Part shown: positions 1-64,000 of the stretch, in pieces
Layout: every line of letters starts with the position of its first letter
How positions within the stretch are numbered: position 1 is the stretch's first letter
Assembly (NCBI RefSeq): GCF_902459645.1
Contig: NZ_CABPSK010000001.1
Span: 1,860,001-1,924,000 of the forward strand
Length of the DNA stretch: 64,000 nt
Direction of reading: 5' to 3'
Source: Pandoraea pneumonica
GTDB taxonomy: Bacteria; Pseudomonadota; Gammaproteobacteria; Burkholderiales; Burkholderiaceae
Translations under genes and position numbers: made by a program
Notes under the pieces: model-generated
Seen by the model: the letters and a program-made list of their open reading frames with translations, nothing else
Databases searched by the model: none
Told to the model about the DNA's origin: nothing

Positions 1-110
1 CGCGACATCGTGCCGGGATTATACCGACGCCCTCCGCCCGCGCACTCTCCCCGCCCGACTTCCCGCACTCATCGTCTCTCGCCATCTCACGCCACATTAT
101 TTTTCCGATT

Positions 111-126
111 GTCTATTTTTTTAGAC
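111..126. promoter_or_regulatory. 16-bp palindromic operator, copy 1 (upstream of porin)
   Basis: The sequence reads GTCTATTTTTTTAGAC. Its 5-bp arms GTCTA and TAGAC are identical to those of the two perfect palindromes at 1468-1483 and 1847-1862. It lies about 145 bp upstream of the porin start. The regulator is not identified in the window and may lie to the left of it. Confidence 0.55.
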
Positions 127-272
127 ATCGGCACGATGCCGTGCAGGTCTGCCCCACACCACGGGAATGGCCGGAACAAATTGATGTTCAGCGCAATTTT
201 GGGGATGACCGGGCACGCGGGCAGTGATAGCCTGCGCGCCGTCCAGAAATTTGTACACATAACGAGGGAATG

Positions 273-1325
273 ATGAAAACCTGGCACAAGGTGGCTGGCG
301 CCGCCGCATTGGGCGCGGCAACGCTCGCAACGACGGCCCATGCGCAGTCGAGCGTGAGCTTCTACGGTTTGGCCGACGCCTATGTCGGCTCGGTGAAGAA
401 CCCGGGCGGGCAAGCCGCGGTCGTGCAGCAAGGCGGCGGCATGACCACGTCGTATTGGGGCATGGCCGGTACGGAAGATCTGGGCGGCGGCAACAGCGCG
501 CTCTTCGTGCTCGAGAGCTATTTCCAGCCGAACAACGGCACCTACGGCCGTTTTGCTGGCGACAGCTTCTTCTCGCGCAACGCCTACGTCGGCCTGTCGA
601 ACACCACCGCCGGTACGCTGCGGCTCGGACGCATCACCACGCCGCTGTATCTGGCGACGATCCAGTTCAACCCGTTCAACAACTCGTACACGTTCTCGCC
701 GATGATCTTCCACACCTACAAGGGTCTGGGGACGCAAGGCGTGGTGGGCGACTCGGCATGGAACAACGCCATCGCGTACACGTCGCCGAGTTATGCAGGC
801 TTGGCCGGCACGCTGATCTACGCCACGGGTAACAGCGCAACGGACCACAGCGCCAAGAAGTGGGGCGCCGCCCTCACGTATGGCAACGGCCCGTTCGGCG
901 TGGCGGTGAACTATCAATACGTGAACTTCAGCAACACCGCGGGAGACTTCGGTACGCAGTTGCCTGGCGTGACGGGGCTTGCCAACCAGAACACGGCACA
1001 GATCGGCCTCTCGTACGACTTCACCGTCGTGAAGCTGTTTGCGCAGTACATGCTCGTCGCCAGTCAGGCGGCCAGTGGCAATTTCCACAGCAACACGGGG
1101 CAGTTCGGCGCCTCGGTGCCGCTCGGTCGCGGCAGCGTGCTCGCGTCGGTCGCCTACACCGGCTCGAACGGCTCGGGCGACAACCAGCGCCGCACCACGT
1201 GGGCACTCGGCTACGACTACCCGCTCTCCAAGCGCACCGACATTTACGCCGCCTACAAGTACGATCACATGAGCGACTTGTCGACCGGCCAGACGTACGG
1301 CGCCGGCCTGCGAATGAAGTTCTAA
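273..1325 (+). CDS. Gram-negative porin (Burkholderia OmpC-like)
   Basis: This is an outer-membrane general diffusion porin of about 350 residues, the usual size for the beta-proteobacterial trimeric porin family. A signal peptide covers about residues 1-25 and ends THAQ, after which the mature protein begins SSVSFYGLADAYVG, the typical first beta strand. The C-terminus ends in Phe (GLRMKF), the outer-membrane assembly signal. Two ATGs are adjacent (270 and 273); the second gives better spacing from GAGGG at 264-268. It opens a cluster with a transporter and pyrimidine-ring enzymes and shares a palindromic operator with them, so it probably admits their substrate across the outer membrane. 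The substrate itself cannot be read from the sequence. Confidence 0.9.
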   Translation: MKTWHKVAGAAALGAATLATTAHAQSSVSFYGLADAYVGSVKNPGGQAAVVQQGGGMTTSYWGMAGTEDLGGGNSALFVLESYFQPNNGTYGRFAGDSFFSRNAYVGLSNTTAGTLRLGRITTPLYLATIQFNPFNNSYTFSPMIFHTYKGLGTQGVVGDSAWNNAIAYTSPSYAGLAGTLIYATGNSATDHSAKKWGAALTYGNGPFGVAVNYQYVNFSNTAGDFGTQLPGVTGLANQNTAQIGLSYDFTVVKLFAQYMLVASQAASGNFHSNTGQFGASVPLGRGSVLASVAYTGSNGSGDNQRRTTWALGYDYPLSKRTDIYAAYKYDHMSDLSTGQTYGAGLRMKF

Positions 1326-1467
1326 GCCTTATCAGACGTTATCGGGTGTGCCCCCGCACACTCGCCCTGCGCGACGGTATCCCCCGCTACAACCGCCGTC
1401 GCGCAGTCCTTCGACTCAGGGTTTGACCCAATAATTTTCACCTTGCCGGACCCCTTGGGTTCGTTTA

Positions 1468-1483
1468 GTCTAAATATTTAGAC
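1468..1483. promoter_or_regulatory. 16-bp perfect palindromic operator, copy 2
   Basis: GTCTAAATATTTAGAC is its own reverse complement. It ends only about 15 bp before the start of the small gene that follows, so a bound protein would block transcription or initiation. It is identical to copy 3 at 1847-1862. Confidence 0.7.
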
Positions 1484-1497
1484 AAATGGAGCGCATG

Positions 1498-1821
1498 ATG
1501 GATCTGAAGCTTGCTTGTGCCTGGTTGCAGCGCGACACGGTTGGTTTGTCCGACATCGAAGACTTCGCCGAGCGCTGCCTGAACGCGTCGCGCACCCCCA
1601 CGCGTGAATCGGCTGCGCTGCTGTTGCTCGCGCAGGCGGCACAGGCTTTTGCAGAAAGGCAGTCCGGCATTGCGACGAGCAGCGAAACGTTGCAGGCGTT
1701 TCTCACCCGCAGCAAAGCCTCCGCCACCATGCTGCGCGAGGCCGCCGACGCGTCCGACGCCCACTTTCTCGCCACCCTCAACGACTTCGCTGCGCAGTTC
1801 ACCAGCGATGTCTATGTGTGA
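1498..1821 (+). CDS. hypothetical protein between two operators
   Basis: A small, soluble, Ala-rich and mostly helical protein of about 107 residues with no recognised domain, signal peptide or membrane segment. Three in-frame ATGs occur (1486, 1495, 1498); GGAG at 1488-1491 is spaced correctly only for 1498, giving a start MDLKLACAWL. The gene sits between palindromic operators 2 and 3 and appears to be transcribed separately from the transporter operon that follows. It is probably a member of the same regulon; no function can be assigned. Confidence 0.6.
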   Translation: MDLKLACAWLQRDTVGLSDIEDFAERCLNASRTPTRESAALLLLAQAAQAFAERQSGIATSSETLQAFLTRSKASATMLREAADASDAHFLATLNDFAAQFTSDVYV

Positions 1822-1846
1822 GTCGAGGCATTTTTTTCTCGCATTC

Positions 1847-1862
1847 GTCTAAATATTTAGAC
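1847..1862. promoter_or_regulatory. 16-bp perfect palindromic operator, copy 3 (upstream of MFS-pyrK-pyrD)
   Basis: GTCTAAATATTTAGAC is identical to copy 2. It lies 90 bp upstream of the MFS transporter, just after the end of the preceding small gene, where the promoter of the transporter/dehydrogenase/amidohydrolase operon would be expected. Confidence 0.7.
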
Positions 1863-1951
1863 AATTTGACGATGACTGGCGGTAGTGGCGGCGGCGCGGC
1901 CTTGCGCTTGCAGGCGCATTCGATCACTCGCCGCCCCCACAGGACACGACC

Positions 1952-3211
1952 ATGGAAGTCAACCTGAACACCCCGAGCGCACAGCGCACGGCTGCCGCAC
2001 CGTCCGACGCCGTGACGCCTTACGCATGGAAAGCGCTCGCGGGCTCCGCCATCGGCTACGCGATGGACGGATTCGATCTGTTGATTCTCGGCTTCATGCT
2101 GCCCGCGATCACCGCTGGTCTGTCGCTCACGCCGGGGCAGGCAGGGGCACTCGTCACGTGGACACTGATCGGGGCGGTGGCGGGGGGCATCATTTTCGGT
2201 GCGCTCTCCGATCGCTATGGCCGCGTGCGCATGCTGACGTGGACGATTCTGCTGTTTGCCGTTTTCACGGGGTTGTGCGCCTTTGCACAGGGCTTCTGGG
2301 ACTTGCTGGCCTATCGCACCATCGCTGGCATCGGCCTGGGCGGCGAGTTCGGCATTGGCATGGCCCTCGCCGCTGAGGCATGGCCTGCCGCCAAGCGTGC
2401 ACGGGTGTCGTCGTATGTGGCGCTCGGCTGGCAAACGGGCGTACTCGCTGCGGCGCTGCTCACGCCAATGCTGCTGATTCACATCGGCTGGCGCGGCATG
2501 TTTCTCGTCGGTGTGCTGCCCGCGCTGGTGGCGTGGGTGCTTCGCAACAAGCTTCACGAGCCGGAAGTCTTCGTGCGCCGCGCGGACAACGCGTCGACGG
2601 CCAACCGCTCGAACGCCTTCCGTCTGCTCGTGAAAGACGCTCGCACCACGCGGGTGAGTCTGGGCATCGTGATCCTCTGCTCGGTTCAGAACTTTGGCTA
2701 CTACGGGATCATGATCTGGCTGCCGACGTTCCTCTCGCAGAAGCTCGGCTTCTCGTTGACGAAGTCGGGTCTGTGGACTGCCGCCACGGTCGTCGGAATG
2801 ATGTTCGGCGTGTGGGCCTTCGGCCAGTTGGCCGACCGCATCGGACGCCGCCCGACGTTCCTGCTCTATCAGGCGGGGGCCGTGGTGATGGTGCTCGTCT
2901 ACGCGCAGTTGACCGACCCGACTGTGATGCTGTTTGCCGGTGCGCTCATGGGCATGTTCGTCAACGGCATGGTCGGCGGCTATGGCACGCTGATGTCCGA
3001 AGCCTACCCAACTGCCGCGCGTGCCACTGCGCAGAACGTGCTGTGGAACATCGGCCGCGCCATCGGCGGACTCGGCCCGCTCGTCGTCGGTGCACTCGCC
3101 GTGCGCTACTCCTTCCAGATCGCCATCGCCCTGCTCGCGAGCCTTTATGTGCTCGACATGCTCGCCACGCGCTTTCTGATTCCCGAACTCAAGGGCACCG
3201 AACTCGAATGA
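1952..3211 (+). CDS. MFS transporter, AAHS/SHS-like organic acid:H+ symporter
   Basis: A 419-residue inner-membrane transporter with about 12 membrane segments. The first segment carries GYAMDGFDLLILGF, the D-G-F/Y-D signature of aromatic-acid and sialate/lactate proton symporters, and the loop after segment 2 has GALSDRYGRVRM, the MFS loop motif. The family imports small carboxylates. The gene is first in an operon: its stop overlaps the start of the pyrK-like gene in an ATGA, and a dihydroorotate dehydrogenase and a carbamoyl-amino-acid hydrolase follow. Orotate, dihydroorotate or a related cyclic ureide acid is therefore the inferred cargo. Operator copy 3 lies just upstream. Confidence 0.85.
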   Translation: MEVNLNTPSAQRTAAAPSDAVTPYAWKALAGSAIGYAMDGFDLLILGFMLPAITAGLSLTPGQAGALVTWTLIGAVAGGIIFGALSDRYGRVRMLTWTILLFAVFTGLCAFAQGFWDLLAYRTIAGIGLGGEFGIGMALAAEAWPAAKRARVSSYVALGWQTGVLAAALLTPMLLIHIGWRGMFLVGVLPALVAWVLRNKLHEPEVFVRRADNASTANRSNAFRLLVKDARTTRVSLGIVILCSVQNFGYYGIMIWLPTFLSQKLGFSLTKSGLWTAATVVGMMFGVWAFGQLADRIGRRPTFLLYQAGAVVMVLVYAQLTDPTVMLFAGALMGMFVNGMVGGYGTLMSEAYPTAARATAQNVLWNIGRAIGGLGPLVVGALAVRYSFQIAIALLASLYVLDMLATRFLIPELKGTELE

Positions 3212-4089
3212 TTCTCGACGCACCCTGCCACGCCTCCACTGTGGCCAGCGTGGCTACCGTAGCCACCGTAGCCACCCATGGCTGCCGCGTGCTCACGCAC
3301 CGTGCGGTGAATGCCCGCTATCGCTATCTGCAACTGCAAGCCGATGCGCCGCTCGCGCACACGACACGCCCCGGTCAGTTCTATCAGCTCAAGTGCCCGG
3401 TGACGGACCAAGAAGCGCCGTTTCTGCTGCGTCCGATGAGCGTGTATGGCACCGGCCCCGAACCCGGCGTTATCGAATTTCTCTACAACGTCACCGGCGT
3501 CGGCACGCGCGCCCTCGCCTCACTGGCCGAAGGGGCGACGCTCGACATCGTCGGTCCGCTCGGCAACACGTTCACGCTCGATACGGCATGGCAACGCGTG
3601 ATGGTCGTGGCGCGTGGCGTCGGGCTGGCCACGATGGCCCCGCTCGTCCAACGCGCTGCGGCAGCCGGTATCCGGCTCACCGTGGTGATGTCGGCGCGTA
3701 GCGAAGCCGATCTCATGCGCGACGAATTCTTGCGCTCAGGTAACGCCCGTGAACTGGCTGACGTGCACTGCGTATTCGACAGCGATGGCTCGTCGTCGGT
3801 CGAGGCAGTCGAAGCCCGCATACGTGCGCTGCTCGCCGCAGCGCCGCACGACGCTGTCTACACCTGTGGCTCGCACCGGCTTCTGATGCTTTTGCAGCGG
3901 GTCGTCGCAGAACACCCGCAGATGGTTGCGGAAGTGGCGATGGAGCAGCGTATGGCGTGCGGCATGGGCGTTTGCCTGTCGTGCGTGCGCCTGTTCGATT
4001 GCGACGGCGACAAACAATTTTTGCGCGTGTGCCGCGAAGGCCCCGTGTTTCCGATTCGCGATGTCATCGGGGAGGTGGACTTTGGCTGA
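3208..4089 (+). CDS. pyrK: dihydroorotate dehydrogenase electron-transfer subunit (PyrK-like, FAD/2Fe-2S)
   Basis: A 293-residue FNR-type flavoprotein that would pass electrons between the class 1B dihydroorotate dehydrogenase encoded next door and NAD(H). FLLRPMSVYG (about 72-81) is the FAD-binding RPxS element, ARGVGLATM (about 135-143) matches the pyridine-nucleotide loop, and Cys251, Cys256, Cys259 and Cys275 (CX4CX2CX15C) form the C-terminal 2Fe-2S cluster site. The ATG overlaps the transporter stop (ATGA). The N-terminus has a short VASVATVATVAT repeat encoded by near-tandem 9-bp units. Most beta-proteobacteria make pyrimidines with a quinone-linked class 2 PyrD, which has no such subunit, so this copy is more likely catabolic. 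Confidence 0.85.
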   Translation: MILDAPCHASTVASVATVATVATHGCRVLTHRAVNARYRYLQLQADAPLAHTTRPGQFYQLKCPVTDQEAPFLLRPMSVYGTGPEPGVIEFLYNVTGVGTRALASLAEGATLDIVGPLGNTFTLDTAWQRVMVVARGVGLATMAPLVQRAAAAGIRLTVVMSARSEADLMRDEFLRSGNARELADVHCVFDSDGSSSVEAVEARIRALLAAAPHDAVYTCGSHRLLMLLQRVVAEHPQMVAEVAMEQRMACGMGVCLSCVRLFDCDGDKQFLRVCREGPVFPIRDVIGEVDFG

Positions 4090-5071
4090 TCTTCACTTGC
4101 AGGCGCTGCGAGCATCCCATGAGCCCGATCTGAGCGTTCGCATCGGCGCGCTCACGCTGCGCAACCCGGTCATGCCCGCTTCCGGTTGCTTCGCCATCGA
4201 ATACCGCGAGGCGCTCGATCTCAATCGGCTCGGCGCGCTGGTCATCAAGAGCGTGTCGCCCGCCACGCGCGCCGGTAACCCGACGCCGCGTGTGGCCGAA
4301 ACGCCCAGCGGCATGCTCAACTCCATCGGCATTCCGAGCAAGGGGCTCGATGCCTACCTGCGCGACGTGCTGCCGCCCTACACGCGGTTCGACACGCCCG
4401 TGGTGGTATCGGTCTCCGCCGACACCGCCGAATCGTTCGCCGAAGCCTGCGAGCGATTGTCATTGCCCGAAGTTGCCGCCATCGAGGCCAACATCTCGTG
4501 CCCGAATCTCGAAGCCGACGGCATGGCCTTCGCGATGCTCCCTGAGACGACATACAAGGCCGTGAGCGCGATCCGGCGGCGCACGAAGCATCCGTTGTGG
4601 GTCAAGCTCACGCCCAACGCCGGGCAGATCGCGCTGATCGCGCGCGCGGCGGAAGACGCCGGAGCCGACGCCATCGTCATGGGCAACACCGTCCTCGGCA
4701 TGGCCATCGACGTGCACACGCGCCGCCCCAAACTCGGCAACGTGATGGGCGGCCTGTCAGGCCCGGCGATCAAACCGCTGGCCGTTCGGCTCGTGCATCA
4801 ATGCCATCGCGCGGTGCGCATTCCGATCATCGGCTGCGGCGGCATCGAGACGGCAGACGATGCCGTTGAATTCATGCTGGCCGGGGCCACCGCCGTGCAG
4901 GTGGGCACGGCCTCGTTCCGCGATCCCGCCGCGATGGGCCACATCGTCGACGGGCTCGCCGCCTATTGCGCGCGGCACGAAATCGAGAAGCTCGCAGCGC
5001 TCACGGGGGCCGTAGCGCTCGACGCGCAACTCACCGACCGTTGGTTGCGCTTCGCACAGCAGTCCGGGTGA
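4082..5071 (+). CDS. pyrD: dihydroorotate dehydrogenase, class 1B type (PyrD-like)
   Basis: An FMN TIM-barrel enzyme interconverting dihydroorotate and orotate. It belongs to class 1B: NISCPN (Cys140 as the active-site base), NTVLGMAID, the C-terminal CGGIE phosphate-binding loop, and PyrK encoded next to it. The NPG of typical family members in the orotate loop is altered (LNSIGIPSKG, about 80-88), a change that could shift substrate preference. The start is a TTG at 4082, six bases after GGAGG at 4071-4075; it overlaps the pyrK stop by 8 bp. Upstream in-frame ATGs would overlap pyrK much further and are not needed. A dihydropyrimidine dehydrogenase activity cannot be excluded, but PreA/PreT partners look different from PyrK. 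Confidence 0.88.
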   Translation: MADLHLQALRASHEPDLSVRIGALTLRNPVMPASGCFAIEYREALDLNRLGALVIKSVSPATRAGNPTPRVAETPSGMLNSIGIPSKGLDAYLRDVLPPYTRFDTPVVVSVSADTAESFAEACERLSLPEVAAIEANISCPNLEADGMAFAMLPETTYKAVSAIRRRTKHPLWVKLTPNAGQIALIARAAEDAGADAIVMGNTVLGMAIDVHTRRPKLGNVMGGLSGPAIKPLAVRLVHQCHRAVRIPIIGCGGIETADDAVEFMLAGATAVQVGTASFRDPAAMGHIVDGLAAYCARHEIEKLAALTGAVALDAQLTDRWLRFAQQSG

Positions 5072-5184
5072 TAGGGACACAGCGCTCGCTTTCGCGACAC
5101 GTCGCGACGGTGAGCGTGGTTCGCAGGCAGTGAATGCGGCTTGCTTCCCCTCCCCTTGTTTATGTCTTTGTAGAAAACACGCTC

Positions 5185-6456
5185 ATGAGTCTTACCGCGC
5201 TGGCCTCGCTGGCCGATCAACTTTTCAACGACCTGCGCCGCCTCGGCGACGACGGTGTCGGTGTCTCCCGCGACAGCTATGGCGCAGGCGAGAACGCGGC
5301 AGCGTCGTATCTGACCGAATGGGCCGGTCATCAGGGACTCGCCGTCACGCGCGACCGTGCGGCCAATTTGATTTTCTCGCTGCCCGATGGAGCGGGTGCG
5401 TCAGGGCCGCGCAACGATACGCCCGCCACGTGGATCGGCTCGCACCTCGACTCCGTGCCGCAAGGCGGCAACTACGACGGCATGGCGGGCATCGTTGCGG
5501 GCCTGCTGTGTCTTGTCGAACAGCAGCGCAGCGGCCGTCCAACATCGACGCCGGTGCGCGTGCTCGCGCTGCGCGGTGAAGAAAGCGCCTGGTTCGGCAA
5601 AGCGTATATGGGCTCAAGTGCCCTGTTCGGCAAACTTAGCGACGCGGATCTGGCGATGAAACATCGCACGCACGGCCGCACGCTGGCCGAATGCATGGCC
5701 GAGGCAGGTGCCGATATCGATGCCATTCGCGACGGCGCGATGCTCTTCGATGTGTCGCGCGCCAAAGCCTGGCTGGAATTACACATCGAGCAGGGGCCGG
5801 TGATGATCGCCCGCGAGATGCCAGTGGCCATCGTGCCGGGCATTCGCGGCAACGTGCGCCATAACCGCGTGTCGTGTGTGGGCGAAGCGGGCCATTCCGG
5901 TGCGGTGCCGCGCTGGCTGCGGCACGACGCGATGTTTGCGGTGGCCGATCTCATCACGCGGCTCGACGAACACTGGCGCGCATTGCTCGAACGCGGCATC
6001 GATCTCGTCGTGACCACGGGCATCGTCGGCACCGACCCTGCCGAACACGCGATCTCGCGCATTCCGGGGCGTGTCGATTTCAGTCTGGAAGTGCGCAGCC
6101 AAAGCGCCGATACGCTCGACGTGTTCTACGAGCTAATGCGCACCGAGTGCCGCGCCATCGAGCGTGACCGCGGTGTGCAGTTCGTCTTCGACCGGCGGCT
6201 CGCTTCGGCGCCCGCCATCATGGATACGCATGTGTCGTCGTTGCTCGTCGACGCCTGCCGCGCACTCGATTTGCCGCAAGAGCGCGTACCGAGCGGTGCC
6301 GGTCACGACGCCGCGATCTTCGCCAATGCAGGCATTCCCAGCGGGATGGTGTTCGTGCGCAACGCCAACGGCTCGCACAATCCGCACGAAGCCATGGACA
6401 TCGATGACTTCATGCGCGGCGTGCAAGTGCTCGAATCGGTGACGCATCGTCTGTGA
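5185..6456 (+). CDS. Zn-dependent amidohydrolase, M20 family (N-carbamoyl-L-amino acid hydrolase / allantoate amidohydrolase type)
   Basis: A cytosolic binuclear-metal enzyme of the HyuC/AllC/ureidosuccinase family that removes the carbamoyl group from N-carbamoyl amino acids. Metal ligands are visible in order: GSHLDSVPQGG, NYDG, RGEESAWFG, LELHIEQGP and, near the C-terminus, SHNPHEAM. ATG 5185 (MSLTALASLADQ) is preferred to an upstream start at 5134 because family members begin about there. It is last in the cluster, 113 bp after pyrD. Next to a dihydroorotate dehydrogenase the natural candidate substrate is N-carbamoyl-L-aspartate (ureidosuccinate), giving aspartate, ammonia and CO2. That assignment is an inference from context. 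Confidence 0.85.
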   Translation: MSLTALASLADQLFNDLRRLGDDGVGVSRDSYGAGENAAASYLTEWAGHQGLAVTRDRAANLIFSLPDGAGASGPRNDTPATWIGSHLDSVPQGGNYDGMAGIVAGLLCLVEQQRSGRPTSTPVRVLALRGEESAWFGKAYMGSSALFGKLSDADLAMKHRTHGRTLAECMAEAGADIDAIRDGAMLFDVSRAKAWLELHIEQGPVMIAREMPVAIVPGIRGNVRHNRVSCVGEAGHSGAVPRWLRHDAMFAVADLITRLDEHWRALLERGIDLVVTTGIVGTDPAEHAISRIPGRVDFSLEVRSQSADTLDVFYELMRTECRAIERDRGVQFVFDRRLASAPAIMDTHVSSLLVDACRALDLPQERVPSGAGHDAAIFANAGIPSGMVFVRNANGSHNPHEAMDIDDFMRGVQVLESVTHRL

Positions 6457-6497
6457 CGACGTCGCGCGCGACGCGCCCTTGCGCCGCCCCACAAAAC

Positions 6498-6531
6498 GAA
6501 AGGGCCGCCATCTTTTCGATGCGGCCCTTTC
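6498..6531. terminator. bidirectional terminator between convergent genes
   Basis: An 11-bp perfect stem, GAAAGGGCCGC (6498-6508) with GCGGCCCTTTC (6521-6531), with a 12-base loop. It lies between the convergent amidohydrolase and dipeptidase genes and probably serves both. Confidence 0.75.
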
Positions 6532-6552
6532 GGTCATTCGATCAGCAGAAGC

Positions 6553-8004
6553 TTACGGTGCCAGCGCGATCACCTCGGCCACGGCGGCGGTCAGCTTCTT
6601 GGCGTATGGCACGTGCAGGAATTCATTCGGACCGTGGGCGTTCGACTTCGGACCGAGCACACCGCACACCATGAACTGCGCGCTCGGGAACCCCGCTTGC
6701 AGCGTGTTCATCAGCGGAATCGTGCCGCCCTGCCCGATGAACGCGACGTCCTCGCCGTAGTGGCGTTGCGACGCCGTATTGAGCGCCGTCGACAGCCAAG
6801 GGGCCACTTCCGGGGCATCCCAGCCGGATGCCGACGCATCGGCCTTGAACGTCACTTTCGCGTTGTAGGGCGGATCGAGTTCGAGCAGCGATTTGAGTTC
6901 GTCGACGGCTTGCGCGGCATCGATGAGCGGCGGTAGTCGCAGCGAGAGTTTGAAGGCTGTGCGCGGACGCAGCACGTTGCCCGCATCGGCCAACGCGGGC
7001 AGACCTGCGGCGCCGGTGACCGACAGCGACGGACGCCACGTCGAATTCAACAGCGCTTCCTTCGGATCGGTGGTGGTCGGCAGCACCGACAGGCCGTCCT
7101 GACCGCAGGCCCACGGCATCTTCTTCCAAACGTCGTCGCCAAGAATCGCAGCCGTGGCTTCCGCCTCTTTCAAGCGTTGCAGCGGAATCGGGCTGTGAAA
7201 GCCCTTGGGCAACACATTGCCGCTGCCTGCATCTTCCAGCCGTTCGAACAGTTGGCGCATGATGCGGAAGCTCGACGGCGCGATACCGCCGTAGCCGCCC
7301 GAGTGAATGCCTTCGTCGAGCACCTGCACTTCCAGACTGCCCGAGATCATGCCGCGCAATGACGTGGTCAGCCACAACTGATCGTAGTTGCCTGCGCCCG
7401 AATCGAGACAGACGACGAGACTCACCTTGCCCAAGCGCTCGCGCAACGCATCGACATAAGGCAGCAAGTCGTAGCTGCCCGACTCTTCGCACGTTTCGAC
7501 CAGCCCCACGCAACGCGGACGCTCCACACCTTGCGCGTCGAGCGCCGCGAGGGCCGTCACGCTGGCATAGATCGCGTAGCCATCGTCGGCACCGCCGCGA
7601 CCGTAGAGCTTGCCGTCTTCGAACTTCGGCGTCCACGGGCCGAGGTCTTTGCGCCAGCCGTCGAATTCAGGTTGTTTATCCAAATGGCCGTACAGCACGA
7701 TCGTCTCGTCGCTGCCCGAGCGCGTGGCCGGGGCTTCGAAGAAGATCACGGGCGTGCGGCCTTCGAGGCGGATGACTTCGAGCTTGAGCCCCTTGACCGG
7801 CTGGCGCTCGGCCCATTGCGCGGCGTCGCGCACCACGCGGTCGATGTAACCGTTGCGCGCCCAGTCGGCATCGAAGCCCGGGCTTTTGGCGGGTACTGCG
7901 ATGTAGTCGGTCAGCGCGTGAAGAATTTCATCGTTCCATTTGCGTTCGACGAATTCGCGCAGGGCGGCCGTGTCGAGCGACGGCGAGGTGACGGTTTCGT
8001 TCAT
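6553..8004 (-). CDS. M20 family dipeptidase (carnosinase/CNDP-like)
   Basis: A 483-residue cytosolic metallopeptidase of the M20 dipeptidase branch. The metal-binding and catalytic elements are YGHLDKQPE (about 105-113), GRGGADDGYA (about 135-144), TCEESGS (about 170-176) and the C-terminal NAHGPNEF. The insertion around IHSGGYGG (about 235-242) marks the dimerisation/lid domain of this group. The start at 8004 has GAGGA six bases upstream. It is convergent with the preceding amidohydrolase and shares its terminator, so it is a separate transcription unit. It probably hydrolyses dipeptides; the exact substrate is not predictable. Confidence 0.88.
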   Translation of the reverse strand: MNETVTSPSLDTAALREFVERKWNDEILHALTDYIAVPAKSPGFDADWARNGYIDRVVRDAAQWAERQPVKGLKLEVIRLEGRTPVIFFEAPATRSGSDETIVLYGHLDKQPEFDGWRKDLGPWTPKFEDGKLYGRGGADDGYAIYASVTALAALDAQGVERPRCVGLVETCEESGSYDLLPYVDALRERLGKVSLVVCLDSGAGNYDQLWLTTSLRGMISGSLEVQVLDEGIHSGGYGGIAPSSFRIMRQLFERLEDAGSGNVLPKGFHSPIPLQRLKEAEATAAILGDDVWKKMPWACGQDGLSVLPTTTDPKEALLNSTWRPSLSVTGAAGLPALADAGNVLRPRTAFKLSLRLPPLIDAAQAVDELKSLLELDPPYNAKVTFKADASASGWDAPEVAPWLSTALNTASQRHYGEDVAFIGQGGTIPLMNTLQAGFPSAQFMVCGVLGPKSNAHGPNEFLHVPYAKKLTAAVAEVIALAP

Positions 8005-8199
8005 GGGGGTCCTCGGCGGGGGTCCTTGGCGGATCGAGTATCTCGGAGCAGATGCAGAAGCTTGTCAGCGTCGCCCGCAAGCGAGCGGCATGGCGTCATG
8101 ATAGCCATTCCCGGCGGATGTGGCGACCGGTCGACCAAGGGATTCACAGGTGGTGCGATACCGACAGCGGCAAGCTGCCAGGCGGTAGCCGACCGAACA

Positions 8200-8613
8200 T
8201 TAGTTGCCAGTACCCGGCGGCCCGAAGCGGAAGATGATTTCCCCGGCAGCACCGGTGGCTTTCACGCACGTCGCCACTTCTGTCGCCTGTCCGGCGACAT
8301 CGAGCGAGTGCTCGGTATCCGCGCTATTGCAGCGCCAACTGTAGGTGATGGGCCGCTGGCAGCGGTTTTTCACTTCGTAGCGGTAATGGGTGACGTCGGC
8401 TGGCAGCGCGCGGACACTGCCGCATGCCTGCCCAGACGCATCAACGGGCTCGGCGACCAAACCGGGAGACGCCGACGCTGCGGCCGGTGCCGATGATGCC
8501 GGTGGTGCCTGAGGCGGCTGAGGTTGCTGCGCGTACACCGACGCGCCCGCCGTCACAGCGAGCAGCGCCAGCATCCCCGTAGTCAGTGTGTGGTTGAAGC
8601 GGCCGGCAGGCAT
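8200..8613 (-). CDS. small exported hypothetical protein
   Basis: A 137-residue protein with a signal peptide (MPAGRFNHTL then a hydrophobic core ending SVYAQ), a Pro/Ala-rich linker at about 30-60, and a compact C-terminal part with four Cys (CGSV, NRCQ, WRCN, TCVK) likely to form disulfides in the periplasm. The start ATG overlaps the stop of the tiny membrane-protein gene upstream (TGATG), indicating translational coupling. A longer frame opening at 8799 runs across that gene in another phase and is rejected. No domain is recognised. Confidence 0.6.
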   Translation of the reverse strand: MPAGRFNHTLTTGMLALLAVTAGASVYAQQPQPPQAPPASSAPAAASASPGLVAEPVDASGQACGSVRALPADVTHYRYEVKNRCQRPITYSWRCNSADTEHSLDVAGQATEVATCVKATGAAGEIIFRFGPPGTGN

Positions 8614-8780
8614 CAGATCCAGCGCCACGCGATAGCGACAGCGCCCACCGCGACAGCGACCGAAATAGCGATACCGAACCATGCCAACTGCGCTCGCCGT
8701 GCCCGGCGGCGGCTCGATTCCGAAGTGTCGTAAAAACGACCCAATCCGCCCGAATACAACTTTTCCCAGCGAATTTCCAT
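8613..8780 (-). CDS. 55-residue single-pass membrane protein (paralogue of the one at 9294-9479)
   Basis: Frame ATG 8780 to TGA 8613-8615, 55 residues. It starts MEIRWEKLYSGGLGRFYDTS, then an Arg-rich patch (SSRRRARRAQ), then one hydrophobic helix (WFGIAISVAVAVGAVAIAWRW). GAGGT stands about 6 bases before the ATG. The N-terminus matches the neighbouring 61-residue protein (M-x-I-R-W-x-K-x-Y-S-x-G-x-G), and the positive-inside Arg patch next to the helix is also what a real membrane protein would have. Stop and next start overlap as TGATG. It is easily missed because of its length. Function unknown. Confidence 0.7.
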   Translation of the reverse strand: MEIRWEKLYSGGLGRFYDTSESSRRRARRAQLAWFGIAISVAVAVGAVAIAWRWI

Positions 8781-9293
8781 GGCGCACCTCACAAATCAAA
8801 CAAACCGGCCCGCAATGCCTTATCTTTTCTTCTTTATCGAAAGTTTAGAGACGCAAGGCAATTCGGACAAATCCTCAGAACGAACTACCTTGAATTCCTA
8901 CACGCCGACTTCGCCTCAAGATGTCACTATTCTTGTGGAATTGCAATAGCGTCGACTTACAGGATGCCGCGCCAAAACTCGGTCAGCCGACGTTTATCGC
9001 GACGCGTGAAAACGCGCTTCACGCCGCATTGCAATGATTTCCAATGGATTTTTTGCCGATTCGCTAATGTTTGGCGATGGCCGGAATAGGCGAACGCTTC
9101 GACACTTTAAACATCTGTAACAAAACGTGTCGAAGCGCACGAACGTTCGCTTTTTATGGCGCGAATTGCGCCCGACGGCGCGCACGCAGCGGTGCGCCCG
9201 CGCAAGCGCAGACATTCAAATCAGATGGGGAAAGCAACGATGCGCGGCAGGCCGTCGGAAGGCGGTGCCGCGCGCGAAAGGAAGATTGGGGAC
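8781..9293. other. 513-bp AT-richer intergenic stretch with an 11-bp inverted repeat
   Basis: No convincing gene was found on either strand. It is visibly richer in A/T than its surroundings and must contain the promoter of the 8780-8200 gene pair. A perfect 11-bp inverted repeat, CGCTTCGACAC (9095-9105) and GTGTCGAAGCG (9127-9137), with a 21-base A/T-rich spacer, could be an operator or a stem-loop. Confidence 0.4.
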
Positions 9294-9479
9294 TTAGCGC
9301 CCTAGGAAGGCCGCGCCGATCGACAGAAGAACGAATCCGCCCACACTACAGGCGATCGCTACCGCCAAAAGGCGTTGAAAGAGTTGCTCGCGCTCAGTGG
9401 CGCTGCGATTCGAACGGGGTTGAATGTGGTGAACAGAACCCCATCCACTCGAATACACTTTTTTCCAACGGATGTGCAT
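9294..9479 (-). CDS. 61-residue single-pass membrane protein (paralogue of 8613-8780)
   Basis: The start MHIRWKKVYSSGWG aligns position by position with MEIRWEKLYSGGLG of the neighbour. A Ser/Arg-containing linker (RSNRSATERE) follows and then a C-terminal hydrophobic helix (LLAVAIACSVGGFVLLSIGAAF). GAGGT lies about 6 bases upstream of the ATG, as in the paralogue. The two copies, in the same direction and about 510 bp apart, suggest an old duplication. No function is known to me. Confidence 0.65.
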   Translation of the reverse strand: MHIRWKKVYSSGWGSVHHIQPRSNRSATEREQLFQRLLAVAIACSVGGFVLLSIGAAFLGR

Positions 9480-9711
9480 AAGTAACCTCGCGTTGTTTAG
9501 TGCTCGTGGCCTTTCCCGTCACCGACTCCCTGATATCGGAATCGACGGGACGCAGGGCTAGTATGCGCTTCGCAAGAAAGCCGTAAACCCCTTATCGGTG
9601 TTGCGTCGCCACAAGAAAATCGACCCTGCCCGGCGATTTTCGAGACGAATTAAGACCTCGCGAAAAAGCGAATGGGTGACGTGAATCCTGATTTTTGAAA
9701 AGAAGTGTCAA

Positions 9712-9746
9712 TGCGACACTTTGTCGCAGGTGCGACAAGTTGTCGC
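9712..9746. repeat. overlapping inverted repeats of GCGACA/TGTCGC
   Basis: Two interleaved perfect inverted repeats: TGCGACA-CTT-TGTCGCA (9712-9728) and TTGTCGC-AGGT-GCGACAA (9721-9738), followed by another TGTCGC (9741-9746) and a further one near 9814. The gap 9480-9939 holds no gene that I can support; this cluster is its only clear structure. It may be a multi-site operator. Confidence 0.5.
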
Positions 9747-9939
9747 GCAACCCGCATGGATTGGGAAACGACAAGAAATGACAGGGGTGCGCGCGCTCGA
9801 CCCGACACGCGGCATGTCGCACGATGAAATTCGCAGGAAGGCGAAGGTTGCGGCCGATGCATCGGCAAGCCAATTCATCTAGTGCGCCGCAACATCGAAT
9901 GTTTGAATAAAGCCCCAACCCCGGGTAAATCCGGAGCCG

Positions 9940-10221
9940 TCACTCCGCAAACGGGTTCTTCACTTGCCGCGGGGCAACGTCTGCCGCCGGTTCGGCGTGT
10001 TCCGGCAACGCGCCGGAACCCAGCGCGGCGACCACGGCGTCCAACACGGCTTTCAGCGCCTGTGCCTGCCGAAGCCCCTCGGCATCGCGGCGCAGCGTCA
10101 GGCTTCCAAAGATGGCAACGTGATCCGTATGATTTTCCACGTTCAGCTCACCCAGCGAGAGGGCGTCGGCGTCGTTGGCGAACGGGGCAAAGGTGGTGCC
10201 GGCTGAGGACGATGCGGTCAT
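9940..10221 (-). CDS. hypothetical protein in nuclease operon
   Basis: A 93-residue soluble protein with no recognised domain. The middle (residues about 25-65, HVAIFGSLTLRRDAEGLRQA) looks like a strand-helix unit and the C-terminus is Pro/Ala-rich. ATG 10221 is chosen because AGGAG sits 7 bases upstream; the frame could extend to 10248 without a ribosome site. It starts 30 bp after the end of the exported nuclease gene on the same strand, so the two are probably co-transcribed. Confidence 0.6.
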   Translation of the reverse strand: MTASSSAGTTFAPFANDADALSLGELNVENHTDHVAIFGSLTLRRDAEGLRQAQALKAVLDAVVAALGSGALPEHAEPAADVAPRQVKNPFAE

Positions 10222-10251
10222 CGAAGACTCCTGTGTCGGGGGAAACATCGG

Positions 10252-11262
10252 TTAGCGAATGATCGTGCGCAGAAAGTCGAGCACCGTCTGCACCTCACGG
10301 TAAGTCGGCACCTCGGGGTCTCGCTTGCGCTTGCTGCCGCCAGCGGCCTTGGGCGTGGGCAGGCGCATCGCCGTGGCTTTCACCGAGGTCGGCATGCCGG
10401 GAAAGAAGTCGATCCCAGCCAGCTTCTCTAGTTCAGCCACGCTGACCACCGAATAGTCGCCTGTTGCCTCGTTGGCGACAAGATAGGCACCCGCTTGCTT
10501 ACGCTTCGGGTCATAGACCACTTTGAAGAGTTGCGTGGGCACCATCACCCGGTTGCCGATCTGCGTGATCGACTGCCCTTTGAAGAGCGGCCCAGTGATG
10601 ACGAACAACTCACCCCGGTCGCGTGCCAGCGTGCGCACGCTCGATTCGATGCCCGCCCAGAGATAGCGATTGTTCTCGCTGTTCTGCGGCACCATGTTCG
10701 ACAACGAAAAGCTCTCCGATTGCGCGCGCGCATCGGGCATGTCCGCCGAGGGTGCCATATGGCCGCGGTCGTACCCCGAGCGCACGTAATCGCGCAACTC
10801 GGCCCGCTCGCTGGCGGGCAAATTCGACTCGGCGTGGAAACTGTTGACGCGGGTCATTTCGCGCGCGTCGGCGAGCCGGTCGCGCGTGAGATGTTCGGCC
10901 GACCAGAGCGGCGTGCGCGTCACGCCCGAGTGCATGACACCGAACGCGCTGAAGCACACCTCGCGCGCCGCGCGGGTCATCGATGCGTTGGTGATATCGG
11001 GCGCGGTGCCCGCGAAGTAGTGATCGCCACACGCGCTCGGCGCAGCGAATGCGTTGCTGTAGGCCGCGACAATGCCAACGCCGATCACAAGCGGAATAGC
11101 CTTCAGAAGAGAAATCGAACGAGGCGTTGCGCGGGAAATCAGGGGGGAAATTTGGAAAGCGACAGCACAACGAGGGCTGACTGCGAGTGTTGCCAATTGC
11201 CGGGCCATCGCGCGCAAACGAGTTGCGCGCACTGCGGTGGCCGTCCGTTCAGACTGCTTCAT
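10252..11262 (-). CDS. exported DNA/RNA non-specific endonuclease (NUC1 / Serratia nuclease family)
   Basis: A sugar-non-specific, Mg-dependent beta-beta-alpha-metal nuclease. The active-site motif DRGHMAPS (about 165-172, catalytic His168) and the following NMVPQNSENN (about 189-198) with the metal-binding Asn are intact. A hydrophobic export segment lies at about 52-74, ending NAFAAP. The n-region before it is unusually long, so the true start may lie downstream of 11262, but no better Met is available. The mature protein would act in the periplasm or outside the cell. The C-terminus is basic (SKRKRD). It is followed at 30 bp by a small gene of unknown role. Confidence 0.85.
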   Translation of the reverse strand: MKQSERTATAVRATRLRAMARQLATLAVSPRCAVAFQISPLISRATPRSISLLKAIPLVIGVGIVAAYSNAFAAPSACGDHYFAGTAPDITNASMTRAAREVCFSAFGVMHSGVTRTPLWSAEHLTRDRLADAREMTRVNSFHAESNLPASERAELRDYVRSGYDRGHMAPSADMPDARAQSESFSLSNMVPQNSENNRYLWAGIESSVRTLARDRGELFVITGPLFKGQSITQIGNRVMVPTQLFKVVYDPKRKQAGAYLVANEATGDYSVVSVAELEKLAGIDFFPGMPTSVKATAMRLPTPKAAGGSKRKRDPEVPTYREVQTVLDFLRTIIR

Positions 11263-11310
11263 CGCACTGCTTACGGTAAGACTTGGGGGTGCGATTGTAG
11301 CGGATGAAGG

Positions 11311-11469
11311 CTATTCAGGGACCACGTTTCCCGCCCCGTAGGCGGCGCACTGCAATGTCTGATCGGGGGCGAGATTGCCGCACTCGTCGGCTTGCGCGCT
11401 CGGCACGTCGGCCTGTTCCAGCAGGAACAAGCAGAGCAACAGCGCAAGCATGGCGAGCAACGTTTTCAT
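11311..11469 (-). CDS. 52-residue small exported protein
   Basis: Frame ATG 11469 to stop 11311. An N-terminal hydrophobic signal (MKTLLAMLALLLCLFLLEQ) is followed by a short mature part with two Cys (DECGNLAPDQTLQCAAYGAG) that could pair. AGGTG is placed about 7 bases before the start, and the gene begins 119 bp after the end of paiB on the same strand. A longer open frame across paiB in another phase is rejected. No family is recognised. Confidence 0.6.
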   Translation of the reverse strand: MKTLLAMLALLLCLFLLEQADVPSAQADECGNLAPDQTLQCAAYGAGNVVPE

Positions 11470-11588
11470 CGCGGCACCTGAGTCGGGATGCCGCATTGTA
11501 TGCGGGGACGCCAGCGGCAAACCTGTCTGAAACCCGCGAAATTGTTTCGTTTCGTTACGGTGGGGCGCTCGGGTGAGCGCCGCCGCCA

Positions 11589-12233
11589 TCAGCTTTGCGG
11601 CACGTCGCCGCGCTGCGCCACCAGCGTGGCCATCGGCTCGCTCAACGGCCCTTGAGCGCGAAGCCCTTCGACTACGCCGACGCGGTCTGCCATGGCGCGA
11701 TTTTGCGTCGCTTTGAATTTCCCTTCGATGCGACGAATCGGAATTTCCACGCCGACGATGGCGCGCACCATGCCGTCGATAAAGTCTGCCGGGGCATCCT
11801 CTACCGCCCACGGCGCCAACCGGCCCTGCTCTTGCGATGCAGTCAAATCGCCCACCAAGCGGCGCACCCACGCTGCGTCGTCGATCAAGCGCGGCTTGCC
11901 CCACGCGTGCACTGCGGCGTAATTCCAAGTCGGCACCACTTTGCCGTGCTCGGCCTTGGCCGCGTACCACGAGGGCGTGATGTAAGCCTGCGCGCCGGTG
12001 AAGGCCACGAGGCAATCGTCGACATCCTTCAACGCCGGGCCATGCGGATTCGCGCGCGCCAAGTGGGCGCGCAACGTGCCGAACTCGCCCTCGTCGGGAT
12101 ACATCAGAAACGGAATCGGATCGGCCACCAGCCCAAGCGCGCCGGCGCTCACGAGCAGGCCAAGCGGATTGGCGCGGATGAAATCGTGCAGAACCTCGGG
12201 ACGATCGTCGGCAAACGCGGTAGGCAAATACAT
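11589..12233 (-). CDS. paiB: FMN-binding negative transcriptional regulator PaiB family
   Basis: A 214-residue split-barrel flavin-binding protein. The family signature is complete: MYLPTAFADDRPEVLHDFIR at the start, HLARANPHGP (about 57-66), ITPSWYAAK (about 85-93), VVPTWNYAAVHAWG (about 99-112) and KATQNR (about 174-179). In Bacillus PaiB represses sporulation and protease genes; in proteobacteria the role is unclear and may be a flavin or heme-related enzyme. GGAG 7 bases upstream supports the start. Confidence 0.88.
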   Translation of the reverse strand: MYLPTAFADDRPEVLHDFIRANPLGLLVSAGALGLVADPIPFLMYPDEGEFGTLRAHLARANPHGPALKDVDDCLVAFTGAQAYITPSWYAAKAEHGKVVPTWNYAAVHAWGKPRLIDDAAWVRRLVGDLTASQEQGRLAPWAVEDAPADFIDGMVRAIVGVEIPIRRIEGKFKATQNRAMADRVGVVEGLRAQGPLSEPMATLVAQRGDVPQS

Positions 12234-12348
12234 CGAAGACTCCGGACTCAGGCGGTGGGGATGGAATAACGCCTAGCGTACGCCGAGGCGTGGCCCACCG
12301 CAAAGACCCAGTTTCAATGAATTTTTTGGTACCACTCAGCCGTGGTTG

Positions 12349-12846
12349 TCAGAGAAACGACTTGGCCTGATCGAGCACCTTGTCGCAGACCTGACGCGTG
12401 AGTTGCTCTTTGAGCCCACCGCCATTCAGATCGACCGTCTTGCCGTCCGATGCCGACAGCAGTCCCTTGGCACCATCGAGATAGCCCGGGCTGGCGGCCG
12501 CAGAACCCGACTGCGTGCCGAGCTTGCCGAGCAGCTTGTCTTTAACGTCCGTGGCCGAACTCAGATTTGCACCGCTGAGGTAGTTGTTCTTGATGCAGAA
12601 CTGCAAGACACCGGTGGCGTTGCCGATGCTGCCCGAGGTCAGCGAACTCGCCGAGCCCATGCCGCCCAAACTGCCAGCCAGACCACCGGAATTGGTGCCG
12701 CTGGAGCCGCCGCCGATGGCATTCTTCAAGGCGTCGAGTTGCGCGTGCGCCAACGTGGGCGCGCCGACTGACAGCACCAGTGCGAGTGCCGTGCCCAAAG
12801 TGCTCACCATGCGCTGGCCTGACAGGCGTTTCGTGCGTTGTGACAT
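12349..12846 (-). CDS. DUF2501 domain-containing exported protein
   Basis: A 165-residue periplasmic protein of the DUF2501 (YjjA-like) family. The signal peptide ends APTLAHAQ (about 36), a Gly/Ser-rich stretch covers about 45-75, and then comes the conserved block VLQFCIKNNYLSG (about 80-92), with LLGKLG and a C-terminal CDKVLDQAKSFL. The two Cys may form a disulfide. The start at 12846 follows GGAGG; the longer frame that opens at 13302 is not needed. Biochemical function is unknown. Confidence 0.82.
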   Translation of the reverse strand: MSQRTKRLSGQRMVSTLGTALALVLSVGAPTLAHAQLDALKNAIGGGSSGTNSGGLAGSLGGMGSASSLTSGSIGNATGVLQFCIKNNYLSGANLSSATDVKDKLLGKLGTQSGSAAASPGYLDGAKGLLSASDGKTVDLNGGGLKEQLTRQVCDKVLDQAKSFL

Positions 12847-12977
12847 ACGAACCTCCGTGATGGGTGATCGGTGATGGGTTTGCCTTGGGAAAGACCGGCC
12901 CACTATAGCAGGCGGGTCTTTCGCAGACGATCTTCCATCCCAGAGGGGCATCACCCGGCACGCTAGCGCCGAAACAC

Positions 12978-14615
12978 TTACACCGACGCGGCCGTGGCTC
13001 CCGCAGCCCCGATGCCGCCAGCGGCCTCGGGCGACGCCGGCGCCGTCACGCTTGCCTCGACGCCCGCATTCTCCTTCAGTTGAAAGACCAGATGCTGACC
13101 GCCAAGCAATTCGATACGCCGGTCGCGCGCAAACTCCACCACGCCCTCTTCGAATTCCCCCGTGGTAATCAACATGCCGCGCGCCGCGCCGATCTGCTGC
13201 ATTTCCGCGAGCATCGTGCGCGCCGCGCCCAAGCCCAGATGCGGGGTGTTGCGATAGATATGCACCACCACGTCGCCCCCGAAGATCGGATGCGGATCCC
13301 ATGCGCGGCAGGTCAGCATGCCGTCTTCCGTGGGCAAGAGCGGCGGCCCTTCGAAGCCGTGCGAGCGCAGCAGGTGGAACATCACCTGCGTGAAGTCCTT
13401 GTCGGTGAGCGTCATCAGATTGAAGCGGCGATCGACGGCGACATCCGCATCGGTGATCACCTGCGTCATATCGACGCCCGCCACCGGCGTGACTGCCTGC
13501 AACGCTTCGGGACGCGCCGACACGCGCGCACCGATCGTCGCGAGATGCGTCACCGCATCGCCCTCAGCAAGCACCAGCGCCGAGAAATCGGCACGCGACA
13601 CATGCACGCTCGCCAGACACAGGCGCTCGTCGCCTGCATTCGCATAGAGGTTCAGCACGATGGCATTCACATGCCGCAACGGGTCGGCCGCGAACAGTTC
13701 ATAAAGCGAGCGCAGCAGCAACTGGCGCAGCGCATTGGCGTACACCTGCGCGCGCATCGCCTCGCCGGCCGGCATGCCCTGAATCGCTTTTTCGATGGTG
13801 TCGTAGCGGTATTCGAGCGCGATGGGGACTGCCGCGTCGAGCGTCGGCACGTCGACACCGATCGCGAGCAATTTGAGATTCTCGACGTAGTGCGCAGCCA
13901 GTGTCTGTTGGAACGCTTCCGGGTAGGGGCTACGGCTCAGCACAATGCGCGCATAGCCAGTGACAGCCGCCGCTTCACCGCGCAACAACGCCCCTTCGAA
14001 ATCGGCCACGGCCGCGTTATGGCGTGACGCCTCCGCGCGAGCGGCCTCGGTGGCTTTTTGCTGCGCGATTTGCAGAATCATCGAGCCTTGGGTGCGGCGG
14101 ATCTTCGACGCTTCGTACTCGCGCTCGGCATGCACGAACTCGCTTCGCGCCTTCGACACCGCTTGCTCGTATCGCGCCGACGCGCCCGGCATTGCCAGCG
14201 CCAGCCTGCCCGGCTTCTCCGGGGCAAACGTTTCCCATTCGGGTTTGGCGAGAATCTTCGGCAGATGACGGGTGTCGAGCACTGGCGGCGTGTTGCGCGC
14301 ACGCAGGTCGGCGGGCGGAATGCGTAAGTCGCGCGCGAGGCCATCGGCCAGCAGACGCTCCAGACGCGCAATCTCAAACTTGGCCCGCGCGCCTTGTGCG
14401 CTCGCTTCGGCTTGTTGCCAGGCCAGATGCAGCCGCTCTCGCGCTACCGCGTCGGCAGCGGGTGCCTCTTCAAACGCGCGCTGCGCTTGCTCGGCGGCGC
14501 GCACTTCCGGCAGACCTCGCATTTGCGACTGAGCATGCTGCTGCTCACGCGTGTGCGCGGCGCGCCAGAACTCGCGCGCCAGACGGTCGATGATGCTATT
14601 GAATCCCCGAATCAC
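12978..14615 (-). CDS. large protein with Mrr-like restriction endonuclease domain, active site doubtful
   Basis: A 545-residue protein with a GTG start after GGGGG. Residues about 20-200 are rich in Ala/Glu/Arg and likely coiled coil; about 200-400 is helical. The last 150 residues resemble the Mrr-type PD-(D/E)xK domain: FTQVMFHLLRSHGFEG, then GGDVVVHIYRN, then GAARGMLITTGEFEEGVVEFA and LLGGQHL. In active Mrr proteins the central strand reads like VVQCKR; here VVHIYRN has no Lys at that place, so catalysis is uncertain. No methylase or specificity subunit is nearby, so it is not part of an ordinary restriction system. It could be a DNA-binding relic or act on modified DNA. Confidence 0.65.
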   Translation of the reverse strand: MIRGFNSIIDRLAREFWRAAHTREQQHAQSQMRGLPEVRAAEQAQRAFEEAPAADAVARERLHLAWQQAEASAQGARAKFEIARLERLLADGLARDLRIPPADLRARNTPPVLDTRHLPKILAKPEWETFAPEKPGRLALAMPGASARYEQAVSKARSEFVHAEREYEASKIRRTQGSMILQIAQQKATEAARAEASRHNAAVADFEGALLRGEAAAVTGYARIVLSRSPYPEAFQQTLAAHYVENLKLLAIGVDVPTLDAAVPIALEYRYDTIEKAIQGMPAGEAMRAQVYANALRQLLLRSLYELFAADPLRHVNAIVLNLYANAGDERLCLASVHVSRADFSALVLAEGDAVTHLATIGARVSARPEALQAVTPVAGVDMTQVITDADVAVDRRFNLMTLTDKDFTQVMFHLLRSHGFEGPPLLPTEDGMLTCRAWDPHPIFGGDVVVHIYRNTPHLGLGAARTMLAEMQQIGAARGMLITTGEFEEGVVEFARDRRIELLGGQHLVFQLKENAGVEASVTAPASPEAAGGIGAAGATAASV

Positions 14616-14719
14616 TGCTGCCCCCGCATGCGTTATTGATTTTGTTTTGACTGGCGAACTACTCGCACAAAAGCGATGGATCTGAATTTCCGGCGCCGCA
14701 GCGTCTCAGCGCTGCATGG

Positions 14720-14749
14720 TCGACTCAATGTTCGACTGATTGGTCGACT
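14720..14749. repeat. three TCGACT hexamers at 12-bp spacing
   Basis: TCGACT starts at 14720, 14732 and 14744, an exact 12-bp period; the first and last are part of TGGTCGACT. It lies in the 384-bp gap between the divergent Mrr-like and PAP2 genes, where nothing else stands out, and could be an operator. Confidence 0.4.
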
Positions 14750-14999
14750 TCATGGCCCCGCCATGCAGGGGACGATTGTAGGACGATGGACGTCAATCCC
14801 GCAAAAAATCTTTCCGTTCCTTGCCACCGGAGCATGTCATGCGCGCAACGCGCACGTACTGATCGTCATCAAATCGCCACGCCGCTGCGTCAGGCTTGCT
14901 CCCTCGCAGCCTCCTCCCTTGCCCCCACCCCGCGCATTCCCGAATACCATGTCGCCATCGCACGATGGCGTCGCTACCGGGCTTTCTCGAACTTGCGTC

Positions 15000-15719
15000 A
15001 TGACTGAACTCAGCCCCACCCCGTCCACCCCACCGTCCGTGCCGTCCACTGCCGCGGCTTCTGCCGCCCCGCGCATCTGCCTGCGCGCCGGATGGGGTAG
15101 CGCAATTGGTTGCTTGCTGTTGGCGCTTGCTGCAATCCCATGGTTCGACCGGCCGATTGCGGACTTCGCGCATCTGCACACGCAAGGCACGCCATGGATA
15201 CAGCACGTTGCGGAATTGCCCGCGCCGCTGTTCGTCGTGGGCTGGCCGGTGTTCTTCGCGCTGGGTGCGGTGCTTCTCTGGCGCCGCACGTTGCCTGACT
15301 GGTTGATTACGCTTTGGCTCTCCGGCGGCGCCTTGGGGGTGGCCGTCTTTGCGAAGGCAGGACTGAAGCACGTCTTCGGCCGCACGTGGCCCGATACGTG
15401 GACGCACAACAACCCGTCGTATCTGCATGACGGTGTGTTCGAGTTTCGGCTGTTCGCAGGGGACGGCGCGGCGTATGCGTCGTTTCCGTCCGGGCATTTG
15501 ACGGTGATGCTCACGTTCGCGACGGTGGTGGCATTGCGCCACCGGGCACTGCGCTGGCCGTGTGCCATTGCAGTCGCCGCCACCGCCTTCGGACAAATCG
15601 CCTCCGACTATCACTGGACGAGCGACGCGCTCGCCGGTGCTGCGCTAGGCATTAGCGTCGGCACCGCCGTCGTTGCCGTGTGGGAACGGCTGGCACCACG
15701 CCTGCTGGGCAAACGCTAA
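15000..15719 (+). CDS. PAP2 superfamily membrane phosphatase
   Basis: A 239-residue inner-membrane phosphatase with about five or six membrane segments. The three acid-phosphatase motifs are KHVFGRTWP (motif 1, K-x6-R-P-like), SFPSGHLT (motif 2, catalytic His) and SDYHWTSDALAG (motif 3, nucleophile His). Family members dephosphorylate lipid phosphates such as undecaprenyl pyrophosphate, phosphatidate or PGP in the periplasmic face. Start 15000 is chosen because sequence before it is low-complexity; 14949 is possible. No ribosome site is evident for either. Confidence 0.82.
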   Translation: MTELSPTPSTPPSVPSTAAASAAPRICLRAGWGSAIGCLLLALAAIPWFDRPIADFAHLHTQGTPWIQHVAELPAPLFVVGWPVFFALGAVLLWRRTLPDWLITLWLSGGALGVAVFAKAGLKHVFGRTWPDTWTHNNPSYLHDGVFEFRLFAGDGAAYASFPSGHLTVMLTFATVVALRHRALRWPCAIAVAATAFGQIASDYHWTSDALAGAALGISVGTAVVAVWERLAPRLLGKR

Positions 15720-15902
15720 CGTTGCGCTTATCTGCATCGCGTTGCGTCGCGGTGCGCTGTGACCTCCGCACCTGCTCACACCCATCGGATTTCGCGAATC
15801 GGCCGGATCGCCGCATAATGCCGCCTTTATCCGTCGCCCTGCCCCGTCGACTGATCTGCCGCCCGGCCAGACCGGCGCGGCAGCATCGCGTACGCCCGAT
15901 TC

Positions 15903-16655
15903 ATGACATTCGATCCCGTTCTTCCGCTGATTATCGGCGCGTGCGTGGCCGGCTTTGTGCAAGGCTTGTCCGGCTTTGCCTTTGGTTTGGTCGCGCTGTC
16001 CTTCTGGGCGTGGTCGCTGCCGCCCACGCTCGCGGGTCCGCTCGTCGCCTTCTGCTCGCTCATCGGCCAGATTCTCGGCCTGCGCGCGGTACGCCGTAGC
16101 GTTCCGCTCGACCGGCTTGCCCCGTTTGTGATTTGTGGCCTCGTCGGGGTGCCGGTCGGCGTCTGGATTCTTCGCTATCTCGATCCGGTTTGGTTTCGTG
16201 CGGGCATCGGGGCGATTCTCGTCGTGTACTGCACGATTCTGTTGCTCTCGGCACACCTGCCCCGCATCACGCACGGCGGACGCGCTGCCGACGGCGTCGT
16301 CGGCTTTATCGGTGGATTGATGGGTGGCATCGGCGGACTCGTCGGTGTAGTGCCGACCTTGTGGTGCACGCTGCGCGGCTGGGACAAAGACCTCCAGCGC
16401 GCGGTCATGCAGCTCTTCTTCATCGTGATGCACACACTCACGATGATCATGTACACCGTGCACGGCGTGATCACCGCGAAGACGCTTCATCTGTTTGCGA
16501 TTGCCGTGCCGTCGATGATCCTGCCGACGCTGGCCGGTGCGTGGGCTTATAAATTCCTCTCGGACCACGCGTTTCGTCGCATGGTGCTCGCGCTGCTTGC
16601 CTGCTCGGGCGTGACGCTGCTCGTCGGCACCGTCCCCGAACTGCTCGCGCGCTAA
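15903..16655 (+). CDS. TSUP family transporter (TauE/SafE sulfite/organosulfonate exporter-like)
   Basis: A 250-residue inner-membrane protein with about eight membrane segments. The TauE/SafE repeat glycine patterns are visible near the N-terminus (GFVQGLSGFAFGLVALS) and in the second half (GFIGGLMGGIGGLVGV). Family members move sulfite, sulfoacetate and other small anions. No sulfonate-degradation genes are adjacent, so the substrate is open. The following phosphoribosyltransferase starts 69 bp downstream on the same strand. Confidence 0.85.
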   Translation: MTFDPVLPLIIGACVAGFVQGLSGFAFGLVALSFWAWSLPPTLAGPLVAFCSLIGQILGLRAVRRSVPLDRLAPFVICGLVGVPVGVWILRYLDPVWFRAGIGAILVVYCTILLLSAHLPRITHGGRAADGVVGFIGGLMGGIGGLVGVVPTLWCTLRGWDKDLQRAVMQLFFIVMHTLTMIMYTVHGVITAKTLHLFAIAVPSMILPTLAGAWAYKFLSDHAFRRMVLALLACSGVTLLVGTVPELLAR

Positions 16656-16723
16656 ACAAGCATCAGCATGCGGCGTTAGGATGGCAGCATCCTCTCTCTG
16701 CCGGGCTTGCCCCCGCCGCCGTC

Positions 16724-17374
16724 ATGCCGTTCCTCGATCGCGCCGCTGCCGGCAATGCCCTCGCCGAAACCCTCGCCTCGCACACGGTGCTCGCGCAATG
16801 CGGGCCGCCGCTCGTGCTGGCGATTCCGCGTGGCGGTGTGCCCGTCGCGATGCCCATCGCCAGACATCTGAACGGCACGCTCGACGTGCTGCTCGCTCAT
16901 AAGCTCGGCGCGCCGCATCAGAGTGAATTGGCCGTGGGTGCCGTCGATGAATTCGGCGGGATTTTTCTGGCGGACCATGCGTTGTCGTTAGGCGCGACGG
17001 GCACCTACCTCGCACGCGAGACCGCCCGGCAGCGCGCGCTGTTACAGCAACGGCGTCAAGCCTATACGCCGGGACGCGGCGCGCCGCAGGTGGCGGGATT
17101 ACCCGTGGTGGTGGTCGACGATGGCATTGCGACGGGCGCCACCATGATTGCGGCGCTTCGCGCCTTGCGGCGGCTCGGGGCGGGCCCGCTCGTCGCGTGC
17201 GCACCGGTTGGCGCGCGCGATGCGGTGGCGCGTTTGGCGCCACTGGCCGATGCCGTCGTTTGTCTGGAGCTGCCGGAACCGTTCTATGCCGTGAGCATCG
17301 CGTACAGCGATTTCGCGCAGACCGACGACGCCACCGTCATCGCGTTATTGCGCATGGCCGAAGACGGTCTATAA
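16724..17374 (+). CDS. phosphoribosyltransferase domain protein
   Basis: A 216-residue protein with the type I PRTase fold. The PRPP-binding loop is VVVVDDGIATGATMIAAL (about 126-143), and N-terminal PRGGVPVAM (about 32-40) is the companion loop. HKLGAPHQSELAVGAV (about 60-75) is typical of the broad family annotated as putative phosphoribosyltransferases, often next to erythromycin esterase or dienelactone hydrolase genes. The substrate base is unknown. Confidence 0.85.
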   Translation: MPFLDRAAAGNALAETLASHTVLAQCGPPLVLAIPRGGVPVAMPIARHLNGTLDVLLAHKLGAPHQSELAVGAVDEFGGIFLADHALSLGATGTYLARETARQRALLQQRRQAYTPGRGAPQVAGLPVVVVDDGIATGATMIAALRALRRLGAGPLVACAPVGARDAVARLAPLADAVVCLELPEPFYAVSIAYSDFAQTDDATVIALLRMAEDGL

Positions 17375-17539
17375 GCACAGGGGCACAGTCGCTGCCTCGC
17401 GCGCCGCGTGGGCATAGCGGCGAGCGGTGCGATTGCACTACACTTGAGCCTTGCACGCCAACCGGTCGCCGTGGGGTCGCTTGCGCCACAGCGAGCGCCG
17501 CCGATGCTTCCTGCCTTTTCAGATTCGACGGAGCCTGAC

Positions 17540-18070
17540 ATGACGACGTCCCTGATTCTCAACGTGATCGGCCCGGACCGCCCGGGGCTGGTCAACGCCA
17601 TCGCCGATCGTGCCACTGCCGCCGGTGCCAACTGGCTCGAAAGCCGCCTCGCCAATCTGGCCGGTCAGTTCGCTGGCATCGTGCATCTTCAAGTGCCCGA
17701 CGAGCGCGTCGCCACCCTCACACAAGCCTTGCAAGCCCTCGAGACCCACGGGCTGCGCGTGTCGGTCACGCACGCCCAAAGCGCCGCCGCCGATCCCGGT
17801 GCGCGTTTACTGCAACTCGATCTCGTCGGCCAGGATCACCCCGGCATCGTCAAAGAAATCTCGCACGTGCTCTTCGCGCGTGGCATCAGCATCGACGAAC
17901 TCGACACCGAGTGCGTCGAAGGCTCGATGTCCGGCGGCACGCTGTTTCGCGCCACCGCTCGCCTGCGCGTGCCGGCCAACGTCTCGACCGACGCCCTTCG
18001 TCAAGTGCTCGAAGGGCTAGCCAACGACCTCATGGTCGACGTCGAACTCGATTCGCCCGCCGGTGCCTGA
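17540..18070 (+). CDS. ACT-domain protein, glycine cleavage system transcriptional repressor (GcvR) family
   Basis: A 176-residue protein with two ACT domains, each opening with the same ligand-loop pattern: VIGPDRPGLVNAIADRA (about 8-24) and LVGQDHPGIVKEISHVL (about 95-111). GcvR-type proteins sense glycine or other small ligands and modulate GcvA or related regulators by protein contact; they have no DNA-binding domain, and none is seen here. GGAG before ATG 17540 supports this start over 17408. The next gene begins at or near its stop codon. Confidence 0.83.
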   Translation: MTTSLILNVIGPDRPGLVNAIADRATAAGANWLESRLANLAGQFAGIVHLQVPDERVATLTQALQALETHGLRVSVTHAQSAAADPGARLLQLDLVGQDHPGIVKEISHVLFARGISIDELDTECVEGSMSGGTLFRATARLRVPANVSTDALRQVLEGLANDLMVDVELDSPAGA

Positions 18071-18080
18071 GCGCGCGCCG

Positions 18081-18695
18081 ATGAAGCGAGCCTTCCTGTT
18101 CGTCCTCGCCACCGTCGCCATCATTGCCGTCCTCTCGCTCGCCCCGCTGCCGTTCGAGCGCGAGACGCATGTGGTGAACGTGATCACCCTGCGCCAGCCG
18201 CCGCAGGTCGTTTATGACTACGTGACCACCCCAGCCACTTGGCCCAAGTGGCATCCGGCATCGCTTGCGGTGGAAGGCGCGACCGAGCGTCCACTCGGAC
18301 TCGGCGGCGAAGTCGCAGAGGAATTCCGTCTCGCAGGCCGTCACGGCATCATTCACTGGAAGGTTGTCGAAGCGCAGCCGCCGCTCACGTGGCGCATCGA
18401 AGGCGAAGTCAACCGGCGGCCGTCGGGCGAGGTGCGATACAAGCTCACGCCAGAAGGCACGGGAACACGCTTCGAGCGCGATTTCATCTATCGCACACCG
18501 AACCTGTTGTTCCTCGTGCTCGACCCGATCTTCATCGGGCCACGCGTGCGAGCGGAATCGGCACAAGGAGCGCTGCAACTGACGCAGGCCTTCGATGCAA
18601 TGGCCACTTCGGCGCAGACGGCAACGCCTGCGGCGCCTGCCGATAGCTCGGAGGCTGGGAGCACGGCGTCCGCCGCGGGTGCGGCAAAGCCCTGA
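18081..18695 (+). CDS. SRPBCC (START-like) family protein
   Basis: About 205 residues. An N-terminal hydrophobic segment (RAFLFVLATVAIIAVLSLAP) anchors or exports it. The START-like helix-grip fold follows, recognisable by QPPQVVYDYVTTPATWPKWHP (split here as QPPQVVYDYV and PATWPKWHP) and by a C-terminal helix. The tail is Ala/Ser/Thr-rich. A GTG at 18063 overlapping the previous stop is an alternative start. Such domains bind hydrophobic ligands; the ligand is unknown. The convergent iclR-type gene ends at the very next base. Confidence 0.75.
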   Translation: MKRAFLFVLATVAIIAVLSLAPLPFERETHVVNVITLRQPPQVVYDYVTTPATWPKWHPASLAVEGATERPLGLGGEVAEEFRLAGRHGIIHWKVVEAQPPLTWRIEGEVNRRPSGEVRYKLTPEGTGTRFERDFIYRTPNLLFLVLDPIFIGPRVRAESAQGALQLTQAFDAMATSAQTATPAAPADSSEAGSTASAAGAAKP

Positions 18696-19454
18696 TTACT
18701 CGTTGAACGTGGCGGCCATCGTCTCGGCGGCGGCCTGTAGTTCCGGCAAGTAGGTCATGAGTTTATCGAGCGTCGAATGCTCGGCACTGGCCTGCACCGC
18801 GATGGCCGCGCACGCCCGATTGCGATCGAGCATGACCGGCACAGCCACGGCAATCATGCCCGGCACGTGCTCTTCGTTGTTCGTGCCGACACGGCGCTTT
18901 CGCGTCTCGGCCAGTTCCGCGCGCAAATCTTCGAGATCGGTAATCGTGTTCTCGGCGCGCGGGCGCAACGGCAAATGCGCAATCAGCTTTTCGCGCCGGG
19001 CGCGGGGCAGGAATGCCAACAACAGCTTGCCGCTCGCCGTGCAGTGCAACGGCACCCGCGAGCCCGGCGAGAGCTTGAGCTGGCGCGACCATTCGGTCTC
19101 CACACGATCGAGATACACCAGATCGTCGCCCGAGAGCATCGACAGGTTGCAGGTCTCGCCGAGCTTATCCACCAGTTGCTGGAGAATGGCGTGGCGCGCC
19201 GCCGCCGGGCCAGCGTGCATCAGCGCATTGACCGCCAGCGCGCGCACGCGCGACGACGGCTCGTAATGGCGGCTGCCCGCCTCGCGCGTGACGAGCCAAG
19301 CGGCTTCCAACTGTTTGAGAATGCGATGAACGGTCTGTTTCGGCAGACCGATGGCGGCAACGATCTCTGCCAATGTCATGGGCGCGCCTGCGGCGCAGAG
19401 AATTTCGAGAATGCGGAATGCGCGGACGGCCGCGGCGTTCGACTGATTACTCAT
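18696..19454 (-). CDS. IclR family transcriptional regulator
   Basis: A 252-residue regulator. The winged helix-turn-helix is at about 10-70 (MTLAEIVAAIGLPKQTVHRILKQL in outline), and the C-terminal effector domain includes LSMLSGDDLVYLDRVET, LHCTASGKLLLAF and GMIAVAVPVM. MSNQSN at 19454 is taken as the start; 19511 is possible. The target could be the beta-hydroxyacid dehydrogenase gene upstream on the same strand, since IclR proteins often control small acid catabolism, but no operator was recognised. Confidence 0.87.
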   Translation of the reverse strand: MSNQSNAAAVRAFRILEILCAAGAPMTLAEIVAAIGLPKQTVHRILKQLEAAWLVTREAGSRHYEPSSRVRALAVNALMHAGPAAARHAILQQLVDKLGETCNLSMLSGDDLVYLDRVETEWSRQLKLSPGSRVPLHCTASGKLLLAFLPRARREKLIAHLPLRPRAENTITDLEDLRAELAETRKRRVGTNNEEHVPGMIAVAVPVMLDRNRACAAIAVQASAEHSTLDKLMTYLPELQAAAETMAATFNE

Positions 19455-19668
19455 GCCGGTTTTAGGATCTTTGTCAGTGTCGTTATGAATCGCGGCGGTC
19501 TCCTCCCGCACGACACTGGCTAAGCGCTAAACCACCGCGCTGGCCGTCGCCGTGCCGTCGCACCACGACGTCCCGTTTTCCGCATTCTAGTGCCAACCGG
19601 TATCGGCTGACGATTGGAGACAAACCCGGAGATGAACCCGGAGACTGCCCCGAAGACGGCCCCGGCGC

Positions 19669-20595
19669 TCAGTCCTTGCCCGAGAGCACGCGCAGACGGT
19701 GGATCAGGCTAGACGTGTCCCAGCGGCGTCCGCCCAGGGCCTGCACATCGCCATAAAACTGATCGACCAGCGCGGTCACCGGCAGCGACACGCCCTGTCG
19801 CTGCGCCTCCGCCAGGCAAAGCCCGAGGTCCTTGCGCATCCAATCCACAGCGAAACCGTAGTCGAACTTGCCCTCGATCATTGTCTGACCGCGGTTATCC
19901 ATCTGCCAGCTCGCAGCGGCCCCCTTATTAATGACGTCGAGCACGAGCTTCATGTCGAGACCGGCCTGCTGCCCGAAGTTGATCGCCTCGGACAACCCCT
20001 GCACGAGCCCGGCGATGCAAATCTGATTGACCATCTTGGCGAGTTGGCCCGCGCCCGCCTCCCCAATACGGGTGACGGCACGGCCATAGGCGCGAAGCGT
20101 CTCAGCGACCTGATCGAACGCCGCGGCATCGCCACCGCACATGATCGTGAGCGCCCCATTCTTGGCCCCCGCTTCACCACCGGAGACCGGCGCGTCGACG
20201 AAGTTCAGGCCCTTGTCGCGCGCGGCGGCGTAGAGTTCGCGGGCCACATCGGCGGACGCCGTCGTGTGGTCGACGAACACAGCGCCCGCTTTCATACCGG
20301 CAAATGCGCCGTGCTCACCGAGGACCACGCTGCGCAAGTCGTCGTCGTTGCCCACGCAGGCGGCCACGATATCGGCGTCGCGCACGGCTTCGGCCGGGGT
20401 GGCCGCATGACTGCCGCCATATTCCTTCGCCCACTGTTGTGCTTTGGCCGCCGTGCGGTTGTAGACGGTGACCGTGTGACCGGCGCGTTGCAGATGACCG
20501 GCCATGGGATACCCCATGACGCCCAGACCGAGAAAGGCGATACGAACCGTTTGGACGGCTTTGGGGGCGGGAGCTTGCGTTTCGGGGGAAGTCAC
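19669..20595 (-). CDS. NAD(P)-dependent beta-hydroxyacid dehydrogenase (2-hydroxy-3-oxopropionate reductase / 3-hydroxyisobutyrate dehydrogenase family)
   Basis: A Rossmann-fold oxidoreductase of about 308 residues. Motifs in order: IAFLGLGVMGYPMAGHL (NAD(P) binding), FVDAPVSGGEAGAKNGALTIM (substrate binding, given here as FVDAPVSGGEAG), AGQLAKMVNQ with the catalytic Lys, and KDLGLCLAEA. A GTG at 20595 with GAGG nearby gives the family's usual length; ATG 20652 would add a 19-residue tail. The likely reaction is tartronate semialdehyde to glycerate or a related step, but the substrate is not decided by the motifs. Confidence 0.85.
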   Translation of the reverse strand: MTSPETQAPAPKAVQTVRIAFLGLGVMGYPMAGHLQRAGHTVTVYNRTAAKAQQWAKEYGGSHAATPAEAVRDADIVAACVGNDDDLRSVVLGEHGAFAGMKAGAVFVDHTTASADVARELYAAARDKGLNFVDAPVSGGEAGAKNGALTIMCGGDAAAFDQVAETLRAYGRAVTRIGEAGAGQLAKMVNQICIAGLVQGLSEAINFGQQAGLDMKLVLDVINKGAAASWQMDNRGQTMIEGKFDYGFAVDWMRKDLGLCLAEAQRQGVSLPVTALVDQFYGDVQALGGRRWDTSSLIHRLRVLSGKD

Positions 20596-20891
20596 TTCGA
20601 AGGGCCTCGCAGGTAGTTTTACAGACTGAAAAACGGCGCTCGTACGATGCATGCGTGCGGGGGCCGGATTCTCTCGAATATCAGGGGGCTTGCGAGCCGT
20701 CATTATAGGGACGCTCCCGCCGCCCACGCCAGAGACACTCCCACGCGTGTCGCCCGGTACACGGGGCACCGCGCCGAATTCGCCCCACTTTGGTGCGCGC
20801 CGGCGACGGCAAAAATCGCGGGCTGAGACACGGTTGTTGCATGGAGTTGAAAAATTCTGTTTCCGTGACTGGCGTTGTTGCCGCGTTCCGA

Positions 20892-20897
20892 TACAAT
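20892..20897 (+). promoter_or_regulatory. candidate -10 element for the Tol-Pal operon
   Basis: TACAAT, near-consensus, lies 8 bases before ATG 20905 and there is no ribosome site there. Transcription starting about 7 bases downstream would begin at the ATG itself, i.e. a leaderless mRNA. No good -35 is visible, so confidence is low. Confidence 0.3.
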
Positions 20898-20904
20898 GCG
20901 CGGC

Positions 20905-21387
20905 ATGGCTGATTTTGATACCAGTTGGTCAATCCGCGTTTACTACGAGGACACCGACGCCGGCGGCGTCGTCTTCTACGCCAACTACCTTAAATTCTTT
21001 GAACGGGCCCGCACCGAGTGGCTCCGTTCGCTCGGCATCGAACAACTCCAACTGGCCCGCGACACCGGCATGATTTTCATCGTGCGCTCGACTGCGCTCG
21101 ACTACCTGAGCCCCGCCCGGCTGGACGATCTCGTGATCGTGCGAAGCCGCATCGAGCATCTCGGCGGCGCGAGTGTCGACTTTCTTCAAGAAGCCTGGCG
21201 CGATGCGCCCGACGGCAGCAGCGAACTGTTGGCGCGCGGCAGCATCAAAATCGGCTGTGTGTCGGCCGACACGTTGCGCCCAGGCAGAATTCCGGCGAAC
21301 GTGCGGCTCGCCATGCAATCGGCCATTGCCGCCAACAAGTCCGTCAGTGCAGTTGCCCACGCCGGGAGCGGCGCGGCGGCCGCCTGA
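20905..21387 (+). CDS. ybgC: Tol-Pal system-associated acyl-CoA thioesterase YbgC
   Basis: A 160-residue hotdog-fold thioesterase. The signature VYYEDTDAGGVVFYANYLKFFERARTEWL (in parts: YEDTDAGGVVFYANY, FFERARTEWL) contains the catalytic Asp. First gene of the tol-pal cluster, ending 39 bp before tolQ. In E. coli it acts on short-chain or phospholipid-linked acyl thioesters and is not essential for Tol function. In-frame ATG 20896 is an alternative start. Confidence 0.93.
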   Translation: MADFDTSWSIRVYYEDTDAGGVVFYANYLKFFERARTEWLRSLGIEQLQLARDTGMIFIVRSTALDYLSPARLDDLVIVRSRIEHLGGASVDFLQEAWRDAPDGSSELLARGSIKIGCVSADTLRPGRIPANVRLAMQSAIAANKSVSAVAHAGSGAAAA

Positions 21388-21426
21388 TCCCAGGGACAAG
21401 AATTCCGGTCAGTCAATAACCACACC

Positions 21427-22101
21427 ATGCCCGATCAAGACCTTTCCATCATTTCGCTGGTCATGCATGCCAGCGTGCTCGCACAGGCCGTGATGGCCCT
21501 GCTGTTGCTGCTCTCGCTGTTGTCGTGGACGCACATCTTCCGCAAGATCTTCGCCATTCGCCGGGCCCGCGCCCAGACCGAGCGCTTCGAGCGCGACTTC
21601 TGGTCGGGCGGCGATTTGCAGGCGTTGTATCAAAGCGCACTCAACAACCGTCATCAGACCGGTGCGCTCGAGCGCATCTTCGAGTCGGGCATGCGCGAAT
21701 ACATGAAGGCGAGCGAAAAAGGCCTGAACGATCCGCACGCCATTCTCGACGGCGCCCGCCGTGCGATGCGCGCTTCCTTTCAACGTGAAATGGACTCGCT
21801 CGAGAACAATTTGCCGTTCCTCGCGTCGGTCGGTTCGGTCAGCCCGTACATTGGTCTGTTCGGTACGGTGTGGGGTATCATGAACGCTTTCCGCGGCCTG
21901 TCGAACGTACAACAAGCTACGCTCGCCAATGTGGCGCCGGGTATCGCGGAAGCGCTGGTGGCAACGGCCATCGGCCTGTTCGCCGCTATCCCTGCCGTGG
22001 TTGCCTACAACCGCTTCGCCACCGACATCGACCGGCTGTCGATCCGCTTCGAAAGCTTCATCGAAGAGTTCTCCAACATCCTGCAACGGCAGATTCACTA
22101 A
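21427..22101 (+). CDS. tolQ: Tol-Pal system protein TolQ
   Basis: A 224-residue inner-membrane proton-channel subunit of the ExbB/TolQ/MotA family, with three membrane helices: one near residues 15-37, and two in the conserved C-terminal half (SVGSVSPYIGLFGTVWGIMNAF and ATAIGLFAAIPAVVAYN, here abbreviated to GLFGTVWGIM and ATAIGLFAAIPAVV). With TolR it uses the proton motive force to energise TolA and outer-membrane constriction at division. Confidence 0.95.
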   Translation: MPDQDLSIISLVMHASVLAQAVMALLLLLSLLSWTHIFRKIFAIRRARAQTERFERDFWSGGDLQALYQSALNNRHQTGALERIFESGMREYMKASEKGLNDPHAILDGARRAMRASFQREMDSLENNLPFLASVGSVSPYIGLFGTVWGIMNAFRGLSNVQQATLANVAPGIAEALVATAIGLFAAIPAVVAYNRFATDIDRLSIRFESFIEEFSNILQRQIH

Positions 22102-22122
22102 GCACTCCGGGAGCGCCGAGAC

Positions 22123-22557
22123 ATGGCAGGTTCTATGCGCAACGCTCGCCGCGGCCGTCGCGCCATGGCAGACATCAACGTCGTACCGTACATCGACGTG
22201 ATGCTGGTGCTGCTCGTCATTTTTATGGTGGCAGCGCCCCTGGTGGCGCCGTCGATCGTCAATTTGCCCAGCGTGGCCAACGCCAGCCCGCAGCAACAAA
22301 CGCCGCCGGTCGTCGTCAATATCGAAGCCGACAACCGCATGCTGGTTCGCTATAAGGATGGTGAAAACACGATCGAACAGCGCATGAGCGCTGGCGATCT
22401 GACCGGGTTCTTGCAAGGCCGTCAGGCTGCCAACCCGGATCAGCCGGTTGTCATCGCCGCCGACAAGTCGGTGCGCTATGAAATCGTCATGAACGTGATG
22501 TCCGATCTGAAGGCCCAGGGTGTCAAGCGCGTGGGCCTGCTCGTCAAGCAGAAATGA
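22123..22557 (+). CDS. tolR: Tol-Pal system protein TolR
   Basis: A 144-residue ExbD/TolR protein. It has one N-terminal membrane helix containing the proton-binding Asp (INVVPYIDVMLVLLVIFMV, Asp in YIDVM) and a periplasmic domain of strands and helices ending KRVGLLVKQK. GGGAG before ATG. Its stop overlaps the tolA start (ATGA), so the two are translationally coupled. Confidence 0.95.
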   Translation: MAGSMRNARRGRRAMADINVVPYIDVMLVLLVIFMVAAPLVAPSIVNLPSVANASPQQQTPPVVVNIEADNRMLVRYKDGENTIEQRMSAGDLTGFLQGRQAANPDQPVVIAADKSVRYEIVMNVMSDLKAQGVKRVGLLVKQK

Positions 22558-23597
22558 GCCGCACCGTAGCCCGACCCGACCGCCCCATTGGTCCGCGCAA
22601 AGATGAGCGCGGCACGGGGCGGGCATTCCTCCTCGCGCTGTTCATGCACGCGCTGCTGTTCGCGCTGCTCTTCTATGGCATGCGCTGGCAGAACAGCTCG
22701 CCCGCAGGTTCCGAAGCGGAATTGTGGACACCGACCGAAGTCGCCACGCCGACGCCGCCGGTGGTAACGCCGCCACCGACACCGGCACCGCCCGCGATCG
22801 CCACGCCCACGCCGCCGCAGGAAGACGCCGACATCGCCCTCCAGCAGAAAAAGCGCAAGCAGGAGCAGGAGGCGGCCGAACAGGCGCGTCTGCTCGAAGC
22901 GCAGCAGGAAAAGGCACGTCAGGAAGCCCTTAAGCAAAAGCAGTTGGCCGACCAGCAGGCGGCCGCCGATATCGCACGCAAGAAGGCCGCCGCCGATGAG
23001 GCCGCGCGCCAGCAAAAGCTTGCCGATCAAAAGAAAGCCGACGACCAGAAGCGCCAGAAGGAAGAGGACGCGAAGAAGGCCGAACAATTGAAGCAGCAGC
23101 AACTCGCCGAAGCACAGAAGAAGGCCGACGCCGAGAAGAAGGCGGCGGAAGATAAGGCCGCCAAGGCCAAGGCCGCACAACAAGCCGCCGCGCAAAAGGC
23201 CGCAGATGCGGCGCGCGAGCAACGTCTGGCATCGCTGCGTGGCATGGCAACCGGTACGCCGGGCGCCAACGGCAACGGGCTGGGCACGCAGGCAGGCGGC
23301 ACGGGTGCAGGCGGCGGCGGCACGGCTTCAGCCGGTTATGCCGAACGCGTGAAAGCCCGAGTCAAACCGAATATTGCTTATGGCGGCGATACGACAGGTA
23401 ATCCGCAAGTCGTCGTCGCCGTGCGCGTGGCACCGGACGGCAGCATTCTGTCGATGCAGGTGACGAAGTCGAGCGGCAATCCGGAGTGGGACGCCGCCGC
23501 CTTGGCTGGCATCAAGAAATCAGACCCCTTGCCGCGCGACGTCGACGGCAAAGCCCCGCCCCCGACGTTCAACATTGCGCTCCGCCCCAAGGGCTGA
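22554..23597 (+). CDS. tolA: Tol-Pal system protein TolA
   Basis: A 347-residue protein spanning the periplasm. It has an N-terminal membrane helix (about residues 22-42), a Pro/Thr-rich segment (about 55-85), a long Ala/Lys/Gln/Glu-rich helix (about 90-225) that is the TolA domain II, a Gly-rich hinge (about 230-255), and a C-terminal TonB-like domain (YAERVKARVKPNI onward) that contacts TolB, Pal and many phages or colicins. The low-complexity middle is typical and not a sign of error. Confidence 0.94.
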   Translation: MSRTVARPDRPIGPRKDERGTGRAFLLALFMHALLFALLFYGMRWQNSSPAGSEAELWTPTEVATPTPPVVTPPPTPAPPAIATPTPPQEDADIALQQKKRKQEQEAAEQARLLEAQQEKARQEALKQKQLADQQAAADIARKKAAADEAARQQKLADQKKADDQKRQKEEDAKKAEQLKQQQLAEAQKKADAEKKAAEDKAAKAKAAQQAAAQKAADAAREQRLASLRGMATGTPGANGNGLGTQAGGTGAGGGGTASAGYAERVKARVKPNIAYGGDTTGNPQVVVAVRVAPDGSILSMQVTKSSGNPEWDAAALAGIKKSDPLPRDVDGKAPPPTFNIALRPKG

Positions 23598-23699
23598 CGA
23601 ATGTTGTCAAACGGGAACGAAAACCGAGTGATGCGAGTCCATTTTCATCAGGATGTGGTAGAAATGGCCCTTGCACCGCGTAACTGACTAATCGAACGC

Positions 23700-24992
23700 A
23701 TGCGAATTTCCAGTCAATATGCATGGCGTGCGCTGGTAGCCACCTGGCTTACCGCGGCTTGCACGATCGCCCATGCGCAGACCCCGCTCACTGTCGAGAT
23801 CAATGGTGTCGGTACCAACCGCTACCCGATCGCCGTGTCGAACTTCAAGGGCACTGCGCCTACGGACATCGTGTCCGTCGTCAAGGCCGACTTGAGCAAC
23901 AGCGGTCGCTTCAATCAGATCGATACGGGCGGCGCCACCGTTGGCGTGGACGATTCGGTCGATCTCGGTACGTGGCGCGCCAAGGGTGCGAACGCATTCG
24001 TCTCCGGCACCATCACCCCGGCAGGCGGTGGCAACTTCCAGGTCAGCTTCCGCCTGTACGACGCCGTGAACGGCCAGCCGCTCGGCGGCTTGGCACTCAC
24101 GTCATCGGCTGCGAATCTGCGCCTGACCGCGCACAAGATCGCCGACTATATTTATCAAAAGCTGCTGGGCGATCGCGGGGTATTCGCCACGCGCCTGTCG
24201 TACGTGCTGCATACCGGCTCGACCTACCAGCTCCAGATTTCGGACTCGGACGGTCAAGACGCGCGCGTCGCACTGAACAGCCGCGAGCCGATCATCTCGC
24301 CGGCCTGGTCGCCGGACGGCACCAAGGTGGCCTACGTCTCGTTCGAGAAGCGTAAGCCGGTGGTGTACATCCACGATTTGCCGACCGGCCGCCGTGCCGT
24401 GCTCGCCAATGAGAAGGGCAACAACTCGGCACCGTCGTGGTCGCCGGACGGCAGCAAGCTCGCCGTTGCCCTCTCGCGCGATGGCAACACGCAGATCTAT
24501 CAGGTCAACGCCAATGGCGGTGGCCTCAAACGTCTGTCGCGCAGCGGCGCGATCGACACCGAACCGCAGTATTCGCCGGATGGCAAATGGATCTACTTCA
24601 CGAGCGATCGTGGGGGTGGTCCGCAAATCTACAAGATGCCGGCCGGCGGCGAAGGTGAAGGCGCTGCGCAGCGCGTGACCTTCAAGGGGAGTTACAACGT
24701 CAGCCCGCGAATCAGTCCCGACGGCAAATACCTCGCGTTTATCGCGCGTCAGGGTGGCGGATTCAAGCTGAGCGTGCAGGATATGAGTACTGGCGATGTT
24801 ACGGCTCTGACCGACACCAGCCACGACGAGTCACCGAGCTTTGCCGCGAACGGCAAGTACATTCTTTATGCAACGCAGTCGGGGGGCCGAAAGGTTCTCG
24901 CGGCAGTCTCGGTGGACGGGCAAACCCGGCAGATTCTTCAGGTTCGGGGAGGGGAAGTTCGCGAACCCTCCTGGGGCCCTTTTATGCAATAA
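23700..24992 (+). CDS. tolB: Tol-Pal system protein TolB
   Basis: A 430-residue periplasmic protein. The signal peptide ends CTIAHAQ (about 26). An N-terminal alpha/beta domain covers about 30-160, then a six-bladed beta-propeller whose WD40-like repeats are visible as [48 protein letters not shown] and [12 protein letters not shown]. It binds Pal and TolA. The 102-bp gap to tolA contains no clear terminator, so read-through is likely. Confidence 0.96.
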
Positions 24993-25022
24993 CATCAACA
25001 GCAACATCCAACGGAGGCTCAT

Positions 25023-25523
25023 ATGAGTTCCCTGCTTCGTAATATCCTCGCCATCTCTTCGCTGGCCGCTTTGGCCGCTTGCTCGTCGGGCGTGAAGCTT
25101 GACGACCAGGCTAACGCCAACAAGGGTCAAACCACCACGGACGCTCGTGCTGTCGCCCCCGTCGACGCATCGGCTGACGAGCTGAACAACCCGAACGGCC
25201 CGCTCGCCAAGCGCAGCGTGTACTTCGGCTTCGACCAATACAACGTCGACGCACAGTACACCCCGCTGCTCCAGGCACACGCCAACTTCCTGAACAAGTA
25301 CTCGCAACGTCACGTGCTGGTTCAGGGCAACACCGACCCGCGCGGCACGAGCGAGTACAACCTGGCCCTGGGTCAGAAGCGTGCTGAATCGGTCGTGAAG
25401 GCCATGTCGGCACTGGGCGCCAACACCAGCCAGATGGAAGCTGTTTCGCTGGGCAAGGAAAAGGCTACCGGTACTGACGAAGCTGGTTGGGCGCAAGACC
25501 GTCGCGCCGATCTGGCTTATTGA
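25023..25523 (+). CDS. pal: peptidoglycan-associated lipoprotein Pal
   Basis: A 166-residue outer-membrane lipoprotein. The lipobox is LAAC (Cys about 20) after a short hydrophobic signal. The OmpA-C domain carries VYFGFDQYNVD and the peptidoglycan-binding motif GNTDPRGTSEYNLALGQKRAESV (in part: NTDPRGTSEYNLALGQKRA). It anchors the outer membrane to peptidoglycan and binds TolB. GGAGG lies before the start at 25023. Confidence 0.96.
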   Translation: MSSLLRNILAISSLAALAACSSGVKLDDQANANKGQTTTDARAVAPVDASADELNNPNGPLAKRSVYFGFDQYNVDAQYTPLLQAHANFLNKYSQRHVLVQGNTDPRGTSEYNLALGQKRAESVVKAMSALGANTSQMEAVSLGKEKATGTDEAGWAQDRRADLAY

Positions 25524-25533
25524 TTGAATCGCC

Positions 25534-26277
25534 ATGACGTCTCGTTTGCTTAAAAACCTGATCTGTGCGGCGACGCTTGGCACTACGCTGCTGAGCCCGC
25601 TCGCGCATGCCGGACTGTTCGACGACGACGAGGCGCGCAAAGCGATCCTCGATATCCGCAGCCGTCTGGATTCGGACAAGCAGCGGATCGAGGGGCTCAC
25701 GCGCAACGTGCTGGATTTGAACAACCAGATCCAGCAGTTGCAGCGTGATCTGGCCGACCAGCGCGGCCAGAACGAAGATCTGAAAAACCAGCTTGCGAAC
25801 CTGCAACAAAGTCAGAAGGACTTCTACAACGACCTCGATGGCCGTTTGAAGAAATTCGAACCACAGCAGATGACCGTCGGCGGCGTGACAGGCACCGTCC
25901 AACCGGGCGAGAAAGATGTCTTTGACGCCGCGCTGACGAAATTCCGCAATGGTGACTACAAGGGTGCGCAAACGGCATTCCGGACCTTCTCTGCCAAGTA
26001 TCCCGACAGCCCGTATCAGCCCGAAGCACAGTTCTGGCTTGGCAATGCGCAGTACGCCAATAAGGATCTGAAGGGCTCGACCGCGACGCTGCAAGGGGTC
26101 GTGGCGAAGTATCCGACGAGTCCGAAGGCGGCCGAATCGATGCTGGCAATTGCCAGTAATCAGGCCGAATCCGGGCAGACGGCAGCAGCTAAAAAGACGT
26201 TGCAAGATTTGGTGGCCAAGTACCCGGACAGCGAATCGGCAGCGGAGGCCAAGAAGCGTGCGGCCAAGCTGAAGTAA
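25534..26277 (+). CDS. cpoB: cell division coordinator CpoB (YbgF)
   Basis: A 247-residue periplasmic protein. The signal peptide ends LAHA (about 26), a coiled-coil trimerisation region covers about 35-105 (IRSRLDSDKQRIEGL and LQRDLADQRGQNEDL), and TPR repeats occupy the C-terminal half (FRNGDYKGAQTAFRTF, QFWLGNAQYANKDL). It links Tol-Pal to PBP1B-driven septal peptidoglycan synthesis. Last gene of the operon, 10 bp after pal. Confidence 0.94.
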   Translation: MTSRLLKNLICAATLGTTLLSPLAHAGLFDDDEARKAILDIRSRLDSDKQRIEGLTRNVLDLNNQIQQLQRDLADQRGQNEDLKNQLANLQQSQKDFYNDLDGRLKKFEPQQMTVGGVTGTVQPGEKDVFDAALTKFRNGDYKGAQTAFRTFSAKYPDSPYQPEAQFWLGNAQYANKDLKGSTATLQGVVAKYPTSPKAAESMLAIASNQAESGQTAAAKKTLQDLVAKYPDSESAAEAKKRAAKLK

Positions 26278-26339
26278 GACGCCCCGCGGGAAGTTGCGCG
26301 AACCTGCTTCCCGTGTCAGGTCTCTCGTCAAAACGTATG

Positions 26340-26359
26340 ACGCCGCCTTTGGGCGGCGT
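26340..26359 (+). terminator. candidate terminator of the Tol-Pal operon
   Basis: ACGCCGCC (26340-26347), a 4-base loop, and GGCGGCGT (26352-26359) form a strong stem 62 bp after cpoB, followed by a T-containing stretch. The rest of the gap to 26656 holds no gene and no clear structure. Confidence 0.55.
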
Positions 26360-26656
26360 TGTCGTTTCCGGAGCGCGCATTCAGCGACGTCCCTCGCGTG
26401 GGCGCGTGCGTGCATGCGTGCATTCGTGCGTTTCGCAGCACAGCACGCTAGCTCAAGTAGAATACGGACTTTCCAAGCGCAAGAGGCGCGGCGTCTCAGG
26501 GGATGCGCACAGGCAAACGGCCTGCGCGACATGACGACCGCACCCGCGACAAGCCCACACACGGCGTGTGGTGCGCGTCAGATAACAACAAATGCCGGCT
26601 GCGCCCCGCGGCTCGCGACAATGCTTTGAACGGCCTGGCACGGCCGGTCTCGCCTC

Positions 26657-27772
26657 ATGACAGACGTCGATCTCACCGCCCTCTCCCACACCGTCGTGTG
26701 GCTCACCTTCGGCCTGGCCTTCGTGTTCGGCGCCGTCCTGCAACGTACCCACTTCTGCACGATGGGCGCGCTCTCCGACATCGTGAACATCGGCGACTGG
26801 AACCGCATGCGCATGTGGTGGCTGGCCATCGGTGTCGCGACCATCGGCACCGGCGTGCTGGCGTCGCTGGGCATCATCGATCCGATCAAGGCGATTTACA
26901 CCACACCGCGATTCACTTGGCTGTCGTACGTCGTCGGCGGCTGGCTGTTCGGCTTCGGCATGGTGCTCGCCTCCGGTTGCGGCAGCAAGACGCTGGTACG
27001 CATCGGTGGCGGCAATCTCAAGTCGTTGCTGGTGTTCGTGATGATCGGCCTGTCCGCTTACATGACGCTCAAGGGGTTGTTTGCCGTGTGGCGTGTGGCA
27101 GCGCTCGACAGCGTGCAGACGACGTTTGCCTCCTCGCAAGATCTGCCGACTTTGCTCGGCGGCCTGTTCGGCGGCGATCTGCATCGTGCCCAACTGGTGC
27201 TGGGCCTCGTGATCGGCGGTGCATTTGTCATCGCCGCCCTTGCCCGCCGCGAGTTCTGGACGTTCGATAACTTGCTGGGCGGCTTGGTGGTGGGCGCGAT
27301 TATCGTGGCGCTGTGGTACGTCTCGGGCAAGATCGGTTACGTTGCCGAGAATCCGAACACGTTGGAAGAGAGCTTCGTTGCCACCAACTCCGGCAAGATG
27401 GAAGCCCTGTCGTTCGTCTCGCCGTTGGCGTACACGCTGTACTGGCTGATGATGTGGAGCGACACGAGCAACGTGATTACGCTGGGCATTGCGAGTGTGC
27501 TGGGCGTAATCGTCGGGTCGTTCGCTTACGCGCTGGTATCGCGCACCTTCCGTTGGGAAGGTTTCCACGGCACCGAAGACACGGCGAATCACATGGTCGG
27601 CGGCGTCTTGATGGGTTTTGGCGGTGTGACGGCACTGGGCTGCACGGTGGGCCAGGGGTTGTCGGGCGTCTCGACGCTTGCACTCGGATCGTTCGTGGCG
27701 ATCATCGCGATTCTTGTCGGCGGCATCTGCGCGTTCAAGTACCAAATGTGGCGTATTGAACGCAGCGTTTGA
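26657..27772 (+). CDS. YeeE/YedE family transporter (thiosulfate uptake, TsuA-like)
   Basis: A 371-residue inner-membrane protein with about nine or more helices arranged as an internal repeat. The family's functional Cys residues are present in THFCTMGALSD (about 33-43), ASGCGSKTLVRIGGGN (about 107-122) and LGCTVGQGLSGVSTLALGS (about 331-349). In Spirochaeta TsuA these Cys line the path for thiosulfate. The usual small TusA-like partner (YeeD/TsuB) is not encoded next to it here; the neighbours are the Tol-Pal operon and a tRNA gene. The start is ATG 26657; no strong ribosome site. Confidence 0.85.
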   Translation: MTDVDLTALSHTVVWLTFGLAFVFGAVLQRTHFCTMGALSDIVNIGDWNRMRMWWLAIGVATIGTGVLASLGIIDPIKAIYTTPRFTWLSYVVGGWLFGFGMVLASGCGSKTLVRIGGGNLKSLLVFVMIGLSAYMTLKGLFAVWRVAALDSVQTTFASSQDLPTLLGGLFGGDLHRAQLVLGLVIGGAFVIAALARREFWTFDNLLGGLVVGAIIVALWYVSGKIGYVAENPNTLEESFVATNSGKMEALSFVSPLAYTLYWLMMWSDTSNVITLGIASVLGVIVGSFAYALVSRTFRWEGFHGTEDTANHMVGGVLMGFGGVTALGCTVGQGLSGVSTLALGSFVAIIAILVGGICAFKYQMWRIERSV

Positions 27773-27834
27773 GGATATTCCGCACCGTATGCGAATAATC
27801 GTGCACGAACTGACACATTCGCATCACAGAAGTA

Positions 27835-27864
27835 TTGACACTATGGCGGGGTCATCGCTATAAT
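27835..27864 (+). promoter_or_regulatory. consensus sigma70 promoter of tRNA-Lys
   Basis: TTGACA (27835-27840) and TATAAT (27859-27864) are both perfect consensus, with an 18-bp spacer. Transcription would begin about 7 bases upstream of the tRNA. Confidence 0.9.
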
Positions 27865-27877
27865 CTTTTTCTTCGTT

Positions 27878-27953
27878 GGGTCGTTAGCTCAGTTGGTAGA
27901 GCAGCGGACTTTTAATCCGTTGGTCGCAGGTTCGAGTCCCGCACGGCCTACCA
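27878..27953 (+). tRNA. tRNA-Lys (anticodon UUU)
   Basis: A 76-nt cloverleaf. The acceptor stem pairs GGGTCGT with ACGGCCT (with G-T wobbles), the D-arm contains AGCTCAGTTGGTAGAGC, the anticodon loop is CTTTTAA with anticodon TTT at 27911-27913, and the T-arm has GGTTCGAGTCC. CCA is encoded. No integrase or duplicated 3' end follows, so it has not obviously been used as an attachment site. Confidence 0.97.
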
Positions 27954-27965
27954 AACGAATTCGAA

Positions 27966-27991
27966 GGGCTGCACATCGTGCAGCCCTTTTT
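27966..27991 (+). terminator. intrinsic terminator of tRNA-Lys
   Basis: GGGCTGCAC (27966-27974), loop ATC, GTGCAGCCC (27978-27986), then a run of T. A textbook Rho-independent terminator. Confidence 0.92.
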
Positions 27992-28041
27992 CTTTTCCGC
28001 GCGACATTAGCGTTGCCGCCATACGGCTTTCGACAAATCAA

Positions 28042-29004
28042 TCAAAACTGAATCGTCGCCGTAATCGTGTCCTTGTAAGTATCCGGTGCAGGCGTGGACG
28101 GCTGCGGGAGGATGCGGCCATAAATGGGAATGCTAACCACGATCCCGGACCCCGTCCCTTGATAAACCGACGTCCCGCCCGTGCCATCTCCCCAAGCGGT
28201 GGCATACGACGAGTTCGTATAGAGCTGATACGGAATGGTGGCACCCAGCGTCTGCCCCTTCAGCGTTCTTGCCCCCACCTGCCCGCTCACGCCACCGCTC
28301 AACAGAATCTGATACGCGTCATTGTTAGTACACTGCACGCCAAGTGAGCCTTGTGCGGTCAGCGTGTTCGCAAGCGTGGAGGACGGCGCGAACGTGAGGC
28401 CCGTCGCATTGATCGTGCAGTTATTCGTCACCGTGACGTTGACGGTAAACGGGCTTGTCGTCCCGCTTGTAAATCCCCCTGTGCCACATGCGGGCGCAGC
28501 CAGCAGATAGAACTGATAAGACAACGTGACGTTGTTCGCGGCATACGTCGTCGTGTAGACAGTGTCACTGCTTTGAACGGTCGGCACTGTCGTCTGATTG
28601 GCGGCAATTTTTGCGTAGACGTTAATGTCGGTGCTCCCCGTGTAGCCAAGTATCGAATTGCTGAACGTCGTCGACAAAACACTGGCCGGTGTAGTCCCCC
28701 ACGGTATAGAAGCCCCGGCGTCGGTGTACAAGTCATACGCAATGGTGTTGCCGCTGTTGGATAACGAGCGCGGCGTCGATGCCGAGAAACCCAGACAGAT
28801 CTTCACATTCGGCACCAGATTGACGAGCGGCCAGGTGCACGTCACCTTGACCGTGCCCGTCGCTGTCAGCGCTGCCCCCGTGATTGGGCTGAAGGGTGTG
28901 AACGCCACACTGGGTGGCCCCAGCGAGCACGTCTGCGCTTGCGCTGTCGGTGCGACGAATAGCGCCGTCAAAACCAGTATCGAGAGCAGGACCCAGCGCT
29001 TCAT
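28042..29004 (-). CDS. two-domain spore coat U (SCPU) protein, CsuE-like tip adhesin
   Basis: A 320-residue exported protein with a signal peptide ending PTAQAQ. Two pilin-like SCPU domains lie in tandem, roughly 25-165 and 185-320. Each starts with a Cys and holds Tyr/Gly-rich strands (YDLYTDAGASIPWG, YQLYTNSSYATAWGDG); the second ends DTYKDTITATIQF, as donor-strand pilins do. In Csu pili of Acinetobacter the two-domain CsuE subunit is the tip adhesin. It overlaps the usher stop in ATGA and is last in the operon. Confidence 0.83.
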   Translation of the reverse strand: MKRWVLLSILVLTALFVAPTAQAQTCSLGPPSVAFTPFSPITGAALTATGTVKVTCTWPLVNLVPNVKICLGFSASTPRSLSNSGNTIAYDLYTDAGASIPWGTTPASVLSTTFSNSILGYTGSTDINVYAKIAANQTTVPTVQSSDTVYTTTYAANNVTLSYQFYLLAAPACGTGGFTSGTTSPFTVNVTVTNNCTINATGLTFAPSSTLANTLTAQGSLGVQCTNNDAYQILLSGGVSGQVGARTLKGQTLGATIPYQLYTNSSYATAWGDGTGGTSVYQGTGSGIVVSIPIYGRILPQPSTPAPDTYKDTITATIQF

Positions 29005-31349
29005 CGGACTCGCCTCGGCAACGGTGGTGGCGCGACCGCCTGCGGCGTGCACACGAGGGGCCCGATGCGCGCCATGGCACCTTGCGTCACCGGATCGTAG
29101 GCAAACGTCAGGTCACATGTGCCGCCGCCCTGCGTCACCACGAGCGTGTTCTCACGCTGCAACCCGTCGACGAATGTCTGCCCGTCGTAACCGACGATCG
29201 TCTGCGCCCCCGTCTCGCGATGCGTCACCCGCGCGCCTGCCTGCAACGGCGTCCCGTCGGCGTTCACCAGCGTGATGAGCGCTGCACGATACCGATGAAC
29301 AGGGAACGTGACCAACACCCCTGCGCCCGACTCCGGCACCACCGTACGCGACGAAGGCGAGATCGAAAGGTCGGCGGGCAAGTCGGTTGCATCGACGCTG
29401 AGTCGATTGACCTGATAACCATTGAGATCCGGAATCACAAGATGGCCGGTGCCGTCGGTGCGCCCGACCGGCAATTGCTCGCGCAGAACGGGCACGTCGG
29501 CATCGGCGTCCGTCTTGACCAGTGCGAAGCTGTCGAAGATCCGTCTCGCCGGATGAACACCGCCATCCATGGCCACGAGCGCGCCGGTCAGCCCGAGGCC
29601 GACACGCGTCTGCCGGTCATACGTCTGCGCCAATGCCGTCGCTTGCCCATAACGGCCTAGATATTGCGCCTGTGCCTGCCCGATGGTCACGCTGTCGTTG
29701 ACACCGCCAAGCACGTTCCACCCCCAGCCACCGCCGTAGTCGGCGGTACGCGTGGCGCTGGCGAGCGCCTGCGTCGTGTTCTGCTGACGCGCCCACGACA
29801 AGGCCCCCACGGTATTCGGCCCCAACGTGAAGCTAAGCATTGCGAATACGCCGTAGCTACGATGATTGGCCATATCCTGAAACGCGCCGACATTGAGCGA
29901 GCCTACCGAGCGCACCGGCCACGAGACGTTAGCGGACAGCACGCGCGACGTTGGAAAATCAGCCCCGGCCATCCCGATGTAACTCAGCGATAGCGTGCGA
30001 TTTCCCCAGAACGGCGTGGAGATCGTGACGCGATCCATCGTGCTCGGCACGGCAGAGCCACCCAGTGTGGCCAAATCGCGGAAGTCCCCCACCGTGCGCT
30101 GAAACAACGAGTCGAACGAGAAATTGCGTGACAGATACTGATACCCGACACCGATCTGCGCCCCATTGCGCTGCCCTGTCGCCCCGGACAACGACCCGCT
30201 CACCACCCCATAACCCGATAACGACACCAACGCCCCGACACCGGCGTTCACGAGCCCCGACGAACCTTCCGCGTGATACTCCGTCGTCAGTCGATCCGAA
30301 ACGCCGTAGCGATACGCTGCCGACGCGGCAACACGATGCTCATAGCCCCACGAGCGAAAGCCATAGTCGGTACGCGGCACCCCCGCTTCGAACGAGTAGC
30401 TCGACAGGCCCGCCGCCAGCATCCGGGTATCGATGTACAGCGGAACATTGATGACGCTCTCGCGCCCGAGCGCGTCGCGCGTGACGACCGCAGCCTGAAG
30501 ATTCCCGATGAGGCCCGGCGTCTCGCGAATCACGAAGGGCCCCGCAGGCACGTTGCCGCCGAAGCGTCGAATGCCATCGAGGTAGACGTCGACCGACGAC
30601 GGCACCGCAGCCGACCCGCCGAGCGACGGCACGGGGAATGTGACCAGGTCGGGCCGCAGCGCGAAGTTCTTGCGCCACTGCACACCGGCCAGACGAATCG
30701 AGCGCGACCAAGCGAGCGAGCCTGAGATCGTGTCGCCCAATTGCAAGGTCGTCATCTCGGCGGCATTGTCGTGACGCCAGAAGGTGTCGTAACGCAGATA
30801 CGCCGGACTGTCCGACCAGGTATCGAACACCCCCGTCTGGCTGAAGACACCGCCTTGATGAAAGAACCGCAACTCGGTCCAACTCGTTGCACGTGTCATC
30901 CGGTCGCGTTCGATCAGCGCGTCGTAATTCAGCAGGAAGCCATTCGACGTCATCGCGTTCGCAGCACGCGGGGCGACGCGGCCGATCTGAAACGGCACCC
31001 GTAGCGTGTCGGGCACAGCGATGTCGATACTCTGCCGCGAAGCGTCGTACCGGTATTGAACGCCGCCGATGGCGTCGAGCGGCACCTGCGTGTCGCCGGT
31101 AATTTTGAGTTGGCTGACATCGATACCCAGCGACTGCAAATCGTCGGCGGCCGCGCTAAAGCGTCCGTCGCGCATCAAGAAGTGAGCAATGGCCCCGGTA
31201 GCCGCCCCGTTGACCGACACGTCGAGGTAGTAGTCGCTCACCAAGCCCTCGGCGGCCGACAGATCGTTGACGGGTGCCAGCGCGCCGGCAAACAGGCTCG
31301 CCAACCAGAGCGCGCTCGCACCGGGACGCGCGCGCTCACGGTCCGCCAT
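29001..31349 (-). CDS. outer-membrane usher protein (archaic Csu-type chaperone-usher)
   Basis: A 782-residue outer-membrane translocation pore. The N-terminal domain (about 35-130) is preceded by a signal segment. The barrel follows with TWSDSPAYLRYDTFWRHD-like strands and the usher plug-region signature FVIRETPGLIGNLQAAVVTRDALGRE (in part: PAGPFVIRETPG). C-terminal plug domains lie near 680-760. The start overlaps the chaperone stop by 14 bp. It threads pilin subunits delivered by the chaperone encoded just upstream. Confidence 0.9.
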   Translation of the reverse strand: MADRERARPGASALWLASLFAGALAPVNDLSAAEGLVSDYYLDVSVNGAATGAIAHFLMRDGRFSAAADDLQSLGIDVSQLKITGDTQVPLDAIGGVQYRYDASRQSIDIAVPDTLRVPFQIGRVAPRAANAMTSNGFLLNYDALIERDRMTRATSWTELRFFHQGGVFSQTGVFDTWSDSPAYLRYDTFWRHDNAAEMTTLQLGDTISGSLAWSRSIRLAGVQWRKNFALRPDLVTFPVPSLGGSAAVPSSVDVYLDGIRRFGGNVPAGPFVIRETPGLIGNLQAAVVTRDALGRESVINVPLYIDTRMLAAGLSSYSFEAGVPRTDYGFRSWGYEHRVAASAAYRYGVSDRLTTEYHAEGSSGLVNAGVGALVSLSGYGVVSGSLSGATGQRNGAQIGVGYQYLSRNFSFDSLFQRTVGDFRDLATLGGSAVPSTMDRVTISTPFWGNRTLSLSYIGMAGADFPTSRVLSANVSWPVRSVGSLNVGAFQDMANHRSYGVFAMLSFTLGPNTVGALSWARQQNTTQALASATRTADYGGGWGWNVLGGVNDSVTIGQAQAQYLGRYGQATALAQTYDRQTRVGLGLTGALVAMDGGVHPARRIFDSFALVKTDADADVPVLREQLPVGRTDGTGHLVIPDLNGYQVNRLSVDATDLPADLSISPSSRTVVPESGAGVLVTFPVHRYRAALITLVNADGTPLQAGARVTHRETGAQTIVGYDGQTFVDGLQRENTLVVTQGGGTCDLTFAYDPVTQGAMARIGPLVCTPQAVAPPPLPRRVR

Positions 31350-32085
31350 CGATATTGACGACGGAGCGCGTGGGTACCGTATTGATCGTGGCGTCGATCG
31401 TCAGTGGCGAAGCCGGTGCTTTGCCAACCGGCCAGGGGAGCTTGAAGACACGGCGTTGGCCCGCAAGCGCGTAGCCAAGTAAGCCGCTAGTCACCGGATG
31501 AGACTTCCCTGCCGCGTCGACGAAACTGGTCGCACCGATTTGCGCGCGACTGCCGCCCAGATTCTGGGCTTCCAGATACCAGTCGTCGCCCATGCGTTTC
31601 AACGTGAAACGCAACTCCGGCTTCGGGAGCGCCACTGCCGGCACCACGAACACGGGAATCGAATACCGCATGCGGATGGAGATACCGCTTTGCGTCGGCT
31701 GCCCCGGTTCGGGCAGTTCATCGACGAGCAAACGGTAGTTTTGTTCGGCAGCGGGCGGTGCGTTAGATACGCGAACCAGACGAATGATCTGCGCGCCATT
31801 CGCCTCGATGCGCAGAATCGGCGGGCTGGCAGCGATCGCGTCGGTTGGGGTGAGCTTGTCTTCGCCCGCTTCCTGCGTCCAAGCGTAGATCCGGACCTGA
31901 CCGTAGACGGCCGTATCCCCCGGATTGCTCAACGTCAGTCCGATGGCGTTCTGCTTGGCCGAAAACTCCACATTGACCGGAGAAATCTGCAACGTGGCCG
32001 CACTGGCGGACAAGCAGATCAAAGCCGCAACGCCCCCACCAACGCGTATGGCGAACCGCTCCGCCCACAGGCGGAATCTTCTCAT
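31336..32085 (-). CDS. periplasmic pilus chaperone (CsuC-like)
   Basis: A 249-residue protein with an Ig-like PapD fold. The signal peptide ends SASAATLQ (about 30). The first domain carries LSNPGDTAVYGQVRIYAW and the conserved ILRIEANGAQIIRLVR; the second includes YSIPVFVVPA and QNLGGSRAQIG. It donates a strand to pilin subunits and carries them to the usher. It lies between pilin and usher, 13 bp after the pilin gene. Confidence 0.9.
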   Translation of the reverse strand: MRRFRLWAERFAIRVGGGVAALICLSASAATLQISPVNVEFSAKQNAIGLTLSNPGDTAVYGQVRIYAWTQEAGEDKLTPTDAIAASPPILRIEANGAQIIRLVRVSNAPPAAEQNYRLLVDELPEPGQPTQSGISIRMRYSIPVFVVPAVALPKPELRFTLKRMGDDWYLEAQNLGGSRAQIGATSFVDAAGKSHPVTSGLLGYALAGQRRVFKLPWPVGKAPASPLTIDATINTVPTRSVVNIDGGP

Positions 32086-32098
32086 CGGCCGCGCCCCG

Positions 32099-32626
32099 CT
32101 AGAAGTAGACGGTCGCGGTGATCACCGAGGAATACGTATCTGGCTGCGGAATCGGCCCCGCCGAGACAGGCAACTGGCCATAAACGGTAAATGCCTGCGC
32201 AATGCCGTTCCCCGTGCCGGACTGCGTATTGGTGCCTTGCGTCGTGCCCCAGACGGTACCGTGCCCCGAATCCTGATAGAGCCCGTAGCTGATGGTTGCC
32301 GTGTTACCGCTTGCCGTCCCCGACATTACGCGCGCGGTCACGGTCGATCCCGTGCCGCTACCGGCACTCAAGCCGAGGTTATAGGGGGTGGTGTTCGTGC
32401 AGGTCACCGACACGGTCGATGTCGCGGTCTGCACCGTCGTCAGGCTGGACAGCGAGCCGAAGCTCATCGGTGTCGCGGTGACCGAGCAGCCCGCTGTGAT
32501 GACTAGCGTGACGGTGAACGTAGCGGTACTCGTGCCGTTGCTGTAGACGGCGGCTTGTGCGGGAAGTGGCGGAACCAATAACAAGCTCGCCATGAGGAGG
32601 GTAATGCGCGCAGCTGGTTTATTCAT
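32099..32626 (-). CDS. SCPU-domain major pilin (CsuA/B-like)
   Basis: A 175-residue exported pilin: the signal peptide ends PAQAAVYS (about 26), followed by a single SCPU domain with two Cys (GCSVTATP, VTCTNTTP) and the donor-strand C-terminus PDTYSSVITATVYF. It is first in a four-gene operon (pilin, chaperone, usher, two-domain adhesin). This is shorter than the six-gene csuA/B-A-B-C-D-E set, since the extra minor pilins are absent. Confidence 0.85.
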   Translation of the reverse strand: MNKPAARITLLMASLLLVPPLPAQAAVYSNGTSTATFTVTLVITAGCSVTATPMSFGSLSSLTTVQTATSTVSVTCTNTTPYNLGLSAGSGTGSTVTARVMSGTASGNTATISYGLYQDSGHGTVWGTTQGTNTQSGTGNGIAQAFTVYGQLPVSAGPIPQPDTYSSVITATVYF

Positions 32627-32710
32627 CGTCGGTTTCTCGCAAAACGTCGGAAGGAACTAGCGGGCACAAGGCAATGCAGCTGCCGTTGCCGCACACCATT
32701 TGTCACACAA

Positions 32711-32752
32711 AGTACATCGCACTACGTAACACATAGTGTACATCGCAGTACT
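32711..32752. promoter_or_regulatory. symmetrical repeat array in pilus promoter region
   Basis: A direct repeat GTACATCGCA (32712-32721 and 32738-32747) combines with inverted pairs CACTA/TAGTG (32720-32724, 32734-32738) and AGTAC/GTACT (32711-32715, 32748-32752). It lies 85 bp upstream of the pilin start in the 427-bp gap shared with the divergent exported-protein gene, and is a good candidate operator. Confidence 0.5.
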
Positions 32753-33053
32753 TAGCTTGTGTCACGGCGTCATTCCATCTATTGAATTTGCGGAGAATGG
32801 AGGTCTTCGCGTGGCTATTGTGCTCGATTCTGCGTGGAATTCGCGCTCAAGACGCCCGTTTGAAAGCGCGCCGCCAAGTGACTGCCGCCCCGTGCCACAA
32901 CGCTCTGCGGCGCATGTGCGCGGCTAAAGTTTCCAGCTTTCTTGCCGAAATAATGCTTTGGCTCCAAACGACGCTCGACGCTTATCGCGTGTGTCGCACG
33001 GAGAAGCGGGTGCGGGAAGTCACCCCGATGAATCAATGCTGCGGAGAAAATGC

Positions 33054-33773
33054 ATGTCGGTAAAAGTTGTACTGGGGGCTCTGATTGGCGTGGCAGTCAT
33101 CCATTCGGCGGGGGCTGCCGATCAAGCCAACTGGATCACTGCGGCGGAATCGCCCGGCTATCTTTGGCAGGCGAAGAAAGGCAGCGGCAGTCTGATGAAC
33201 GTGGATGGCAAGAAGGGGACTGGCTACTCGTTCTTGTATCAGGTGAAGAACAAGTCGAATAACACATACGAATACGGTCAGGCGTTCGTGATGCTGGAGT
33301 CGTGCAAGAAGGGGTTCGGCTACGTCTACTACAACGGCATGGAAGCGCAGTTTCGCGGCAAAGACGCCTATGTGCGGTTTGGCCCCACCGTGGCCGACAA
33401 CCTCGGCAGCCTGGCTTGCATGAGCTGGGACGAAGACACCGGCAAGGTCTCGCGCCAAGACAAAGACAATGTCTGGGAACAAGCCGCGAAAGCCGCGCAA
33501 TCCGGCAATCGCTACATGCTCAAGACCGACACCGTGCAGCGCCGCAACTTCAAGGGCAAGCCGTCGATCTCGGCGCTGTCGCGCTTCGATAACGTCGGCA
33601 AGAACACCTTCTCGTATAGCGAATACGTGATCGCCGTGGCCGATTGCCAGAAAGGATTCGGCACCATTTACGAATTGAATTTCGACGGGGCCGTCATCGA
33701 TAAATCGGACGTCGCACTCGACGGCAATTCGGTGATCTCCACCTTCTCGGGCGCGCTCTGCAACAAGCTGTAA
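33054..33773 (+). CDS. exported hypothetical protein
   Basis: A 239-residue protein with a signal peptide (VVLGALIGVAVIHSAGAAD, cleavage near 21-23). The mature part contains two similar halves, each with a conserved core: a Tyr-rich strand, then ESCKKGFGYVYY (about 82-93) in the first half and ADCQKGFGTIYELNF (about 199-213) in the second. This suggests an internal duplication with paired Cys. ATG 33054 follows GGAG; the frame extends to 32958 without a ribosome site. No named domain is recognised. Confidence 0.7.
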   Translation: MSVKVVLGALIGVAVIHSAGAADQANWITAAESPGYLWQAKKGSGSLMNVDGKKGTGYSFLYQVKNKSNNTYEYGQAFVMLESCKKGFGYVYYNGMEAQFRGKDAYVRFGPTVADNLGSLACMSWDEDTGKVSRQDKDNVWEQAAKAAQSGNRYMLKTDTVQRRNFKGKPSISALSRFDNVGKNTFSYSEYVIAVADCQKGFGTIYELNFDGAVIDKSDVALDGNSVISTFSGALCNKL

Positions 33774-33791
33774 GCACCGCCGCAAGGCAAA

Positions 33792-33819
33792 AAAATGGGC
33801 GCTTGTCAGCGCCCATTTT
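33792..33819. terminator. bidirectional terminator
   Basis: AAAATGGGCGC (33792-33802) pairs with GCGCCCATTTT (33809-33819) around a 6-base loop, flanked by A and T runs. It sits between convergent genes and can stop transcription from both sides. Confidence 0.85.
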
Positions 33820-33844
33820 CATTCGGATATCACCACGCCACGCC

Positions 33845-35410
33845 TTAAGCGTCCGGCTGCACGCCCTTCACCGTCACGGCCGCATGCCCGGCGGCGTCAC
33901 CGTGACGACGCCCTGCCACTTCGCTGCTGCCCGGGTCGTTGGGTGCCAGGCGATGCTGCTCGATACCCTGCACCACCTGAATGGCCGTTGCGTCGATGCC
34001 GTCAGTGAGCGGCTTCGGGTCGAGACCGATAGCGAGCACCATCACCGCCATCGCACCCAGCAGCGCAAACTCGCGACGGCTCACATCCTTGAGCGATGCC
34101 ACCGCCGAATTGCCGACACGCCCGAAAATCACGCGCTTGTACATCCACAGCGTGTAGGCCGCGCTCAGCACCAACGTGAGCGACGCAATCGCGCCGATCC
34201 AGAAGTTGGCCTTGATGGCCCCCATCAACACCAAAAACTCACCCACGAAGCCCGAGGTGCCCGGCATCCCGACATTCGCCATCGAGAACAGCATCGCAAA
34301 CGCTGCAAAGCGCGGCATCGTGGCGGCCACACCGCCATAGGCGTCGATCGACGAACTGCCCGTGCGGTCGTACAGCATGCCCGTACACAGCAGCATCGCG
34401 CCCGAGACGATGCCGTACGAAATCATCTGCATCACCGCGCCGTCCGTGCCCATTTCCGAGAACAGAAACAAGCCGAGCGTCACCAGGCCCATATGCGCCA
34501 CCGCCGAATAGGCCAGCAGCTTGCGCAAATCGGTCTGCACCAGCGCCACCAGACTCGCGTAAATCACCGCGATGAGCGAGAGCACCACCATCACCGGCGC
34601 AACGAAGTGACTGGCATCCGGCAGCAGCGGCAAATTGAAGCGCAGCAGCCCGTAGCCGCCCATCTTCAACATGCCGAGCATGACGGCAGCACCCGTCGGG
34701 CCATCGAGGTGCACGTCCGGCAGCCACGTATGCACCGGCCACATCGGCACCTTGACCGAGAACGCGCCGAGAAAACCGATAAACAGCAACACTTGCACGG
34801 CCAACGGCAGATGCAGCTCATGCCAGCGGGCAAGGTCGAAGCTCTGCGTCTGCATGTAGAGATACAGCATCGAGAGCAGCATCATCAGCGAGCCGGTCAG
34901 CGAGAAAAAGAAGAACTTCACGGCGGCGCGCGTGCGATTGGCGCGTCCGTACACGCCGATCAGCAGGTACAGCGGCAACAGCGTCGCTTCGAAAAACACG
35001 AAGAACAACATGCCGTCCTGCGCCGTGAACACGCCTTGCATCAGGCCCGAGAGCACGAGAAAGCTGCCGAAGTACGAGCTCATACGCGTACTCACCGCAC
35101 GCCACGAGGCCAGCACCACGATGATGGTCGTCACGCCGGTCAGTGCGACAAGCCAAAGCGAGAGGCCATCGATGCCGACATGCCAAGACGCGTCGAACGA
35201 CGCAATCCAGCGAAAGCGCTCGACGAACTGCATGTCGGCCACACGGGTATGGAATCCGCGCACCAGCGGAATGATCGGCAATGCCGACACGACGGCTGCG
35301 GCGAGCGAAGTCCAGCGAACCGCGTTGGGATGACGATCCTGCCCGAGCAGCATGATGAGCGCGCCGGCCAGAATAGGGGTCCAGATAAGAAGCGACAGGA
35401 TAGGAAACAT
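33845..35410 (-). CDS. nuoM: NuoM-like proton-pumping subunit, orphan
   Basis: A 521-residue integral membrane protein of the complex I NuoM / Mrp-antiporter family with about 14 helices. Proton-path residues are present: Glu in FFVFFEATLLPLYLLIG, Lys in FSVKVPMWPVHTWLPDVH, Lys in MLKMGGYGLLRF and Glu in GFVGEFLVL. ATG 35410 (MFPILSLLIWTPILAG) gives the family N-terminus. No nuoL, nuoN, mrp or other complex I gene is adjacent. The normal Nuo operon of 14 genes must be elsewhere, so this is a second, isolated copy. Either it is a spare NuoM or it works with an unrelated partner. Confidence 0.88.
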   Translation of the reverse strand: MFPILSLLIWTPILAGALIMLLGQDRHPNAVRWTSLAAAVVSALPIIPLVRGFHTRVADMQFVERFRWIASFDASWHVGIDGLSLWLVALTGVTTIIVVLASWRAVSTRMSSYFGSFLVLSGLMQGVFTAQDGMLFFVFFEATLLPLYLLIGVYGRANRTRAAVKFFFFSLTGSLMMLLSMLYLYMQTQSFDLARWHELHLPLAVQVLLFIGFLGAFSVKVPMWPVHTWLPDVHLDGPTGAAVMLGMLKMGGYGLLRFNLPLLPDASHFVAPVMVVLSLIAVIYASLVALVQTDLRKLLAYSAVAHMGLVTLGLFLFSEMGTDGAVMQMISYGIVSGAMLLCTGMLYDRTGSSSIDAYGGVAATMPRFAAFAMLFSMANVGMPGTSGFVGEFLVLMGAIKANFWIGAIASLTLVLSAAYTLWMYKRVIFGRVGNSAVASLKDVSRREFALLGAMAVMVLAIGLDPKPLTDGIDATAIQVVQGIEQHRLAPNDPGSSEVAGRRHGDAAGHAAVTVKGVQPDA

Positions 35411-35648
35411 TGGGGGGAGAGTCCTGATGTGCTGCAACAAAAACAGAGAGCCGAAGCTCCCCATCGACGCAGCCAGGCACGAACCTACCCCGCACGCTTC
35501 GCTCGACGCGAAGCACGCAAATCAAGGCAATTCAATGCCCGCAGGAGGGGACGCCGGCCGCAGCGGCGTCAATGAAGGTCGCAAGCATACGCGGCTAGAA
35601 AACATTTTGCATCGCAGCAAATTTTACAAATGATTGCGAGCGGATTTT

Positions 35649-35660
35649 CCGACCGGTCGG
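35649..35660. promoter_or_regulatory. 12-bp palindrome CCGACCGGTCGG
   Basis: A perfect palindrome with an extra TCGG repeat on the right, resembling TetR-family operators. It lies about 240 bp upstream of the orphan nuoM start in a 441-bp gene-free gap. No TetR gene is seen next to it. Confidence 0.45.
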
Positions 35661-35698
35661 TCGGTGAAAGGACAAATGCGCGAAGCCCCGCCCTGCAA

Positions 35699-35714
35699 TG
35701 TCCACCGGTGGACA
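35699..35714. promoter_or_regulatory. 16-bp perfect palindrome TGTCCACCGGTGGACA
   Basis: A perfect 16-bp palindrome about 40 bp from the one at 35649-35660, in the gap 35411-35851 between two genes on the same strand. A likely regulator-binding site; the factor is unknown. Confidence 0.45.
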
Positions 35715-35851
35715 CTTGCGAACGGATGACGATGTCAATCGCGTAGCGCGTCGATTTCGTCAATAACGCATTGCGGAAAATGCAGACACTGCGGGACGCG
35801 GGCGCCGCAGCGCCCACGGATGATCGGCGGCAGACCAGCCGCGCGATGACG

Positions 35852-36472
35852 TTACAGCTTAGGGCGGCGCAGATCGAACATCGGGCCAATTTCCGCGTAG
35901 TCGCCGAGATAACCGGCGCGCATGACCGGATGCGCCTTGAACGTATCGAAAGTGCCGTCCTCGCGCAAAAACTCGCGGCGAATATGCACGCCGACCACCT
36001 GCCCGAGGGCCAGCCAGTTGTTCATCGGCTTGCCGTCGAGGTCTTGCAGGCGCACCACTTGCAGCAGCTTGCATTCGAGCGATGCAGGCGATTCGGCCAC
36101 GTGCGGCACCGACACGTTCACGCCCGGCGCTTTCGTCAAGCCCGCCAGATCGAACTCGTCGACCTCGTGCGGCACCGGTGCCGACGTCTTGTTCATCTTC
36201 TCGACGAGCGACTTGCTCGTGAGATTCCAGACGAATTCGCGCGTCGCTTCGATATTGGCGATGGAATCTTTGAAGCCTTCGCTACAGAACCCGATGATTG
36301 GCGGGAACGTCGCAAACGCGCCGAAAAAGCTATAGGGCGCGAGATTGACGCTGCCCTGCGCGTCGCGGCTGGAAATCCAGCCGATCACACGGGGCGCGAC
36401 AATCGCTTTGAACGGATCGTGAGACAACCCGTGGCCTTTGGCCGGGTCGTAGAAATGAACGTCGTCTGACAT
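35852..36472 (-). CDS. flavin reductase family protein (FMN-binding split barrel)
   Basis: A 206-residue flavoprotein of the DIM6/NTAB flavin-reductase family. RVIGWISSRDAQGSVNLAPYSFFGAFATFPP (in part: RVIGWISS, NLAPYSFFGAF) is the FMN-binding region; the rest matches the short family without a partner oxygenase. It probably reduces flavin with NAD(P)H or works as a flavin-dependent reductase; its partner is not encoded nearby. Confidence 0.88.
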   Translation of the reverse strand: MSDDVHFYDPAKGHGLSHDPFKAIVAPRVIGWISSRDAQGSVNLAPYSFFGAFATFPPIIGFCSEGFKDSIANIEATREFVWNLTSKSLVEKMNKTSAPVPHEVDEFDLAGLTKAPGVNVSVPHVAESPASLECKLLQVVRLQDLDGKPMNNWLALGQVVGVHIRREFLREDGTFDTFKAHPVMRAGYLGDYAEIGPMFDLRRPKL

Positions 36473-36539
36473 GGGCGGGGGAGAGTAGAGGCAATGACCC
36501 GACGATGCTAACGCATCCGGCCCGTGCCTGCTGACGCAA

Positions 36540-37490
36540 TCAACGCTGCCCGATCACTTGCGTCACACGGCGGCAGAAAGCTTGCGCATCGCCATCGATC
36601 ACCGCCCCGCTGGGCAGCTTGCCCGTGCGTGCCTTGGCATGACCGATCGCCTCGGCGAGCGCCTCGTCGCCCTGCACGGCGTACGCGAACACGGCGAGCC
36701 GGGTATCGGCCGCGTCGTCGAGCAAATACGGATTCGCGTCCATCGTGCGCGCGTCGACGTGAACGCCCGCAGGCAAGCCGAGCTGCGCGACGAGATGGTC
36801 CATCCACGCGCGATTCAGAACCGGGGCCTTCGCATGCTTCGCGACGAACTTCGTGAGCTTGTTCGACCCCACGGCTTCCGCGTTGCGCCCGTCGAACACG
36901 ATCAGCCCCATATACCCCTGACGGTCGGCCGTGCGCGCGCAGCGCAGGTTCTGTAGCAGCCCGGACGTCAGAAACCAATTGCCATGGGGTACGCCCTGCT
37001 TCATCTGGGCGACCAGCCCTTGAATCGGCGTGCAGTTGCTCACCACTTCCTTGATCTCGGCGTTAAGCGTCTTGCCGGGGAACGTGTTGGCGATGGCGAG
37101 CACGTCGGAGAGAAACGGCGGCGGTTCGTTGGTGGCGCGACCGTTGAGCGTCATGCGCGCGTTACGCCAGTCGGCCTGCGTGAGTTGCGCGACGGGCCGA
37201 GGGGCACCGGCGAGTACCGAGCGCCCCGTCTGCATGTCGTGGTGCAGTACCCATGTGCCGTCGCTCAGTTGCTGCATGTCGGTTTCGACGCCGTCCCACG
37301 CACCGGCATAGCCCGTTTGCAAGGCACGGGCCGAGTTTTCAGGCGCGGTGGCCGATCCGCGATGGGCATGAATCTGCATGCCCAGACAGGCTGCCGACAC
37401 CGGCGCCATCGTGGTCAACGTGCCGACGGTCACGGCAAGCGCCGCCACGGCAATGCGCCGCACGCGCGGCAAAACAAAGGGTTTCATCAT
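36540..37490 (-). CDS. exported glycerophosphodiester phosphodiesterase
   Basis: A 316-residue GDPD-family TIM-barrel enzyme. The signal peptide is at about 12-34 (ending PVSAA). Active-site elements: HAHRGSATAPENS (about 41-53) and VETDMQQLSDGTWVLHHDM (about 68-86), with the two catalytic His and metal-binding Glu/Asp residues. It would hydrolyse glycerophosphodiesters in the periplasm. It is third in an operon after the lipoprotein and a large membrane protein, starting 12 bp after the latter. ATG 37487 is an alternative start. Confidence 0.86.
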   Translation of the reverse strand: MMKPFVLPRVRRIAVAALAVTVGTLTTMAPVSAACLGMQIHAHRGSATAPENSARALQTGYAGAWDGVETDMQQLSDGTWVLHHDMQTGRSVLAGAPRPVAQLTQADWRNARMTLNGRATNEPPPFLSDVLAIANTFPGKTLNAEIKEVVSNCTPIQGLVAQMKQGVPHGNWFLTSGLLQNLRCARTADRQGYMGLIVFDGRNAEAVGSNKLTKFVAKHAKAPVLNRAWMDHLVAQLGLPAGVHVDARTMDANPYLLDDAADTRLAVFAYAVQGDEALAEAIGHAKARTGKLPSGAVIDGDAQAFCRRVTQVIGQR

Positions 37491-37502
37491 GACGTGCGGT
37501 CC

Positions 37503-39077
37503 TTACTTCGACGGCTTAGCCGCGTTGGCCAGCGGGTCGTAGCCGTATTTGAAGCCCATCAGCACGTCTTGCCGAATCGCCTCGTTGAGCGGATACCCAT
37601 ACCCCTGCCCCACCACGACGACATGGGCGATGTTGGTAAGCAAATGACCGGCCGTCGTCCCACCGCTCGACCACGCCATCATCTGGTGGAACAGATCGCT
37701 GCGGGTAATCGCGTTCGACGAGAAGGAAAACACGGCCCACACGCCGATCAGTCCCGAGAACAACACCGCGAGCGTCGCGCGCGAAGCACGTTTGCTCAGT
37801 TGCCCGTCGGCACCGGCACGCGAGAGCATGACGCCCTTCGCCGAGAGAAACAGCAATTTCGAGAAGTGGCCGATAGCGCCCAACAACGAGAAGAACAACG
37901 CCACCGCAGGCACAATCGCCGCACGCGTGGCATCGAGCCCTTCCTTAGCCCACTTGCCGCCGTCGGCGTAGTCGCTGGCAGGCGCGTCGAGCTGCACCAT
38001 CATCTTGCGGGTTTCCTCGTCGACCGCCTGATCGAACAATTGCTCGAACGACGCCGCGCTCGTGTAGCTCGCCTGCACCACGGCGCTCGCGGGCAGGTGC
38101 ATCTCTTCGCGCAGTTTGTTCTGCACGCCACGGCGCGCCACGAAGGCCTCGTAAGACAAGCCCGGCGGAATCGTCTCGCCGCCCACTTCCACCGACTGCA
38201 CGCGACGTGCCGCCTGCTGGCGGTACTTCACGCCCACGGCGCGATAGAAGTTGAGCATGTCGTCCGGACGCCAGTTCGACGGCAGCGCAGGCAGATCGCG
38301 CCGCACACTTGCCGACACCTTGCCGCGGGCATAGAACGGCACCGTTTCAGGCTGCCAGCCCCGGCGGCTCAGGCGCGCACGATAGTCGTTCCAGGCTTTT
38401 TGCTGCTCTTGCAACAGATCGGGATCGCCGTCCGAGATCACTGCCGCGTACTTGTTCCAGTCCTTACGCAGACGTTTCATGCCGTCGGTGTACTTGTCGT
38501 AGTACGACTGCACGCCGCCCATTTCGCGGCGCACCTTGTCGCGCACGAGCGTGGTCTTCACGGTGCGCGTTTTCTCGTCGAGCCGATCGACCGAAACCGC
38601 CATCACCGGAAACAACGCGAGGAAAGCCTTGCCTTCCGGGCGGGCGAAAACGCCATCGTCCACGCCGAGGCCATCGAGCTGCAAACGGCCATCGACCAGC
38701 GAGCGCTGCATGAGCACCGTATTCGCCGCCGTGCGGCGAAACTGGGCGTCGCGCGTGTTCACCAGCACATCGACCAGCGTCTTGATCGCGAGGAACACCA
38801 CCACGATCGTCACTGCGCATGCGATCACGATGCTTCGATACGACGGCTTACCCTGCCCGCCTTTGGCACGGCGCGTGAGCATGAGCTGCAACACGACCAG
38901 CGCCGCCGCAATGCCCGAGAGCGTGCGGCCGAAGTATTCGATGTGATGCACGTCGTCGGGCGTTGCCGCCCCGCCCACCACATCGAGCAGCCGCCCGTTA
39001 AAGCCAAGTTCGAAAATCAGATACACCACGGTGACGGCGATCAGAAACGCCGTCTGCTTGAGCAAGGTATTGCGCAC
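37503..39077 (-). CDS. large inner-membrane protein of unknown function
   Basis: A 524-residue protein. It has three membrane helices near the N-terminus (about 8-28, 47-65, 84-106), a long soluble domain (about 115-360) rich in charged residues, and at least two helices near the C-terminus (about 385-420 and 440-460). It begins only 2 bp after the lipoprotein gene ends and is followed 12 bp later by the GDPD gene, a tight three-gene operon. No domain is recognised. Confidence 0.75.
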   Translation of the reverse strand: MRNTLLKQTAFLIAVTVVYLIFELGFNGRLLDVVGGAATPDDVHHIEYFGRTLSGIAAALVVLQLMLTRRAKGGQGKPSYRSIVIACAVTIVVVFLAIKTLVDVLVNTRDAQFRRTAANTVLMQRSLVDGRLQLDGLGVDDGVFARPEGKAFLALFPVMAVSVDRLDEKTRTVKTTLVRDKVRREMGGVQSYYDKYTDGMKRLRKDWNKYAAVISDGDPDLLQEQQKAWNDYRARLSRRGWQPETVPFYARGKVSASVRRDLPALPSNWRPDDMLNFYRAVGVKYRQQAARRVQSVEVGGETIPPGLSYEAFVARRGVQNKLREEMHLPASAVVQASYTSAASFEQLFDQAVDEETRKMMVQLDAPASDYADGGKWAKEGLDATRAAIVPAVALFFSLLGAIGHFSKLLFLSAKGVMLSRAGADGQLSKRASRATLAVLFSGLIGVWAVFSFSSNAITRSDLFHQMMAWSSGGTTAGHLLTNIAHVVVVGQGYGYPLNEAIRQDVLMGFKYGYDPLANAAKPSK

Positions 39078-39079
39078 GA

Positions 39080-39982
39080 TCAGTTCCGAAGGTCGACGCG
39101 AACGGGTTTGACTTCTTCAGTGGCGAACGACAGCGAGTTCGACGTGACGGGACCAGCGGGCGGCGCCGGAATGGTGCGGCCACCCGACGTGCTGCTCGGC
39201 GGCGAATTGCTCGCGACGGCAGGTGCCGTGGGTACCGTGGGCGCGGGGGCCTGTGTCGGCGCGGGCGTCTTCTGACGACGCTTGGGGGTATTCGTGGCAG
39301 CCGGGCGCGTCACGTTGGTGTTGGCGTTTTGCGGCGGCAGCGGCGCGAAGCGATTGGCATCGGCCGGATCGTCGATGGCCTTGAGCGATCCATCGGCGAA
39401 CGGCTTGCGACGGATATCGACGCCGGGCGGCACCGGAATGGCCGACTGAAGCAGACGGCTATCCATATACGTGTGACGCACGAGACGACCATTCCCGGGG
39501 AAATCGAACACGAGGGCGCGGCCGTTGTCGACCAAGTCGGCGCGCGGGCGGTCCTGGCAGTTGCCGAAGGTCCAGCCGAGCACGTCGCTGCCTTGAATGG
39601 CGTACAGCACGTACTTGAACGGGCAGTTGTTCTCTTGTGTTTCGAACACCACAACAGAGCGGTCGCCGATCGTCTCCGATCGCACGAGTCGCGCGGTCAT
39701 CGCGTTGCCCAGCGGCAGCACGCGCATGTAGCGTTCGAGCTTGACGGTGTACTTGCCGTTGCTACGTCGCAACACCCCTTCGGAGCCATCGGCGAGTTTG
39801 AACGTGTCGACGGTCGTGCCAAACACACTGGCTTCGTCGAACCCGTACGTCATGTTGCCGTTTTGATTGCGGGTGACGGCGCAGCCGCCCAACCCCAGAG
39901 AAATCGCGATGGCACCAAGGGCCATGACGCGTGCACGCCGCATCGCGACGAGGGCGTGCCATCCGCCTGCAAGTCGATTCAT
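39080..39982 (-). CDS. lipoprotein with Pro/Thr-rich tail, unknown function
   Basis: A 300-residue lipoprotein. The lipobox is GLGGC (Cys about 34), preceded by an Arg-rich n-region and a hydrophobic core (ALGAIAISLGL). The folded part is about 40-225. Residues about 235-285 are Pro/Thr/Ala-rich (TPKRRQKTPAPTQAP), like a periplasmic spacer. It is first of the lipoprotein/membrane/GDPD operon and divergent from the caspase gene across 469 bp. No family is recognised. Confidence 0.72.
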   Translation of the reverse strand: MNRLAGGWHALVAMRRARVMALGAIAISLGLGGCAVTRNQNGNMTYGFDEASVFGTTVDTFKLADGSEGVLRRSNGKYTVKLERYMRVLPLGNAMTARLVRSETIGDRSVVVFETQENNCPFKYVLYAIQGSDVLGWTFGNCQDRPRADLVDNGRALVFDFPGNGRLVRHTYMDSRLLQSAIPVPPGVDIRRKPFADGSLKAIDDPADANRFAPLPPQNANTNVTRPAATNTPKRRQKTPAPTQAPAPTVPTAPAVASNSPPSSTSGGRTIPAPPAGPVTSNSLSFATEEVKPVRVDLRN

Positions 39983-40451
39983 TCTTGTTATCTGGTCGTC
40001 TTCTTTTGTGTGCCAGATCCGTCCGCAGGGCGATGCAATTCGATCTCAAACGTCTCGAATGTCGCGGCCTGTCGTGCGAATCCTCCCCGGCAGGACGTCG
40101 ATGACAGCGCGCTTACGTGATTACGCAATTACGTCGTACGCTTCGGCATCCTGAGCGGCGCATTCTCGCATAAATGATCGCGCCGCTGCATGACGAAACC
40201 GGTCAGAAGCGGCCCAGAAGCGGGCCAGCGCGCGCGAGCCTATGCCCGCGAGGCATCGTACCGATGTCAGCGCCGTGCAACATCTGTCAGAAAGTACAGG
40301 TAGGCGTACGCGCGATTTCGTGGTTGCATACCGCGTTTGCATGGGTATGCTCGTGCACTCGATGCGCGCGATGTACTCGATGCACGCCATGCGCGGTTAT
40401 GTTCCTTACGCGCCATCCCTGACGCTGTCGCTTCCCCCTTAGCCACACACC
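39983..40451. other. 469-bp divergent promoter region without genes
   Basis: No gene supported on either strand. It must hold the promoters of the lipoprotein operon (minus) and the caspase gene (plus). ACTCGATGC occurs twice at about 40355-40385 (21 bp apart) and there are repeated ATTACG hexamers around 40118-40130; both are weak. Confidence 0.4.
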
Positions 40452-41834
40452 ATGACGTCTGCCTCGCTGCTCCGTTGCCTGTTCGCCCTCCTCTGTGCGA
40501 TGACTGTCGCAACGGCGTCGAGCGCCGCCTCGCCCGTTGCCCCCGCGCCCGCCCGCAAAGTCGCGCTCATTGTCGGCAATAGCGGCTACGACGGCGGCGA
40601 CCGGCTTGTCTCACCGGCAGGCGACGCCAAATTGATGGGCGAGGCATTCCGCCAACTCGGTTTTGAAACGAAGGTCGCGCAGGACCTGTCGTTGGAAGAA
40701 TTCAATGCCTCGACCGACTGGCTCGCCCAGCGGGCGCGCGGCGCGCAGGTGGCGGTGCTCTATTACGCCGGTCACGGCTTCGAGTCGGGGGGCGACAACT
40801 TCCTCGTGCCCGTGCACACGGGTGTGCCGGTCTCTGCCATGACCCGCAAGCTCCTGCTGGAGCGCGCGTCGCGTTTGGCTGCGGTTCGCATGAAAGTGAT
40901 GGCGTCGTCGCCCGCGTCGTTTATCGCGCTGATCGATGCTTGCCGCGTGCCGTCACGCGGCGCGACGGGCCCGGGCCTCAAGCCAGAAAAAGTCGGTCAG
41001 GGCGAGTTGATCGCCTTTTCGACGGCCGATCAGGCAGCGGCGTACGATTCGATGCGCACGTTCGGGCAAGCCATCGACAACAGCCCGTTCGCCTACTACC
41101 TCGCCATGAACGTGAAGGCCCCGGGCGCGACCATCAAACACGCCCTCGAACTCACGCAGCAGCAAGTCACCGAGATCACCGGCGGGCATCAACGCCCATG
41201 GATTGCCAGCGGTTTGATTGGCGACGTCCCGCTGGCCGCGCAGTATTTGGTCGCTTCCAACCCTGCTTCCAACCCCGCTACGCCGCACAACGCGCCACAG
41301 GCGGGCGCCGTGCGCGGTACCTCCAATACCAACAGCGTCGGGGGGCCGTCGAACGACGGCACGCAAGCGCAGCGCGCCAACGCCTGGGACGACGCCGAGT
41401 ACCGGATAACTACCGCCGCACAACGCGCCGACCGCAACGACATTGCCACGTTGCGCGCCCGCAAGACCGATCCGTCGGCCCTCACCACGTTGGGCATGAT
41501 TTTTGAGGAAGGCTACGGCGTGACGGCAGACCGCAAGTCGGCCATGACGTTCTACCGCCGCGCGGCAGACATGGGATACCCCATCGCCCAAACGCTCTTG
41601 GGCGAAGCCTACTTCGAAGGCAAGGCCGTGCAACGCGACTATGCCGAGGCGGAGAAGTGGTTTGCCAGGGCCGCGTCGCAAGACTACACGCGCGCCCGGC
41701 TCGATCTGGCCCACGTGCGGGCGATCCGCGGACAAGGTGCAGGCGGTGGCATGCAGAACTGGGGCGACGCGGCCAAGATCATGATCGATTCGCTCAACCG
41801 CCAGCAGCAGCGGATGGTGCCGCCAAAGCCGTAG
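40452..41834 (+). CDS. exported caspase-family peptidase (C14) with Sel1-like repeats
   Basis: A 460-residue protein with a signal peptide (about 1-28, ending SSAAS). The caspase-like p20 domain is about 35-265: VALIVGNSGY, the catalytic His108 in YYAGHGFE, and Cys164 in IDACRV. Both members of the dyad are present, so the enzyme could be active. A Ser/Asn/Pro linker (about 270-310) leads to Sel1/TPR repeats (about 340-420: ALTTLGMIFEEGYGVTADRKSA, PIAQTLLGEAYFEGKAV, in part). It would act in the periplasm. It is separate from the lipoprotein operon and no immunity protein is evident. Confidence 0.86.
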   Translation: MTSASLLRCLFALLCAMTVATASSAASPVAPAPARKVALIVGNSGYDGGDRLVSPAGDAKLMGEAFRQLGFETKVAQDLSLEEFNASTDWLAQRARGAQVAVLYYAGHGFESGGDNFLVPVHTGVPVSAMTRKLLLERASRLAAVRMKVMASSPASFIALIDACRVPSRGATGPGLKPEKVGQGELIAFSTADQAAAYDSMRTFGQAIDNSPFAYYLAMNVKAPGATIKHALELTQQQVTEITGGHQRPWIASGLIGDVPLAAQYLVASNPASNPATPHNAPQAGAVRGTSNTNSVGGPSNDGTQAQRANAWDDAEYRITTAAQRADRNDIATLRARKTDPSALTTLGMIFEEGYGVTADRKSAMTFYRRAADMGYPIAQTLLGEAYFEGKAVQRDYAEAEKWFARAASQDYTRARLDLAHVRAIRGQGAGGGMQNWGDAAKIMIDSLNRQQQRMVPPKP

Positions 41835-41998
41835 GCGAACAGGCATCGAGCGGCACGCCGTGTTTCGCACCGTGAACCCGTGTTATGCGGCGTGGCACGT
41901 CCCGGCGCGATCTGGCGATTTGTGCGACGATTGCGATGTTGCGTCGCGCCAAAGCGGCGCGTTTTTCATTGCACGCGCCGCCGCGGCGCGCTCAGCCC

Positions 41999-42652
41999 AT
42001 GCCAGCCACCCTCAATATCGACTTTGTCTCCGACGTCGCGTGCCCTTGGTGCGCCATCGGCCTTGCCTCCTTGAAGACCGCCCTTGGCCGTCTGGGCGAT
42101 GAGGTCAACGTCGACCTCCACTTCAGCCCGTTTGAGCTCAACCCCGACATGCCGGTCGAAGGCGTGGCGCTGGCCGATTACATGTCGCGCAAGTACGGCC
42201 TGTCGCCCGAGCAACTCGCGCAGAATCAGGCCAACATCAGTGCCCGCGCACAGGCCGAAGGCTTTCCGATGCGCATGGATTTGCGCACGCATGCTTACAA
42301 CACGTTCGACGCGCATCGCTTGCTGCACTGGGCGCAGACGGTCGGTAACGACAAGCAGCTCGCGCTCAAGGAAGCCTTGTTCCGTGCGTACTTTGCCGAC
42401 GGCAAGCGCACGAGCGATCCGGAAGTGCTGATCGACGCGGTCACGCAGGCCGGGCTCGATCCCGCCCGTGCGCGCGAAATTCTCTCGACGGACGAATACG
42501 CCGAGCAAGTGCGCGCGCTGGAGCGTCACTATCAGAATCTGGGGATTCGCTCGGTGCCCGCGATCATCTTCAACAATCGCCATCTCGTGGGCGGCGGTCA
42601 GCCGCCGGAAGTGTTCGAACAGGCCATTCGCCAAATTCTGGCCGAGGGCTGA
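41999..42652 (+). CDS. DsbA family oxidoreductase (FrnE-like, 2-hydroxychromene isomerase type)
   Basis: A 217-residue thioredoxin-fold protein without signal peptide. The CxxC is CPWC in DVACPWCAIG (about 12-21); the cis-Pro side is SVPAIIFNNRHLVGG (about 184-198). This cytosolic branch has been called FrnE or DsbA-like. ATG 41999 is preferred to the frame's upstream start because it aligns with the family. The MFS gene starts 7 bp later, so the two are co-transcribed. Confidence 0.87.
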   Translation: MPATLNIDFVSDVACPWCAIGLASLKTALGRLGDEVNVDLHFSPFELNPDMPVEGVALADYMSRKYGLSPEQLAQNQANISARAQAEGFPMRMDLRTHAYNTFDAHRLLHWAQTVGNDKQLALKEALFRAYFADGKRTSDPEVLIDAVTQAGLDPARAREILSTDEYAEQVRALERHYQNLGIRSVPAIIFNNRHLVGGGQPPEVFEQAIRQILAEG

Positions 42653-42658
42653 TCCGCC

Positions 42659-44083
42659 ATGTCATCGCTGCCCCCTGCCGCCGACACTTCGGCGGCGAGC
42701 GCCCGCACCGCGCCTGCTGTCACCGGCGCGGCCCAGACGCAAGAGCCGCCGGCCACCGGCCGCGGCCTGGCCATGACGGCGATCTTGCTCGCCGTCTCGC
42801 TCGCCAGCCTCGACACGGCCATCTGCAACACGGCTTTGCCGCAGATGGCAATCGATCTGAACACCACCCCGTCGGCGTCCGTATGGATCGTCAACGCCTA
42901 CCAGTTGGCGATGGTGGCGACGTTGCTGCCCTTCGCATCGCTGGGCGAGCGTGTGGGCCACAAGCGCGTGTTCATGGCGGGCGTCGCGGTCTTTCTGATC
43001 TCGTCGGTGCTGTGCGCGCTGTCGCCATCGCTCGGTTTTCTCGCCGGTGCGCGGGTGCTGCAAGGTGTGGGCGCGGCAGCGGTGATGAGCGTGAACATCG
43101 CGTTGATCCGATTCCTGTACCCGCCGCATCAGTTGGGACGCGGTGTGGGGTTGAACGCGCTGATCGTGGGAATTTCGTTTGCGATCGGGCCGACCATTGC
43201 GTCGCTGGTGCTATCGGTGGGCAACTGGCCGTGGCTGTTCCTGATCAATGTGCCGACGGGCTTGCTAGCGCTCGCGTTCGGGCGTCGCAACTTGCCCGAC
43301 ACACCGCGCAGCGAGCACAAGCCCGACATGGTGGCGGCACTGCTTAACGTCGTCACGTTTTCCCTGCTGATCTTCGCGCTGGGGCAAAGCGCACAGCAGG
43401 CCGACTGGCGTCTGACGCTGGCCTGTTTCGTGGGTGCCGTGTTCTGCGGGTGGGCGCTGATTCGCCGAGAACGCGGCCATCGCGCACCGATGCTGCCGGT
43501 CGATTTGCTGCGCTTGCCGGCGTTCGCGTTGTCGACGGTCACGGCCATCTGTGCGTTTGCGACGCAGGGCCTCGGGCTGGTGTCGTTGCCGTTCTATTTC
43601 GAGAATGTCTTGCATCGAAGCCCGATCGAGACCGGCTTCCTGATGACGCCGTGGCCGTTCTTCGTGGCGGCGATTGCGCCGGTCGCGGGCCGCCTGTCGG
43701 ATCGTTACCCGGCAGGTGCGCTTGGTGCCATCGGCCTCGCGATGTTAAGCGCGGGGATGACCTTGCTCGCGTTGATGCCGGCGCACGCCGAGGTTTGGGA
43801 CATCAGTTGGCGCATGGCCTTGTGTGGTCTGGGCTTTGGGTTCTTCCAGTCGCCCAACCTGAAGGCGTTCATGCACAGCGCGCCGCCGGAGCGCAGTGGC
43901 GGCGCAAGCGGCATGGTTGGTACGTCGCGCTTGCTGGGCCAAGCGACGGGTGCGGCGCTCGTCGCGCTCGCTTTTGGACTCGTGGGTACACACGGCTCCA
44001 CGCTGGCGCTCGCTTGGGGTGCCGCGTTCTCCGCGGCCGGGTGTATTGCGAGCGGAATGCGTCTGGTGCGCCGGACGGCCTGA
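42659..44083 (+). CDS. MFS transporter, DHA2 family (EmrB/QacA-like drug efflux)
   Basis: A 474-residue inner-membrane protein with about 14 helices. The family signature of segment 1 appears as SLASLDTAICNTALPQMA, and motif C (GISFAIGPTIASLVL-like) follows in segment 5. The low-complexity Ser/Ala N-terminus (about 1-35) is unusual but common in this genus. It is probably a proton-driven exporter of small toxic compounds. It is the last gene before the accessory stretch. Confidence 0.87.
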   Translation: MSSLPPAADTSAASARTAPAVTGAAQTQEPPATGRGLAMTAILLAVSLASLDTAICNTALPQMAIDLNTTPSASVWIVNAYQLAMVATLLPFASLGERVGHKRVFMAGVAVFLISSVLCALSPSLGFLAGARVLQGVGAAAVMSVNIALIRFLYPPHQLGRGVGLNALIVGISFAIGPTIASLVLSVGNWPWLFLINVPTGLLALAFGRRNLPDTPRSEHKPDMVAALLNVVTFSLLIFALGQSAQQADWRLTLACFVGAVFCGWALIRRERGHRAPMLPVDLLRLPAFALSTVTAICAFATQGLGLVSLPFYFENVLHRSPIETGFLMTPWPFFVAAIAPVAGRLSDRYPAGALGAIGLAMLSAGMTLLALMPAHAEVWDISWRMALCGLGFGFFQSPNLKAFMHSAPPERSGGASGMVGTSRLLGQATGAALVALAFGLVGTHGSTLALAWGAAFSAAGCIASGMRLVRRTA

Positions 44084-44240
44084 GTCGTGGTTTGATTGGC
44101 ACGTGGCGCTGATGCAGCGCCCGTGCCCTCTCTGCTCGCACGCTAATCCCCCTATCCGGTCGTTCAAGCAACGCGTTGATATTAAAAATAAGAACGTTGA
44201 TTTCGGCGCGACATAGCTGCTCAAGGAAAGCGGGATAGCG

Positions 44241-44306
44241 ACTCCTCATTCAAACGGTTACGATCACGCTACAGCGAACGATCGCAATCGTGCTGAGGAG
44301 TTTTTT
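44241..44306 (+). terminator. structured element, candidate small RNA or terminator
   Basis: ACTCCTCA (44241-44248) pairs with TGAGGAGT (44294-44301), with a T run immediately after (44302-44306). Inside lies a second hairpin, ACGAT-CGCA-ATCGT (44278-44291). It is unlike a simple terminator because the loop is 45 bases with its own stem; either a short RNA gene end or a complex terminator for the MFS gene 158 bp upstream. Confidence 0.45.
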
Positions 44307-44388
44307 GACTGTTTGAGAACTCTGTGCGACGGACGTCGAGAGTAGGCGATCAGTTATCGCAATAAAAATCAGACGTCAGAGGATTCCA

Positions 44389-44667
44389 ATGACTGCAAAG
44401 CTTCCGAAGGAAAAGCTGCTCCAGATACTCGAGGCACTGATGGATCCGAACGGACTTTCTGAGCAGGCCTGCGACGACCTTCTGCTGACGTTCTGCGCAG
44501 GATGTCCCGACCCTGTAAAGGCGCGCTGGCTCATCGTCGAGTGCCTTGACCCCATGACGAATGAAGAACTCGTTGATCGCGCGCACTCGCTGCCGTTCCG
44601 GTCGATGGCGGATGTCCCAGCGAGTGAATTGCCGACCACACACCCCTTGAGGGGTATGGCCGAATAG
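44389..44667 (+). CDS. small hypothetical protein
   Basis: A 92-residue acidic protein (MTAKLPKEKLLQILEALMDP) with two Cys in FCAGCPDP and a conserved-looking core LLLTFCAGCPDPVKARWLIV (in part: CAGCPDPVKARWL). GAGG lies upstream of the start. It resembles small proteins that sit next to nucleases or toxins in accessory regions, but no partner is evident. Function unknown. Confidence 0.6.
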   Translation: MTAKLPKEKLLQILEALMDPNGLSEQACDDLLLTFCAGCPDPVKARWLIVECLDPMTNEELVDRAHSLPFRSMADVPASELPTTHPLRGMAE

Positions 44668-44755
44668 GGCTATCCCGATAGCATCTCCGTGACTTGTCTG
44701 AGTGGAGATTGGTATCCGAGTTTTCGCTTCTGGCCGGTAGTCGCCGTTCGTTAAG

Positions 44756-44773
44756 GGCCGCTTTCGACCCATT
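44756..44773. repeat. dispersed repeat, copy A (18-bp core)
   Basis: GGCCGCTTTCGACCCATT, identical to copy B at 45125-45142. Related, looser sequences are at about 45511-45606, 49089-49133, 49596-49620 and 50404-50432. All lie in gaps between genes of the accessory stretch. Confidence 0.6.
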
Positions 44774-44818
44774 TCAGCCACCGGTCAAAAAGCGGAAAAC
44801 CGATGATGCCCCGTGATG

Positions 44819-45100
44819 TTAGACGCCACTCGGTACCCAGTTTTGTTGGTATGGGTCTATCCCGAGTAACCGTAGCCTTTTCTGCATGCCAATGATGCAT
44901 TGATATTGGCCAGCCGTACCGCTCTTCAACATCACGAATTCTTCCGCCGAAATCTCGTCCTCGCGCCACGCAATCTGGTGCGCACCGGCGTCATAGCGCA
45001 CAAAGTAGCGGCCTTCTCGTTCGACCACCTCAAGTCCTTCGTGCTGTATGTTTCCGAAGACACGAGTTTCCATGATGTTTATGGATGGATGACTGTTCAT
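44819..45100 (-). CDS. small hypothetical protein
   Basis: A 93-residue protein (METRVFGNIQHEGLEVVERE in its middle part) with no recognised domain. The start at 45100 has GGAG six bases upstream; ATG 45073 is an alternative. It ends WVPSGV. It runs parallel with the next small gene on the minus strand and is separated from it by repeat copy B. Confidence 0.55.
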   Translation of the reverse strand: MNSHPSINIMETRVFGNIQHEGLEVVEREGRYFVRYDAGAHQIAWREDEISAEEFVMLKSGTAGQYQCIIGMQKRLRLLGIDPYQQNWVPSGV

Positions 45101-45124
45101 GACCTACTCCGGCCATTTATGAAA

Positions 45125-45142
45125 GGCCGCTTTCGACCCATT
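45125..45142. repeat. dispersed repeat, copy B (18-bp core)
   Basis: GGCCGCTTTCGACCCATT, identical to copy A. It lies in the 79-bp gap between two small minus-strand genes. Confidence 0.6.
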
Positions 45143-45179
45143 GCGGACGTTGGAAAGAAACTGCTTTTAAGTTGGTCTG

Positions 45180-45467
45180 TCATGTTTGACCGAGTTGCAG
45201 GCGCGCCGATTGCCATTCAGGCCAGACAGCCTCTGCAACAATGTCCGGGTAGCCGCGTTTCTCTTCCATCATTGCAGCTTTTGAAGCGGGCATCGCCATG
45301 CAAACCGCTGTGTCACGAATGGCAATGACTTCAGCCTCAGTCAATGGCCTGCCCTGTGCCTTTTCAGCGTGTAGAAGAACGGTCACAAGCGCAGGGATGA
45401 AAACCAAGCAGAGAGGGTCTTCGGACGGGGACGTTGGCGCTTGCCGTTTTCTGAACATTCCAAACAT
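45180..45467 (-). CDS. small conserved hypothetical protein
   Basis: A 95-residue soluble protein (MFGMFRKRQAPTSPSEDPLC at its start). The core is CLVFIPALVTVLLHAEKAQG and ends in WPEWQSARLQLG. The regular alternation of conserved aromatic and charged residues suggests a real protein family found in beta- and gamma-proteobacteria, without known function. No ribosome site is clear. Confidence 0.65.
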   Translation of the reverse strand: MFGMFRKRQAPTSPSEDPLCLVFIPALVTVLLHAEKAQGRPLTEAEVIAIRDTAVCMAMPASKAAMMEEKRGYPDIVAEAVWPEWQSARLQLGQT

Positions 45468-45510
45468 TTGGCGTAGAAAAGCAAAAAATAATCAATCAAA
45501 ATTTTCGCAA

Positions 45511-45606
45511 AGACCGCTCTTGGCCGATTTCTGCCGGTCACCACGGACCGATTGCGACCCAAAGCGGGCTGTTGAGTGGCCCAGAAGCGGTCATGCATTC
45601 GCTTGC
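45511..45606. repeat. dispersed repeat, copy C (degenerate, longer)
   Basis: It contains GACCGCTCTTGGCCGATT, GACCGATTGCGACCCAAAG and GTGGCCCAGAAGCGGTCA: three variants of the CCGCTT/CGACCCA theme in both orientations within about 100 bp, giving an imperfect hairpin. Confidence 0.5.
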
Positions 45607-45825
45607 TAAGGCCCGCCGCACCGATTTCGCAACTCATAGACCGCGGTTGGTCGGTCAGGCGATCAACTTCCGGTTGATGGCTGCTTTAGCATATGGGCGT
45701 ATCGTATCGAATGCCGGCATCACGGAATCGTTCTGATTAGTCAACAGCATAATTTTGTGCGACCTCAAAACATTGTTATGCTCCCTGTGCCTTTATCACG
45801 TTAATCACGTCCTGATATACCGACC

Positions 45826-47037
45826 ATGAGCTTTTTTAACCGCTTTCGCAATCGCAACGAACCTACCGAGAGTGAATTCGCCCAACTTCTCATCGGGGCA
45901 CTCAAGGAGGCGGGTGACACGCGCTCGTGGGTTTATGAGGCGGAGAATCAGCGGTTGGTGCAGTCGGACGTGCTTCCCAACTCGGCTCCAGGCATCGTTA
46001 ATCTGGTGAACATGTTCGCCGACTACCTCCTACGCAAGCCGGACCAGCGGCTCGACGTATTACAACGGCAAGCCCAAGCCGTGCTGCCATGGTCGCTGCC
46101 GACCACATTTGACGAAGCCAAAGACCGGCTGCGCCCGATAGTTCGTAGCACCACGGAAAGAGGGGTGTTGAGTTTGCAGATGGCCGAGCTGGGCAAGACG
46201 CCTCAGGAGCCTGCGTTCAAACATCTCTGTGAGAATTTGGAGCTTGGCCTCGCTTACGATGGTAGCGTGAATATTCTTCGCTTGACTGAGGATCACCTGA
46301 CTCAGTGGGGGATGGCTTTCGATGACGTTCTGGACGTGGCTCTCGATAACCTCCGCTTGGAGTCAAACAAGCCATGGTTGCAGTTGAGGGATGGCGTTTA
46401 TCTGTCGCAGTATGGCGACTACTATGATGCGGCCAGAATATTGTTGCCCGATGTTCTTCATCGCATTCCGTTCTCCGGGGCACCCGTGGTGATGGCTCCA
46501 AATCGAACTGCCTTGCTGTTGACAGGAGATCGAAATCCAGCGGGTCTACAGACCATGGTCGAGCTTGCCGAGCAGGCACGTGCTCAGCCACGTCCACTAC
46601 CCGCGTTGATGCTGAAGTGGAACGGAAGTCAATGGGAGCGATTTGTTCCTAAGGGGCTCGAAGAGAGGCTGTCATTGCTTCGCATTCAAGAGCTTGCCGC
46701 TGACTATGGCGACCAACAAAAGCTGTTGGAAAATGTCCACCAGAAGCAAGCGCTGGACATTTTTATCGCTGAGTACACTGGCGTCAAACGCGATGCAGGT
46801 GGGGTGCTCACGTACAGTGTTTGGACGGAAGGCGTCCATACGCTGCTGCCAGTTACTGACTTCACGGTTCTATATCGACCGTCTTCGAATGAGCGCGCAT
46901 GCGTTCCGACGCCTGAACTGCTTCGTGAATGCTCGGAGAGCATAGCTTGGACCGAGCATCTCCCAACTCGATTTGAGGTTGTGGCCTTTCCAGCGGATAA
47001 ATTCGAGGTGCTACAGACACGCTTTCCGACTTTTTGA
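45826..47037 (+). CDS. DUF1444-like hypothetical protein
   Basis: A 403-residue soluble protein with no signal peptide. The N-terminus is charged (MSFFNRFRNRNEPTESEF); the middle has DDVLDVALDNLRLES (about 165-179), the pattern of the DUF1444/YtpQ family. GC content looks lower than in the core region. It stands alone with long gaps on both sides. Function unknown; it is a possible inhibitor or immunity-like protein, but nothing shows that. Confidence 0.65.
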   Translation: MSFFNRFRNRNEPTESEFAQLLIGALKEAGDTRSWVYEAENQRLVQSDVLPNSAPGIVNLVNMFADYLLRKPDQRLDVLQRQAQAVLPWSLPTTFDEAKDRLRPIVRSTTERGVLSLQMAELGKTPQEPAFKHLCENLELGLAYDGSVNILRLTEDHLTQWGMAFDDVLDVALDNLRLESNKPWLQLRDGVYLSQYGDYYDAARILLPDVLHRIPFSGAPVVMAPNRTALLLTGDRNPAGLQTMVELAEQARAQPRPLPALMLKWNGSQWERFVPKGLEERLSLLRIQELAADYGDQQKLLENVHQKQALDIFIAEYTGVKRDAGGVLTYSVWTEGVHTLLPVTDFTVLYRPSSNERACVPTPELLRECSESIAWTEHLPTRFEVVAFPADKFEVLQTRFPTF

Positions 47038-47629
47038 CATCATTCAATTGCCGCTCTCGTTTCAAACGTTCTGCACTGATCACCCCACACCCGAAGAGCC
47101 TTCCGCACCCGCCCAAATTGGACTAAAAAATCGGTTTGGCTTCTTCTCACGCTCACCTTAACCTCTTGGGAAATCTGCTATTCAACGTATCCAGTCTCAT
47201 ACACTTTGGCTGGCTTGGGACTTTGGTCACATCATCCGCCGGGATACTCGCGGCGGCGTCGTGAACAACTCAAGATCGCCCATTCAGTTTTCCTCCTGCA
47301 CCTGTTGCTAGGCTTGTTCCTAACGACAACTGCACTCTTTAGCGCAATGGATTGTGTTGGATGCGAGGGTGGCTAGTCGGCATCCACAGCCCTAAATTGT
47401 TACCGATCAGTATGCGGTGCGGACCGGTTGTTCATAGCCTGGGCGGGGCTGTTCCACCGGCAATTCGCTAATGGGGACCTGAAATTCAGCGAGGGTGAAC
47501 GAGACGTTTGATATTCAAATTAGATGGCGACTTAGACAGACCGCATCTGGCCGCGCGCTGCCTTATGCAAACTGCATCAAAAATCGGACGGAAATCGTGG
47601 GGTACTCCGCGGGCAGTGATCGAGATGGA
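47038..47629. other. 592-bp gap, possibly decayed coding DNA
   Basis: No firm gene. An open frame without an ATG runs to a stop at 47376 on the plus strand; from TTG 47206 it would give 56 residues with one hydrophobic helix (LLHLLLGLFLTTTALF) and a tail MDCVGCEGG. It may be the remnant of a small membrane protein. Confidence 0.35.
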
Positions 47630-47863
47630 TTACTTCAGTGCGTGGACGACAATGTCGCACAACCTTTCAGCCTCATCTTTTTGTCTGCGCGGTACGACTT
47701 CATCATCAATAATTCCAGAGAGTCGTGAGCGCAGAATCATAAAAATTTCTGTCCCGGTCGCCCCTTCGGATAGCGCGCCTCGAAGCCCCTCTGCGTGCAT
47801 CGAAAAATCAGCGTCAGCAAGCGAACGGGCTAGAACTTCAACAGCGTCGTAAATGTTTGTCAT
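47630..47863 (-). CDS. small hypothetical protein
   Basis: A 77-residue helical protein starting MTNIYDAVEVLARSLADADF. The regular helix and charged pattern look like a folded small protein. The frame extends upstream to 47959, but the part before ATG 47863 shows no ribosome site. Divergent from the SDR gene across 117 bp. No domain is recognised. Confidence 0.6.
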   Translation of the reverse strand: MTNIYDAVEVLARSLADADFSMHAEGLRGALSEGATGTEIFMILRSRLSGIIDDEVVPRRQKDEAERLCDIVVHALK

Positions 47864-47980
47864 CGGCAGACTCTTTTGACGGTCGATGGGTCTTCCCATA
47901 TTCGACCGCAAGAAACGGAGTGCCAAGTGTAGCGGGGACAAGCAGAATGCGGCCTTCAACGACGGATGAAGGTCTTAATC

Positions 47981-48748
47981 ATGTCTCTACTAGACGGAAA
48001 GGTGGCCATCGTTACCGGTGCATCGGCTGGTATCGGGCGGGCAATAGCGCTGATGTTCGCTTCGCAAGGCACCGCAGTTGTTCTGACGGCGCGAGATCAA
48101 GTGCGACTGGATCAGGTTGCCGATGAGATTCGCAGGAAAGGCGGGCGGGCATATGTGTTCGCTGGCGACGTTGGCCAGGCCGACACCCACGAAGAGTGTG
48201 TAGCAGCGGCGATGCACGAGTTCGGCGGTCTCGACATTGCCATCAATAACGCGGGAACTGTCGGAGCGATTAAACCGCTTGCCGACATCTCGCCGGAAGA
48301 GTGGCAGCAAACCCTGACGATCAACCTTACGGCGGCCTATCTGGGAGCCCGCAGTCAGATACCCGCAATGCTCGCACGTAATGGCGGCTCGGGCGTCTCG
48401 GGCGGCTCGATCGTATTCACCTCCAGCTTCGTTGGCACCAGCGTGGGCTTGCCTGGTATGGCGGCCTATGGCGCCTCGAAGGCCGGGTTAATGGGATTGG
48501 TGAAAGGCATCACCGCCGACTACGGCGCCCAAGGCATCAGGGCCAACGCACTGCTGCCGGGGGGCGCGGATACTGGAATGGCGGGCGACCAGAGCCAAAA
48601 AGAATGGGCGGCTGGATTGCATGCCATGAAGCGCATTGCCCAACCTGAAGAAATCGCATCTGCCGCGCTCTTTTTAGCCAGCTCCATGTCCAGCTTCGTC
48701 ACCGGATCGGCCCTCTTTGCCGACGGAGGGAATGCTGCTGTGAAGTGA
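47981..48748 (+). CDS. SDR family oxidoreductase
   Basis: A 255-residue short-chain dehydrogenase with the NAD(P)-binding TGASAGIGRAIA (about 13-24), NNAG (about 90-93), the catalytic Ser in FTSSFVG and YGASK with Tyr and Lys (about 160-164), and a C-terminal PEEIASAALFLAS. It is a complete classical SDR. ATG 47981 is preferred (GAAGG upstream). Its substrate is unknown. Confidence 0.9.
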   Translation: MSLLDGKVAIVTGASAGIGRAIALMFASQGTAVVLTARDQVRLDQVADEIRRKGGRAYVFAGDVGQADTHEECVAAAMHEFGGLDIAINNAGTVGAIKPLADISPEEWQQTLTINLTAAYLGARSQIPAMLARNGGSGVSGGSIVFTSSFVGTSVGLPGMAAYGASKAGLMGLVKGITADYGAQGIRANALLPGGADTGMAGDQSQKEWAAGLHAMKRIAQPEEIASAALFLASSMSSFVTGSALFADGGNAAVK

Positions 48749-49168
48749 CGGACCTGAGCGCCCAACCGACGAGGCAACTTATGTCGCGCTTGAATCGTTT
48801 GAAGGTGCGTTGGACCGTAGATACGGTGGTTTCGCACTAGCCCACCGCGGCGAAATGATGCGGGGTGCGAGGCGCTGCGCATCGGCATAGTGCCCGGCTT
48901 CGGAACCGGTGAGCTTTCGGGGCTCAGGGGCCAACTGCAAAGACGACGTGAGGCTGGCAAGTGCTTATTACATGCTGACCCGCTTGACAGCCTACCGAGT
49001 CAGTGGTGGTAAGGCGGCCGGTCTCGAGTGATGAGCAGCCGCTCGCATATCCATACGGCGACCTTGCCGAACTATGCTTCATGGCCGATTTTCGCCGGCC
49101 GCTACGGACCACTTGCGCCCGGAAAGCGACGCTTAGATAGACGCTTCGTTTGCCACGGCCGTGAGTTC
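48749..49168. other. 420-bp gap with repeat copy D
   Basis: No gene was seen on either strand. Near 49089-49133 it holds ATGGCCGATTTTCGCCGGCCGCTACGG-type sequence (GGCCGATTTTCGCCGG), a loose member of the repeat family. Confidence 0.4.
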
Positions 49169-49498
49169 TCACTCGTCGACGCTAATGTGCGCATCGCGTG
49201 AAAAATCGTGGGCTTGTAGGGCCGGACGTATTGCCTTAATTAGTCGATCGGCATCCATGCTCTTCATGTATATGGTCGCCTTTCGTCCGTCGATCGAAAC
49301 TTCGTCTCCATCGAGCTCTCCTGAGTGTGTTTGCTTTGCTACGGCATCTAGTTCGTCCTCAAGCTGGTGTAACTGCGTCAAGTCTCTACTTCCGTAGTCC
49401 ATGACAATGACAACTTGGTTGTCTTTGGAAAAGTTGTCGGCCCATGTCGAACTTGCGAGAAGCAGGAGCAGAAGCGGAAAGTAGTGAGGTGTTCGCAT
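49169..49498 (-). CDS. small exported hypothetical protein
   Basis: A 109-residue protein with a signal peptide (MRTPHYFPLLLLLLASSTWA, cleavage after WA) and a soluble mature part that mixes strands and helices (VVIVMDYGSRDLTQLHQLED). No Cys pair. Its role is unknown. Confidence 0.65.
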   Translation of the reverse strand: MRTPHYFPLLLLLLASSTWADNFSKDNQVVIVMDYGSRDLTQLHQLEDELDAVAKQTHSGELDGDEVSIDGRKATIYMKSMDADRLIKAIRPALQAHDFSRDAHISVDE

Positions 49499-49754
49499 AA
49501 GACGCTTTATGATTTTTCGCGTGATAAAGCACGCTCAAACGGGACGGCATCGGAGATCGGACATTGATTTTCGACGATTTTGGCTTCAACGTCGAACGAC
49601 CGAAATTGGCCACAAGCCACCTGTCGATCGCCTTCCTACTTCCTCACAGCTTGTCTGGGTGCGCGGCTCGCAGGTAGCTCGGTCATGCGAGTGCCACCAT
49701 CGCGGACCAGCGTTAAAATCGCGCCACTCGAGGAACGGCTACGGCCAAAACGAC

Positions 49755-50345
49755 ATGAACGATAGAAATCGCGCCGGAGAAGTTGAGATTGCTTGGCAAT
49801 CACTAACGGCGGCTATGCTGGCAAACGAAACGATTCATCCGGTGAAATCGCTCGTGAATGCGAGCGGCAAGATCGCCGTGCCAAGCAGTGCCGGGGTTTA
49901 TGCATTCTGGTGGATGGCGAGTAAAGAGCGGTTGCTGTCATCCAATCGCCACATTCGCCTACACGGCCCGAACAATGGTCGGGTCGATGTGGAGTACCAC
50001 GACTGGTGGCCGAGCGAAGCTCCGTTTCCGTGCTTATACGTTGGCAAGGCGACCAATCTAAAGAAACGATTTGGGCAGCACCTGATGCGCGGCACGCCCG
50101 ACCGCGCGCATCACTCGGCACCGGACAACGAAAAAGGGAAAGCGAAGACTACGGCGTGCCAGTTGCGGTTCGGTATCGAGCACATTTTCCCGATGGAAGT
50201 TGATCCGCTTTCCCTTATCAATGAGGCCATGGGCTATTCCTGGTGCGATACGTTTCCGGAGAACGCGGTCGCCGAGCGTTTTTTCGCCGAGGACCGGCTT
50301 GTCGGGTATTTGAGGCCTTGGTTCAATATTGATTCGGAACGTTGA
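49755..50345 (+). CDS. stand-alone GIY-YIG nuclease domain protein
   Basis: A 196-residue protein. The GIY-YIG motifs are GVYAFW (about 47-52) and CLYVGKAT (about 93-100), the catalytic Arg is in NLKKRF (about 105) and a plausible metal-binding Glu174 is in NAVAERFF. A large loop between the motifs (about 55-90) sets it apart from UvrC or homing nucleases. A few such orphan GIY-YIG proteins sit next to mobile or defence loci. The start at 49755 has only a weak ribosome site; the frame runs upstream to 49509. Confidence 0.75.
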   Translation: MNDRNRAGEVEIAWQSLTAAMLANETIHPVKSLVNASGKIAVPSSAGVYAFWWMASKERLLSSNRHIRLHGPNNGRVDVEYHDWWPSEAPFPCLYVGKATNLKKRFGQHLMRGTPDRAHHSAPDNEKGKAKTTACQLRFGIEHIFPMEVDPLSLINEAMGYSWCDTFPENAVAERFFAEDRLVGYLRPWFNIDSER

Positions 50346-50403
50346 GCTCGTGCGGCAGGTTCCAGAGCGAACCTGCCCGTTCAATGGCGGCTTTGCGGGT
50401 AGG

Positions 50404-50432
50404 TCAGTGGCCACAATTGGCCGAAAACAGTC
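50404..50432. repeat. dispersed repeat, copies E/F (49,596 and 50,404)
   Basis: GTGGCCACAATTGGCCGAA here and GACCGAAATTGGCCACAAG at about 49596-49614 are each other's approximate reverse complements, on either side of the GIY-YIG gene. Confidence 0.45.
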
Positions 50433-50558
50433 GCCGCCCTTAGCCCGCTTGCACTCGTTCCGCCCCACCCGGCCTGCGCCCGGTGACACACCTCACAAGA
50501 CACCCCAACTCCACCACGCCGTTACCTTGCTAATTCCCAATCACCGCTTTTATTACGC

Positions 50559-51191
50559 TTAACAGCGGATCATCTCCGGAATCTCCGCCAGATAAGGCGT
50601 GATGTTCGCCATCGCGCGCGTCACGTAATCGGCTTTCTCGCCCACCGGCGCCACGTAATGCATGGCGCTGCGTGCGGCCTCGAAGCCCTCCAAGCCAGCG
50701 ATGAACCACGCTGCCAGATACTGCGAGGCGAGACATCCGCCCGCCGTTGCGACGTTGCCCTTTGCCGTGAAAGGCCGCGCCAGCACTTCCACGCCCGCCT
50801 CCTCGACCCAAGGCTTCGTCGTGAGATCGGTACACGCCGGCACGCCGTTCAACAACCCCAGCTTCGCGAGCACCAGCGTTCCTGAACACTGAGCGCCGAT
50901 CATCTGACGCGCCGGATCGAGCTTCAACCGCGACATCAGCGCCGCGTCGGCGACCACGTCGCGAGTGAGCATGCCACTGCCGACCAGCACGGCATCGGCC
51001 TCGCAGGCGTCCTCCAACGACGCCTGTGCTTCGAGCACCACCCCGTTCATCGAACGCACTTTCGGCGTCGAGCTTGCAATCGACACGCGCCATCCCGGGC
51101 GTTTCACGCGATTGAGAATCCCGAGCGCGATGAGCGAGTCGAGTTCATTAAAACCTTCAAAAGTCAGAATTGCGACGTGAGTGGAACGCAT
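50559..51191 (-). CDS. DJ-1/PfpI family protein
   Basis: A 210-residue protein of the class I glutamine-amidotransferase-like fold. The nucleophile elbow is GAQCSGTLVLAK with Cys102; an acidic residue in LTFEGFNELD is in the position of the family's conserved Glu. It is divergent from the MocR-type gene with an inverted-repeat operator between them, so it is probably regulated by it. Chaperone, glyoxalase or amidase roles are known in the family; which applies is open. Confidence 0.86.
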   Translation of the reverse strand: MRSTHVAILTFEGFNELDSLIALGILNRVKRPGWRVSIASSTPKVRSMNGVVLEAQASLEDACEADAVLVGSGMLTRDVVADAALMSRLKLDPARQMIGAQCSGTLVLAKLGLLNGVPACTDLTTKPWVEEAGVEVLARPFTAKGNVATAGGCLASQYLAAWFIAGLEGFEAARSAMHYVAPVGEKADYVTRAMANITPYLAEIPEMIRC

Positions 51192-51244
51192 GGGGGGCCT
51201 CGGTGGTAGCGACGTTGTATTGCGGCATCGTAGAACCGATAATC

Positions 51245-51266
51245 ATGACAATCAAATAATTGTCAT
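51245..51266. promoter_or_regulatory. inverted-repeat operator between DJ-1 and MocR genes
   Basis: ATGACAAT (51245-51252) and ATTGTCAT (51259-51266) form a perfect 8-bp inverted repeat with a 6-bp spacer, centred in the 89-bp divergent gap. It is the expected place for MocR autoregulation. Confidence 0.7.
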
Positions 51267-51280
51267 GGATACACTTTCCC

Positions 51281-52612
51281 ATGCCGCAATCGCGCTACAA
51301 GGCTTTGGTCGATCGACTGGCCGACGACATTCGCACCCAACGGCTGCGCCCGGGCACGCGTCTGCCCACGCACCGAGAGCTCGCCGCGCGTGAAGGGTTG
51401 GCGCTCGTCACGGCGACGCGCGTCTATGCAGAGTTGCAGGCGATGGGCTTGGTGAGTGGCGAGGCGGGGCGTGGCACGTTCGTGCGCGAAGCGCTGCCCA
51501 GTGCGCAGGGCAGCTACCTGTACGGCTGGAGTACTGAGCGCGTCGATCTGAGCTTCAATGCGCCGACGTTGCCCGAGCAAGCGGGCCTCTTGCGTACGGC
51601 GCTGCGTCAGTTGGCGGCTGGCGGAGACGTGGAAGCCCTCTTGCGCTATCAACCGCATAGCGGCCGCGACCATGAACGGGAAATCGTGGCGCGTCACGTG
51701 GGACTGCGCGGCATTAGCGCATCGCCGCAGTCCGTGCTCGTCGTGAGTGGCGGGCAACATGGTTTGGCGACAACGGCCATGGCGCTGCTGGAGCCCGGCG
51801 ATGTCGTGGCGGTAGATGCCCTCACCTACCCCGGGTTCAAGTTGGTGGCGGAAGCCTGCCGATTGGAGCTAGCGCCCATTCCCGCAGCAGGCCACGGCCC
51901 CGATCTCGACGCATTGGCCGCGCTGTGCAGACAACGCCGTGTGCGTGCCGTGTACACGATGCCGACGCTGCACAACCCGCTGGGCTGGGTGACGAGCGCA
52001 GCACGACGCGAGGCGTTGGTCGCCATCGCCCGTCGGCACGACTTGATCTTGATCGAAGACGCGGCATACGCGTATCTCGCCACCGATGCGCCCCCGCCGT
52101 TGGCTGCGCTCGCGCCGGAGAGAACCGTCTACGTCTCGAGCTTTTCCAAGAGTGTCGCGACGGGGCTTCGCGTGGGTTTTCTCGTCGCGCCGATTGCATG
52201 GGTGCCGAAACTCGAACGCACCGTTCGCGCAACAACATGGAACACGCCCGCGATGATGACGGCGATTGCCTGCGCGTGGGCGGAAGACGGCACCGTAGTG
52301 CGTATGGAAGACGGCAAGCGCCGCGATGCCGCGATGCGCCAGTCGCTCGCGGCCGATCTGTTGGGAGGACTCACGCGCGTCGGGCATCCAGCGTCGTACT
52401 TCGTCTGGCTGCCATTACCGAACGAAGTGCGCGCCGACACCATCGCCACGGCGTTGATGCACGAGAACATCGCGGTCTCGACGGCTGAACCGTTTGCGAC
52501 ATCACCGCAGGTGCCGCACGCGATTCGGCTCGCACTGGGCTCCGTTGCCATTCCCGCGTTATCGCAAGCGCTGCAAACGGTGGCGCGTGTGATCGCCGAT
52601 CACACCTACTGA
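51281..52612 (+). CDS. MocR-type regulator (GntR winged helix fused to PLP aminotransferase domain)
   Basis: A 443-residue fusion: an N-terminal GntR winged helix-turn-helix (about 1-70; LPTHRELAAREGLALVTATRVYAEL) joined to a class I aminotransferase domain (about 90-440), with the PLP Lys in SSFSKSVATGLRVGF and Asp in LILIEDAAYAYL. MocR proteins sense PLP-linked amines. ATG 51281 (MPQSRYKALV) is chosen; the TTG 51260 start overlaps the operator and is less likely. Confidence 0.9.
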   Translation: MPQSRYKALVDRLADDIRTQRLRPGTRLPTHRELAAREGLALVTATRVYAELQAMGLVSGEAGRGTFVREALPSAQGSYLYGWSTERVDLSFNAPTLPEQAGLLRTALRQLAAGGDVEALLRYQPHSGRDHEREIVARHVGLRGISASPQSVLVVSGGQHGLATTAMALLEPGDVVAVDALTYPGFKLVAEACRLELAPIPAAGHGPDLDALAALCRQRRVRAVYTMPTLHNPLGWVTSAARREALVAIARRHDLILIEDAAYAYLATDAPPPLAALAPERTVYVSSFSKSVATGLRVGFLVAPIAWVPKLERTVRATTWNTPAMMTAIACAWAEDGTVVRMEDGKRRDAAMRQSLAADLLGGLTRVGHPASYFVWLPLPNEVRADTIATALMHENIAVSTAEPFATSPQVPHAIRLALGSVAIPALSQALQTVARVIADHTY

Positions 52613-52630
52613 ACGGGGGCTTGCGGGCCG

Positions 52631-53392
52631 TCAAGCCTGACCGGGCTGCGTGCGCTCTGGATTCCAGCCCAACGCGTTATAGGCGTGGTAGCGGGCGATG
52701 CCGATGTATTCATGCAGCGCAACATCGGTCAGGGTGAAGTTGTAGGCCACCGGCATGAACGACGACGTGGCTTGCAGATAGTCGCCGCGAACCAGCGTGG
52801 CCTTCACACCGAAATGGGAGAAGTAAAGCGCGCCGCGTTGCAGATGGAAACCGGACGAGACGATCACCACACGGTCCGCGCCGTATTCCTTGAGCAGGTC
52901 GGCCGTGAACTGCGCGTTCTGCCAAGTGTTCATGCTCTTGGGTTCCTGGCGAATATCCGCGACGGGCACGCCCATCCTCGCGAGGGAATCCTGATATACG
53001 GCCGCTTCCGATTGGCCGGTCTTTCTCGCATCGCCGCCGCTCACGAGAATGACGCAATTCGGTTTGGCTTGGTGGCAGGCCTGATATTCCTCGACAGCCG
53101 CCACAAAGCGGGGATACGAGAACGACCCCGGCTCTACGCCCTCAACACCGGCAACTCGCTGCGTTCCTGCGCCCAACAGCACGATCACGTTGTGCTCGCC
53201 CCACGCTATTGCGGGCTTGGCGGCATAGCGCGATTGGAGCGTACCGAGGAGCCACTTGGGCACGACCCCGCACCCTATCGCAAGGAAGAGGATGGCGCTG
53301 GCGGAAAATAGCGTTACGCTAGTGCGCCGCCACTTGATCCCGCGAAAGAAACACGCGAGTGCTGCAATTACGATCAGTGCTGCCAACGTCAT
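52631..53392 (-). CDS. YdcF/ElyC-like (DUF218) membrane-anchored protein
   Basis: A 253-residue protein: two N-terminal hydrophobic helices (about 1-50), then a DUF218 domain with VIVLLGAGTQRV, CVILVSGGDARKTGQSEAAVY (in part: LVSGGDARKTGQSEA), EPKSMNTWQNA and VIVSSGFHLQRG. Family members take part in envelope or vancomycin-type processes (ElyC, SanA); the exact role here is unknown. Convergent with the MocR gene at 18 bp. Confidence 0.86.
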   Translation of the reverse strand: MTLAALIVIAALACFFRGIKWRRTSVTLFSASAILFLAIGCGVVPKWLLGTLQSRYAAKPAIAWGEHNVIVLLGAGTQRVAGVEGVEPGSFSYPRFVAAVEEYQACHQAKPNCVILVSGGDARKTGQSEAAVYQDSLARMGVPVADIRQEPKSMNTWQNAQFTADLLKEYGADRVVIVSSGFHLQRGALYFSHFGVKATLVRGDYLQATSSFMPVAYNFTLTDVALHEYIGIARYHAYNALGWNPERTQPGQA

Positions 53393-53496
53393 ACAACTCC
53401 TCGGTGCGGGTATCGGTCTGCCAAAAGACTACTTAATACCCCATCGAGATGAAACCGGTATGAATTCCCCGGAGGCTTCGGGTAAAGGAGTTTCAA

Positions 53497-53898
53497 TTGA
53501 AACATTGCGCAAGTGGTTCCTTCGATGTCCAACTCGCCCCACAGCAGCTTAGCGGCGTGGCCGAAAAAACCGGACTTGGACGAATGTCCCTCGATAAAAC
53601 ATTTCGGGGCGATCTCGTCGCGACGAGTCAGGGCGAGATGCTGGCGTTTCGCAGCAGCGTTCAGGGGTCTGCTGGCTACGTGGCGATGGAAACCGTGCAT
53701 GGCACGTTGCATGGGCGTAGCGGCAGCTTCGTGTTGCAACACAGTTCGACGATGACGCGAGGCGTGCCTGCGCAGTCGATTACTGTGGTTCCCGATTCCG
53801 GCACCGACGCGTTGTCGGGCCTGACCGGGAGTTTGGTGATTACCATCGCCGACGGCAAACACACTTACGTGTTCGACTACGCGCTGCCGGAAGGCTAA
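53497..53898 (+). CDS. DUF3224 domain-containing protein
   Basis: A 133-residue beta-rich protein of the DUF3224 family (allene oxide cyclase-like barrel): GLGRMSLDKTFRGDLVATSQGEMLAF and GYVAMETVHGTLHGRSGSFVLQH (cited in part: LDKTFRGDL, AMETVHGTLHGRSGSF) are diagnostic. The start is TTG 53497, seven bases after AGGAG (53485-53490). Upstream in-frame ATGs are absent. Function not known. Confidence 0.85.
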   Translation: MKHCASGSFDVQLAPQQLSGVAEKTGLGRMSLDKTFRGDLVATSQGEMLAFRSSVQGSAGYVAMETVHGTLHGRSGSFVLQHSSTMTRGVPAQSITVVPDSGTDALSGLTGSLVITIADGKHTYVFDYALPEG

Positions 53899-53948
53899 CG
53901 TTCACGGCGTCATCCCGCCATTTATCGACTACTGAAAAAAGGACAACG

Positions 53949-54302
53949 ATGGGCATTCGAGGCAAAGACAGACAGATCGACAACATTGAATTCAACGTTG
54001 GCGACATTGAACGAAGCAAACGTTTCTACGGCAGCGTTTTCGGATGGACATTTACCGACTACGGCCCGGCTTACACCGAATTCACCGATGGTCGCCTCAC
54101 CGGTGGTTTCACGACGGGCGAAGCGGTCCGCCCGGGTGGCCCGCTGGTCATTCTTTACGCCGACGACCTCGCGCAGACACAGCAGCGCGTTGAAGCCGCA
54201 GGCGCCACGATCAGCCGCGCGGTATTCGAGTTTCCGGGCGGCCGACGTTTTCATTTCCTCGACCCCGACGGCTACGAGCTGGCGGTGTGGACGGCGGCGT
54301 AA
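53949..54302 (+). CDS. VOC family protein (glyoxalase/bleomycin resistance fold)
   Basis: A 117-residue protein with a VOC fold: IEFNVGDIERSKRFYGSVFGW (in part: NVGDIERSKRFYGSVFGW), then HFLDPDGYELAVW near the C-terminus. It follows the DUF3224 gene at 50 bp on the same strand, so they are probably co-transcribed. The substrate is unknown; many small VOC proteins have none assigned. Confidence 0.86.
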   Translation: MGIRGKDRQIDNIEFNVGDIERSKRFYGSVFGWTFTDYGPAYTEFTDGRLTGGFTTGEAVRPGGPLVILYADDLAQTQQRVEAAGATISRAVFEFPGGRRFHFLDPDGYELAVWTAA

Positions 54303-54304
54303 GC

Positions 54305-54823
54305 CTAGTCGAGACGTTGCCACACGGAAATCGGCACGTCGCCGTTCGGGCGGGGTGTGACGCGGTAGCTCAGTTCGCGGCCTTTTAGCGCGTAACTTCG
54401 CATCTGCTGTTCACCCTCCCAATTCGGAAACGAAGCGTTTTGAATATGGAAGGTCAGCGTGCCTGCGGCCGGGTCGATGCTCAGCGTGCCGAAGTGCGTG
54501 CTGGAGCCCATAACGGCAGATTTGTATTCGTCGGGCGTCGCGGCGCTTTTATCGCCCGACGCAAATTTGGCGCGCTCCGACTTGAAAATTTGTAGCGAGT
54601 AGTGCCCTTCGGCGTCGATGAACAGCACGCCCTTCGGCGCGGCGCCATAGTCGCGGGTACGAGTGCCGTCGGGGTGCTGCACGTCGGCGGCGACCAACGT
54701 CCAAGTCCCGGCCAGCGAGCGCCCTGCTGCGGCAACATCCGCCGGCACCGCATGCGACGTCACCGCGCAGGCGGCAAAGATAGTCCCCAATATCCCGTGT
54801 TTAAAAATCGTCTGCCCATTCAT
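54305..54823 (-). CDS. lipocalin-like domain exported protein
   Basis: A 172-residue protein. The signal peptide ends SHAVPADVA (about 31). The lipocalin-5-like domain begins LAGTWTLVAADVQHPDGTRT (in part: LAGTWTLVAADV) and ends SYRVTPRPNGDVPISVWQRL (in part: ISVWQRL), with GKGVLFID-like strands between. It convergently abuts the VOC gene (2 bp). ATG 54823 chosen; 54841 possible. Confidence 0.8.
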   Translation of the reverse strand: MNGQTIFKHGILGTIFAACAVTSHAVPADVAAAGRSLAGTWTLVAADVQHPDGTRTRDYGAAPKGVLFIDAEGHYSLQIFKSERAKFASGDKSAATPDEYKSAVMGSSTHFGTLSIDPAAGTLTFHIQNASFPNWEGEQQMRSYALKGRELSYRVTPRPNGDVPISVWQRLD

Positions 54824-54960
54824 ACCGTGCTCGCCTCGCAAAAGCGGTTAGTGGATCGAGAATTCGTGCGAATCGCGATGACCCGCTGACATCGATACTA
54901 AAGATATGAATGTTCAGTGGATGCGATAATTCGCCATCGACACTTCAGAATTACTGAATC

Positions 54961-55836
54961 ATGTCTATCCCCAATCTCGATATGGATGCGTTGCGCACGC
55001 TGTTTATCGCGCGGCAACTTGGCAGCTTGAACCGTGCGGCCGAGCGGATTGGCCGGTCGCAATCGGCCGTGAGTCAGCAGATGCGCAAGCTTGAGGAGCA
55101 GGTCGGCACGCCGTTGTTTCGTCGGCAGGGTCGTGGCGTGGCGCTGACGGAATCGGGTGAACTGATCCTCTCTTACGCGCATCGCATTCTGGATCTCAAC
55201 GACGAGGCGGTACACGCGGTACGGGGCGCGTCGGTGGAAGGGATGGTGCGTTTCGGTTTGCCGGGCGATTTCGCCGAGAGTTGGCTGCCTAAGGCGTTGG
55301 GACAGTTCAAGAAGACCCATCCCGGTGTGCGTGAGGAAGTGGCGGTAGAGCGAAACGGCGTGTTGCTGGAGCGGCTCGATCGCGGCGAACTCGACCTTGT
55401 GCTGGCGATGGGTTACGAAACCCGCGCAGACGCCGAACCACTCGCGACGCTCCCGATGACATGGATCGGCCCAGCGGATACCGAAGTTGTCCTGCGCTCC
55501 GGTGCGCCATTGGACTTAGCGCTCTACCATCCGCCCTGCTTCTTCCGCCGCGCAGGCATCGAGGCCCTCGATAACGCCAACATTTCGTGGCGGCTAGCCT
55601 ATACGACCGCCAGCCTCCAGAGTCTTTGGTCAGGCGTTGCGGCGGGTTTGGGAATCACGTTGCGAACGGCAGCGGGCCTTCCATCGACACTCCGACGACT
55701 AGGCAAAGCCGAAGGCCTCCCGTCTCTGCCATCCGTCGAACTCTGCCTGCACGGCGCCCCTCCCGAGATGCCACCGGCGTTGGCTAATCTGAAGCGCAGC
55801 ATCGTTGAAAACGCGACGCTGAATCTCCGTGCTTAA
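54961..55836 (+). CDS. LysR family transcriptional regulator
   Basis: A 291-residue regulator with the N-terminal winged helix (SLNRAAERIGRSQSAVSQQM, about 20-39), followed by the two-lobed effector domain. The start MSIPNLDMDALRTLF fits the family. It is divergent from the lipocalin-like gene across 137 bp, so that gene is a candidate target. The IS element lies 65 bp after its stop. Confidence 0.9.
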   Translation: MSIPNLDMDALRTLFIARQLGSLNRAAERIGRSQSAVSQQMRKLEEQVGTPLFRRQGRGVALTESGELILSYAHRILDLNDEAVHAVRGASVEGMVRFGLPGDFAESWLPKALGQFKKTHPGVREEVAVERNGVLLERLDRGELDLVLAMGYETRADAEPLATLPMTWIGPADTEVVLRSGAPLDLALYHPPCFFRRAGIEALDNANISWRLAYTTASLQSLWSGVAAGLGITLRTAAGLPSTLRRLGKAEGLPSLPSVELCLHGAPPEMPPALANLKRSIVENATLNLRA

Positions 55837-55898
55837 GTGTGCCTCAATCGATTTCCGAGAATGACCTAGCGGCAAATTATCGTGACCCTACACCCGAA

Positions 55899-56766
55899 TT
55901 AGTACCGATCAGAAGTAGAAATTTCCGGCTTCGGGGTTCCGTCCGTCGGGGCGCGCTGCCGCGCCCGACGGGCGAATTCGGCGGGGGTCTCCCACTGTAA
56001 TGCGGAGTGGGGACGGCTCTCGTTATAGTACTGTCGCCAAGCGGCGATTTTGCCTCGGGCGTCGTCCAGCGACAAGAACCAATGCTCGTTCAGGCATTCC
56101 TGTCGGAAGCGCCCGTTGAAGCTCTCGACCTTGGCGTTGTCGGTGGGTGTTCCCGGTCGACTGAAATCGAGCTCGACGCCGTGTTCATAAGCCCACCGGT
56201 CCATCGACTTCGAGATATATTCGCTGCCGTTATCGACTTTGATTGTCTGCGGCACACCGCGCTCGGCCACAATCATCGTCAGGACTCGCACGACGTCCTC
56301 CCCCTTCAAGCTCTGCCCGACATCGATGGCCAAGCTCTCCCGCGTGTAGTTGTCGACCACTGTCTGAGCACGTAGCGTCATGCGTCAGAGACGAAGTCCA
56401 TGCTCCATATCTCATTGATGGCCGTGACGACGCTCTTGGGTTGGCGCAACCGCGCTGATTTGTTTCTCTTCGGCCGCTTATGCCGCGGCGATAAGCCCTC
56501 GGCCCGATAGAGCCGATAGACCCGTTTGTGGTTGTCCTGCGAGCCTTCGCGCTGCAACATCACACGAACACGGCGATAGCCGTAATGCACGCGAGTCGCG
56601 GCAATCTCTTTGATTCGCGCAAGCAATGCCGACGAGTCCCGAGCCACCGATTGGTATCCGTACAGTGACCTCGACATGCGAAATAACGCGCACACTTTGG
56701 TCAGGCTTGCCCGATACCGATCACGCAACTCGTCGATCAGTGCCCGTTTGCGAGAAGGCTTCAGAG
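55899..56766 (-). pseudogene. IS3 orfB transposase, frameshifted
   Basis: The integrase core with a DDE pattern is split. The first part ends IWSMDFVSDA then TGA at about 56378; the second part resumes in another frame from TLRAQTVVDNYTRE. A few residues that normally lie between them are missing, so a short deletion of a non-multiple of three is the simplest cause. Later motifs (KVDNGSEYIS, PGTPTDNAKVESFNGR) are intact. The stop falls exactly at the IS edge (55899-55901). Confidence 0.85.
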
Positions 56767-57092
56767 CTTTTTTGACAGGACATCCTGCAACATCGCCTTG
56801 TCCAGGCTCAAATCGGCAACCAAGCGCTTGAGCTTCATGTTCTCCTCTTCCAACTGGCGCATTCTGCGAAGCTCGGACGGCCCTACGCCACCGTACTTCT
56901 TCTTCCAGTTGTAGAAGGTCGCCTCGCTGATTCCCAGCTTATGGCACACCTCTTCGACCTTCGTACCCAGCTCCGCTTGCTTCAAAGCAAACGCGATCTG
57001 TGCTTCCGTGAACTTGCTCGTCTTCCTTCATGGCATGTCTTCCGTTTCAAACTCTCAAAATCATGCCGGATTTTCTATTTTTCATCGGTACT
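55901..57092 (-). mobile_element. degenerate IS3-family insertion sequence
   Basis: About 1192 bp, orfA-orfB on the minus strand. Terminal inverted repeats: AGTACCGATCAGAAGTAG... at 55901-55929 and its near reverse complement at 57065-57092 (AGTACCGATGAAAAATAG... on the minus strand). No target duplication is visible next to the ends (flanks aatt and gttt differ). Both frames are damaged, so it cannot move on its own. Confidence 0.88.
56761..57031 (-). pseudogene. IS3 orfA, 5' frameshifted
   Basis: The helix-turn-helix protein is readable from a TTG at 56985: KQAELGTKVEEVCHKLGIS ... DVLSKKL. The natural ATG (57031) is followed by AAGGAAGACG and is out of frame with the rest by one base: removing one base gives ATG AGG AAG ACG AGC AAG TTC. 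A slippery A6G heptamer (minus-strand AAAAAAG, 56767-56773) remains at the end, as in active IS3 elements where it makes OrfAB. Confidence 0.8.
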
Positions 57093-58283
57093 GTTTTCTG
57101 GGATAGGGTCGCTATTGAGGACATCCATCAACGTCTGCAACGAAGTTGTCCAGTCCAGCCGCTCCTGCTCTAGGCGAATGCGCACGCCCCACGTACCGAC
57201 CTTCAGATTGTCGTAGACCGACGTCTCCTCCGCAGTTAGTCCTTCAAAAAAAACGTTGGAACACGGCACGGGCTCCTGCACCCAGAGCAACTGATGCGCA
57301 AGAAGCGTTGCTTCGTCCATAAGCACCGACTGGATCTGCGGAACAGTCCTGCGCGCGCGGTCCAGGATTGCAAATCCGTGGGTGTCAATATCGCCCCAGT
57401 ACAGCACCTCAGCTCTCCGCAACCACGGCAGTGCCCCTAGAGCGCTCACCGCATTCCCGAGTCCCATAACGAGCACGGTGTTCTCGAGATCAGGAAGCGC
57501 TAGCCCTGTTTCGAGGTTTTCGACAATCACCACAGTCACAGGAGAAATTGGCAATCTCCCGAGCTCCCCTACCGGTGCTTCAATGTCACCCAAGCCGCCG
57601 ACTAGGCTGCGCAACGTAGGACAGAGCAATCGGATGCGTACTCGATGAGCGGGCTTCTTGAGACCAACCAACGTATGGAAGTCGCCACCCTCATCCCCTG
57701 TACCCCATATCACCCGAAGAAGACCGGCAACTAAGCCGGTCCGCTTCTCCAACCACTTTGTATCTAGACCTTCCACTGGAAGTTGTCGTAGATACAAGTT
57801 CGACGCCGGATTAGCGTTCAACCACTCGAGCAGGGTCACCAAGCGGTCAAAGTCCTCAGCAGAATAGTCCGCGAGCACGTTGAACCGAGAGGCCAATGCA
57901 TTGCCCTGAACAAGTACCGGCCACCGGCTCGACATCCGCTGGTATCGCTCGCTGGCAATCTCCCAGCGCCTGGACTGACCAACCGCAGCGGCCACTACTT
58001 CAGCGCTTTCAAAGCTCAGTCTGCTGGGTAGCCGATGCCTGCCGAACCTCGAAAACTGCCGCTCTTCGAACAGAACATCTCCAGGGCCAGTCCGTGACTG
58101 CCAAGCGTCCGCCCAAGCCCTGACCGCCGAAGCATCCTCCGCGATGTCCTTGTCGGTCGGAACTCCCAGCGCCACAACCAGCGGCCACGTTCCTTCGCCG
58201 GACAGCCAGTTCTGATGCTGGTTGTTGAAGCGACGAACCAAGAAATCGCGCAGGGCCTCAGGAGACAGTAGCTTCTTCGACAT
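57075..58283 (-). CDS. jetD: Wadjet subunit JetD (DUF3322/DUF2220, TOPRIM-like nuclease)
   Basis: A 402-residue protein, the nuclease of the SMC-like plasmid-defence complex. The N-terminal DUF3322 domain is about 1-180 and the TOPRIM-like DUF2220 domain about 225-370: VVIVENLETG with Glu255, and LYWGDIDTHGFAIL with Asp298 and Asp300. It overlaps jetC by 26 bp. The last residues (after Asn397: STDEK) and the stop codon are encoded by the IS inverted repeat, so the native tail was replaced. The catalytic domain is still whole. Confidence 0.92.
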   Translation of the reverse strand: MSKKLLSPEALRDFLVRRFNNQHQNWLSGEGTWPLVVALGVPTDKDIAEDASAVRAWADAWQSRTGPGDVLFEERQFSRFGRHRLPSRLSFESAEVVAAAVGQSRRWEIASERYQRMSSRWPVLVQGNALASRFNVLADYSAEDFDRLVTLLEWLNANPASNLYLRQLPVEGLDTKWLEKRTGLVAGLLRVIWGTGDEGGDFHTLVGLKKPAHRVRIRLLCPTLRSLVGGLGDIEAPVGELGRLPISPVTVVIVENLETGLALPDLENTVLVMGLGNAVSALGALPWLRRAEVLYWGDIDTHGFAILDRARRTVPQIQSVLMDEATLLAHQLLWVQEPVPCSNVFFEGLTAEETSVYDNLKVGTWGVRIRLEQERLDWTTSLQTLMDVLNSDPIPENSTDEK

Positions 58284-61200
58284 TGCGCACGTCCTGGTTC
58301 AGTTTCAGTCGATGATACTCACTGTCGTATTCGATGGGGATGACCGCAGACTTCTTGCGGTCCTTGATGTGCACAAAACATGCACCACCGATGAACGGCT
58401 CCAGCGTCATCACGGACTTCAACGGCGTCGCCACAATCATCTGGAATCCGAATGTCTTGAAGATGTTCATGGCCATGGCCGTGAACTCCGCATCAGCCTT
58501 GTCAAAAGCCTCATCTAACACAACGGTAGAGTAGCTGGGGAGTGCCCTGTCCTGGCCGCCAAGCTGGTACCGAAGCGCTGCCGCCAAACAGGTCGCAGCT
58601 AGTTTCTGGCGTTGGCCACCAGACTTACCCGCACCACTGCGGTAGACCTCGACCTCCAGGTCGTCCTCGTCTAGCTCCCGGGCGACAAACTCCACGTGCT
58701 GCCGCACGTCGAGCACGAAATTTCGCCAGTTCTTGTCTACGGTTTCTTGGCTCGCAAGACGTTTCACAAGGGCAGCCAACGCCTTAAAGCGCTCCTCGGC
58801 CAACTCGCGGTCGTTGGAGAACGAGTGGCTGAGCGATTCCTTGAGGCTCACGCGGAACAGGCGCACATCCTCAATGGCCTTATCGGTCGTGTCGATGACG
58901 AGGTGCGTTCCCGGATTGAACGGCGCCGTCCGTAGGCTTTCATTAACGAGCTCCATGCGCGCCCGAATGGCCGAGCGCTCCTCATCCAGCTTAGTAGAGA
59001 GCAGCGTGAGATTTTGGTCACTCTGCTCCCGTAGAAGGCTGAAGAATCGGTCCTCGAACGCAGGCAGATTGTCGTCCTCCAGACGCTGGAGCTTCGCCAG
59101 ATAGTCGTCGGCGCTTTCGAGCGTAGCATCAAGACCACCAGCAAGCGCAGGCCACAAACGGTTGAAATCCGCAAAACGCTGCACGATGGAATTTCGAAGG
59201 TCCGACAACCTACTTTCCAGTGCCCGCAACTCCGAGTTCAGGCCGCGCTCAACCAGTGTGGTCACATGGTCAAGGCTTTCTAAGGTAACGACCTTCTCCG
59301 TGGCTTTATACCTAGCAGAAATCTGCTCGGCAAATGCAGGCGGACGGTCCGAGGTCGGCCACAGACGGGCGAGCTCAGCCAGCGTCCCATTCAATCGATT
59401 AATTTCAACTGCTATCGAGCGACCCTTCCCTTCTTCATCGTTCTTTTTATCAACAGCATGGGAATGCGCTTGCTCTTGCTTAGCAATGCTGTCGTTCAAC
59501 GCCGCAAGGTCCGGGCGAGCGTCTCGCTCAGCTTTCAACCGGATGGTCAGGTCGTCAATTCTCGTCAGCAGCGACCCGACATCCACATCGTTCCAAGTCA
59601 GGTTCGACAGGTTTTGGCAGTGCAGCATCTGTTCCTGTTGGGCATCCTCTTCTTTTCCAATCTTGCGAACAGTCTCTTCCAGCTCGCTGATGCGACCACC
59701 GAGTTCCGCTGCCTGCTGCTTGAACAGCGCCAGTTTTTCTTTGTTATCGAACCCCAGGACCCACTGATTGCGGTCGTTGACTGAGTGGCGGTCATTTTTC
59801 TCATGCCGCATGGTGCTGTGCTTGACTTGCCCCTCGCGGGTGACCGCTCGCGAAGCATTGCGGAACGCCTGCAGGGTGTCAGCGCACTCGAAGTCGAAGG
59901 AGTGCTTGAGCTCCTCCCGAACCCAGTCCCCGAAACTACCTGATCCCAGGTTGAGCTTGCGCACCAAGGAATTGGGCCCGGGGGAGCGTCCCGAGGTCTG
60001 GGGGATGGTCCGGAAGTACACCAACCTCTCACCGATGTTTCGCTCGTTCAGGTATGCCGACACTGCCGAGTAGTGTTTCTCGTCCACAAGGATGGAGCGA
60101 GCGAAGCCACCGAGGACACGCTCAATGGCGCCACGCCACGCCGCTTCCTCGGAACGCACCTCAACCAGTTCGCCAACGAACGGCAGCTTCTCCTCAGGAA
60201 TCGAGAGGTCCCGAGCCATGCGCTCCCGCAGGTCGACCAACCGTGCCGGCAAGTTCGATTTCTGACGCTCAAGCGCATTGACCTCAGCGACGACCTTCAG
60301 AAACCCCTCATTTGCCTTGCGCAGCTCTTCCTTTACACCGTCTTTCCGTTCTTCCACCTCGTTCTTCAACTCGCGGGCCTTCAACACCCGCTGCTTGGCG
60401 GCTTCGACTCGCTGGACAAACCACACCACAGAATCAGGAACGGCCCACCCCATGGCTCGGCATGCCGCTGCAGCGATGTCGCGTTTACCGATACGGATAG
60501 GTTTTTCAGCATCGGCTGCCTTGATGTCCTCTTCAAGTCGAACAAGGACATCGGCGCCCATATTGAGTTTCTGCCTCTGAAGGTCAGTCAGCTTCTCGAA
60601 CTCATTCTCGACAACGCCCGCAAGGCGCAACGACTCCTGCCTCGAAACCTCCCTGTCCACGTCCAGCTCGGCGATACGCTCATCGTGGAGAAGCTTTCGA
60701 CGGTATTCTCGATATTGGTCAATTGCGGTCTGTATCGCCTGCAAGCCATTACTCTCGAGCTTTACCCTGTCCAGCTCCGCGTGTTCGTCGCGCGCTGGGG
60801 CTAGCGTCTGAATCTGCCTGCGCGCCGCCACTACCTCTTGGTGCGCTTCGTTCAGCTCCCCGAACTCGTTGACCAGGCTTGCGGCAATGCCAAAGGTTTC
60901 GGGCTCATCCAACATGAAGTCCCGCAGGAAAGCATTGAGGTCACCCAGGTTCTTGGCAGACTGCGTCTTGTGCAGCAAGCGCAATGCGCGCTCGTTCTCG
61001 ATGCCCAGCAGCCGGCGGAAACGCTCCTGATAAGCACTGAACTCCGTGTGCACCTTTGCATCAGGTAAGTCGTGCTTGAAGCGGCGCGCATCAAATTCGT
61101 TCTTCGCAAAAAACTCCAGCTCCTGAACATCAAACTCCCGTTCAAGCGTCAGGTACACCCGCTTGGCATCGCCGGGCGCAGTCGAGTTCCCCTTCACCCA

Positions 61201-61614
61201 TAGAACTTGAGCGAGCACCACCACCCGCCCCAACTCATCACAATAGGTCTCCGCGATGGCAGACCAGGTCGTGCCGCTGCGCAGATACTGCGACACGTAT
61301 TCGCCCGCCTCGCCTGTCTGCTGCGCCCAAGCTCCGCGAAGGTAGGTCATGACGCTACGGTCCCTGCCATTGCGTTCCGCCTCACGCGCAGCAACGTTGA
61401 AGTCCACCCATTTCGGAGGCGTCAGAAGTGCGGCATGTGCATCCAAGACCGTCGACTTGCCAGAACCCGAGGGGCCGACGAAGAGATAGCCTTCTTTCGG
61501 GATGGGGAAGTCGAATACGTTCGAGAACGTCCCCCAGTTGAATGTCTGAATCCGCGCGAGACGGAATTGGTCGGGGCTGCCGCCCAGCAGTTCGGCTTGA
61601 CTGAACAGGTTCAC
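58258..61614 (-). CDS. jetC: Wadjet subunit JetC (SMC/MukB-like ATPase)
   Basis: A 1118-residue SMC-like protein. Walker A GPSGSGKST (about 47-55) in the N-terminal head, long coiled coils (about 270-430 and 640-880) with a central hinge region, the ABC signature KSGGQRQKLAATCLA and Walker B TVVLDEAFDKAD near the C-terminus. It forms the ATP-driven loop-extruding core that measures plasmid size. It overlaps jetB by 4 bp and jetD by 26 bp, giving strict stoichiometry. Confidence 0.95.
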   Translation of the reverse strand: MNLFSQAELLGGSPDQFRLARIQTFNWGTFSNVFDFPIPKEGYLFVGPSGSGKSTVLDAHAALLTPPKWVDFNVAAREAERNGRDRSVMTYLRGAWAQQTGEAGEYVSQYLRSGTTWSAIAETYCDELGRVVVLAQVLWVKGNSTAPGDAKRVYLTLEREFDVQELEFFAKNEFDARRFKHDLPDAKVHTEFSAYQERFRRLLGIENERALRLLHKTQSAKNLGDLNAFLRDFMLDEPETFGIAASLVNEFGELNEAHQEVVAARRQIQTLAPARDEHAELDRVKLESNGLQAIQTAIDQYREYRRKLLHDERIAELDVDREVSRQESLRLAGVVENEFEKLTDLQRQKLNMGADVLVRLEEDIKAADAEKPIRIGKRDIAAAACRAMGWAVPDSVVWFVQRVEAAKQRVLKARELKNEVEERKDGVKEELRKANEGFLKVVAEVNALERQKSNLPARLVDLRERMARDLSIPEEKLPFVGELVEVRSEEAAWRGAIERVLGGFARSILVDEKHYSAVSAYLNERNIGERLVYFRTIPQTSGRSPGPNSLVRKLNLGSGSFGDWVREELKHSFDFECADTLQAFRNASRAVTREGQVKHSTMRHEKNDRHSVNDRNQWVLGFDNKEKLALFKQQAAELGGRISELEETVRKIGKEEDAQQEQMLHCQNLSNLTWNDVDVGSLLTRIDDLTIRLKAERDARPDLAALNDSIAKQEQAHSHAVDKKNDEEGKGRSIAVEINRLNGTLAELARLWPTSDRPPAFAEQISARYKATEKVVTLESLDHVTTLVERGLNSELRALESRLSDLRNSIVQRFADFNRLWPALAGGLDATLESADDYLAKLQRLEDDNLPAFEDRFFSLLREQSDQNLTLLSTKLDEERSAIRARMELVNESLRTAPFNPGTHLVIDTTDKAIEDVRLFRVSLKESLSHSFSNDRELAEERFKALAALVKRLASQETVDKNWRNFVLDVRQHVEFVARELDEDDLEVEVYRSGAGKSGGQRQKLAATCLAAALRYQLGGQDRALPSYSTVVLDEAFDKADAEFTAMAMNIFKTFGFQMIVATPLKSVMTLEPFIGGACFVHIKDRKKSAVIPIEYDSEYHRLKLNQDVRNVEEATVS

Positions 61615-62342
61615 TGGGCGTCCTCCTCATCATCCGCCAGTAATGCATCGTCATCGCTACCTGGTTCCCCATTGGCACCGCCCCCTCCAGAGGCGGCAGC
61701 CAAACTGGCATACGTGCGCGTGAGATCTTGAATTTCCTCAGCGGAGAAAAGGAGTTTGAGTGTTGGCGAGACCTCGTAGCGCTCCCCTGAACCGCGAATT
61801 GACTGCAGCAGACTCAGCTTCTTCGCCTTGTCCACAGCATTGATGACCTGCCGTCCGAACTTGGCGTGGTCCGGGTTGTTCTCTTTCTCGAACACATCCA
61901 GATGTTCTTGCATTTCTTCGCGCGACACGACCGCACGTTCGCCCTGTGCATCGGCCTGCGTCAACCGCTGTCGCAGGAATAGCAGCAGTGCCGTTTCCAG
62001 GAATGTGAGCGAAGCCTTACGCAGCAAAATTGGGACATCCAAGTCATCGGAGACGACTTGTCGTGTGAAGGCGACCTTCTGCTCATGGTCGATGACGACT
62101 TCAAGAAAAAGGTCATGCATACGCGAGCGGATGGCTGCCTCGTCGCGCAGCAGAACCGGCCATAGCTTTGACTGACGCCGGGCATCCACCGAAGGCCCCA
62201 GAAGGAGTTGAACTAGGACCCGTCGGGTATCGATGGGTAGCGTCCCTGTATCTCCTTGGAAGGTTTCAACTTCGGCAACAGGGGAATCCGCCGCCATATC
62301 GTCAGCAAGAGACTCATCCATCGTGTCAGTCAACGAGTTCAA
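61611..62342 (-). CDS. jetB: Wadjet subunit JetB (DUF4194, MukE-like)
   Basis: A 243-residue MukE/kite-like protein of the DUF4194 family; it links the JetA kleisin to JetC. Core VLVQLLLGPSVDARRQSKLW and LETALLLFLRQRL (about 110-122) match the family; the C-terminus is acidic (DDDALLADDEEDAQ). It overlaps jetA by 17 bp and jetC by 4 bp. Confidence 0.93.
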   Translation of the reverse strand: MNSLTDTMDESLADDMAADSPVAEVETFQGDTGTLPIDTRRVLVQLLLGPSVDARRQSKLWPVLLRDEAAIRSRMHDLFLEVVIDHEQKVAFTRQVVSDDLDVPILLRKASLTFLETALLLFLRQRLTQADAQGERAVVSREEMQEHLDVFEKENNPDHAKFGRQVINAVDKAKKLSLLQSIRGSGERYEVSPTLKLLFSAEEIQDLTRTYASLAAASGGGGANGEPGSDDDALLADDEEDAQ

Positions 62343-63789
62343 GATAGCGCTCCCTCATGAAATAGATGGCGGGAACTTTGGCACGGCGCTGCACCTCGTC
62401 GTCCCCTTTCCAGAGCACAATTTCTGTACCGCCGGTCACTTCCCCGTGCTTGGAGCCAAGCGCAACATAGCCGACAACGCTTCCCAAGCCCTGCTCCGCA
62501 GGGTACTCAGCGAGAATTTGCGCAATGGAAACCTGAGATTGCCGCGCCAGGATGGACCGAACGTGGGCCTTGAGCGTACGGAAGTCGATTTCCGATTGCC
62601 GAACCAGCTCGCTCACAATTTCGAGGTCCAGTTCGGAAGGCTCCGCCGCCTGCATCGACGAGTCGGTGACGCGCTCAGCTGGGTCATACAGTGCCCACTG
62701 GGACACCGACCTGATTCGACTGCTAGACTGCATGAGTTCGAAGCCCACTTGCTCGTTTGGCCGAACCTCGTTCTTGGCACCCAGCGCGGCCTGCGTGGCC
62801 GCTTTAATGAGGCCATGCAGCCGCCGGTGCTCGAGGAATTCTCGGCTCTGCACAAAGCTCTTGAGGCTACGTGCGAAATGCTGCAGCACATCGTGCACAC
62901 CCCGTCCTTCATTCAACAAGGCTCCCGTCAGTCCCAGCAAGAATTTGCGCTCCTGCGACTCCAGTTGTCGTGCAAAGGGGCGGCCGGTCACCTCATCAAG
63001 CGACTCTCGTAGCGTTGCAGCCTGCTCGCTGTCGGTCAGCAAACGCCAGAACGCATGGAAGGTTCGACCCGCGTCACTCTCGCCAATGAGGTCGACGCCC
63101 GCGAAGAGTTGCTCCAACACGTCGCCGCGGCTACCTTCATTCTCCATCAAGCTCTGACGAAGACCTCGGTTCAACCTCTCGAATTCATCACGAACGCTTC
63201 GGAAGTCGGCTGCGAGCTCTTGCGCCAAAGCTATGACTTCGCGCGCACGCTCCACAGCGCGGTCTGCAGCAAGCGCTTTTACTCCGCCACGCTCGATCTC
63301 CTGAATCGCCAAGTCAATACGGTCGCGCTCAGCGCGCAGCGCAGCCAAACGCGCTTGAGGATTGGTGTTTGTTTCCTCAGCCAGTCGCGATAGCTGGTGA
63401 ATAACGACGGACAAGCGACTCTCGGTTGCCGTGGTACGTGGCTTCAAAAGCCCAGTGACAAAGCGCAGTGCTGTCAGTGCGTCAGCCGACAGCTCGTACT
63501 CCTCTTCAGACACTCCCACAGGGAATCGACGGGTCAACCATCCTTGGTTGAGCCATTCCGCGACATATGCCTGTGGTGTTTGCGGAAGCTCTTCTCCTAC
63601 TGCGCGCAACGCCTCAAGGTCCCGGGTCAGCCTTTCATGGAGCACTGAGCTTGGGAGCTCCTTTTCAGCGTCCATGAACAGAGACTGCAGCAAGGCGATC
63701 ACAACAGGCCCTTTGGTGGCCGCGAGCAAACGCCAGAGTGGCTGCTCACGTAGAGTACGAAAGGCAGCAGCGCCCCGCAACGCCTTCAT
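62326..63789 (-). CDS. jetA: Wadjet subunit JetA (DUF3375, MukF-like kleisin)
   Basis: A 487-residue MukF/kleisin-like subunit of the DUF3375 family. The N-terminal winged helix (about 1-90) holds LLAATKGPVVIALLQSLF; a helical middle includes RFVTGLLKPRTTATESRLS (in part) and the C-terminal winged helix. ATG 63789 is the start that aligns with the family; it overlaps the TGA of the upstream gene in ATGA. A longer frame from 63843 is not needed. Confidence 0.94.
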   Translation of the reverse strand: MKALRGAAAFRTLREQPLWRLLAATKGPVVIALLQSLFMDAEKELPSSVLHERLTRDLEALRAVGEELPQTPQAYVAEWLNQGWLTRRFPVGVSEEEYELSADALTALRFVTGLLKPRTTATESRLSVVIHQLSRLAEETNTNPQARLAALRAERDRIDLAIQEIERGGVKALAADRAVERAREVIALAQELAADFRSVRDEFERLNRGLRQSLMENEGSRGDVLEQLFAGVDLIGESDAGRTFHAFWRLLTDSEQAATLRESLDEVTGRPFARQLESQERKFLLGLTGALLNEGRGVHDVLQHFARSLKSFVQSREFLEHRRLHGLIKAATQAALGAKNEVRPNEQVGFELMQSSSRIRSVSQWALYDPAERVTDSSMQAAEPSELDLEIVSELVRQSEIDFRTLKAHVRSILARQSQVSIAQILAEYPAEQGLGSVVGYVALGSKHGEVTGGTEIVLWKGDDEVQRRAKVPAIYFMRERYLELVD

Positions 63790-64000
63790 GTGCACTCCCG
63801 CGCGAGACGCAACGCACGCGCAGCAACCGGAAAATAGAGCCACTGCTCGGCGACCGATATTCCCGTTGCAGCAACCAGAGCCTCAGCGTACGCAGCGAGT
63901 TGCGGACCGTGCTCAAGGGCCAACTGCTCATTCCGATCGGAGCCACCTGGGTTGGATTTGTGGTCGACAAGAATCCATCCTTTAGAGGATTGCACCAGTA
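63786..64000 (-). CDS. C-terminal end of a RecB/AddA-like helicase-nuclease (partial, runs off window)
   Basis: Only the last about 70 residues are in the window: GWILVDHKSNPGGSDRNEQL, then LEHGPQLAAYAEALVAATG and a C-terminal helix. VDHKS followed by a Gln-Leu-x-x-Tyr motif is the end of a PD-(D/E)xK nuclease domain as in AddA/RecB or UvrD-nuclease fusions. Its stop overlaps the jetA start (ATGA), so it is co-translated with the Wadjet genes. The rest of the gene lies outside, so helicase identity is inferred. Confidence 0.75.
   Translation of the reverse strand, partial: LVQSSKGWILVDHKSNPGGSDRNEQLALEHGPQLAAYAEALVAATGISVAEQWLYFPVAARALRLARECT

Follow-up and report, generated by a model that had tools for sequence, protein, structure and literature searches.

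A single plus-strand unit of six genes lies at the start of the window (the whole 64,000-nucleotide stretch of Pandoraea pneumonica DNA analysed here). It begins with a porin (Porin_4, 172.9 bits against a cut-off of 27) at 270/273-1325 and a small five-helix protein of 111 residues at 1486 or 1498 to 1821. These are followed by an MFS symporter (1952-3211), a PyrK-like electron-transfer subunit (3208-4089), a class 1B-like PyrD with a TTG start (4082-5071) and an M20-type hydantoinase/carbamoylase amidase (5185-6456, with a longer frame from 5134). Coordinates and profile scores bear out a preliminary description that had placed a porin, an MFS protein, PyrK-like and PyrD-1B-like proteins and a carbamoyl-amino-acid amidohydrolase on this strand. 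Its tight MFS-pyrK-pyrD overlaps also hold, with four shared bases (ATGA at 3208) at the first junction and eight between pyrK and pyrD. Absent from that description were the sixth gene (111 residues), three palindromes that are likely operators, and a divergent XRE regulator. The sequence itself establishes the order of the genes, their families and conserved residues, the palindromes and the linkage.

Related loci were found with two conserved PyrD peptides and ranked by PyrD similarity, and the best 80 of 174 were sampled. Because of this selection, and because 15 of these 80 belong to the one genus Pandoraea, the loci are not independent. Other carriers include a strain of Cupriavidus necator (L101) and one of Paraburkholderia phenoliruptrix (L106). 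Linkage matches were scored by tblastn at E 1e-8 with a query coverage of one quarter or more. Homologues of PyrK and the amidohydrolase adjoin PyrD in all 80 of the best 80 of 174 loci, so the association of these genes is not due to chance. An M20 dipeptidase gene on the minus strand (6553-8004) has matches confined to the 15 Pandoraea loci among the best 80 of 174, and therefore probably lies outside the operon.

Enzymes, transporters and small protein

The PyrD scores above its family and curated cut-offs (PF01180, 250.5 vs 27; NF005574, 368.7 vs 269; TIGR01037, 312.3 vs 270). Alignment with Lactococcus PyrDB (1ep1) places a cysteine within NxSCPN, together with K56, N80, N137, C140, N142, N202 and T203, each conserved in no fewer than 80 of 81 sequences; we take these positions to be the active-site cysteine and the orotate contacts. 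The protein is proposed as a candidate orotate reductase. In its partner, aligned to 1ep1_B, the four cluster cysteines of the 2Fe-2S domain (C251, C256, C259 and C275) are retained, each in at least 95% of 81 sequences (PF10418, 48.6 vs 23.9). Since it falls under all four NCBIfam PyrK cut-offs (123.8/314, 122.8/219, 121.8/270 and 105.5/224), it is named PyrK-like.

The preliminary description had proposed looking in the genome for a class 2 PyrD. One is present at C1:1488148, a 365-residue frame with the motif NISSPNT, and the cluster PyrD is therefore not the sole dihydroorotate dehydrogenase. This second enzyme and the lack of linked UMP-synthesis genes do not fit a biosynthetic pyr operon; tblastn detected neither pyrC nor pyrE across the upstream 17 kb or in the part of the window past 8.1 kb.

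The amidohydrolase passes the broad hydantoinase/carbamoylase amidase model TIGR01879 (260.4 vs 204) and falls under every narrower model. None of the NCBIfam allantoate amidohydrolase models was reached (best score 386 vs 399). Residues H87, D98, E132, E133, H200 and H398, presumably the metal ligands, occur in at least 95% of 81 sequences. R221 and N223 are kept in all 80 readable members and are both missing from two paralogues in the same genome. The hydrolases of L168 and L170, which have no PyrKD in their vicinity, carry this motif as well. R225 is common to one of the in-genome paralogues and three of the five solved relatives shown, and the solved relatives include β-alanine synthases. 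The L162 amidohydrolase is truncated by a contig end. With dihydroorotase and aspartase, which act one step earlier and one step later, as neighbours in related loci, the enzyme is a gene candidate for ureidosuccinase (EC 3.5.1.7), which hydrolyzes N-carbamoyl-L-aspartate.

The breadth of the amidase assignment would also suit the degradation of some other hydantoin- or ureido-type compound, if PyrKD had drifted to act on another ring. That such drift may occur is signalled by type-2 paralogues at seven loci (L063-L069), where PyrD carries N80F and T203A in seven of seven. However, the cluster PyrD retains the contacts lost in those paralogues, and the neighbours in related loci are dihydroorotase, orotate phosphoribosyltransferase (OPRT) and aspartase; this explanation is considered very unlikely. 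N80 and T203 provide a way to separate orotate-type PyrD from drifted paralogues.

The score of the MFS protein against the aromatic acid/H+ symport family comes close to the cut-off without reaching it (TIGR00895, 349.9 vs 418.55 bits), and the protein is proposed as a candidate orotate importer. The porin is a probable entry route for the substrate across the outer membrane. Among the best 80 of 174 loci, a symporter match was detected in 63 and a porin match in 27. The small protein could be assigned to no Pfam or NCBIfam family. Its homologues outside Pandoraea begin at an ATG equivalent to position 1498. Of 40 same-family genomes that have a PyrK orthologue, 39 also encode the small protein. 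It appears to represent an unnamed family tied to this locus.

XRE regulator and palindromes

The divergent regulator gene (L003, 17039-17953) lies just upstream, its presumed TTG start preceding base 1 of the window by 47 bases. Its helix-turn-helix is recognized by PF13560 (49.4 vs 27) and PF01381 (44.2 vs 23), and its C-terminal part shows a PLD-like fold (PLD/TrmB-like domain). The HxKx4D motif of catalytic phospholipase D/nuclease is found in none of 36 aligned regulators.

The palindrome GTCTA-N6-TAGAC occurs in three exact copies at the cluster promoters and only once elsewhere in the 5.8-Mb genome. The first, GTCTATTTTTTTAGAC (111-126), lies in the divergent intergenic region between the XRE and porin genes; of the 15 Pandoraea loci, 7 have it exactly and 8 with one mismatch. 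The second, GTCTAAATATTTAGAC (1468-1483), is directly 5' of the small gene and is exact, at the same position, in all 15. A further copy of GTCTAAATATTTAGAC (1847-1862) lies 89 bases 5' of the symporter start, with half-sites exact in 15/15. These palindromes are likely operators of the XRE protein; operator function, repression and inducer are all predictions. An XRE match was found in 65 of the best 80 of 174 loci. In 43 of the 56 loci L107-L162 no operator was detected at one mismatch or fewer, although the XRE protein was matched in most of them.

In a few loci the palindrome is found 0.8 to 1.8 kb past the hydrolase, exact in L105 and L106 and with one mismatch in three Burkholderia loci (L124, L127 and L128). 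The L105 copy precedes genes for a Rieske oxygenase, a DASS-type transporter and a reductase, and L077-L079 contain the Rieske gene too. This arrangement would fit a modified (e.g., methylated) orotate as the natural substrate, converted first by another enzyme before the core cluster degrades the product. Against this, no Rieske gene was noticed in the frames inspected next to the cluster here, and the orotate contacts of PyrD are unaltered, so that a modified substrate seems quite improbable.

Accessory enzymes and proposed pathway

Among the best 80 of 174 loci, a dihydroorotase is encoded in 25, an OPRT-like gene in 47 and an aspartase in 23; at least one of the three is present in 59 of the 65 non-Pandoraea loci of that sample. 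The steps lacking in this cluster are encoded by its relatives across many proteobacteria and by those on Klebsiella plasmids. Nearly all matches (96 of 97) are no more than 4 kb away from the core, in 609 kb of flank, with one in the 547 kb farther out. Representatives exceed NCBIfam cut-offs for dihydroorotase (424 vs 293 and 695 vs 535) and aspartate ammonia-lyase (743 vs 510). Three OPRT-like proteins were scanned; one is over the cut-off of 245 (248.3) and two are under it (222.5 and 239.7). None of these enzymes was found near the core in the 15 Pandoraea loci sampled. The seven type-2 loci and the 73 kb surrounding the window's cluster gave no match either. The middle step in Pandoraea would therefore depend on the housekeeping PyrC.

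The preliminary description had expected dihydroorotase to be supplied elsewhere, and had suggested looking for a copy beside the cluster. None is encoded there. The sole genome match to TIGR00856 (PyrC_dimer-type) is at C2:1276504, and a local copy adjoins the hydrolase in 6 of 13 orthologous loci (L070-L082; the L070 match is in two pieces), all of which fits that expectation.

The OPRT-like genes could instead point to salvage, in which orotate or dihydroorotate is taken up for UMP synthesis via PyrE and PyrKD is a second biosynthetic dihydroorotate dehydrogenase, for example where quinone-linked PyrD is limited. A published assignment of class 1B enzymes to Gram-positive and of class 2 enzymes to Gram-negative bacteria (PMC10395836) counts on the same side. 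However, the hydrolase present at every sampled locus would destroy the precursor, the aspartase genes suit breakdown, the genome has its class 2 PyrD, and none of the 15 Pandoraea loci has an OPRT match. Salvage is unlikely.

With dihydroorotase, OPRT and/or aspartase near the core in related loci, the best reading of the sequence is conversion of orotate to dihydroorotate, carbamoyl-aspartate and aspartate, with dihydroorotase acting in trans here (probability about 0.86). The earlier proposal of pyrimidine-acid uptake and breakdown to aspartate is thus supported. The operon would be substrate-induced and catabolic for orotate (or dihydroorotate); substrate, direction and cofactors are predictions. 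Orotate would pass through the porin and be taken up by the symporter. The PyrK/PyrD pair would carry electrons from NADH via FAD and a 2Fe-2S cluster and reduce orotate to dihydroorotate, whose ring PyrC, encoded elsewhere here and in the operon in many relatives, would open to N-carbamoyl-aspartate. The M20 hydrolase would then irreversibly release aspartate, CO2 and ammonia. By binding the palindromes at the three promoters, the XRE protein would probably repress them until a pathway compound binds.

The cassette also occurs with lacYZ alongside in 49 Klebsiella plasmid records. There are plasmid records that annotate the PyrD and PyrC encoded in such a cluster with pyrimidine-biosynthesis terms. 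Orotic acid is present in cow's milk. It is also a component of sheep milk (PMC12191573). The lacYZ neighbours suggest milk use as the ecological reason for the plasmid cassette. A wider proposal, to which we give somewhat less than an even chance, is a widespread, horizontally spread regulon for aerobic orotate degradation. In it the hydrolase gene would encode the 1950s ureidosuccinase. The XRE/PLD-like protein would be a new orotate sensor, the five-helix protein a required partner of sensor, importer or hydrolase, and the lacYZ-linked form on Klebsiella plasmids a milk-use module.

Comparison with known systems

Orotate breakdown is classical anaerobic chemistry. No gene-level account of an aerobic gene set was found among the literature entries screened. 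The chemistry is already known; the XRE regulator with its PLD/TrmB-like domain and the five-helix protein are the new pieces. The locus supplies a testable set consisting of candidates for ureidosuccinase and orotate importer, a regulator with its likely operator, and the small protein.

Reductive pyrimidine catabolism (PydA/PreTA, PydB and PydC) likewise proceeds by ring reduction, ring opening and hydrolysis of a carbamoyl amino acid. The present cluster differs in having an orotate-type reductase rather than dihydropyrimidine dehydrogenase, and in its proposed product, aspartate rather than β-alanine. The type-2 clusters of the same bacterial family share adjacent PyrK and PyrD homologues, with 43-47% identity for PyrK (six with one unsplit frame) and 50-56% for PyrD, and are set apart by the two substitutions noted above. 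Four of these loci, read by eye, contain asparaginase-like, EthD-like, maleate-isomerase-like and Rieske genes, each in one to three.

Clostridium (Zymobacterium) oroticum degrades orotate with a class 1B dihydroorotate dehydrogenase, dihydroorotase and ureidosuccinase. The class 1B assignment of its dehydrogenase is given in PMC10395836. The same three chemical steps are proposed here, with the same type of reductase, PyrD plus an NAD-linked PyrK. In contrast, the present cluster is Gram-negative, in a genome that also has a class 2 PyrD, and has its own transporter, porin, XRE regulator and small protein; the Pandoraea dihydroorotase is encoded outside the operon. In aerobic bacteria, Taylor and co-workers in the 1960s reportedly described a degradative, inducible, pyridine-nucleotide-linked dihydroorotate dehydrogenase, to which, to our knowledge, no genes have been assigned. 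The likeness lies in two functionally distinct dihydroorotate dehydrogenases per aerobe, one of them degradative; the difference is that the present locus provides a gene-level candidate.

Layout and role of the cluster

The window starts at C1:1860001, on a contig of a 5.85-Mb assembly; among named genomes, Pandoraea are its closest relatives. The porin, MFS, pyrK, pyrD and hydrolase genes of the preliminary description all lie on the + strand where it had placed them, with the tight overlaps it claimed: MFS and pyrK share 4 bases, pyrK and pyrD share 8. The start codon of pyrD is TTG. A small gene absent from that description (1486-1821, 111 aa) is located between porin and MFS, and an XRE regulator (17039-17953 of L003, the upstream flank; TTG start inferred) is divergent from the porin just outside the window. 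An M20 dipeptidase-like gene (window:6553-8004, - strand) converges on the operon; among the best 80 of 174 related loci it occurs only in Pandoraea ones.

A PF01180 profile search of the genome returned two proteins, the cluster PyrD and one of class 2 type whose motif has serine. The latter lies ~376 kb from the cluster copy. Dihydroorotase had been predicted to be supplied elsewhere, and the sole TIGR00856 match of the genome is indeed on another contig. The cluster PyrD is very probably not biosynthetic, and we give a probability of roughly 0.86 that the locus is catabolic, for orotate.

When the window PyrD is aligned with Lactococcus PyrDB, the lysine, asparagines, cysteine and threonine that we take to be orotate contacts are kept; each of these positions is conserved in 80 or all 81 of the cluster sequences. 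N80F and T203A occur in all seven type-2 PyrD paralogues, from diverged PyrK/PyrD pairs in other genomes of the same bacterial family (L063-L069). Four type-2 loci read by eye contain asparaginase-like, EthD-like, maleate-isomerase-like and Rieske genes, each in one to three of them. Type-2 loci probably serve to degrade another N-heterocycle. MFS or TetR genes likewise stand beside the PyrK/PyrD pairs in the four loci read.

The hydrolase and the small protein

The genome encodes two hydrolase paralogues, each at 31% identity; one further match is marginal. The hydrolase keeps its metal ligands, and the motif R221-x-N223-x-R225 is found in 80 of 80 readable members. R221 and N223 are absent from two in-genome paralogues (one has R at 225) and from the five solved relatives shown aligned (R at 225 in three). 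We propose that R221 may recognise carbamoyl-aspartate by its side-chain carboxylate. The motif is not proof of substrate, since hydrolases at two loci without PyrKD nearby (L168, L170) also carry it. Read by eye, these two loci combine an ABC amino-acid-type transporter, the hydrolase homologue, the small protein and a distant XRE; they may serve to import and use a carbamoyl amino acid.

An iterated profile joins the Pandoraea-type small protein with those of other lineages, and covers 65 open frames at 64 of 82 loci (two on plasmids and 62 among the 80 named loci, the best of 174). Five helices are predicted (pLDDT 87.6), and no solved structure is a confident relative. A PyrK orthologue (at least 383 bits) is present in 40 of 299 same-family genomes, 39 of which have the small protein (the exception is G295), although the profile, built from locus-linked members, favours finding locus-linked copies. 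Within the genus, both occur together in 25 genomes and are both absent from 7. In six genomes the small protein occurs without a PyrK orthologue of that score, near a homologue of MFS (3), hydrolase (2) or XRE (1). At L169 and L171 it adjoins an MFS homologue with no PyrKD or hydrolase matches, possibly for orotate uptake alone.

Related loci and their neighbours

A scan of named genomes used nine aligned PyrD orthologues as query and two conserved peptides as its key. This gave 174 relatives, the best 80 of which were analysed; they come from Pandoraea, Cupriavidus, Paraburkholderia, Caballeronia, Burkholderia, Variovorax, Pusillimonas, Pseudacidovorax, Castellaniella, Bosea, Bradyrhizobium, Mesorhizobium, Pseudomonas gingeri, Leclercia and one Alicyclobacillaceae, among others. 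In tblastn searches (E 1e-8, at least a quarter of the query), PyrK and hydrolase homologues accompany PyrD in all 80 of these, XRE in 65, MFS in 63, an OPRT-like gene in 47, aspartase in 23, PyrC in 23 and another dihydroorotase type in 2. At least one of the three accessory enzymes (dihydroorotase, OPRT, aspartase) occurs in 59 of the 65 non-Pandoraea loci; none was matched in the 15 Pandoraea loci. PyrC is directly the next match after the hydrolase in 22 loci (median gap 51 bases). Distance from the core served as an internal control: of 97 accessory matches, 96 were no more than 4 kb away and 1 was in the 547 kb beyond, with none in seven type-2 loci, in 17 kb upstream of the window or in 56 kb of the window itself. 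Representative PyrC, other dihydroorotase and aspartase proteins pass curated cut-offs; of three OPRT-like proteins scanned (cut-off 245), one is above (248.3) and two are below (239.7, 222.5).

A gene that is presumably of the SLOG/LOG-like nucleotide-binding family recurs 3' of pyrC or the hydrolase in L075 and L077-L079 (read by eye). The palindrome GTCTA-N6-TAGAC, the likely operator at the promoters of the cluster in the window, also occurs in L106 and, with 1 mismatch, in L124, L127 and L128. At L105:13076-16796 it precedes an operon for a Rieske oxygenase, a DASS-type transporter and a reductase, adjoining the orotate locus, which suggests that in such strains a modified substrate enters the orotate pathway.

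Distribution, plasmids and known chemistry

PyrD matches at E 1e-90 or better occur in 13 of 300 genomes of the order, source genome included, ten of them at 52-54% identity. This patchy distribution suggests spread of the locus by transfer. PyrD relatives were found in 90 plasmid records (53 Klebsiella). A 12.4-kb stretch with MFS, PyrK-like, PyrD, hydrolase, pyrC, XRE, small gene, lacY and lacZ is at least 80% kept in 49, all Klebsiella. On one K. pneumoniae plasmid (L164, NZ_CP050823.1) a complete orotate cassette has copper genes with an IS5-like transposase on one side and lacY-lacZ on the other. Orotic acid is abundant in cow's milk. Nine of the 49 records are labelled milk or mastitis milk, the rest mostly human, wastewater or unlabelled. 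For sheep milk, a passage of one report names orotic acid as a component (PMC12191573). In both plasmid regions opened, PyrD and PyrC are annotated with pyrimidine-biosynthesis terms.

Two pieces of the gene set had no name in the libraries used. The pathway chemistry of orotate breakdown is already known, so the set counts as a variant of something known; what is new is an aerobic, probably regulated and sometimes plasmid-borne gene set that very probably serves that chemistry.
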